Position numbers and translations under genes: made by a program | Shown here: positions 1 through 32,996 of the stretch, piece by piece | Numbering within the stretch: position 1 is the stretch's first letter | Layout of the letters: each line of letters starts with the position of its first letter | Origin: Deltaproteobacteria bacterium | Lineage (GTDB): Bacteria > Myxococcota_A > UBA796 > UBA9615 | Direction: 5' to 3' | DNA length: 32,996 bases | NCBI GenBank assembly: GCA_023954745.1 | Contig: JAGSHC010000046.1 | Coordinates: 1 to 32,996 of the forward strand | Notes under the pieces: model-generated | The model's database searches: none | What the model was told of the DNA's origin: nothing | What the model saw: the letters and a program-made list of their open reading frames with translations, nothing else

Positions 1-1
1 C

Positions 2-3000
2 GGTGGCGCGGTCCACGGGGCCGGCCTGGTCCTGCTGGCGGTCGAACCCTCAGACGAACCGGGGGCAGCGGATCGACCCACCCGCATCGACCTCCGGGTT
101 CCGGGGCAGCCGCGCGCCGGCTCGTCGGTCCTCCCGGTCGCCATTCGCCCCACCCCCTGGGATCCGGCGCAACTGGGAGTGAGTCACGAGTGGCCGGGGG
201 GCTGCGAGATCCCGCCGCAGGCCGCGAGCATGGCTGTGGAGTTCACGGTGTTCGACGACGACGCAGATGGTGCCTGGGACATCTCCCTGGAGTTCGCCAA
301 CGCCGGTGAGCAATGGCAGCAGGGCACCGTGACCTGGGGAGAAGACGACGCGACGCAAGAGCTCCCCTTGCCGGCGTCCTCGGCGGGTGAGGCCCGGCGC
401 GCCCGCTGGCAGTGGGAGGCCGACGGAGCGGCCGGGGAACACGTCCAGGTCAGGGCGCGCCTCGCGCGTCAGGTGGCCGACCACGCAGCGGGATCCGTGC
501 ACTTCGGACCTCGCTACTCGGCGCCGGTCCGCCTTCGCCTCTACCCCGACGCGGATCGCGACGGGCTCTGGGACGGGGTCGAGGACTCGTGCGAACACCA
601 CGACCTCCTCGACTGCGACCAGGACGGAGCGACGCTCTGCTCGGGCGACGACTGCGACGACGCCGACCCACTGCGCCGGGTGGGCTTCCCAGAGGTCTGT
701 GACGGGTGGGACAACGACTGCCTGGACGAGACCTGGGCCCAGACCGACGACGGCACCCAGGTCCCGGGCGAGCCAGACGCCGATGGGGACGGTCAGCGGG
801 TCTGCGCGGGCGACTGCGACGACACGAACGACCGCAAGAAGGGCGCCCTCGACGGCGAGGCTGCCGCGGAGAGCCGGTGCCTGGACGGCATCGACAACGA
901 CTGCGACACCGCCATCGACGACCTGGACCCCGACTGTGTGGGCTCGGGCGAGCTGGCCTCCCTGGACTGTCTCGCCGGATACGCCCAGACCGGCAGCGCC
1001 AGCCTTCTCCTTCCCTTCCTGCTGCTGGTGCCCATGCGCCGTCGGCGACGGGGCCGCGAGAGGGGCCCGCACACGGGAGCCCTGCTCGGGCTGGTCGCCG
1101 CGCTCCTCCTCCCCTCGGCGGCCTTTGGGCAGTCGGGCGGACCCGATGCGTCGGGGTACACCTTCTCCTCGACGCCTGCCCTGTTCGTGGACCTGCAGGC
1201 CCTCGTCGGTCCCGCCCCCACCGACGCGCAGCAGGTCGCCATGGGCGACGACAGCACGTGGGTCGTCGACCTCGCGGCGGAGACCACCTGGGCCGGCTTC
1301 CCCTTCTACGGCAACACCTATCCCTTCCTGGTCATCGACTCCAACGGAAAGATCAACTTCGACCCGCTGGCGACCTCGGACGGGACCAACGACTGCCTGC
1401 CCGTGAGCGTCTCGACGCCCGGGGCGGAGGCGGACATTGCGGTGCTCTGGGACGACCTCGACCCCTCCGCATCGACGTCTGGCGGAGTGTTCACGTGGTT
1501 CGACGCAGTGAACGACCGGTTCATCGTCTCCTGGGAGGGTGTGCCCTGGTTCGGGACCTTCGACGAGGTGTGGGTGCAAGCCCACCTGTTCGGCAACGGG
1601 GACGTCGAGGTCCACTGGGACACCGTGGATGCGGCGGGCGACCCTCCCTGGGCTCGCGGCGGCGGCGCCACCGTCGGCATTCAAGATGCGGTGGGCGGCA
1701 CCCAGGGCTTCTCCAACGTGCTCGCGTACTCCTGCGACTCAAAGGAGTTGAGCGATGCCTCCGCCACGACCTTCGCCGCGTGCCCGGACCTGGACGGTGA
1801 CGGATGGTCCACCTGCGCCGGCGACTGTGACGACTCCCTGGCGACGGGCCTCACTGCGTCGCCAGACCTCGAGGAGGTCTGCGATGGCATCGACAACGAC
1901 TGCGACGCCACGACCATCGAGACCATCGACAGCGACTTCGACGGACAGAGTGTCTGTGACGACGACTGCGACGACGACAACGGCCTCGTCTACACCCCCG
2001 CGCCCGGCGAAACCAACGAGACGTGCGACGGCTTCGACAACGACTGCAACGGCGTCGTGGACGATGGGTTCGACGACGACGGCGACGGGCAGTACGAGTG
2101 TGGAACGGACTGCAACGACGAGGACGCCAGCGTGTACCTGGGCGCCCCCGAGGTCTGCGACGGCGTCGACCAGAACTGCGACGGTCTCTTCTTCACGATG
2201 GACACGTCGTCGCCCGGGACCTCGACCAACACCGTGACCGATGCCTTGCGTGGCAACCGGTGGGAGGTGAGCGCGGCCACGAACCTGCATCGTTTCACCG
2301 CGCAGCTCGACGCCGCCACGGGGACCGAGATCACCTGGAGGGTCTACGAAGGCCCTGGAGGCGCCGCCGGTCCCTGGACCGAAGTCGCGAGCCAGACGAA
2401 CACCACCACGGCCCCGCCGGGTGCGGCGTGGCACACCAGCCCGCCGCTCCTCGTTCCTCTCGCCCAGGGATTGGCCTACGTCACCGCGGTGAGCTGGACC
2501 GGCGCCTCGGTCACCTACCCGTGGTCGCCGGTGAGCGGGCCGTCCCCGGTCTCCTTCGGATCACACCTCGGGGGCACCATCGCGAGCAGCGCCGCGAGCG
2601 CGCTCGCGGACTCGCCCAACAGCTACCCGACCCAGATCTTCACGGACGTGGAGACGGACACGGACGGGGACGGGGAGCTCCCCTGTGAAGGCGACTGCGA
2701 CGACCTGAACGCCAGCGTGCTCACCAGCGCAGCGGAGGTGTGCGACGGGCTCGACAACGACTGCGACGCCAGCACCACGTTCATCGACCCGGTGACCGGC
2801 CTCGACGAGACCGACGCCGACGGGGACGGTGACCCCCTCTGCGGGACGGACTGCGACGACGGGAACGCGAGCCAGAGCGGGACCGGGGTCGAGATCTGCG
2901 ATGGGCTCGACAACGACTGCGACAGCTCCACCCAGGCCGAGGGCGGAGAGATCGACGGCGACAACGACCTCTCGCTGTCGTGTGTCGATTGTGACGACAA

Positions 3001-6000
3001 CGACGCGAGCACCTATCCAGGAGCCGATGAGCTCTGCGACGGACAGGACCAGGCGTGCGACGGCATCGCTCCCATCATCCTCGCTCCACCGGACCCGAGC
3101 ATCACGAGCGCCGCCCTCACTGAGACCATCGGGAGCCGGTGGACCCCTCCGTCCACCACCTTCTTGAGCACCGTGGATGCTCTCCTCACCCTCCCGTCCG
3201 GGGTCGAGCTCACCTGGGAGGTGTACGAGGCGCCGTCGCCTCTCGGCCCCTGGACACCCATCGCCTCCGCCTCGAGCTTCCCGGTCAGCCAGGGCCAGCC
3301 GGGGTGGCAGTCGAGCCCGCTGTTCAACATCACGATGCAGACGGGCACGACCTATGCAGTGACCGTGACCTGGTCGAGCAGCCTCGTGACCTACGAGTGG
3401 GCGCCGGCTGCGACGGTGCTGCCCGCAGACATCGCTGGGATCTACGAGGGAGGCGTCGCCGCCGGGCCGTCGCCCCTGGCGCGCCAGTACGCCGTGCGGA
3501 TCACCACCGGCGTCGAGGCCGACCAGGACAGCGACGGAGCCCTCGGCTGCGGTGGCGACTGCGATGACGACGACCCCGCCACCTACCCCAACGCCGAGGA
3601 GGTCTGTGACGGGGTGGACAACGACTGTGACGGTTTCCTCCCTCCCCTGGAGGACGACGGCGACGGGGATGGACACATCGAGTGCCCGCCCGTGACCGGC
3701 AGCGCCTTGCTCGGCGGCGACTGTGACGACGCGAACGGCGACGTCTATCCCGGGGCCGCCGAGGTGTGCGACGGCGTCGACAACGACTGCGACAACGCCC
3801 TCTTCGTGGATCCTCAGACGGGAGTTGGCGAGAACGCCGACGGCGACGGCGACCTGTCTCTGATCTGCGACGACTGCGACGACGACGACAGCACGGTCTT
3901 TCCGGGCGCCGCCGAGCTGTGTGACGGACTCGACTCCAACTGCAATGGCATCGCAGGCGAGGTGGTGAGCGCGCTCCCTCCCACCGACTGGATGAGCAAC
4001 GCCAACCCGAACCGGACGCGCGGATCCCGGTGGCTCGTGTCCGAAGACGAGACGCTCACCCACCTCCGCGCGTGGCTCAACGCCCCGGAGGGCAGCGCCA
4101 TCGAGTGGCGTGTCTATGTGGGACCCACACCGGACGGCCCTTGGACCCTCAGCCAGAGCCTGCCGGACACCACCACCGGCTCGGGCTCCGGCTGGCACGT
4201 GAGCCCGCCGTTCGACTACCCCCTCGTCGCCGGGGGGAGCTACGCCACCACCGTCTCGTGGACCACGCCAGCCATCCGCTTTGGGATCAGCACCCAGACC
4301 AGTCGGCCCTTTGATGTCCCCATCGGGCAGTACTGGGGTCCCGCCCGGATCAATTTCAGCGGGTCCACTCTGGTCGGCACCAACTTCAACCAGTTCAGCG
4401 TGGAGCTGATCGCCGGAGACGAGGACGACGTCGACGGCGACACGTACCCAGCCTGCGACGACTGCGATGACGACGACTTCGCTCGCAACCCGGGGAGCGT
4501 GGAGGTCTGCGACGGAGTCGACAACGACTGCGACGGCGTGCTCTTCGTCGACCCCCTGACCGGCGACGGCGAAACGGACAGCGACGGCGACGGCGGGATG
4601 CCCTGCAACGGCGACTGCGACGACACCGACGCCAGCGTGCTGGCGGGCGGGGCCGAGGTCTGCGACGGCGCGGACAACGACTGCGACGGCGTCGCGGGCT
4701 TCCCGGGGGAGACCATCGACGGAGACGGGGACGGCTCTCTCGCGTGCAGCGACTGCGACGACACTGACGCGGCCCTCTACCCCTTGGCTCCCGAGACATG
4801 TGACGGCACCGACAACAACTGCCAGGGCATCCAGGGCGCGGTGAGCGAGCCCCTCCCCCCGGGCGTTCCCACGACCGTGAACAACGACCTGCGTGGCAGC
4901 CGTTGGACCCCGTCGGGGGACACGTTCATCAACCAGATCGAGGCGTACCTCACTGCGCCGAGCGGCTCCGATCTGCTGTGGGAGCTGTACGAAGGAGCCT
5001 CACCGACGGGCCCCTGGACGGCGGTGTGGTCCGGGACGAGCACGACCTCCGCAGCCAGCCCCGGGTGGGAGGTGAGCCCGCTCATCGGCCTGCCGCTGCT
5101 GACGGGGACGACCTACGCAACCACGGTCAGCCGGACCGACTCCGACGTGCTGGTCTGGTACGCGAGCGGCCCCACGCCCTACAGCGTCCCGGTGGGAACG
5201 TACGAGGGAGGGGTCATTGGATCGACCGGGGCCTTCGGCACGTCGACCGCCCAGTACTCGGTGCGCATCCTCGCCGACGCCGAGCTCGACAACGACGGTG
5301 ATGGCTTGCTCGGCTGTGACCCAGCCGACTGCGACGACGAGGACGCGGGCATCGCCGCAGGCCTCGCTGAGGTCTGCGATGGCGTAGACAACGACTGCGA
5401 CGGGATCCTGTTCTCAGACATCTACGGCGATGAGAGCGACGCCGACGGCGACACCTTCTTCGCGTGCCTCGACGACGACTGCGACGACACCAACGCGGAC
5501 TCATACCCCGGAGCCGACGAGCTCTGCGACCTGCAGGACAACGACTGCGACGGCTTCCTCTCGGGGGCCGAGACGACGGACGTCGACGGCGATGGCTCTC
5601 CGGTGTGCATCGACTGCGACGATCAGGAGTCCACGAGCTTCCCCGGCGCCCCGAAGCTGTGCGATGGCCTCGACAACGACTGCGACGGCTTCGTGGGACT
5701 CACCGTCGAGCCGGGGCCGGTCGTCACGGGTGGCAACGCGATCGTGTCCACGGGCACGGACCGCTTCCGTGGCAACGTGGTCGAAGTCACCACCACGACC
5801 CTCCTCTCCGCGGTCCAGACGGAGCTGAACACCCCCGTCGGTACGACCCTGACCTTCTCGGTCCTCGAGTCCATTCAAGGCAGCTGGGTCACGGTCGCGA
5901 GCGTGCAGATGGCGACCACCCAGTCGGGGATGAGGGTCCACGAGTCTCCCCCCCTGAACCAGACCCTGGTCGCCGGCTCGACCTACGGCGTGGGCGTGCA

Positions 6001-7213
6001 CTGGGACCTCCAGTCCAACTACGGCTGGGAGAACAACCTGACCCCCCTGGCCCAGTCCTTCGGCACCATCGTGAACGGCATCCTCCAGTTCGGAGTGCCG
6101 GGCCCCACGGGAGCGGCCCCGACCCTCTCCGGGCTCCTCTACTCGGTGACGATGTTGACCGGTGTCTCCGAGGACGACCTGGACGGGGATGGCGTCAGAG
6201 TGTGCGCCGGGGACTGTGACGACGACGACCAGGCCATCAACCCTGGAGCCGCCGAGACCTGCGACGACGCGATCGACCAGGACTGTGACGGCGTCGTCGA
6301 GACGTCGTCTGACCAGGACGGCGACGGCGAGCTAGACGAAGACTGTGGTGGGGCGGACTGCAACGACGACGACCCCCTCGTGTTCCCCAGCGCCGTGGAA
6401 GCGTGTGACGGCCTCGACAGCGACTGCGACGGAAGCATCCTCGGTGAGGCCGATGATGACGGCGACGGGTTCCGCATCTGCGGCGGGGACTGCGACGACA
6501 CCGCGGCGACCATCAACCCCACGGCGCTGGTGGAGCTCTGCGATGGCGCGGACACGGACTGCGACGGCACCATCCCCCTGGACGAGGCGGACATCGACGG
6601 AGACGGCTACCGCATCTGCAGCCAGCCGAGCGACTGCAACGACCTCGACGCCGCCGTGGCCCCGTTCCTCCTCGACGACTGCGGGGACGGGGACGAGAAC
6701 TGCAACGGCGTCGTCGACGACGACTGCCCGCCGGAGGAGAGCGACGACGACGACGTCACCGAGCCGGACGACGACGACAGCGCCAACGACCTCGACGGGG
6801 ACGGCGTGACCTGGCCCGACGACTGCGACGACGAAGACGACACGGTGTACCCCGGCGCCGACGAGATTTGCGACGACAAGGACAACGACTGCGACGGTCT
6901 CAAGCTGCCCTTCGAGGCGGACGTCGACACGGACGGGTGGATGCGCTGCGAGGGGGACTGCGACGACAGCCTCGCCGAGGTGCACCCCGAGGCGATCGAG
7001 GACTGCGGCGACGCGCTGGACAACGACTGCAACGGACTGACCGACGTCGAGGACGAGGCCTGTGACGACGCGGAGGGCGCTCCCGCCAGCGGGGTCACCT
7101 GCTACGGCTGCGGCGGCGAGCTCGCCTCGAGCGTCAGCGGGTTCTGGGTCCTGATGATCGCGGGGACCGGCCTGCGCCGTCGGCGGCGCGACCCCGCCGA
7201 GAGCCTGACCTAG
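2..7213 (+). CDS. Giant MopE-repeat surface protein, 5'-partial (apparent in-frame fusion of two exported proteins)
   Basis: The frame is open from the first full codon, so the gene enters from the left; GTG 179 is only an internal codon. The first ~330 codons hold two MopE-type repeats, then a hydrophobic segment (992-1033), an Arg cluster (1034-1060) and a second hydrophobic segment ending Ala-Phe-Gly (1073-1132). After that comes a NIDO-like beta domain (about 1150-1750; aromatic FPFYG, NGKINF and WDDLD motifs). About 21 'CDGxDNDCDG' repeats with CDDDD acidic loops follow, broken by five beta-sandwich modules. The C-terminus has CYGCGG, a helix and RRRRR, a MYXO-CTERM-like anchor. MopE repeats are linked to metal binding, so a cell-surface adhesive or metal-binding role is inferred. 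ATG 1034 could start a separate 2059-residue protein with its own signal peptide. The stop shares CTAG with the convergent gene. Confidence 0.85.
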   Translation, partial: GGAVHGAGLVLLAVEPSDEPGAADRPTRIDLRVPGQPRAGSSVLPVAIRPTPWDPAQLGVSHEWPGGCEIPPQAASMAVEFTVFDDDADGAWDISLEFANAGEQWQQGTVTWGEDDATQELPLPASSAGEARRARWQWEADGAAGEHVQVRARLARQVADHAAGSVHFGPRYSAPVRLRLYPDADRDGLWDGVEDSCEHHDLLDCDQDGATLCSGDDCDDADPLRRVGFPEVCDGWDNDCLDETWAQTDDGTQVPGEPDADGDGQRVCAGDCDDTNDRKKGALDGEAAAESRCLDGIDNDCDTAIDDLDPDCVGSGELASLDCLAGYAQTGSASLLLPFLLLVPMRRRRRGRERGPHTGALLGLVAALLLPSAAFGQSGGPDASGYTFSSTPALFVDLQALVGPAPTDAQQVAMGDDSTWVVDLAAETTWAGFPFYGNTYPFLVIDSNGKINFDPLATSDGTNDCLPVSVSTPGAEADIAVLWDDLDPSASTSGGVFTWFDAVNDRFIVSWEGVPWFGTFDEVWVQAHLFGNGDVEVHWDTVDAAGDPPWARGGGATVGIQDAVGGTQGFSNVLAYSCDSKELSDASATTFAACPDLDGDGWSTCAGDCDDSLATGLTASPDLEEVCDGIDNDCDATTIETIDSDFDGQSVCDDDCDDDNGLVYTPAPGETNETCDGFDNDCNGVVDDGFDDDGDGQYECGTDCNDEDASVYLGAPEVCDGVDQNCDGLFFTMDTSSPGTSTNTVTDALRGNRWEVSAATNLHRFTAQLDAATGTEITWRVYEGPGGAAGPWTEVASQTNTTTAPPGAAWHTSPPLLVPLAQGLAYVTAVSWTGASVTYPWSPVSGPSPVSFGSHLGGTIASSAASALADSPNSYPTQIFTDVETDTDGDGELPCEGDCDDLNASVLTSAAEVCDGLDNDCDASTTFIDPVTGLDETDADGDGDPLCGTDCDDGNASQSGTGVEICDGLDNDCDSSTQAEGGEIDGDNDLSLSCVDCDDNDASTYPGADELCDGQDQACDGIAPIILAPPDPSITSAALTETIGSRWTPPSTTFLSTVDALLTLPSGVELTWEVYEAPSPLGPWTPIASASSFPVSQGQPGWQSSPLFNITMQTGTTYAVTVTWSSSLVTYEWAPAATVLPADIAGIYEGGVAAGPSPLARQYAVRITTGVEADQDSDGALGCGGDCDDDDPATYPNAEEVCDGVDNDCDGFLPPLEDDGDGDGHIECPPVTGSALLGGDCDDANGDVYPGAAEVCDGVDNDCDNALFVDPQTGVGENADGDGDLSLICDDCDDDDSTVFPGAAELCDGLDSNCNGIAGEVVSALPPTDWMSNANPNRTRGSRWLVSEDETLTHLRAWLNAPEGSAIEWRVYVGPTPDGPWTLSQSLPDTTTGSGSGWHVSPPFDYPLVAGGSYATTVSWTTPAIRFGISTQTSRPFDVPIGQYWGPARINFSGSTLVGTNFNQFSVELIAGDEDDVDGDTYPACDDCDDDDFARNPGSVEVCDGVDNDCDGVLFVDPLTGDGETDSDGDGGMPCNGDCDDTDASVLAGGAEVCDGADNDCDGVAGFPGETIDGDGDGSLACSDCDDTDAALYPLAPETCDGTDNNCQGIQGAVSEPLPPGVPTTVNNDLRGSRWTPSGDTFINQIEAYLTAPSGSDLLWELYEGASPTGPWTAVWSGTSTTSAASPGWEVSPLIGLPLLTGTTYATTVSRTDSDVLVWYASGPTPYSVPVGTYEGGVIGSTGAFGTSTAQYSVRILADAELDNDGDGLLGCDPADCDDEDAGIAAGLAEVCDGVDNDCDGILFSDIYGDESDADGDTFFACLDDDCDDTNADSYPGADELCDLQDNDCDGFLSGAETTDVDGDGSPVCIDCDDQESTSFPGAPKLCDGLDNDCDGFVGLTVEPGPVVTGGNAIVSTGTDRFRGNVVEVTTTTLLSAVQTELNTPVGTTLTFSVLESIQGSWVTVASVQMATTQSGMRVHESPPLNQTLVAGSTYGVGVHWDLQSNYGWENNLTPLAQSFGTIVNGILQFGVPGPTGAAPTLSGLLYSVTMLTGVSEDDLDGDGVRVCAGDCDDDDQAINPGAAETCDDAIDQDCDGVVETSSDQDGDGELDEDCGGADCNDDDPLVFPSAVEACDGLDSDCDGSILGEADDDGDGFRICGGDCDDTAATINPTALVELCDGADTDCDGTIPLDEADIDGDGYRICSQPSDCNDLDAAVAPFLLDDCGDGDENCNGVVDDDCPPEESDDDDVTEPDDDDSANDLDGDGVTWPDDCDDEDDTVYPGADEICDDKDNDCDGLKLPFEADVDTDGWMRCEGDCDDSLAEVHPEAIEDCGDALDNDCNGLTDVEDEACDDAEGAPASGVTCYGCGGELASSVSGFWVLMIAGTGLRRRRRDPAESLT
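992..1132 (+). other. Internal double-hydrophobic junction: sorting-signal-like helix, Arg cluster, signal-peptide-like helix
   Basis: The upstream half (helix GSASLLLPFLLLVP then MRRRRRGRERG) resembles the C-terminal anchor of this family. The downstream half (MRRRRRGRERG, then GALLGLVAALLLPSAAFG) resembles a Sec signal peptide starting at ATG 1034. Both share the same Arg cluster and no stop codon separates them. I see no Shine-Dalgarno before ATG 1034. A membrane hairpin with the Arg loop in the cytoplasm would fit the positive-inside rule. Confidence 0.6.
2210..6172 (+). repeat. Five-copy ~880-bp coding super-repeat (beta-sandwich plus MopE repeats)
   Basis: Each unit has a ~140-residue beta-rich module followed by MopE repeats. 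The module starts near an RG(N/S)RW motif and includes WxVYEGPxPxGPWT, a W-(H/Q/E)-(T/V)-SP motif and a TYAxTVSW strand. The aligned RW codons (GV in the last copy) begin at 2258, 3137, 4028, 4901 and 5777, so the periods are 879, 891, 873 and 876 bp, all multiples of three. The last copy is the most divergent. The even period and clear sequence divergence suggest old tandem duplication maintained as protein. Confidence 0.8.
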
Positions 7214-7818
7214 CGGCTCACCGGCGCCGGCCGCGTCGAGACGCGCCCCGTCTTGTCGGCCAGTAGCTCGGCCATGTCGGCGAACCACTCGATGAGCTCG
7301 CGGCCAGCGAACCGACCGTCCTTGCCCACGATCTGGACCTTGCGACCGTCCACCATGTGCATCCACAAGGTGTCCGCGAGGCTCCCGTCCCAGCGGTCGT
7401 CGAGGAAGCGAAGCTCGCTGATCTCGTCCCACTGCACGTACAGACAGTCGGTCCAGGACCGGTAGGCGAAGTGGGACTCGGTCCACGCGAGTCCGTGCCA
7501 GGCGAGCTTCTCCTTGATGATCCCGCGAGACCGTCGATTCGCGACCGCCGTACGGATGAGCTGCGAGGTGGCCCAGCCCATCCAAGCCGTCAGTACGAGC
7601 ACCACGACGAAGGTGTTGGGGTTCCAGGACAGCAGCACCGGCAACGCCGTCAGGGCTCCACCGATGACCAGCAGCGGCAGGCACCCCCCCCGGAACTCGC
7701 CCCAGTCCCGGGCGTCGGTCCCCTTCACATCGAGAGACGACGACGAGAAGAACTCTCGGAGCGCTTGCTCCTGAGGGTTCTTCAGCCGGTCGAAGCGGAC
7801 GTGAAAGGTGTCCGTCAA
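7210..7818 (-). CDS. Small membrane protein with two central transmembrane helices
   Basis: 202 residues. A soluble N-terminus of about 45 residues is followed by two hydrophobic helices (about 48-65 and 69-88, around LPLLVIGGALTALPVLL and TFVVVLVLTAWMGWA). The C-terminal ~110 residues look like a compact alternating beta domain, similar in layout to the YcxB-type PH-like domains found after paired helices; this resemblance is weak. The start codon is TTG at 7818-7816, overlapping the TGA stop of the GpsA-like gene (TTGA), and no other start lies nearby. It is the third gene of a coupled operon with the acyltransferase and dehydrogenase, so a membrane-lipid role is possible but unproven. Its TAG stop and the stop of the giant convergent gene lie on the two strands of one CTAG. 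Confidence 0.75.
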   Translation of the reverse strand: MTDTFHVRFDRLKNPQEQALREFFSSSSLDVKGTDARDWGEFRGGCLPLLVIGGALTALPVLLSWNPNTFVVVLVLTAWMGWATSQLIRTAVANRRSRGIIKEKLAWHGLAWTESHFAYRSWTDCLYVQWDEISELRFLDDRWDGSLADTLWMHMVDGRKVQIVGKDGRFAGRELIEWFADMAELLADKTGRVSTRPAPVSR

Positions 7819-8774
7819 GACTCGAACGACATGCGGCGGCTCATGAGCCCTGCGAGGGCCTCCTGGACCGGGGTGCCCTGGAGGACCGCCCCCACGGCGC
7901 GCGTGATGGGCAGCTCCAGCTTCCTCCGGTCCGCCAGCTCGATGAGGGTGTGCACCCGGGCGGCGGCTTCGGGGTGGGCGCAGTCCTCACCCTTCGCCAG
8001 ACGCATCCCCGCCTGCACCACCGGGGCGTTCATGTCTTCGGCGGTGACCATCCAGTCGCCGATGCCCGCGAGCCCCGAGACCGTGGCCGCATTCCCCCCG
8101 AGGCTCTCGCTCAGCTGGGCCGCTTCGGCGAGAGTGCGCGTGAGCAGGAACGCCTTGGTGGCGCGTCCCAGGCCCATCTCGTGCAGCATCCCGGCGGCGA
8201 GGCCGAGCGGGGTGCGCATGGCGCCAGCGACCTCCACACCGACCAGGTCGAGGCTGCCGTACACCCGCAGCTTCGGGCTGATGAGCACGGCCGCGGCCTC
8301 GACGGCCACCGCGCGGTACTGCGAACCGACGACCGCCGACATGGCATCACCCCGCCAGATCTCGTGCGGCACCACCGGTCCCGCGAGCACGCCGGTCTGC
8401 AAGCAGCGGGTCTCCTCGCTGATCACCGTGGACAGCGCCTTGCCGCTGCCGGGCTCCAGCCCCTTGACGGTGTGGATGATGCGGTGCTCGGCGCGCATCA
8501 GCGGCGCCGCCACCTTCATGACCGACCGGAAGTGCGCCGGGGGGACCGCGATGAAGACCAGCCCGGCCTCCATGGCCTCGTCGATGGTGTCCACCACCTC
8601 GACGTGATCTCCCAACGTGATGGGGGTGCCCGGCGGCTTGCGCGTCTTCCGCAGGCGCGTTCGCTTGGTCTTGTTGCTGGACCACAAGCGCACGTCACGA
8701 CCGTGCTCGCCGATGATCCACGCGATGGTCGCGCCAAAGGGGCCCGCGCCGAGCACGGAGACGTGGGGGCTCAT
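7815..8774 (-). CDS. gpsA: Divergent GpsA-family NAD(P)-dependent glycerol-3-phosphate dehydrogenase
   Basis: 319 residues, against about 330-340 for GpsA. The N-terminal Rossmann motif GAGPFGATIA (residues 9-18), the HTVKGLE segment with Lys104, AGPVVPHE (131-138) and the C-terminal helical domain (LTRTLAEAAQL; SGLAGIGD at 233-240) place it in the GpsA fold. Two active-site features differ. The canonical GG(A)xKN motif reads GAMRT, with Arg187-Thr188 for the catalytic Lys-Asn. The SRNRR phosphate-binding segment reads DMNAPVV (about 247-253), with no Arg. Family members make sn-glycerol-3-phosphate from DHAP for phospholipids; this copy may use another substrate or be inactive. The ATG overlaps the acyltransferase stop (ATGA), so the two are translationally coupled. 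Confidence 0.85.
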   Translation of the reverse strand: MSPHVSVLGAGPFGATIAWIIGEHGRDVRLWSSNKTKRTRLRKTRKPPGTPITLGDHVEVVDTIDEAMEAGLVFIAVPPAHFRSVMKVAAPLMRAEHRIIHTVKGLEPGSGKALSTVISEETRCLQTGVLAGPVVPHEIWRGDAMSAVVGSQYRAVAVEAAAVLISPKLRVYGSLDLVGVEVAGAMRTPLGLAAGMLHEMGLGRATKAFLLTRTLAEAAQLSESLGGNAATVSGLAGIGDWMVTAEDMNAPVVQAGMRLAKGEDCAHPEAAARVHTLIELADRRKLELPITRAVGAVLQGTPVQEALAGLMSRRMSFES

Positions 8775-10387
8775 GCCACACCCCCTCTCGGGAGCGGTGG
8801 TGGGAGTGGGTAGTTCTCCAGGCGATTGGCGTAGTAGAGGGCCAGCTTCGGCTCCTCCAACAAGATGGTGCCGTCTCCTCGGTCCCGAACCGCAGCCACG
8901 CTATGCACCATGCCGAGCTGGCCAATGGCTGCGTGGCGTATGTCCGTCGCCGTCCCCGTCGTCAGGGCGCGGTTGAGTCGAATCGTCCCGGCGTCCCGCA
9001 TGACGCGCAGCGCCTTGAGGACGTGGTCCAGCTCCGCGTCCACCTCCTGGGTGGAGAACACCCGGTCCTCGGGCCCCAGCAGCAAGCGGCGGTACAGGTC
9101 GAGGCCGGGTCGAACCTGCGCGAGCATGCGGTGCATCACCGCCGCGAACACGTGGGTCTCGAAGACGACGTTGTCCTTGAGGAAGGCTTGCCCGATGGCT
9201 CCGGCCAACCGGTTGGTGTAGATGCGGTCACGCTGGGAGTCGGCGATGACCTCCCCGTCGCGGCACACATAGCCCGAGGGGTCGAAGGTGCGGCCCTGGG
9301 GATCCATGGAGTCGCCGTCGGCGTTCACCGGATTCCCGAAGGGGTCCAGGGGCTGCCCGAAGAACACCTCCACCGAGCTGTCCATGGCCGCCATCTTGCG
9401 CACGAAGGAGATGACCTTGTCCGGGCGACTGAACTCGTCGTCCGTGATGATGTAGCGGGACTTGCCCTCCTCGGCGAGGCTGTCTTCGACGAGGGTCTCC
9501 GCCTCGAGGACGAGGCGGTAGTTGATGGTCATGGGGACGAAGTAGACGCGCGGGTGCTCGCGCCCCGAGCGCAGGTTCTCCTGGTACGCGGCGAGGCCCG
9601 TGCCCATGAGGCCCTTCTTGAGCTTCGTCTCCACTCGGCCGGATCGCGAGCGGGTGCCCCCGGGGAAGAACAGCGAGTGCCAGCGGCGCTCCAGGGCGTA
9701 CTGGCTGTACTCCTTGAGGCACTCCTTGTAGAGCCCATGCTGCTTCGCCCGGTCCACCTTGTAGGCGCCCAGATGGTCCATGAAGTAGGACAGGAGCCAG
9801 TTGGTGAAGAGGTTGATCCCGGCGCCGTAGATCATGGGCGGCAGGTTGTTCTGATGGAGCGCAAAGCCGACCACCGGGCTGTCGAGGTTCGACAGGTGGG
9901 TGGGCACCAGCACGACCGTGCCTCGCTCGACGAGGCGATCGAAGGTGTCGATGTGGCCCGAGCTGATGATGCGGTCGGACAGTGTGAGGCCACGCATGCC
10001 CTGGGTGAGCAGCTTCCACGGCTTCTGGCGCTTGAGCAGCAGCGCCAGCCCCTTCGGGAGGACTCGCGTCGCCGAGGCGTAGGTCTTCGCGTCGAAGTGT
10101 CCGTGGATCTCGGCGGCGTAGGTCTCCACCACCCGCCGCATCAGGACCTCGAGGTCCCGCTGGCTGGCCCGAGCGAGATGGCTGCGCACGTCGCGCAGCA
10201 TCGCCAGATAGGCCGAGGACTCAGGATCCTTCGTGCCTCGCAGGCGTTTCTCCTCCATGAACACCGTCTCGTTCAGGAGGATGTCCAGCTCGTCGTGGGA
10301 CAGCCGAGTGACCACCCGATGAGTGATGGCGGAGATGACCTCGCGGTCGTCGATGCGCTCTCGCGCGATTCCCTCTTTACGCACCAT
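8771..10387 (-). CDS. PlsB/GPAT-like glycerolipid acyltransferase
   Basis: 538 residues from ATG 10387. Longer upstream starts would run into the divergent gene and add sequence of poor character. Lysophospholipid-acyltransferase blocks are visible. Block I is THLSNLDSP with the HX4D pair His164/Asp169. Block II lies around GAGINLFTNWLLSYFMDHLGA. Block III is FFPGGTRSRSGR (240-251), and block IV is VPMTINYRLVLE. This order matches PlsB-type enzymes, which acylate glycerol-3-phosphate at the membrane. It is shorter than E. coli PlsB (about 800 residues), and the usual Glu of block III (EGxRSR) is Gly243. It is the first gene of the coupled operon with the GpsA-like enzyme, a natural pairing if that enzyme supplies the acceptor. 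A TATTTT box lies 7 nt before the ATG and no Shine-Dalgarno is seen. Confidence 0.85.
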   Translation of the reverse strand: MVRKEGIARERIDDREVISAITHRVVTRLSHDELDILLNETVFMEEKRLRGTKDPESSAYLAMLRDVRSHLARASQRDLEVLMRRVVETYAAEIHGHFDAKTYASATRVLPKGLALLLKRQKPWKLLTQGMRGLTLSDRIISSGHIDTFDRLVERGTVVLVPTHLSNLDSPVVGFALHQNNLPPMIYGAGINLFTNWLLSYFMDHLGAYKVDRAKQHGLYKECLKEYSQYALERRWHSLFFPGGTRSRSGRVETKLKKGLMGTGLAAYQENLRSGREHPRVYFVPMTINYRLVLEAETLVEDSLAEEGKSRYIITDDEFSRPDKVISFVRKMAAMDSSVEVFFGQPLDPFGNPVNADGDSMDPQGRTFDPSGYVCRDGEVIADSQRDRIYTNRLAGAIGQAFLKDNVVFETHVFAAVMHRMLAQVRPGLDLYRRLLLGPEDRVFSTQEVDAELDHVLKALRVMRDAGTIRLNRALTTGTATDIRHAAIGQLGMVHSVAAVRDRGDGTILLEEPKLALYYANRLENYPLPPPLPRGGVA

Positions 10388-10394
10388 GGGCGGC

Positions 10395-10400
10395 AAAATA
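10395..10400 (-). promoter_or_regulatory. Putative leaderless -10 box for the acyltransferase operon
   Basis: On the minus strand TATTTT is followed by 7 nt (GCCGCCC) and the ATG. This is the distance expected if transcription starts at the start codon. No Shine-Dalgarno and no convincing -35 are seen. Confidence 0.4.
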
Positions 10401-10435
10401 GCGGAGGGGCCATCCCCTATGCTGGAACGGCACCG

Positions 10436-11710
10436 ATGCGCGCCTTCTTGCCAGCTCTCGCCCTGTTCCTGGTTGTACTCCCGGGCTCCGCCCGCGCTCA
10501 TATCGGCGCCAGCGGCGCAGCGGACGTGGCCGCGGGTTCGGCCGGAGACATCGCCCTCGAGGAGGCGTGGGGGCTGCTGCTGTCCGACGGCAGCGGCTTC
10601 GAGTGGGTGTGTCACGAGATCCTCACCGCGCCCGGCGTCGTGGTGCAGCCGGCGTACGTCATGAACGACGACGGCGTCCTGCTGGGGCTGACCGGGCTCG
10701 GGAACGGCTCGCGAGTCGACGGCGAGTCCGTGTATCGGAGTGAAGACGGATGCTCTTGGGTGCCGCCGGCGGGCCTCTCGGATCGGATCGTGGCCCAGGC
10801 GGCCTTCGCCCCGGGGATGCCCCAGGTGGCGTTGGCGGTCAGCGCTGACTACGCCGTGGACGGATACGACAACGTCATCGCCCGGTCCACAGACGCGGGC
10901 GCCACGTTCGAGGTGGTCCGCAGCGTGTCTGACGTGCTTCTGCGGGACGTCACCTTCGGAGCGGGGGGGACTGCGTGGGTCGTGGGGGTCGCTGAGGACC
11001 CGCCCGCTGCGCTCTTGTACCGGAGCGACGACGCAGGGTTGACCTGGGACAGCGTGCCCATCGATGGGTCAGGGGCCGAGAGCCTGTTCTTCCCGTCGCT
11101 GCTCGGGACCCACCCCACCGACGCGGACGTGTTCTGGCTGGGGTTGGACGGCAACAGCGCCGACCTCGTTCTCAGAACGAGCGATGGAGGAGACTCCTTC
11201 GCGCCGGTGTCGGGGGCCCCCGCGGCCTTGGTGGACCTCGTCCCCCAAGGGGACGGCGCCTGGATCACCTCGGGCGACCGGGAGCTGCTCTGGGCGGCGG
11301 ACGGAGTCGCGTTCGGTCCAGTGGAGGCCCCACAGGTCTGGGGGGGCGGGATGCGCGTCGGGACGCTGCTTCTCGCGGCGGACACGAGTCGGGAGCGCAC
11401 GGCGCTCTGGAGCCGCGATGGGGAGGAGTTCGCGCCGGTGTTCGAGACGGCCGACCTCCGCGCGCCGAGCTGCGCGCCGGGCACCGAGGTCGGTGACGAG
11501 TGTGCTCCCCTGTGGGACGAACTCGTGGTGTGGCTCGAGGCGAACATCCCGCCAGACGAGACCGGGGACGACGACGACTCGGGCTCGGGGGAGCCACCGC
11601 CGCCCGGATGTGGCGGCTGCGCCGGGGTCGGGCAAAGCGTCGCACCCTGGGAATCGTCATTCTTGCTGCTGGTGCTGGGGGCCTACCTTGTGCGCAGGAG
11701 AACGCAATGA
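10436..11710 (+). CDS. Secreted BNR/Asp-box beta-propeller-like protein with MYXO-CTERM-like anchor
   Basis: 424 residues. A Sec signal peptide (MRAFLPALALFLVVLPGSARA) starts at ATG 10436. Propeller-like repeats follow, each with an Asp-box-like signature: YRSEDGCSW, ARSTDAGATF, YRSDDAGLTW, LRTSDGGDSF and WSRDGEEF. Such repeats occur in sialidase-type, sortilin-type and Ycf48-type propellers. No catalytic residues are recognised, so the function is unknown. The C-terminus has an acidic linker (TGDDDDSGSGE), a PPPPGCGGC motif, a hydrophobic helix and a final RRRTQ, a layout like MYXO-CTERM proteins that are held at the surface after processing. The TGA stop overlaps the ATG of the following lipoprotein. 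The gene diverges from the acyltransferase across only 48 bp. Confidence 0.8.
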   Translation: MRAFLPALALFLVVLPGSARAHIGASGAADVAAGSAGDIALEEAWGLLLSDGSGFEWVCHEILTAPGVVVQPAYVMNDDGVLLGLTGLGNGSRVDGESVYRSEDGCSWVPPAGLSDRIVAQAAFAPGMPQVALAVSADYAVDGYDNVIARSTDAGATFEVVRSVSDVLLRDVTFGAGGTAWVVGVAEDPPAALLYRSDDAGLTWDSVPIDGSGAESLFFPSLLGTHPTDADVFWLGLDGNSADLVLRTSDGGDSFAPVSGAPAALVDLVPQGDGAWITSGDRELLWAADGVAFGPVEAPQVWGGGMRVGTLLLAADTSRERTALWSRDGEEFAPVFETADLRAPSCAPGTEVGDECAPLWDELVVWLEANIPPDETGDDDDSGSGEPPPPGCGGCAGVGQSVAPWESSFLLLVLGAYLVRRRTQ

Positions 11711-12507
11711 AGCCCGATGCACGCTTACTGCTCGCCGCGCTGCTCGCCCTGTCCGGCTGCCCGGTGGGAGACGACGACGATGTGACCGACGACGACGACG
11801 CCTCGGCCAACGATGACGACGTGGCCGACGACGACGATGTGGCCGACGACGACGACGTGGCCGACGACGACGACGCCACCGGAGAGTCCATCGAGGGCTA
11901 CGTCTTCCTGGGAGCGGAGGACGACTTCACGAAGCCCACGCCGGCGCCGGCGGGACTCGAGATCTCCCAACTGGGCTCGTCGGTGACCGCCACCACCAAC
12001 GCCCAGGGCATCTTCACGATGCAGCCCGAGGGGAACGGCGTCTTCGAGGTGTACGGCGAGTACGAAACCACCACGTACATGGCCGCAATTGTGCCGATGA
12101 CCTGGGACCAGGTGGCGATCGAGCCCTTCGTCGAGCTCGAGCTCGAGCACCGCGTCCACAACGACTTCCACTACTCCACGGAGTACGGCGGTCAGGCCCA
12201 CGACCCCGCTCTGGGTACCGTGGTGTTCCTCTTCTTCGGCCCCGGCGACGCCGCGCCCACGGGCGTCGGGGTGTCCATCGACCTCGCCCACACGGGGTCC
12301 TACGCCATCCTGCAAAACGGGGTCTCCATCGCGACGGCCGAGGTGCCCGAGAACTCCGATGGTGGTGAGGTGTCCTTCGCAAAGGTGCAGCCGGGCACGG
12401 CGACGGTGACGCTGACGTTGCCGGACGGCATCTCGGAGTGTGTGGGGCCAGAGAGCTTCACGGTGATGGCCGACGCAATCACCTGGCCCAGCTACTTCTG
12501 CGACTAA
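11707..12507 (+). CDS. Asp-rich-stalk lipoprotein, function unknown
   Basis: 266 residues. The signal ends in a lipobox (ALSGC), predicting lipidation at Cys18. An acidic stalk of about 37 residues made of DDDD-V/A repeats follows, then a C-terminal region with a carboxypeptidase-regulatory-like beta segment (AGLEIS...TTNAQGIFTM), often seen in surface proteins, and beta-rich sequence to the end (ECVG...SYFCD), with two late cysteines that could form a disulfide. No enzyme motif is recognised. The ATG overlaps the TGA of the propeller gene (ATGA), so the two are probably co-translated and may act together at the envelope. The TAA stop lies inside a 28-bp palindrome. Confidence 0.8.
   Translation: MKPDARLLLAALLALSGCPVGDDDDVTDDDDASANDDDVADDDDVADDDDVADDDDATGESIEGYVFLGAEDDFTKPTPAPAGLEISQLGSSVTATTNAQGIFTMQPEGNGVFEVYGEYETTTYMAAIVPMTWDQVAIEPFVELELEHRVHNDFHYSTEYGGQAHDPALGTVVFLFFGPGDAAPTGVGVSIDLAHTGSYAILQNGVSIATAEVPENSDGGEVSFAKVQPGTATVTLTLPDGISECVGPESFTVMADAITWPSYFCD
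11821..11874 (+). repeat. Three tandem 18-bp units coding VADDDD
   Basis: Unit GTGGCCGACGACGACGAC occurs three times back to back; the first copy ends in GAT. It lies in the acidic stalk of the lipoprotein. Units of whole codons mean slippage would change stalk length without frameshift. Confidence 0.85.
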
Positions 12508-12532
12508 ACGGCTTCTCATGAGAAGCCGTTTA
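12505..12532. terminator. Perfect 28-bp palindrome covering a stop codon, probable bidirectional terminator
   Basis: The arms are TAAACGGCTTCTCA and its exact reverse complement, with no spacer. The TAA stop of the lipoprotein is the first three bases. On the plus strand it ends TTTAGGGGG, so a U-tract is nearly absent. It sits between convergent genes (12507 and 12615), where a shared terminator is expected; an operator-like dyad is the alternative. Confidence 0.55.
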
Positions 12533-12614
12533 GGGGGCACGCCTCCCTCCGCTCCTCCGTCACTTCCTTGACCTGGGCTGCCTACAGCCCCCTGGCCCTC
12601 AGCCGCCTGGGCGC

Positions 12615-14528
12615 CTAGCGGCCGGGGGCGCAGTTCACCTTGAGGTTGAAGCCGCCCGCGTCACCATCGAAGCCGTCGACGACAACGATGTACTGCTCCC
12701 CGCGGGTCACTTCGACCATCGCCTCGTTGAAGCCCCAGGCGATGGCGTCGCTGCTGTCGCACGTGCCGTTTGGCGTGTGCAGCACCATCAGGTCGTGGTT
12801 GACCTCGGTGGGGCTGGCGTCCACCAGCTCGAAGGCGATCTCGGCGGTGATGGGCGAGCGGAAGCTGAAGCCAATCTCCGGACCGTCGTAGAGGCCGGTG
12901 TTGATTGGATAGCCGTTGATGCGGGAAGGGCGCTCGTCGACGATGCCGTGGGTGTCGGCGCTGATGATCTGGCCACACACGAGGTTGTCCCACACCGCGC
13001 ACTCGGAGCCGCACACCATGCGGTTGGCGCACTCGTCGTCGTCGCAGTCCACGGCGGAGTCTCCGTCGTTGTCGAGCCCGTCGATGCAGTCCTCGGAGTT
13101 CAGCTCCTCGAGGCGCTCCTCCTCGGTCTCCTCCCATACATCGCTGCCACCCACTGCGTCGCCGGGCTCCTCGGTGACCGTGTCCTCGGTCGGTGGGATC
13201 TCGCCGGGACCGCAGGGGTCACCCAGGGCGCCAGCATCGAAGACGGCGAGCTGCCCCGACGCGAGGGGCTCCTGGCTCCAGGTGAAGGTGGGGAACTGAT
13301 GGGAGCCGGCGAAGCTCAGGACGTCGTAGCCGACCTCGCTGTCGAGCTCGACTCCCACGTCGAGGGCCCAGTCCACCGCCCCGCAGTCCAAGCTCGCCTC
13401 GGCGTCGGCCCAGGGCTTCGCGCTCAAGTCGGCGGAGACGCTGTTGTAGAGGGACGCCGTGGCCCGGATGCGGATGGCGGCGTGGGCGTGGAGTTCAGCG
13501 TCCAGTTCGATCGTCGGGCCGATGCGGGTGGCGGTCCACTCGAAGCCCGAGGTGTTCTCCCAGTCGCCGTCCATGTAGCGGCCACCGAGGCCCATGCTTG
13601 TGTCGATGTTCGTCCCGATGCTTCCCTCGGCCGCGCCGGAGCCGTCCACCTGCCAGATGAGGTCGACGTCGAAGTGCACGTCCCCCGCGACGGGCACCGG
13701 TCCCACCTGGAACGCGAAGGCCTTGTCGAACTGGAAGAGGTCCTTCTCCCCTTCCTGGTCGAACGCGCCCTGAGCTGCGGCGTGCACCACCACCTCAAGT
13801 TGGGCATCCAGCGTGACGCCCAGGTCCGCCTTGTTGAGCTTCGGCCAGGGGCGGTTCCAGTCGAACCAGTCGACGTCGAGGCCCCAGTCGAAGCCGGGCT
13901 CGAGCGTGACGGACCCGGACTCGATGTCGGCGCTGGCCTGGTTTGCGCCCGAGCCCACAGAGAAGAGCTCGAGGCCAGAGAAGTCGTAGGTCCAGGGGTC
14001 CCGCGAGCCGTTCTCCGGCAGATCGCCGGGCTCGAGCTCGAGGGGGAGGCGCTCGAAGTGCTGGGCGTAGTAGATGACCTCGGTGAGCTTTGCCTCAGTG
14101 GTGACCGCAAAGGCGCGCTGACCCTCGAAGTCCACACTCTCGACGCGGCGGAGCATGCCCCCGTCGAACCCCGAAACCAGGACCGAGCCCTCCTGGAGCC
14201 CGGTCGCGTTCGCGGGCCCCTCGAAGTCCATGGTCACGCTCGACGACGTGGCGCTCCAGTTCACGAAGCCAGGAGCCTGCTCGATGACAAAAGCGTCGTT
14301 GGAGATGAGCACGTCGCCGTACCACGTCGCGTCGAGCACCTCTTCGGCGCGCTCGGGATCCCAAGCCGCGCTCCCGAGCCCCTCGGGGTCGTCGGGGGTG
14401 GTGCCACCGGTCTCGTTGAACGTCGGGTCCTCCGGCGGGGGAGGCGCCACCTCGTTGAGGGCTTGGTTGCACCCGAGGGCGAGAGCGAGGGGAAGGAGGA
14501 GGGCCGCGGTACGAGAAAAGCGGTGCAT
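12615..14528 (-). CDS. Large lipoprotein with C-terminal four-cysteine PPC-like domain
   Basis: 637 residues from ATG 14528, chosen because it begins a proper lipoprotein signal (MHRFSRTAALLLPLALALGC). The central ~400 residues are beta-rich and unrecognised. A Pro/Glu/Thr-rich linker leads to a short acidic repeat (DCIDGLDNDGDSAVDCDDDEC), a MopE-like or calcium-loop motif, and then a ~120-residue domain (LVCGQ... EIGFSF... DLMVLH... YIVVVDGFDGDAG). That domain resembles bacterial pre-peptidase C-terminal domains and also occurs in the PLD-like and receptor-L-like proteins of this window. It is likely attached to a periplasmic or surface membrane face. The gene stands alone behind a -24/-12 promoter with upstream palindromes, so regulated expression is inferred. 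The ribosome site is unclear; GGAG lies about 14 nt upstream. Confidence 0.8.
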   Translation of the reverse strand: MHRFSRTAALLLPLALALGCNQALNEVAPPPPEDPTFNETGGTTPDDPEGLGSAAWDPERAEEVLDATWYGDVLISNDAFVIEQAPGFVNWSATSSSVTMDFEGPANATGLQEGSVLVSGFDGGMLRRVESVDFEGQRAFAVTTEAKLTEVIYYAQHFERLPLELEPGDLPENGSRDPWTYDFSGLELFSVGSGANQASADIESGSVTLEPGFDWGLDVDWFDWNRPWPKLNKADLGVTLDAQLEVVVHAAAQGAFDQEGEKDLFQFDKAFAFQVGPVPVAGDVHFDVDLIWQVDGSGAAEGSIGTNIDTSMGLGGRYMDGDWENTSGFEWTATRIGPTIELDAELHAHAAIRIRATASLYNSVSADLSAKPWADAEASLDCGAVDWALDVGVELDSEVGYDVLSFAGSHQFPTFTWSQEPLASGQLAVFDAGALGDPCGPGEIPPTEDTVTEEPGDAVGGSDVWEETEEERLEELNSEDCIDGLDNDGDSAVDCDDDECANRMVCGSECAVWDNLVCGQIISADTHGIVDERPSRINGYPINTGLYDGPEIGFSFRSPITAEIAFELVDASPTEVNHDLMVLHTPNGTCDSSDAIAWGFNEAMVEVTRGEQYIVVVDGFDGDAGGFNLKVNCAPGR

Positions 14529-14578
14529 CACGAAGGGGGCTCCATTCTGCGCGGCGCGAGGCCGGCGTACAGAGCAGT

Positions 14579-14594
14579 AGCAGGGTCCGTGCCA
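14579..14594 (-). promoter_or_regulatory. Sigma-54 (-24/-12) promoter for the 14528 lipoprotein gene
   Basis: The minus strand reads TGGCACGGACCCTGCT. Against the sigma-54 consensus TGGCACGNNNNTTGCW it has one mismatch (CTGC for TTGC) and exact GG-N10-GC spacing. Transcription would start near 14569, about 40 nt before the ATG. Confidence 0.65.
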
Positions 14595-14647
14595 GAACCG
14601 ACGAGGCAGCAATTCGTTGGGTCGTCGCGGGATGGAACCCCGAAAGT

Positions 14648-14663
14648 GGTCAGTCCAGCGACC
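14648..14663. promoter_or_regulatory. Proximal putative enhancer-binding site
   Basis: GGTCAGTCCAGCGACC matches the distal palindrome at 13 of 16 positions and keeps the GGTC/GACC ends. It is centred about 85 nt upstream of the predicted start, and 45 bp (about four helical turns) from the distal site. Confidence 0.45.
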
Positions 14664-14692
14664 AGCCACACCAGGATCACGGACGCCTTGCC

Positions 14693-14708
14693 GGTCACTG
14701 CAGTGACC
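14693..14708. promoter_or_regulatory. Distal putative enhancer-binding site, perfect 16-bp palindrome
   Basis: GGTCACTGCAGTGACC is an exact palindrome, centred about 130 nt upstream of the predicted sigma-54 transcription start. This lies in the range typical of activators of sigma-54 promoters. Confidence 0.5.
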
Positions 14709-14734
14709 AGACACCAAGAGCGCCGAAGCACCCC

Positions 14735-14751
14735 AGGGTGCGCCGCACCCT
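14735..14751 (-). terminator. Hairpin after the SGNH-GDPD operon
   Basis: AGGGTGC-GCC-GCACCCT forms a 7-bp stem with a 3-nt loop, starting 17 nt past the GDPD stop on the minus strand. A GCACCC block just beside it allows an alternative hairpin. No U-tract follows, so the terminator role is tentative. Confidence 0.4.
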
Positions 14752-14768
14752 CCACCAGGTTGGACGCC

Positions 14769-15728
14769 TCAGCCCCCTGGGCAGCCGCCGAGGTCCGGGT
14801 AGTCCGTGATGACTCCCAACAGGGGCCAGTCGCACCGTCTCGCCAGGTCCTTGGCGTCGTTCACCGAGAAGAGCACCGCTCCGATCTCCTGGTCCGCCGC
14901 CTTCCGCACCGCCCGCCACGGCAACACCGCGGTGGGCGACACGACCCCATGCGCTCCGGCCTCCTCCGCCGCCGGCACCGGGCTGGAGAATCCGAAGAGC
15001 GTGGCCCACCGCACCGCGAGTGCGTCGCGCGTCCACTCACCGTCCGCCGGAAACGGCGGATAGCTGAGAAGCAGACGGACGCCCTCCACCCCCTGGGCCG
15101 CGAACGCTTGCACATCCACCGCGTGCGGCACCTCCACAAACAGGCGGTTGGGCAACGATGCATCCCTCCATCGACTCATGACCGCTGACGCGTAGTCCGA
15201 GCCCGACGCCGTCCGCCCTTCATCGATCTTGATGTCCAGATACAGGGCCAGCTCCGGCGCATCCACCAAGGCGACCAGCAACTCGTCGAAGGTCATCACG
15301 GTCTCGGCCACCGGCTTGATGCCGGAGAACTCCGGGTCCTCCACGCCGCCGCAGAGGTAGTCGGACTGAAGCACCCCGAGGTCCATCTCCTTGATGAGCC
15401 GCCGCTCCGAGATCCTCGCGCCCGCCACGGTGGTGCAGAGCTCGGTGTGCACCCACGGGTCGTGGGCGAGCACCGGCACCCCGTCGCTGGTCAAGACGAG
15501 GTCCACCTCGAGACCGTCAAACCGAGCGTCCGCCGGCTGCGACCCAAAGTGCTGCAGCGCCCCCAGCACGGCCGTCCGGGAGTTCTGGGGCCAGCGCGCG
15601 CCCCCTGCCCGATGCAGAAACACGAGGGGATCGTCGCCCGACGCGTCGCGCAGGAAGTCCGTCTGGGCGACCTCCCACACACCAAACACCGCCAGCGCCA
15701 GCGAGAGGGTCATCCACCGTCGTCTCAT
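14769..15728 (-). CDS. Exported glycerophosphodiester phosphodiesterase-family protein
   Basis: 319 residues. An N-terminal signal or anchor (MRRRWMTLSLALAVFGVWEVA) precedes the GDPD barrel. Conserved features visible: the first catalytic His in LHRAGG, PQNS in place of the usual PENT, the metal-binding pair in LEVDLVLTSDGVPVL, the second catalytic His in AHDP, and YLDIKI, where the usual EIK Glu is Asp. Family members hydrolyse glycerophosphodiesters to an alcohol and glycerol-3-phosphate. The conservative changes (E to Q, E to D) leave activity likely but may shift substrate. The start ATG overlaps the stop of the SGNH hydrolase (ATGA), so the two are coupled and probably process the same envelope substrate. 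The length suits a single GDPD domain. Confidence 0.85.
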   Translation of the reverse strand: MRRRWMTLSLALAVFGVWEVAQTDFLRDASGDDPLVFLHRAGGARWPQNSRTAVLGALQHFGSQPADARFDGLEVDLVLTSDGVPVLAHDPWVHTELCTTVAGARISERRLIKEMDLGVLQSDYLCGGVEDPEFSGIKPVAETVMTFDELLVALVDAPELALYLDIKIDEGRTASGSDYASAVMSRWRDASLPNRLFVEVPHAVDVQAFAAQGVEGVRLLLSYPPFPADGEWTRDALAVRWATLFGFSSPVPAAEEAGAHGVVSPTAVLPWRAVRKAADQEIGAVLFSVNDAKDLARRCDWPLLGVITDYPDLGGCPGG

Positions 15729-16750
15729 GGCGCCACGCACCGAGGAGCGACCTCCAACAAGGCGCGGCCGAGCACGCCAGCAATGGCGGCGTGCCCTGCG
15801 GCGTTGGGATGCACTGGATCGAGACCAAGGGTGGACGGCCGTGAGCCCGCCACGGCCTCGGTGAGGTCCACCAGCGAGAACCCCTCCTCTCGAGCGGCCG
15901 TCGCCCCCGCGCGCCAGGCCACCTCCCGATGGTGCGGCTGGGCAGGCCGTCCGCGGCCCCAGGCCTCCTCCCACCCGGGGCGGTCGACGAAAGGCGGCAC
16001 CTGAGCGAACACCACCCGAGCGCCGGCGTCGCCAGCGAGTGCACCGATCCGAGCCAAGGCCTCTCGATGCTCCTCCTCCTCGAGCAGCACGGACTCCGTC
16101 CCCACCGCCCCGCTCAGGAGACGCCAGAGAGCAGACTCCTTCCACAGGACAAGCTGCCGGCCCCGATCCATGCCCGGCACCAACTCGACTTCCCGACTGA
16201 CGTACATGGCTGGTTCCCCCTCGGCCTCACGATCCCACTCCAGCGACGCTACGTCATTGGAGACCCAGGTGAGCACGATCAGGTCGGGCTTCAGCTCAGA
16301 CCCAAGCCTCGCGAGCGCCGCGGCCTCCTGAGCGGTGTTCCATCCAGGGAACGACAGGTTGGTGACCCGCCACCCAAGGTCCCGCTCCAGCCGCGCCGGA
16401 AACGACTCCTCCGCCGACACTCCGTGCCCAAAGGCCACCGAGTCGCCCAACACCACGAGGTGGCACTGCGGCGCTGCCGCGGCAGACTCTCCCTGCACGT
16501 GGGGAAGGCGTGTCGTCCAGGTGCGCAGACCCCTCTCGTCCAGGGTCACCCCTCCACGGTCGTACCCCGCGCGACCGGCGAAGACACGGGCGTCGGCCAC
16601 GGCCTCTGCCATCCCCTGCCCCGAGACCCCTGCCCGCACCACCGCGGCCAACGGCGGCTCCGCAGCAAGCCGCGCGCCCCCCTCAGCGAGGACGATCGCG
16701 ACGAGCAGCCCGGCGAGCAGAAGGAGCAACCTCGTGACCCACAAGCGCAC
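15725..16750 (-). CDS. SGNH/GDSL-family hydrolase, membrane-anchored
   Basis: 341 residues from GTG 16750, which begins the signal-anchor VRLWVTRLLLLLAGLLVAIV. Longer frames upstream would run through the divergent nuclease gene and lack an anchor. SGNH blocks are seen in order: VLGDSVAFGHG (nucleophile Ser), SFPGWNT (Gly/Asn region), TWVSNDV (Asn) and LDPVHPNAAGH (Asp-His pair). This family removes acyl or acetyl groups from lipids, glycans or peptidoglycan; the substrate cannot be read from sequence. The active site should lie on the periplasmic side. It is translationally coupled to the downstream GDPD, which suggests stepwise deacylation then phosphodiester cleavage (inference). There is no Shine-Dalgarno; CATAAT lies 6 nt before the GTG. 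Confidence 0.85.
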   Translation of the reverse strand: MRLWVTRLLLLLAGLLVAIVLAEGGARLAAEPPLAAVVRAGVSGQGMAEAVADARVFAGRAGYDRGGVTLDERGLRTWTTRLPHVQGESAAAAPQCHLVVLGDSVAFGHGVSAEESFPARLERDLGWRVTNLSFPGWNTAQEAAALARLGSELKPDLIVLTWVSNDVASLEWDREAEGEPAMYVSREVELVPGMDRGRQLVLWKESALWRLLSGAVGTESVLLEEEEHREALARIGALAGDAGARVVFAQVPPFVDRPGWEEAWGRGRPAQPHHREVAWRAGATAAREEGFSLVDLTEAVAGSRPSTLGLDPVHPNAAGHAAIAGVLGRALLEVAPRCVAP

Positions 16751-16756
16751 CGGACG

Positions 16757-16762
16757 ATTATG
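16757..16762 (-). promoter_or_regulatory. Putative leaderless -10 box for the SGNH-GDPD operon
   Basis: On the minus strand CATAAT (5 of 6 to TATAAT) is followed by CGTCCG and GTG. The spacing fits a transcript starting at the start codon. No clear -35 is seen. Confidence 0.4.
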
Positions 16763-16816
16763 GAGGGGGGCGGACCGCCCGCGCCGGCCGGGCGACGGTC
16801 TGGCAGGATCGCCGCA

Positions 16817-17332
16817 ATGCCTCGCTCCCTCCTCCTGACCTCCGCGCTCTTCCTCGCCGCCTGTCCCGGCAATCCCGACCTGCCCGAAGGACCCGACGCG
16901 TGCCGCTCGGTCACCCTCGCGCGCGTGGTCGAGGTCATCGACGGCGACACCGCCGACGTGGAGTTCCTGGAAGGCGACAACCTCGGGGAGGTGGACCGGG
17001 TTCGCTTCAATGGAATCGATACCCCGGAGGTCGACCACGACGACCCACTCGGCTCGGAGTTCTGTGGCCTCCGGGCCTGGAACGAAGCCATCTCCTTGCT
17101 CGAAGGTGAAGAGGTCTGGCTGACCTTCGACACCTCGTGCACCGGCACCTTCGGACGCACCCTGGTCTACGGGTTCCGCACCTCGGACGAGCTCTGGTTC
17201 AACGAGCACATGGTGGAGCAAGGCTACGCGCGGGTGTCGGGCTTCGACTTCGCCTTCGTCGACTCCTTCACCAGCAAGGAAGAGGAGGCGATGCTCGCTG
17301 GGCGCGGACTCTGGGGCGACTGCACCGAGTAG
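16817..17332 (+). CDS. Thermonuclease (SNase-like) lipoprotein
   Basis: 171 residues. The signal ends in a lipobox (FLAAC, Cys16), so the nuclease should be tethered to a membrane outside the cytoplasm. The staphylococcal-nuclease fold is shown by VIDGDTADV (metal Asp), VRFNGIDTPEV (catalytic Arg and Glu) and GTFGRTLVYG (second Arg), followed by the typical NEHMVEQGYARV strand and a late EEEAMLAGRGLWGDC segment (usual ARxxxxGLW). All catalytic positions seem present. The likely role is cleavage of extracellular or periplasmic nucleic acid. The gene stands alone, divergent from the SGNH gene across 66 bp and convergent with the PLD gene. No Shine-Dalgarno is visible; CAGGAT lies 7 nt before the ATG. 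Confidence 0.88.
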   Translation: MPRSLLLTSALFLAACPGNPDLPEGPDACRSVTLARVVEVIDGDTADVEFLEGDNLGEVDRVRFNGIDTPEVDHDDPLGSEFCGLRAWNEAISLLEGEEVWLTFDTSCTGTFGRTLVYGFRTSDELWFNEHMVEQGYARVSGFDFAFVDSFTSKEEEAMLAGRGLWGDCTE

Positions 17333-17454
17333 CTACTCGATGGCCGCGCTGCCGGAGGCGTTCAGCCCCCGACAACGCACAGGCCCAGAGGGGACGCGGG
17401 GGGCAGCTGGGACGCCCACGAGCCTCGGGGCGCGGGGAGCGAGACCGGCCCCGT

Positions 17455-20064
17455 CTACCGGAAGGCGTCGGGCCCGGGGTCAATCAAGCTGCCGTCCGGC
17501 AGCTCGAGGGGGTACAGGAATCCCGAAGGCCAGGTCTGGGACTCCGCCTGGTACGCGTCCGCCGGCTCCATGTCGCCCGCGTTGCTATCCCACCAGCGCG
17601 CTGCGGTCTCGTTGGCCTCGGCGACCTCCTTCAGGAGGTCCCAGGTCTCGCTGAAGTCGTCTGTCACCCGCCCTGCGTAGTCAGGTCCCACCAGGTTCTC
17701 CAGGAGGCGCTGCCGCTGCTCGCTCACCCAGGCCTCGTCGAGCACCGCCACGTTGGCCTCGCCCTCGTAGAGCATCCCGCGGTTGTTCTTGTTGGCCGAG
17801 CCGATGGTCAGGTAGCGGTCGTCGACGATGAAGATCTTGCTGTGCAGGCTGTGCTGCGGATTGAACACATCGATGTCGTCGAAGAACCAGCCCTCGTCGA
17901 TGGCCCAGTCGAAGCTCTTCGTAGTGAAGGTGACGTACTGGTCAGGCACCCGCTCCTTGAACATCTGGTCGCCGATGGCGGTCCAATGGGCAGAGGGGTC
18001 CAGGGTCGACACGGGCATGGTCACCACCACGAGCTTCACCTGGGGCCGAGCCTCGAGCACCTCGATGATGACCTCGTTGAGCACCGGCGCACGCCAGTAC
18101 TGATCCTCGACGTAGATGTACTCCTGGGCCTGGCGAATCGCCTTGATGTGGCTCTCCAGGATGGACCGCTCGGGGTAGGGGTCGGGAAGGGTCACCTGGA
18201 ACTGGGCCTCCAGGGTGCCGCCGAGGTTCGAGTTGGTGGGCAGCGGCGCCGTCCACACCGTGTTGTTCTCGGTGTAGGGCTCGCCAGCGCTGATGCTCTG
18301 CTCCCAGCGCTGCTCGAGGACCGAGTCCACGTCCGCGACGATGGGACCCTCGATGCGCAGGCCGTAGTCCTTGCGGGGGCCCTGGTCCGACTCGTCCTCC
18401 TGATTCACGACGTCTTCGCGGTCGTCCAGGTCGGAGTCGAAGGACATGCGCCGGGGCTCGAACACGTAGTGGTTCTCGGTGTCCCAGTCGCCAGCCTTGA
18501 TGTTCATCCCGGAGACGTAGGCGATGCTTCCGTCGATGGTCATCATCTTCTGGTGGTACGACGCGATGGGCGCGTCGATGCGGGCGGCGTTGCCGTCCTC
18601 GGTCAGTCCGCTGAAGCTGCGAGACGCCCACTGAGGCTGCTCCGCCACGCGGTCCACCAGCTCCCACTCGATGGGGGTGGGCTCGAAGTCATCGAAGAGC
18701 GGCACGTCGGTGGGGTTGCCCTGCAGAGCGACCTCGAAGCCGTCACCGAGCTCCTCGGCCTTGTCGATGAGCTCGCCGTCCACGGTGATCCAGTCGACCC
18801 AGCCGAAGCAGGAGTCGTCGCAGAAGCGCGAGACCATGACCTTCGTATCGAGCCACGTCGACGCCTCGAGCAAGCCCATGATGGTCTGGGGATAGCGCTC
18901 CTCCTCGGTCATCGTGGGATGCCCAGCGGGGCGGTAGAGCTCGAAGTCGGACTGCCACCACCAGGTGGCGATGTGCGCGCTGTCCTGGGCCTCTGACAGG
19001 TCGAGGTAGACCTCTTCGAAGAGCTGCTCACCCGACATCATCATGTCGATCTGGTTGCCCTCGCGCGGCGGCCGCGGCGCGGAGGCGGCAAACCAGGCGT
19101 GATCGAGCCCCACGTACAGGGTGTTCACGCGGCAAGCCTCGTCGCTCCCCGGCAGGATGCGGTCATCCCACGATGTCGCGAATCGGGCGCTGCCGGTGAC
19201 CTGCACGTCCTCAAAGCGCCCGCCCTCGATGCGCCCACTGACCGTCGTGGGGAGGTAGTCGGGCGCGGTGTACGTGATGGAGAACGGTCCGTCGGGCTGC
19301 TCGGCGAGCGCTTCGAACGCGTTGGGGCCCGCCGGCGCTTGACTGTCGTTCAGCGCTCCGCAATCGAGGAACACCTCGAAGGGCCCTCCCTCGCCAGGGA
19401 ACGAGTCGAGCACCATGAAGTAAGTCTCGCCCGCCCGCGCGAGGAAGCTGACGTCGTTGAAGCCTCGCTCCATGACCTCTGCGGCGACGCAGCTGTCGTC
19501 GCTGCCGCGAAGGACGAACAGGTCCTGGTTCGCCACCGTGGGCTGGGGATCGACGAGCTCCCAGCTGATGCGGGCGTCCGCCGGGGCACGGAACGCGTAG
19601 GCCACCTCGCGGCCGGAGTAGTTGCCCACTCCCACGTCCCAGTTGTCGATGTTGGCGGTCGAGCCGGCGGTGTCGGTGTTGTCTCCCGAGACCGACAACC
19701 CACACTGAAGCCACTGCTGCGGAGCGCAGTCGGCCTCCAGCGGCCCGAGCGTCGCCGTGGCGTCGTCCGTGGCGCCAAAGCCAGGCAGCGGACGCCCCCA
19801 GATGTCGGCGAGCTCGATCTCGGACAACTCGCCACCGTCGCAGTTCAACGCGGGGGGGGGCGTCTCGTCGCCGGTGTCGTCGTCGTCGTCGTCGTCCGCC
19901 GTGCCTTGCCCGCTGCTGCCGTCGGTGGTCCCGCTCCCACCAGTCCGGTCATCGCCGTCCTGCCAGCCCTGCTGGCAGTCGGGAGCGAGGAGGAGGGGCA
20001 ACAGCGCGAGGAGGAGGGCTGGAAGGTAGGGCGCACGGGGGCTGGAGAGGCTCATGAGACCCAT
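17455..20064 (-). CDS. Secreted phospholipase D-like protein with N-terminal four-cysteine PPC-like domain
   Basis: 869 residues from ATG 20064; an alternative ATG lies at 20055. The N-terminus is a Sec signal (ALLLALLPLLLAPDC); the Asp before Cys makes lipidation doubtful. An acidic linker (ADDDDDDDTGDE) follows, then a ~120-residue four-Cys domain (about 110-235) shared with two other proteins here. Two HKD motifs define the PLD fold: SYHQKMMTIDG with GMNIKAGDWD after it (His about 504), and SLHSKIFIVDD with GSANKNNRGM (His about 740). Members cleave or exchange phosphodiester headgroups of phospholipids; cardiolipin-synthase-like or toxin-like roles share the fold. It directly follows the membrane-protein gene (TAG then ATG, no spacer). 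The long insert between HKDs suggests an unusual subfamily. Confidence 0.87.
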   Translation of the reverse strand: MGLMSLSSPRAPYLPALLLALLPLLLAPDCQQGWQDGDDRTGGSGTTDGSSGQGTADDDDDDDTGDETPPPALNCDGGELSEIELADIWGRPLPGFGATDDATATLGPLEADCAPQQWLQCGLSVSGDNTDTAGSTANIDNWDVGVGNYSGREVAYAFRAPADARISWELVDPQPTVANQDLFVLRGSDDSCVAAEVMERGFNDVSFLARAGETYFMVLDSFPGEGGPFEVFLDCGALNDSQAPAGPNAFEALAEQPDGPFSITYTAPDYLPTTVSGRIEGGRFEDVQVTGSARFATSWDDRILPGSDEACRVNTLYVGLDHAWFAASAPRPPREGNQIDMMMSGEQLFEEVYLDLSEAQDSAHIATWWWQSDFELYRPAGHPTMTEEERYPQTIMGLLEASTWLDTKVMVSRFCDDSCFGWVDWITVDGELIDKAEELGDGFEVALQGNPTDVPLFDDFEPTPIEWELVDRVAEQPQWASRSFSGLTEDGNAARIDAPIASYHQKMMTIDGSIAYVSGMNIKAGDWDTENHYVFEPRRMSFDSDLDDREDVVNQEDESDQGPRKDYGLRIEGPIVADVDSVLEQRWEQSISAGEPYTENNTVWTAPLPTNSNLGGTLEAQFQVTLPDPYPERSILESHIKAIRQAQEYIYVEDQYWRAPVLNEVIIEVLEARPQVKLVVVTMPVSTLDPSAHWTAIGDQMFKERVPDQYVTFTTKSFDWAIDEGWFFDDIDVFNPQHSLHSKIFIVDDRYLTIGSANKNNRGMLYEGEANVAVLDEAWVSEQRQRLLENLVGPDYAGRVTDDFSETWDLLKEVAEANETAARWWDSNAGDMEPADAYQAESQTWPSGFLYPLELPDGSLIDPGPDAFR

Positions 20065-20859
20065 CTAGCTGGGGCCCGAGGTCGGGTCAAGCCTCTGTCG
20101 CAGCGAGTCGGTCACCTTGTCTTCCCAACCAAAGACCGTCAGGTAGAAGTATCCGCTGGCAATGGCGGCAGCGGGGGCGGCCCAGATCAGCCCGATACCG
20201 AAGGCCAGGAAGCCGGCAATGCCGACGACACCGAGGAGCAGGTAGAGCACGAAGACGTCGAAGAAGTGATTGTTCAGTGCCTTGATGGAGGTCTGGAAGG
20301 CCTCCAACGGCTCCAGGCCCCGTTCCGCGATGAGGGGCGTGGTGAGCGACGCCGCGATGGAGAGGTAGATGCCGGGCAGCACCAGGAGCGCGAAGCCGAC
20401 GTATGTGGCGACCAGGACGATGAGGGCGCCGATGCAGATGGGCACGATGTTCTTGAAGTGCGCGAACAGGTCACTCACTTCGGGCGTCTGACCCGCAGCA
20501 CGCCGAATCATCATCCGCCAGAGTCCCGCCTGGAGCGGCGCGGTCAGGGGAAGCACCACGAGGCCGCTCCCGATGCTGAGCGCCAGCCCCTTCAAGAAGC
20601 CGGCGTCGTCCCCCCCGAGCACCGCGTTGAGCCCCCCGCTCACGCCGCTGGCCAGCCCGATGAGGAAGAAGGCAATGAGGAAGGTCAGCTTGACGCCGTC
20701 CTTGGCCTCCCACCCCTGCTTGATGATCTCGCTGGGCGTGATGCTCCAGTTCCCGGCCATCGCGTCATCGAGGGAGCGCTCGCCGGTGCTCATGGCGCCC
20801 TCGCTCGGCTTCTGGAGGTCTGCCTGGGGCGGGGCGAAGGGGTTCTGTTCGTCGGACAT
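20065..20859 (-). CDS. Multi-pass membrane protein, GPDPase-membrane-domain / DUF975-like
   Basis: 264 residues. The soluble N-terminus carries NPFAPPQADL, a motif common at the start of bacterial multi-pass membrane proteins of this kind. About five or six hydrophobic segments follow (LTFLIAFFLIGLASGVSG; ALSIGSGLVVLPL; ICIGALIVLVATYVGFALLVLPGIYLSIA; VFVLYLLLGVVGIAGFLAFGIGLIW; the last around WAAPAAAIASGYFYL). The pattern 'GxxLLVLPGIYLxxxxSLxxPLIAERG...EAFxxSIxxL' is typical of DUF975/glycerophosphodiesterase membrane-domain proteins, whose biochemical role is unclear. GGGAGG 7 nt before ATG 20859 is a strong ribosome site, possibly masked by a hairpin. It abuts the PLD gene, so the pair likely form one transcript downstream of valS. 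Confidence 0.8.
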   Translation of the reverse strand: MSDEQNPFAPPQADLQKPSEGAMSTGERSLDDAMAGNWSITPSEIIKQGWEAKDGVKLTFLIAFFLIGLASGVSGGLNAVLGGDDAGFLKGLALSIGSGLVVLPLTAPLQAGLWRMMIRRAAGQTPEVSDLFAHFKNIVPICIGALIVLVATYVGFALLVLPGIYLSIAASLTTPLIAERGLEPLEAFQTSIKALNNHFFDVFVLYLLLGVVGIAGFLAFGIGLIWAAPAAAIASGYFYLTVFGWEDKVTDSLRQRLDPTSGPS

Positions 20860-20865
20860 CGAGCA

Positions 20866-20896
20866 CCTCCCGTGGAGGCATCCTCGCCCCCACGGG
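20866..20896 (-). promoter_or_regulatory. Alternative hairpins covering the ribosome site of the 20859 gene
   Basis: In the minus-strand RNA CCUCC-ACG-GGAGG (20878-20866) folds over the Shine-Dalgarno. A second pairing, CCCGUGG (20896-20890) with CCACGGG (20875-20869), uses some of the same bases and cannot form with the first. This could tune translation; no ligand class is recognised. Confidence 0.35.
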
Positions 20897-20900
20897 CTGA

Positions 20901-20920
20901 GTCTACGGCAGCGCGTAGAC
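20901..20920. other. Hairpin between valS and the membrane-protein gene
   Basis: GTCTACG-GCAGCG-CGTAGAC gives a perfect 7-bp stem and 6-nt loop, about 80 nt past the valS stop. No U-tract follows, so it may be part of the leader rather than a terminator. Confidence 0.4.
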
Positions 20921-20997
20921 GGCGAGTGCAGAGCGCGTCACGCGCGGCCGCGGCGCCCCCATTTCGGGCGGCTCCCGCGCCTCAGAGCCTCACGCCT

Positions 20998-23550
20998 CTA
21001 CGCCGTGGGCTTAGGCTTCTTCTCCCGCGGGGGCGGGTGCACGATCTGCACGGCGACTCCGTCGATCTCCGAGGTCGCGCCGAGCTCGCTCTCCACGTCC
21101 ACATCGCCAAAGGCGAGGGACTCGCACCGCACCACCGCCTGCAGCGTGTTGGCCAGGGGCTGGATGACCCCGTCGACCTTGCTCCCCGACTCCACCTGGA
21201 GCGTCACCAGCGGGAGCTGGCGCGTCTGGGAGATGCGGTTGTCGGTGCGCAGGCCGCGGACGGCCCGCAGGATGCCCAGCACCAGGGCCATCTCCGGGAC
21301 GTCGCCGTCCTTGGCCGGGTCGTGCTGAGGCCACGACGAGACGTGCAGCGACACGGTGTCCTCGTGCTCTCGGTAGATGCGCTGGTACAGCTCCTCCGTC
21401 ACGAAGGGCAGGAACGGCGCGTACAGCGCGATGACCGTGCGCAGCGACTCCCACAAGGTGGCTCGCGCCGACTCCCGCTGGCTCTCGTCGTAGCGCTCGG
21501 GGTTCCAGAAGCGGTCCTTGACCATCTCCAGGTAGTTGTCGGTGAACGTGCCCCAGAAGAACTTGTCCGTCGCCTCGCGGGCCACGGCGTAGTTGTACGA
21601 GTCGAAGCCCGTCTTCACGGTGGGGAGGATGCTGTTCAGCTCGGCGAGCAACCAGCGGTCTGCGGGGGTGCGGTCGGCAAAGTCTGGGCGAGGCGCCGAG
21701 GGGTCGAAGCCCTCGAGCTGCATCAGCACGAACCGCGCGGCGTTCCACAGCTTCACCACCAACTTGCGGCCGGCCTTGATGTCCCGCTCGTTGTACCGGG
21801 TGTCGTTTCCGAGCTGACTGCCCGCGGCCCAGTAGCGCAGCGCGTCGGCGCCGTACTTCTTGATGACTGCGTAGGGCTCGTAGCGGTTGAAGCCGCCCTG
21901 GTCGGTGAACTTCTCCAGGTCGCGCTTGGAGATCTTCTTGCCCTGCTCGTTGAGTCCCCAGCCGGAGATCATCACGTCAGTCCAGGGCAACGAGTCCAGG
22001 TGCTGGTCGCTCTTCACCAGGGTGTAGAACAGCCAGGTGCGGATGATCTCGAAGGCCTGCACGCGCACCGTCATGGGGTGCAGCTCGGTGTGGCCCAGGC
22101 GCCCTTCGGTGCCGCCCCAGTTGCTGTTGATGAGCGGCGTCATGGACGAGGTCATCCAGGTGTCCATGACGTCGGGCTCGCCGCGGATGACGGTGCTGCC
22201 GCAGGACGGGCACGCATCCACCGGCGCGTGGTCCTCCAGCGGGTCCACGGGCAGCTGGCTCTCCTCGGCGAGGATGACGTGCTCGCAGCCGTCGCAGAAC
22301 CACAGGGGGAACGGCACGCCATAGAAGCGCTGGCGGCTGATGTTCCAGTCGTACTTGAGGCCGTCGACCCAGTGGTCGAGGCGGGTCTTCATCCACTCGG
22401 GGTGCCACGTGATCTCGGCGCTGCGCTTGAGCCACTGCTCCTTCTTGTCGAGCACCTTGATGAACCACTGCGGGGTCATGTGGAACTCGACGGGCACCTG
22501 GCTGCGGTCGGACACAGACACCGCCTGGTCCACCATCTTGAAGCCGTGGTACTGCCCCGCCTCTTCAATAGCCTTGACGATCTTCTTGCGGGCCACGTGC
22601 AGCTCGAGGCCTTCGAACTCGCCGGCCAGGGCGTTCATCCGTCCGTGGGACGTGATGACGAAGCGCAGGTCGAGGGAGTCGCGCTTCCACTTCTTGACGT
22701 CTTCGCCGTCGCCGAAGGTGCAGACCATCATCAGGCCCGTCCCGAAGTCCATCTTCACGTCGGGGTCGGTGAGGACCGGCACCTCGTACTCGAAGATGGG
22801 CACGACGGCCTTCTTGCCGATGAGGTCGGCGTAGCGCTCGTCCTCGGGGTGGCAGTACAGCGCCACGCAGGCGGGCACGAGCTCCGGCCGCGTCGTGGAG
22901 ATGATGAGGTCCTCGCCCGTGGGGGACTTGAACGCGATGTCGTGCAGCTTGCCCTTGCGCTCCAGCGTGTCGAGGTCTGCCTGGGCGAGCGCCGTCTCGA
23001 AGTGGATGTCCCACAGCACCGGCTCGTCGGAGCGGTAGATGCGGCCCTTCTTGTACAGGTCGAGGAAGGACTTCTGCGACGTGCGGCGGCAGTGGTCGTC
23101 GATGGTGGAGTACTTCGTGCGCCAGTCCACCGACAGGCCCAGGGCCTTCCACAGCTCGGCGTAGTGCGCACCGCCCTTGGCGGTCTCCTCGAGGCACAAA
23201 GCCCGGAACTCGGCCCGCGTCGTCTTACGCTTGTTGATCTTGTACTTCTTCTCGACGAAGCGCTCCGTGGGGAGGCCGTTGTCGTCGAAGCCCATGGGGT
23301 AGAACACCTTGCGGCCGTTCATGCGCTGGTAGCGAATGACGAACTCCGCCTGGGAGTACGACATGGCGTGGCCCACGTGCAGGTGGGACGCCGAGACGTA
23401 GGGCGGCGGGGTGTCGACGGAGAAGATCTCGCCGGGCGCGTCGGGGTCGTAGCGGTAGATCCCGCTCTCTTCCCACAAGTCGCGGCAGGTCTCCTCGACC
23501 TGGGCGGCGTCAAAGTTCTTGTCGAGCTCGATGTTCTGTAGGGCAGGCAT
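20998..23550 (-). CDS. valS: Valine--tRNA ligase
   Basis: 850 residues from ATG 23550; a GTG at 23571 would add seven residues. Class I motifs: HVGH (58-61) after TPPPYVSAS, and KKISKRD (about 537) as the KMSKS loop. FDDNGLPTERFVEKKY, the editing domain with TTRPELVPACVALYCHP, and FGTGLMMVCTFGDGEDVKKW match the archaeal/Rickettsia-like ValS branch and not the common bacterial form with PPPNVTGxLHMGHA. A zinc-ribbon-like insert (CDGC...CPSC) fits that branch. It charges tRNA-Val in the cytoplasm and hydrolyses mischarged Thr-tRNA. I see no T-box, and no second synthetase lies in the window. It diverges from the adenylate cyclase across 101 bp. Confidence 0.95.
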   Translation of the reverse strand: MPALQNIELDKNFDAAQVEETCRDLWEESGIYRYDPDAPGEIFSVDTPPPYVSASHLHVGHAMSYSQAEFVIRYQRMNGRKVFYPMGFDDNGLPTERFVEKKYKINKRKTTRAEFRALCLEETAKGGAHYAELWKALGLSVDWRTKYSTIDDHCRRTSQKSFLDLYKKGRIYRSDEPVLWDIHFETALAQADLDTLERKGKLHDIAFKSPTGEDLIISTTRPELVPACVALYCHPEDERYADLIGKKAVVPIFEYEVPVLTDPDVKMDFGTGLMMVCTFGDGEDVKKWKRDSLDLRFVITSHGRMNALAGEFEGLELHVARKKIVKAIEEAGQYHGFKMVDQAVSVSDRSQVPVEFHMTPQWFIKVLDKKEQWLKRSAEITWHPEWMKTRLDHWVDGLKYDWNISRQRFYGVPFPLWFCDGCEHVILAEESQLPVDPLEDHAPVDACPSCGSTVIRGEPDVMDTWMTSSMTPLINSNWGGTEGRLGHTELHPMTVRVQAFEIIRTWLFYTLVKSDQHLDSLPWTDVMISGWGLNEQGKKISKRDLEKFTDQGGFNRYEPYAVIKKYGADALRYWAAGSQLGNDTRYNERDIKAGRKLVVKLWNAARFVLMQLEGFDPSAPRPDFADRTPADRWLLAELNSILPTVKTGFDSYNYAVAREATDKFFWGTFTDNYLEMVKDRFWNPERYDESQRESARATLWESLRTVIALYAPFLPFVTEELYQRIYREHEDTVSLHVSSWPQHDPAKDGDVPEMALVLGILRAVRGLRTDNRISQTRQLPLVTLQVESGSKVDGVIQPLANTLQAVVRCESLAFGDVDVESELGATSEIDGVAVQIVHPPPREKKPKPTA

Positions 23551-23651
23551 GGCGCGCAGGGTTACTCCCACGCGCGTGAGGAATCAAGCCTGCCCTCGTC
23601 GGCTTCGCGGATAGATAGACTGGCGCTCCTAGGGATGGGGACCGCCGACAG

Positions 23652-24815
23652 ATGAACCACGACAGCGCTACCGCCTTTCAGCACTGGCTGCTCACGACGG
23701 GGCGACAGGCGGCCAATGTGCCGGCGCTGCTGGATCTGCTCGGAGAGAAGCTGCACCGCGAGGCCCAGGTCGATCGCATCTGGATCGGCACGACGCTGCT
23801 GCATCCGCAGACGGCCGCCCACACCTGGGTCTGGACCCCAGAGACCCCCGCCGCGGGACGCTCACTGGGGCACAACCTCTATCGGACCCTCGCGATGGAC
23901 CTGAACAGCCCGGCCCGGCGCCTCGAGCTGGGGGCGCCGTTCGTGCGCTACCGGCGGGCGCTGGACGAGGGCCAGGGGTTCGAGGACGTCGTCGCGCTCT
24001 GGGACAAGGGCTTCACCGACTTCTACGGGCTGTCCCTTCGCTCGAAGGGGCGCTGGATGGGTGGGGTGACCCTGAGTACCCGAGCGCCGGACGGATTCTC
24101 TCCGACGCAGATCGAGCTCTTCGACGCGGTGATGCCCGCCCTCGAAGCCACGCTGGAGTCGCTCATCAAGGACCTCGTCACATCAGGCCTGCTGCAGACC
24201 TACCTCGGTCGCGACGCCGGAGAGCGGGTCTTCAAAGGACAGGTCAAGCGCGGAGACGGGGAGACCATCGAAGCGGTGGTGTGGTTCTCGGACGTGCGCG
24301 GCTTCACCCGGCTGTCCGCTCAGCTCGATCGCTCTGCCTTGCTCCAGGTCCTCAACGACGTGTTCGAGCTCCTCGTCGACGTCATCGACGCCCATGGGGG
24401 CGAGGTGCTGAAGTTCATGGGGGACGGCCTGCTGGGCGTCTTTCCCGCGGGGGAAGACTCCGCCGCTGCGTGTCGGGCGGCCCGGATGGCGGCGACGGCG
24501 TTCCGCGCCCGGCTCCAGGACCTCAGCGCGCAGCGGGTCAACAACGGACTCGCGCCCATCGATGCAGGCGTGGGCTTGCACTACGGCAACGTCACCTACG
24601 GCAACATCGGCGCACCCGCGAGGCTCGACTTCACGGTCATCGGCCCGGCCGTCAACCTCGCGTCACGGATCGAGGGCCTGTGCGGCGCGCTCTCGCAGCC
24701 CATCCTGGCGAGCGAAGGCTTCGTCGCCCTCGAGGGCGGGGCTTGGGAGACGTGCGGCCACTTCGAGGTCAAGGGCGTCGAGACCCCCATCCTCGTCGCC
24801 CGGCCCGTCGACTGA
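23652..24815 (+). CDS. Class III adenylate cyclase with N-terminal GAF-like sensor region
   Basis: 387 residues. Residues 1-190 have GAF-like alternating character (DRIWIGTTLLHP; GRWMGGVTLST; FSPTQIELFDAV). They lead through LLQTYLGRDAGERVFKGQ to the catalytic domain. Metal-binding Asp214 (WFSDVRGFT) and Asp258 (KFMGDG) are present. Lys254 and Asp326 (RLDFTVIG), the ATP-selecting pair, and Asn335 and Arg339 (VNLASR), the transition-state pair, are also present. A working cyclic-AMP synthase is predicted. There is no transmembrane segment, so it is cytoplasmic. This architecture is common in rhizobia and other proteobacteria. GGGATGGGG lies upstream of ATG 23652 but too far for a clear ribosome site. 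It is a single gene, convergent with a lipoprotein. Confidence 0.92.
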   Translation: MNHDSATAFQHWLLTTGRQAANVPALLDLLGEKLHREAQVDRIWIGTTLLHPQTAAHTWVWTPETPAAGRSLGHNLYRTLAMDLNSPARRLELGAPFVRYRRALDEGQGFEDVVALWDKGFTDFYGLSLRSKGRWMGGVTLSTRAPDGFSPTQIELFDAVMPALEATLESLIKDLVTSGLLQTYLGRDAGERVFKGQVKRGDGETIEAVVWFSDVRGFTRLSAQLDRSALLQVLNDVFELLVDVIDAHGGEVLKFMGDGLLGVFPAGEDSAAACRAARMAATAFRARLQDLSAQRVNNGLAPIDAGVGLHYGNVTYGNIGAPARLDFTVIGPAVNLASRIEGLCGALSQPILASEGFVALEGGAWETCGHFEVKGVETPILVARPVD

Positions 24816-24860
24816 ACCAGCTCGTCCCGGAGTGAAGACCCCACCCCGGAGCGAAGAGGC

Positions 24861-25388
24861 CTACTTGTCGGCGTCGGCCTCGAACTCGAAGACGCACGGG
24901 TAGGTGAACCCTTCGGCCTGTTCGATGACGGTGCAGTCCGAGCCCTCGCAGGTGTCGGTGTTCACGTTGGAGCCCAGAGTCGCCTCGGTGGCGGACGTGA
25001 AGACGCCCGTACGCGAGCCGGCCCGGGTGACCGTGGCGTTGGCGAAGATGGCCGGGACCGGGACGTCGAAGGGGCGTCCGATGCAGCTGAACGTGTTGCC
25101 GGCGCCGTTGGTGCAGTCGAAGGTCTGGTCGTCGCTGTCGGTCATCACGAAGTCGGCGTCGCCCCCAAGGGCCAGGTCCGTGGTGCCGAGGCTGTCACCG
25201 GGCCCGGCGTTGGGCACGAGGTTGCAGCTGTCCGTGATGAGGGTGGTCAGCGTGAGCTCCCAGCTGCCCTCCTCGGGGGTGATGTCCGCGACGGAGTCAT
25301 CGTCGTTGGAGGCGGAGTCGTCGTCGTTCCCGCTGGGGCAGCCGACGAGCAGGCCGAGGCAGGACAGAAGCAGGACAGTACGAAGCAT
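24861..25388 (-). CDS. Small Asp-rich lipoprotein, function unknown
   Basis: 175 residues from ATG 25388, preceded by GGAGGG 7 nt upstream. The signal ends LLVGC, predicting lipidation. A short acidic stalk (GNDDDSASNDDDSVAD) follows, then ~130 residues of beta-rich sequence with six cysteines (SCNLV, FDCTN, FSCIG, DTCEGSDC, YPCVF) that could form three disulfides. No family is recognised. The stalk matches those of the other lipoproteins here. It faces the M3 peptidase gene divergently, with a 206-bp gap in which I find no convincing promoter. Confidence 0.78.
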   Translation of the reverse strand: MLRTVLLLSCLGLLVGCPSGNDDDSASNDDDSVADITPEEGSWELTLTTLITDSCNLVPNAGPGDSLGTTDLALGGDADFVMTDSDDQTFDCTNGAGNTFSCIGRPFDVPVPAIFANATVTRAGSRTGVFTSATEATLGSNVNTDTCEGSDCTVIEQAEGFTYPCVFEFEADADK

Positions 25389-25594
25389 TGGGTTCCCTCC
25401 ACGTGTGACCTCCCGAGCATGCCTGCGCTGCGGCGATCGCAAAAGGGCGCCAGGCGGGTGATCTCGCGCCCGCTCGGGTCCGAAGGCTCCCGGCGACGCA
25501 GCGAACGAGGGCCGATCACGAGCCTCAACCGTGTCCCGTCCGTGACCTCCGCTCGTGTAGCGTCAGCCGGTCTTCACGACGTGCCGGAGTCCCG

Positions 25595-27250
25595 ATGCAG
25601 TTTGCCGATGTAGCCCCCAGCGAGCCCGACCTCGATTCCCTTCGTCCGCAGGTCGCGGCGCTGCATGCGCGACTCGCGAGCGACGCCGTCGACGACGTCA
25701 TCACCGACTGGAACGCGCTGCGCGCGCCGGTGAAGTCCTGGCTCGCCTGGGTGAACCTGCGCTACCGCCAGGACACCCGCGACGAAGGCATCGCCGAGGA
25801 GAAGAAGCGGCGCGACGCCTTCGAAGCAGGCTGGGAGCAGGAAGAACTCGCCCTGCATCAGGCCATCTTGAACCTCCCCGCAGAGTCGACCGAGTCAGTC
25901 CCTCCCCAGGCGATGGCCAAGTGGACGACGGCGGTGTCCGCCACAAACCCGGCGGTGAAGGACGAGCGTCAGCGGGAGAACGAGCTCATCGCCGAGTACG
26001 TCAAGCTCATGGGCGGGGCGAGCTTCGACCTCGACGGCACCCAGCACGACCTCGTGACCATCGGCGGCCCTGCCACGTCCGCCGACCGCGCCACGCGAGA
26101 GAAGGCGGCGCGCGCGAAGTGGACCTGGTTCGACGCCAATCGGGCCGAGCTCGACCGGATCTACGACGATCTCGTGACCCTGCGCAGCGGCATCGCGAGC
26201 AAGCTCGGCCATCGCGACTTCGTGGAGACGGGGTACCTGCGGATGTCGCGCGTGGACTACGGGCCCGCCGACGTCGCCCGCTTCCGAGAAGCGGTGCGCA
26301 CCCACATCGTTCCCCTCTGCTCCGCGCTGCGGGAGCGTCAGGCTGCGGCCCACGGCATCGACAAGGTCATGCTGTGGGACGAGGCGGTGCTGGAGCCCGG
26401 TGGCAACCCCGAGCCCGTCCCGGTGGACCAGATGCTCGCCGCGGGGACCGACGCGTTCGCGCGGCTCGACCCGCAAGTGGCTGCCTTCTTCGACGGCATG
26501 GTGAACGACGGCTGGATCGACCTGCCCGCGCGACCTGGGAAGTCCCCCGGCGGCTTCTGTACCTACCTCAGCGAGCAACGACGCCCCTTCGTGTTCTGCA
26601 ACGCCACCGGCGTGGAGCGCGATGTGCGCACCCTCGTGCACGAGGTCGGCCACGCCTTCCAGAAGGAGGCCAGCTCCGCCATTGCGCTGCCGGAGCTCCT
26701 GCACGGCACGCTGGAGTCGTCGGAGATCCACTCCATGGCCCTCGAGTTCCTGGCGTGGCCGGTCATGGATGCCTGGTTCGGCGAGGCAGCGGACCGCTAC
26801 AGACGCAATCACCTGGCTCGCGCGGTGCTGTTCCTGCCCTACGGCTTGTTGGTGGACGAGTTCCAGCACGAGGTCTACAGCACCCCCGAGAGCGGCCCCG
26901 CCGGGCGCCACGCCATGAACCTCGCCCTGCAGCGCAGCTGGCTCCCGGACCGCGACACGGGAGACCTTCCTCACCTCGACGTGGGTGGGTTCTGGCAGGT
27001 GCAGCGGCACATCTACGCCTACCCCTTCTATTACATCGACTACTGCCTCGCCCAGACCGTGGCGCTGCAGTTCTGGTCCCTCGCCCAGGAAGACCAGGCC
27101 GACGCCATGGAGCGCTACGTCGCGCTGTGCGAGCGCGGTGGCTCCCTGCCCTTCCAGGCTCTCGTGCGCACGACGGACCTCGACTCGCCGTTCGATGACG
27201 GCGTCGTGCAAGGCGTCGCCGAACGGGTGGCCAAGGCCCTCAACCTCTGA
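25595..27250 (+). CDS. M3-family oligoendopeptidase (non-PepF type)
   Basis: 551 residues, the usual size for the family. The zinc motif HEVGH (His349, Glu350, His353) and third ligand Glu377 in SSEIHSMALEFL are spaced as in M3 peptidases such as thimet oligopeptidase. The EIHSMALEF wording matches the TIGR02289-type 'M3, not PepF' branch. No signal peptide is seen, so it likely trims short peptides in the cytoplasm. GGAG lies 7 nt before ATG 25595. The region after the metal site (LPYGLLVDEFQHEVY; YPFYYIDYCLAQ) is typical of the closing lobe and substrate cleft. The downstream lipoprotein begins 31 nt later with its own ribosome site, so the two may share a transcript. Confidence 0.93.
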   Translation: MQFADVAPSEPDLDSLRPQVAALHARLASDAVDDVITDWNALRAPVKSWLAWVNLRYRQDTRDEGIAEEKKRRDAFEAGWEQEELALHQAILNLPAESTESVPPQAMAKWTTAVSATNPAVKDERQRENELIAEYVKLMGGASFDLDGTQHDLVTIGGPATSADRATREKAARAKWTWFDANRAELDRIYDDLVTLRSGIASKLGHRDFVETGYLRMSRVDYGPADVARFREAVRTHIVPLCSALRERQAAAHGIDKVMLWDEAVLEPGGNPEPVPVDQMLAAGTDAFARLDPQVAAFFDGMVNDGWIDLPARPGKSPGGFCTYLSEQRRPFVFCNATGVERDVRTLVHEVGHAFQKEASSAIALPELLHGTLESSEIHSMALEFLAWPVMDAWFGEAADRYRRNHLARAVLFLPYGLLVDEFQHEVYSTPESGPAGRHAMNLALQRSWLPDRDTGDLPHLDVGGFWQVQRHIYAYPFYYIDYCLAQTVALQFWSLAQEDQADAMERYVALCERGGSLPFQALVRTTDLDSPFDDGVVQGVAERVAKALNL

Positions 27251-27281
27251 CCTCCCACCTCGCTGTTCGCCTGGAGATGTG

Positions 27282-29033
27282 ATGCGCCGACCCCTCCTCT
27301 TGCTTCTCCTCTCCCTGGGTCTCGCTGGGTGCCCTGGCGATGACGACGACTCCGCCATCGGAGACGACGACGACCTCGTCAACGGCGACGACGATGACGC
27401 GACCGCCAACGACGACGACGCGACCGCCAACGACGACGACGCCACGGGCGACGACGACGACGGCACTCCTGCGGACGACGACGACGCGACGGCGGGCGTG
27501 TGCGCCCCCCTGGGCGCCTTGATCTGCGGCGCGGAGCTGACCATCGACACGGCCACCGGCGCCGACGCCATCGACAGCTACTCGTGCGAGACCTGGAGCG
27601 AGACCGGCCCCGAGGTGGCGTGGACGTTCTCCCCCGGCAACGAAGACGTCACCATCACCATCGACAACGCCGACACGAGCGGGGCGGACCACGACGTGTT
27701 CATCCTGCCCGACAGCAACGGCTGCGACCCCGCTGGCTGCATCGCGTCCGGCGACACGGAGGCGACATTCACCGCCGTGGCGGGCTCCACGTACTGGGTG
27801 GTGGTGGACGGCTTCGAGGGCGACGCGGGCGAGGTGGCCCTCACGGTGCACTGCGGACCGGTGGGGGACGATGACGACGCGACCGGCGATGACGACGACT
27901 CCGGCGACGACGACGACTCGGGAGACGACGACGACGCGACCGGCGACGACGACGACGCGACCGGCGATGACGACGACGCGACCGCAGCGAACTGCAACGG
28001 GGGCACCACCTTCACCGGGGACTTCATGCCGGTGGACGACGCAGCCATCACCTCGTTCTGCGCGACCGGCGACGACACCATCGACGGGAACCTCACCATC
28101 TCCGAGGCGCTCGTCACCACGCTCGCCGATCTGTCCTGCCTCTGCGAGGTCACGGGGGACGTGGTCTACAACGGCACGCTGCTCAACCTGACCACCGCCG
28201 ACGGCCTCCAGAACCTGGCCTCGGTGGGCGGGGACTTCACGCTGACCTTCGCGAGCACCCTCTTCGACCTCACGGGCTTCGATGGCCTGGAGACGGTGGG
28301 CGGCAACGTGTCGCTGGTGGGTAACTCGAGCCTCGGGGGACCGAGCGGAGGGACGGGGCTGACCGGCGTGTTCCCCGCTCTCGCCAGCGTCGGGGGCAAC
28401 CTGAGCCTGACCAACAACCCGAACATGCTGACGTTCGATGCGTTCGGGGCCCTGAGCACCGTGACAGGCAACCTGAGCGTGACCAACAACCCGGGGCTGG
28501 TGGACCTGCCCGGATTCGGGGCCCTGACGAGCGTGGGGAACGTCACCTTCTCATCCAACGCGGGGCTGGCGGACATCTCCGGCTTCAGCGGAGCCGCGCC
28601 GTTGGTGATCTCCGGGGACGTCAACATCAACAGCAACCAGGGCGGCATCACGGTGGCGCCGTCGATGTCGGGCTTCGGGGCGGCGACCAGCGTGGGAGGC
28701 GACTTCACCTACCAGTTCACCGGTGCCTGGAGCGACTTCGCGGGCTTCGGGGCGGTGACGAGCATCGGCGGCGCGCTGACGTTCGACACCAACTTCAACC
28801 TCGCGGCGGTCTCGGGCCTCGGCTCGCTGACGAGCGTCGGCTCCGACCTGCTCATCGCCACGAACCTCACCCTGAGCAATGTCGGCGGCCTGATGGGCAT
28901 CGACACCGTGGGGGGCGACTTCACGGTGCAGTGGAACGGCCTGCTCCCCACCTCGGCGGTGAACGCGCTGCGAGACGCCATCGGCACCAGCGACATCGCA
29001 GGCACGGTCACCATCCAGGGCAACCTGCCCTGA
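27282..29033 (+). CDS. Stalked lipoprotein with PPC-like domain and receptor-L-like repeats
   Basis: 583 residues; GGAG lies 7 nt before ATG 27282. The lipobox is GLAGC (Cys17). Domains in order: acidic stalk 1 (about 20-70), the four-Cys PPC-like domain (about 73-193; ICGAELTI, VFILPDSNGC, YWVVVDGFEGDAG), acidic stalk 2 (about 196-232), then beta-helical repeats of the form 'LxSVGGNLSLTNNPxLxxLxGFGALTSVGG' to the end. The repeats resemble receptor-L-domain (Recep_L) leucine-rich repeats, which bind ligands in eukaryotic receptors and occur in many bacterial surface proteins. A surface-exposed binding protein on a rigid acidic stalk is inferred; the ligand is unknown. Its stop lies 7 nt from the convergent DUF4476 gene. 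Confidence 0.83.
   Translation: MRRPLLLLLLSLGLAGCPGDDDDSAIGDDDDLVNGDDDDATANDDDATANDDDATGDDDDGTPADDDDATAGVCAPLGALICGAELTIDTATGADAIDSYSCETWSETGPEVAWTFSPGNEDVTITIDNADTSGADHDVFILPDSNGCDPAGCIASGDTEATFTAVAGSTYWVVVDGFEGDAGEVALTVHCGPVGDDDDATGDDDDSGDDDDSGDDDDATGDDDDATGDDDDATAANCNGGTTFTGDFMPVDDAAITSFCATGDDTIDGNLTISEALVTTLADLSCLCEVTGDVVYNGTLLNLTTADGLQNLASVGGDFTLTFASTLFDLTGFDGLETVGGNVSLVGNSSLGGPSGGTGLTGVFPALASVGGNLSLTNNPNMLTFDAFGALSTVTGNLSVTNNPGLVDLPGFGALTSVGNVTFSSNAGLADISGFSGAAPLVISGDVNINSNQGGITVAPSMSGFGAATSVGGDFTYQFTGAWSDFAGFGAVTSIGGALTFDTNFNLAAVSGLGSLTSVGSDLLIATNLTLSNVGGLMGIDTVGGDFTVQWNGLLPTSAVNALRDAIGTSDIAGTVTIQGNLP
27339..27491 (+). repeat. Asp-codon repeat tract, stalk 1
   Basis: In-frame GAC/GAT clusters (DDDDSA, DDDDLV, DDDDAT, DDDAT twice, DDDDGT, DDDDAT). 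It contains a tandem 21-bp unit (GCGACCGCCAACGACGACGAC) at 27399-27440. Confidence 0.8.
27867..27977 (+). repeat. Asp-codon repeat tract, stalk 2
   Basis: Six DDDD clusters separated by ATG or SG, in 18- and 21-bp units. Slippage would change stalk length in frame. Confidence 0.8.
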
Positions 29034-29040
29034 CCCTAAA

Positions 29041-29739
29041 TTAGGCGCCGACGCGCCGACGCAGGGCCTCCTTGTCCGACGGGAACGTCAGCGACGAGTA
29101 GACGAGGTAGAAGTTCTCGGGGTCGACGATGCGGCTGTGCAGGAACGCGGCGGCGTCCACCTTGGCGTCGCTGAAGGTGAAGAGGGACACCAGTCGCTTC
29201 GTCTGGCCCACGTCGAAGAACCGGTAGTTCGCGACGTCGCGCAGCATGCGCATCTTGTCGTCGTCGAAGGTCTCTCCGCGCACCGCCCGCAGGACCGTGG
29301 CGAACTCGCCCTCCGGCACGGCGACCGGTCCCTGGTAGCCGTAGCCGGGGCCCTCGAACCGGTCGGGCTCGTCGAAGCGGTCCCGGCGGTCCCGGCGGGG
29401 CTCGGCCCGCCGCGGCTCGTTGACGATGGTCGCGAGACCCACCAGCTCCTGGTCGGTCTGCTTCATGCGACCGAGCAACCGCTGGCTCTTCGCGATGGTG
29501 GCCATCAACTCGTCGCGGGCATCACAAGGCGGCAGTTGGGCCGCGAGCTCGCGCATTTGCTTGAGGTTGCGGGACATACGCCGCTGCTGACGCACCGTCT
29601 GGCGCTCGAGGTCGTCGAGGTCGATGACAATGGTGTCGCCCTCGAAGGAAGAGCTCCGACGCTCATGGTCGGCGAGAGCGGGAACAGCAGTCAGCATCAG
29701 GGACAACAAAACAAACAAGGACATCAGATTGGTACGCAT
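29041..29739 (-). CDS. Exported DUF4476-domain protein
   Basis: 232 residues. A Sec signal (MRTNLMSLFVLLSLMLTAVPALA) precedes a coiled-coil-like stretch (DLERQTVRQQRRMSRNLKQMREL; about 40-105) and an Arg/Asp/Pro-rich linker. The C-terminal ~90 residues match DUF4476: FATVLRAVRGETFDDDKMRML, VGQTKRLVSLFTFSDAKVDAA, IVDPENFYLVYSSLTFPSDKEAL. The domain's function is unknown; it occurs in periplasmic or secreted proteins of Myxococcota and Bacteroidota. GGAGGTGA just before ATG 29739 is a near-perfect ribosome site. It follows the membrane-protein gene, but a GC-rich hairpin lies between, so separate expression is possible. Confidence 0.87.
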   Translation of the reverse strand: MRTNLMSLFVLLSLMLTAVPALADHERRSSSFEGDTIVIDLDDLERQTVRQQRRMSRNLKQMRELAAQLPPCDARDELMATIAKSQRLLGRMKQTDQELVGLATIVNEPRRAEPRRDRRDRFDEPDRFEGPGYGYQGPVAVPEGEFATVLRAVRGETFDDDKMRMLRDVANYRFFDVGQTKRLVSLFTFSDAKVDAAAFLHSRIVDPENFYLVYSSLTFPSDKEALRRRVGA

Positions 29740-29839
29740 CTCTCACCTCCAATGAGCGCCAGGGCTCTTGGGGTATGAGACGGGCCAACCTCCGGTCTAT
29801 TCGTCTCGGTTCTGTAAATCGCGAGATCCGACGCCTCCT

Positions 29840-29858
29840 CCGCGGGGTGCGCCCGCGG
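29840..29858 (-). terminator. GC-rich hairpin after the 30661 membrane-protein gene
   Basis: CCGCGGG-GTGCG-CCCGCGG forms a 7-bp all-GC stem beginning 6 nt past the stop. There is no U-tract, so termination strength is uncertain. Confidence 0.45.
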
Positions 29859-29863
29859 GCCGT

Positions 29864-30661
29864 CTAGATCCGAGGACCGCCGTCCCGCAACAACCCACCC
29901 AAGGGCGGCAGAGGCATGCGGGGATCCCAACGCTGGGCGAGCAAGTCCGCCGGAGGCTCGGCGGCCATCGTCGCCGCGAGCTCCTCCAGTTGGTATCGGT
30001 CGTAGCGCTTCGCCTCGAGGCAGCACGCCCCGAACCCGATGGCAGCGAGGGCCGCAAACCCATAGGAGACGAGCGGCGGCAAGACGGTGTTGGTGGTGGC
30101 AGCATCGAGCGCGCCGGTCACCGCGAACACCAACAGCCAGATCACCGAGGTCGCGGCGAGGCCGTCGTAGGTCGCGGCCAACTTCCAGTACCGGTTGAGC
30201 AGCGCGAGGGACGCCTCCCGGCGGGGGTCGTGGCGCAGGTCGGCCCACATCCTCACGTAGAGGAACTTGCTGGCCTTGCCGGAGCCGAAGTAGCCCGTGT
30301 AGCGCTCTTGCTGGTCCAGGCCGTGCCCGCGCACGATGGGGTCGAGGCGGGTGTCCACGAAGGCACCTGCGTCCCGCCCGTACCAGGGCGCGCTCGCCTG
30401 CTGGAGAGTACGCCGAAGGAAACGCCCCACGCTGAAACAGATGAGGCCGGACACGTAGGCCACGAGCAGCGCCGCAAACGCCACGAAGAAGATGGCGGGA
30501 TCGGCCGGCACGGTGGTCACGTCCACGCCCACCACCCATCCCACATAGAGGAACGCGAGCAGCGTCACCCCCCCGGAGATGAGGAAGGAGAGATCGAAGA
30601 CATCGAGGAAGTCCGACAGCTTGCCGAACAGGAGACGCAGCGCTTCACCGATTTCTCGCAT
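29864..30661 (-). CDS. Membrane protein, function unknown
   Basis: 265 residues from ATG 30661; starts further upstream would run into the divergent lipoprotein gene and add Arg-rich sequence of poor quality. About four transmembrane segments appear in two pairs: LSFLISGGVTLLAFLYVGWVVG with AIFFVAFAALLVAYVSGLICFSVG, and ATSVIWLLVFAVTGA with LVSYGFAALAAIGFGACCL. A ~95-residue soluble loop between them contains YTGYFGSGKASKFLYVRMW. The C-terminal tail is cytoplasmic if the positive-inside rule holds. No family is recognised. The start has no Shine-Dalgarno but has TACGGT 7 nt upstream. It diverges from the lipoprotein gene over 58 bp. Confidence 0.75.
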   Translation of the reverse strand: MREIGEALRLLFGKLSDFLDVFDLSFLISGGVTLLAFLYVGWVVGVDVTTVPADPAIFFVAFAALLVAYVSGLICFSVGRFLRRTLQQASAPWYGRDAGAFVDTRLDPIVRGHGLDQQERYTGYFGSGKASKFLYVRMWADLRHDPRREASLALLNRYWKLAATYDGLAATSVIWLLVFAVTGALDAATTNTVLPPLVSYGFAALAAIGFGACCLEAKRYDRYQLEELAATMAAEPPADLLAQRWDPRMPLPPLGGLLRDGGPRI

Positions 30662-30668
30662 CGCGCCG

Positions 30669-30674
30669 ACCGTA
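30669..30674 (-). promoter_or_regulatory. Putative leaderless -10 box for the 30661 gene
   Basis: On the minus strand TACGGT is followed by CGGCGCG (7 nt) and ATG. No -35 is evident. Confidence 0.35.
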
Positions 30675-30685
30675 CCAGGGACCGC

Positions 30686-30713
30686 TTTGCAGGCGCGCGG
30701 CCTCGGGTATCGT
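30686..30713 (+). promoter_or_regulatory. Putative leaderless promoter for the 30720 lipoprotein gene
   Basis: TTTGCA, a 16-nt spacer and TATCGT are followed by CGCCGC and ATG. Both hexamers match the sigma-70 consensus at 4 of 6 positions, and the spacing puts the transcript start at the start codon. Confidence 0.4.
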
Positions 30714-30719
30714 CGCCGC

Positions 30720-31532
30720 ATGCGAAGCATTCTCCTCAGCACTCTCCTCGCCCTGCCCCTCCTCGCCGGCTGCCCCTCGGAGGACACCGAGCTGCCGCCG
30801 CCGCCCGACTTCGTCGGCGACAGCGACCTGAATCTCTACCTCTTTGGCGCCTTCGACGCCGAGGACCCGGTCGAGATGCAGCAAGGGGTCGAGGCCCTCG
30901 ACGCCCAGCTCGCCACGGTGGACCTCGTGGGAGACCAGAGCGGCCGGCGCTGGGACGGCGGCGAGTTCCTCACCGAGGACGACCACGGCGGCGCAACCAT
31001 CTGGGACGGCGCGCAGCCCCTCGACCAGCTCGTGATCACCGTGGCTGGCCAGAGCGTGCACCCGGTCATCGACCACGCCTCCCTCATCCCCATTCCCGAC
31101 CAGACGCCGTTCGAGTCCAGCTCGTCGGCGGCCTACGACCGCACCCTCATCAGCGACGGCGACTGCTTCGTGGGCCAGACCTGCGATCGCCTCGAGACGA
31201 TGAACACCGTGCACCGCCAGAACATCCTGGTGAACATCACCTACGACACCCCGAAGTTCTTCCGGTGGGTGGAGCTGTCCGATGGGCGCGACGCCCTGGT
31301 GGCGCGGGCCTGGCTCGAGGAGCCCTTCACGGGCGCCAACGGCAACAACACCTTCGAGCAGTTCACGGCGCTGGAGGTGCGCATCGACGACGGCGAGGGC
31401 GGCGCCATCGTCTACACCACGATCTGGGGTGACCTGAAGCCGTCGCCCGGAGACCTCGTCTCGGGGAACACCACCGCCAACGGGATCGACGAGGGCTGGG
31501 AGAACACCGACGCCTGGCTGACCGCCAACTAA
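30720..31532 (+). CDS. Lipoprotein, function unknown
   Basis: 270 residues. The signal MRSILLSTLLALPLLAGC ends in a canonical lipobox. After a short Pro/Glu linker (SEDTELPPPPDFVGDSDLN) comes a single domain of about 240 residues with mixed alpha/beta character, including VEALDAQLATVDL, HASLIPIPDQTPF, a Cys pair (GDCFVGQTC), KFFRWVELSDGRDALVARAW and VYTTIWGDLKPSPGD. No family or catalytic motif is recognised. Unlike several lipoproteins here it has no long Asp stalk. The zinc-ribbon genes follow after 28 nt, so a shared transcript is possible. Confidence 0.78.
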   Translation: MRSILLSTLLALPLLAGCPSEDTELPPPPDFVGDSDLNLYLFGAFDAEDPVEMQQGVEALDAQLATVDLVGDQSGRRWDGGEFLTEDDHGGATIWDGAQPLDQLVITVAGQSVHPVIDHASLIPIPDQTPFESSSSAAYDRTLISDGDCFVGQTCDRLETMNTVHRQNILVNITYDTPKFFRWVELSDGRDALVARAWLEEPFTGANGNNTFEQFTALEVRIDDGEGGAIVYTTIWGDLKPSPGDLVSGNTTANGIDEGWENTDAWLTAN

Positions 31533-31560
31533 GCTCCAGCCCCCCCTCCGCCCCGAGCCT

Positions 31561-32481
31561 GTGACCGACACCGCCCGCAGCTGTCCCAACTGCGGGGCTG
31601 CCGTCACCTTCGCCCCCGACGTGATCTCCGATCGCTGCGTCTTCTGTGAGTCGGCCCTCATCGCGGGCAGCGCTTCGACGGAGCATGCAGACCGCGTCGC
31701 CCCCTTCCTGGTGGACCGCAACGCCGCCGCCGAGCGCCTCACTGCCCACCTCGCGGGGCAGTGGCTCGCTCCCAAGCACGTGCGCGAGACCCGCAGCCCC
31801 GAGAAGCTCAAGGGCGTCCTGGTTCCCTTCTGGGTCCACGACGCCGTGGCCCGGTCGCGGTGGGACGCCATGGTGGGCGTGCACTGGTATCGCACCGAGA
31901 CCTATTGGGTGACGGTGACGCGCGACGGGAAGACGACCCGGGAGCGCCGGACCCGCGTGGTCCAGGAGACCGAGTGGTTCCCCACCGAAGGAACCCACGG
32001 GGCCACCTACCGCAACCACCTCGTGTCCGGTAGCCAGGGGATTCCCGAGGGCGAGGCCAACGCCCTGGAGCCCTTCGACCTGGGCGGCGCCCTGCCGTAC
32101 GCGCCGGAGCTCCTGGCAGGCTGGGTGGCCGAGAGCCCCACCATTCCCCGCGCCCAAGCGGCGTCCGTCGCCCGCACCGAACTCCAGGGGGCGGAGGTGA
32201 ACGCGGTGCGCGCCTTCCTCCCCGGCGACGTCTCCCGCTCGGTGGACGTGCAGAGCACCATCGATGTGGACCCTGGTCGGCTGGTGCTGCTGCCGGTCTG
32301 GGTCGCGACCTACCAGTGGGAGGACGAAGTCCATCGCCTGCTGGTGAACGGGCAGACCGGCGAGCTGGTGGGAGCGGTGCCGAAGGCCTGGGCGAAGATT
32401 GCGCTGGTGGTGGTGGCCGGTCTCTTCGCGGCGGCGCTGCTCGTGGCATTCATCCTCGCGTTCGCCGCGGCGGTCCAATGA
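31561..32481 (+). CDS. Zinc-ribbon protein with C-terminal transmembrane helix
   Basis: 306 residues from GTG 31561; I see no earlier start with the ribbon in frame and no clear Shine-Dalgarno. The N-terminal zinc ribbon is CPNCG...CVFCE (about 8-29). A soluble body follows, with KLKGVLVPFWVHDA, a motif of the widespread 'LxGVYxPYWTFDA' zinc-ribbon membrane family, and VNGQTGELVGAVPKAW just before the helix ALVVVAGLFAAALLVAFILAFAAAV. Related proteins are often misannotated as PriA-like; their role is unknown. The TGA stop overlaps the ATG of a paralogue (ATGA), so two similar proteins are made together, possibly as a heteromer. Confidence 0.82.
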   Translation: MTDTARSCPNCGAAVTFAPDVISDRCVFCESALIAGSASTEHADRVAPFLVDRNAAAERLTAHLAGQWLAPKHVRETRSPEKLKGVLVPFWVHDAVARSRWDAMVGVHWYRTETYWVTVTRDGKTTRERRTRVVQETEWFPTEGTHGATYRNHLVSGSQGIPEGEANALEPFDLGGALPYAPELLAGWVAESPTIPRAQAASVARTELQGAEVNAVRAFLPGDVSRSVDVQSTIDVDPGRLVLLPVWVATYQWEDEVHRLLVNGQTGELVGAVPKAWAKIALVVVAGLFAAALLVAFILAFAAAVQ

Positions 32482-32996
32482 CCGTGCACGCGGTCCAGTG
32501 CCGCTCCTGCGGAGGCGCCATCGCCCACGAGACCGGCTCGGTGATGCCCCGCTGTCTGTTCTGCGGACGCGATGCGCTGGAGGAGCGAGACCTCGACGAG
32601 GCAGCCAGCCCCGAGGTCTTTCTGCCGTTCGCCACCTCGGAAGCCGAAGCCCGCGCTGCGTTCAAGCAGTGGGCCCGCAGCCGCTTCTGGGCTCCTCGCA
32701 GCATCCGGAGGGCGACGGTGAAGCTCTCCCAGCTGTTCCTCCCCGCGTGGATGTGGAGCGGCGAGCTGGAGACCCACTGGGCCGCCCTCATTCCGGCGGC
32801 CACGCGGTCCGGCAAGCGCCCCCTGACCGGTCAGGAACGAGGCCACGTCGAGCGCGTGATGGTGCCGAGCAGCCCGACGCTGTCCCAAGGCGAGCTGGCG
32901 GAGCTCGCGCCCTTCCCGGCGGGGAACGCGCGCCCCCTCGGGGATGGGGGACCGCCGGGGCCCTACGAGGTCGGACTCCTCACTCGCGAGGTGGCC
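32478..32996 (+). CDS. Zinc-ribbon paralogue, 3'-partial
   Basis: The frame is open for 173 codons to the right edge. It starts at ATG 32478 inside the upstream stop. The zinc ribbon is CRSCG...CLFCG (about 8-29), followed by VFLPFATSEAEARAAFKQWARS and LFLPAWMWSGELETHWAALI. These align with APFLVDRNAAAERLTAHLAG and LVPFWVHDAVARSRWDAMVG of the preceding protein. The later segment GELAELAPFPAGN also matches the partner's GEANALEPFDLGG. This supports tandem duplication. The C-terminus, where the partner has its membrane helix, lies outside the window. Confidence 0.8.
   Translation, partial: MTVHAVQCRSCGGAIAHETGSVMPRCLFCGRDALEERDLDEAASPEVFLPFATSEAEARAAFKQWARSRFWAPRSIRRATVKLSQLFLPAWMWSGELETHWAALIPAATRSGKRPLTGQERGHVERVMVPSSPTLSQGELAELAPFPAGNARPLGDGGPPGPYEVGLLTREVA

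Follow-up and report, generated by a model that had tools for sequence, protein, structure and literature searches.

The window analyzed here, a stretch of 32,996 nucleotides from a Deltaproteobacteria bacterium, opens on the plus strand with a single reading frame at 2-7213, which codes for 2403 amino acids and for which we propose the function of a polyprotein precursor. As the window comprises contig C24 in full, this frame is open at its 5' end and begins beyond the contig; the host genome (assembly G000) comprises 7.1 Mb in 481 contigs. An initial annotation of the sequence had described two exported proteins joined in one frame through a junction of sorting tag and signal peptide, with MopE repeats upstream and a new N-terminal domain followed by more MopE repeats downstream. 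Both statements held up in the translation: the frame is free of stops throughout, and the MopE repeat model PF11617 matches it with 523 bits in 23 stretches on both sides of the junction. A Pfam search of the same frame returned no family other than the MopE repeats.

The first exported protein, referred to as half 1, occupies positions 2-967; its N-terminal part is cut off by the contig start and MopE repeats follow at about 590-940, as judged from the translation, PF11617 and homologues of this half. It runs into an internal MYXO-CTERM-like sorting tag (968-1051) with the tripartite layout of a Cys residue (968-970), a predicted transmembrane helix of the sequence SASLLLPFLLLVPM (995-1036), which lies in frame with the whole ORF, and an Arg cluster, RRRRR (1037-1051). 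As about 2000 residues continue in frame behind it, the tag is not located at the extreme C-terminus. The Arg cluster and the linker GRERGPHTG (1052-1078) together form the short loop RRRRRGRERGPHTG (1037-1078), which would be cytoplasmic according to the topology we infer and would serve as the positive region common to the anchor and the next signal. The latter is a putative internal signal peptide, ALLGLVAALLLPSAAFG (1079-1129), at the place where homologues of the second half have a Met and a signal peptide. Signal peptidase I is predicted to cut at 1129/1130 (A-F-G|Q), so that mature half 2 would start at 1130 with QSGGPD; the sequence from 1130 onward reads QSGGPDASGYTF... Anchor, Arg cluster and signal peptide thus stand in one frame with no stop between them, and we use this combination to define the junction class described below.

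Half 2 begins with an N-terminal domain of 223 residues (1130-1798), for which a confident all-beta model was obtained (pLDDT 93). The domain has no Pfam match and no clear solved relative: Foldseek gave no match at E 0.001 and VIA-align reached Z-scores of 5.1 or less. Many exported proteins of the host's family likewise carry it at their N-termini. The rest of half 2 (1799-7099) consists of many MopE repeats alternating with beta-like modules of about 150 residues, as seen in the translation and with PF11617, and ends in a terminal MYXO-CTERM tag (7100-7210), CYGCGG...GFWVLMIAGTGLRRRRRDPAESLT, which scores 16.3-16.7 bits with TIGR03901 (cut-off 20) and reads CYGCGGELASSVSGFWVLMIAGTGLRRRRRDPAESLT directly before the stop.

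To compare the junction with chance expectation, 13 other junctions were aligned without the window and the resulting leave-one-out profile was scored against the six frames of the window. The junction ranked first with 17.6 bits and the true terminal tag second with 11.2 bits, and the maximum in 20 sets of shuffled or reversed window translations was 4.5 bits; the junction signal exceeds chance expectation. With the curated models the internal tag of the window stayed below the cut-off of TIGR03382 (12.8 vs 15.85 bits) and was not listed by TIGR03901 at E 10. The internal tags of two other junctions (L122, 22.0 bits; L151, 31.2 bits) exceed the TIGR03901 cut-off and several more come close to it. 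On the basis of these sequence scores the internal tags of the junction class belong with MYXO-CTERM, the copy in the window being a weaker one.

A first scan, which covered about 1 Mb of sequence with MopE genes taken from the host genome and mostly from G001, revealed five further in-frame junctions of the same form. For a wider survey, a profile of 14 junctions was run with stops read through over 284 genomes of the phylum, and 44 junctions composed of anchor, Arg cluster and signal peptide were verified in 24 genomes residue by residue, both visually and with a script; most of them were found with the in-frame profile, and the survey thus favours fused cases. Together with three more in G000 the number of verified in-frame internal junctions amounts to 47 in these 24 genomes. 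Three of them are located in G191, which is a single contig of 8.0 Mb. In-frame neighbours with an intervening stop were also listed (for example in contigs G001:C224, G049:C269 and G004:C395), which means that fused and split states coexist among in-frame neighbours. In the last of these contigs a homologue of window half 1 (L208) has a TAA after its Arg cluster and then a hydrophobic segment in the same frame.

Independent of the junction profile, we read onward from each of the 67 MYXO-CTERM domains of G000 that score above the curated cut-off, whatever follows. Sixty-three are terminal, with the protein ending within 40 residues, and four are internal (C255, C243, C200 and C462), all four being followed immediately by a second signal-like hydrophobic segment, which in one case is a lipobox. 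Adding the frames with lower-scoring tags in C12, C111, C117, C119 and the window itself, the host genome contains at least nine such ORFs. Closest in likeness to the window is C200, in which FG-GAP-like and MopE repeats, a tag and a signal are followed by the same repeats, a second tag and a stop. Its two MYXO-CTERM modules share one frame (L341, 2-3931), and the arrangement resembles an in-frame tandem duplication.

Homologues of both halves of the window ORF were found in related genomes, as the initial annotation had suggested looking for; a fused orthologue of the window junction was not found in 39 related genomes. Relatives of the half-2 N-terminal domain occur in 14 of the 39 genomes searched and elsewhere in the host genome, and nearly all of those read stand alone, each starting with a Met and a signal peptide of its own exactly at the junction position. 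Two contigs of the host genome (C214 and C58) and one of G001 (C207) carry a MopE gene directly upstream of a half-2-type gene, and in each case the upstream MopE protein ends with a hydrophobic helix, RRRR and a stop. Elsewhere the two are thus separate neighbouring genes, of which the window holds a fused version. In G001, the one genome in the sample that belongs to the host's genus, the flanking genes for glycerol-3-phosphate dehydrogenase and an acyltransferase are present with 64% and 75% identity, respectively, and there is no MopE ORF beside them, therefore the window ORF is not shared at this syntenic place. A further homologue of window half 1, L207 in G002:C35, is fused to a different, TPR-like second half, suggesting that first and second halves may exchange partners.

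Junctions conserved between genomes, a property not found for the window junction, were detected in two families, which came to light as two orthologous pairs (G000:C111 with G001:C497 and G000:C12 with G001:C414). Family II, the C12 type, is fused in all five genomes in which a profile of the second half scores high (G000 to G004), which represent four genera of one family, with open frames of 1437-1619 amino acids that in most cases start with a signal-peptide-like N-terminus. Fusion was also seen in a more distant homologue from G006, which belongs to another family of the order. Identity among the five genomes over the full length is 45-61% for half 1 and 33-53% for half 2, and the distance from the Arg cluster to the cut site varies between 22 and 45 residues, in frame every time. 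Family I, the C111 type, is fused in G000, G001 and G003 and, up to a contig edge, in G002; the relative found in G005:C720 stands alone and starts with a Met and a signal. In both families the cut motif AxA|(A/Q) is kept, and the sequences of linker and helix vary. Within the linkers, Arg codons dominate the GC content by codon position.

The second signals are of two chemical kinds, AxA and lipobox. Lipobox-like signals with Cys were found in G002:C124, G006:C88, G238:C53, G190:C33 and G223:C513, and a sixth is that of G000:C462; judging from this motif the second product would be a lipoprotein. Other second halves include OmpA-domain and TPR proteins. For half 2 of family II, a model calculated from a five-sequence alignment (pLDDT 78.6, pTM 0.55) consists of a helical region and a C-terminal eight-stranded barrel, with NspA as the best Foldseek match (E 1.8e-6) and OprF, OmpX and OmpA also among the matches. 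This half is therefore predicted from the model to hold an outer-membrane beta-barrel. An outer-membrane barrel or a lipoprotein must leave an inner-membrane hairpin, which argues for cleavage.

Taking these findings together, we consider the frame at 2-7213 to be a secretory polyprotein comprising two surface proteins with MopE repeats, which would be cut by signal peptidase and myxosortase, with a probability of roughly two in three. Half 1 would be exported by the Sec pathway through an initial signal peptide that probably lies beyond the contig edge, and its MYXO-CTERM helix may then hold the chain in the inner membrane, running from outside to inside. The Arg cluster would remain in the cytoplasm and also supply the positive region for the helix that follows, which would act as a signal peptide, re-enter the translocon from inside to outside and export half 2. 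A cut by signal peptidase I after AFG (1129/1130) would release half 2, and a putative myxosortase cut near Cys 968 in the first MYXO-CTERM would release half 1 for surface anchoring, so that the hairpin would stay behind after both cuts. Half 2 could be sorted likewise through its own terminal MYXO-CTERM, and one translation event would presumably yield two surface proteins in equal amounts. The proposal builds on the in-frame architecture, its recurrence and conservation, the lack of internal starts preceded by a Shine-Dalgarno motif and the presence of a myxosortase-family gene. The latter encodes a CPBP protease (G000:C32) that scores 106.6 bits with the Mrt_core model NF040914 (cut-off 100) but does not reach the thresholds of the MrtX, MrtC and MrtP models.

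We also regard it as fairly probable that the phylum, which the tags and the myxosortase mark as Myxococcota, uses a general class of such polyproteins, in which tag and signal share the Arg cluster and cuts by two different proteases, myxosortase and signal peptidase (I or II), yield a surface protein and another envelope protein in a 1:1 ratio. This other envelope protein would be an outer-membrane barrel, an OmpA protein, a lipoprotein or another surface protein, and at least nine genes of this kind would be present in G000. The weaker point for the window junction is its missing fused orthologue, so that a recent fusion of tandem genes, or else a faulty assembly, retains a certain probability.

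In that case the junction would be an accident specific to this locus: neighbouring MYXO-CTERM genes would have been joined by a recent deletion of the stop/start region or by a fault in an assembly of 481 contigs, with no selected role for a polyprotein. The separate tandem pairs of both gene kinds in C214, C58 and G001:C207 fit such an origin, as do the absence of an orthologous junction and of the gene itself at the syntenic locus of G001, but G000 contains eight other fused junctions, fused orthologues are conserved elsewhere, and the loop of the window is as short as in the conserved junctions. Furthermore, a single base error or small indel is insufficient to explain the junction. The initial annotation had stated that no single indel would separate the two genes, and in fact the nearest stops of the other two plus-strand frames around the Arg cluster lie 379 and 773 nt downstream and 325 and 695 nt upstream; a frameshift between two genes was rejected, as no plus-strand frame has a stop near the junction. 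The annotation had further proposed that one C-to-T change at 1046 would end the first protein. This change does convert the CGA codon to a TGA stop, but it fails as a repair into two genes: the only in-frame starts near the junction, GTG 1028 and ATG 1034, lie upstream of 1046, and between 1049 and the half-2 signal there is no in-frame ATG, GTG or TTG, the next being GTG 1187 inside the mature domain. Half 2 would be left with no start codon before its signal, therefore one base change cannot restore two exported proteins. Thus, of the two explanations offered in that annotation, the polyprotein has gained from the recurrence of the junction class, the conservation of orthologous junctions and of the cut motif, and the internal starts that are absent or lack a Shine-Dalgarno motif; the base error has lost ground, as two exported proteins would not result from a stop at 1046. 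On balance we think an accident of this kind unlikely.

The presence of ATG 1034 leads to another explanation, namely that half 2 is mainly produced by internal initiation at this codon (MRRRRRGRERG...) and the read-through product is minor. The codon is in frame and would provide a plausible signal peptide with a basic n-region, but no Shine-Dalgarno-like motif precedes it, and such a motif was not found before an internal start at any of the 44 junctions, compared with 19 of 30 stand-alone relatives. In addition, 20 of the 44 junctions have no in-frame ATG, GTG or TTG at all between the Arg cluster and the second helix. With internal starts absent or lacking a Shine-Dalgarno motif, half 2 is therefore not usually made by its own initiation, and half 1 would still have no stop; we judge this explanation to be highly improbable. 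It is also conceivable that the chain is never cut and persists as one protein, with a permanent inner-membrane hairpin of two helices linking two periplasmic halves. The geometry is compatible with a hairpin, but the AxA motifs are conserved although the linkers vary, some second signals are lipoboxes, the half-2 relatives bear ordinary cleavable signals, and the second half is in several cases a predicted outer-membrane barrel or OmpA protein, which would hardly be functional if tied to the inner membrane. A permanently uncut protein is accordingly very unlikely.

Bacterial exported proteins are usually viewed as one gene product each, and processed secretory polyproteins are rare exceptions. 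One of these is FbcH of Bradyrhizobium japonicum, a polyprotein of cytochrome b and c1 with an internal signal sequence that is cut by signal peptidase. It shares with the window the bacterial origin and an internal signal with signal-peptidase cleavage between two envelope proteins, but it has no C-terminal sorting tag and no sortase-like second cut, and its products are respiratory subunits and not surface proteins. Viral structural polyproteins, in which host signal peptidase cuts at anchor/signal hairpins, have the same succession of stop-transfer helix, short cytoplasmic loop and signal peptide between two exported proteins; in contrast to the junctions described here, they are viral, are processed at the eukaryotic ER and involve no myxosortase step. 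The MYXO-CTERM/myxosortase (MrtX) system, represented by TIGR03901, TIGR03382 and NF040914, shows the same Cys motif, hydrophobic helix and Arg cluster, and G000 has many tagged proteins as well as an Mrt_core protease. The difference is that the window tag is not C-terminal and that a second signal peptide and protein continue in frame.

Cleavage of MYXO-CTERM by the myxosortase of Myxococcus xanthus takes place close to the Cys (Guo, Haft and Wall, 2025; PMC11980579). The sections of this article drawn on here mention rare internal MYXO-CTERM motifs in general and describe one atypical protein, MXAN_5598, in which an internal MYXO-CTERM separates an adhesin from an outer-membrane barrel with an OmpA domain; the authors propose processing and surface anchoring of its N-terminal part and suggest that a gene fusion gave rise to it (PMC11980579). 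MXAN_5598 is thus similar to our junctions in its internal MYXO-CTERM, adhesin-like first half and outer-membrane second half, and those in G118, G191, G001:C40 and G001:C466 resemble it in having an OmpA second half. It differs in being a single atypical case, for which these sections describe no internal signal peptide after the tag (PMC11980579), whereas the junction class is recurrent and conserved and has an export signal after the tag wherever this was examined, and the second half of the window is itself a MYXO-CTERM MopE protein. Our literature search found no description of an internal MYXO-CTERM/signal-peptide junction class. New in this study are the frequency and conservation of the junctions, the variety of second halves, the second signal after each tag and the missing starts.

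If the junction class holds true, genes across the phylum link a surface protein with its envelope partner in one chain, whose translation would fix the ratio and the export timing of both, and the partners of many uncharacterised surface proteins would become predictable. The junction class would also provide a ready means to test if internal sites are cut by myxosortase and signal peptidase. Furthermore, it would mean that the fused ORFs of this class are mis-described by gene callers and localisation predictors. The window additionally contains a second MYXO-CTERM protein of ordinary layout on the plus strand at about 10400-11710; its signal-like segment AFLPALALFLVVLPGSARAHIGAS lies near 10442, and the terminal tag GCGGCAG...LLLVLGAYLVRRRTQ precedes its stop.
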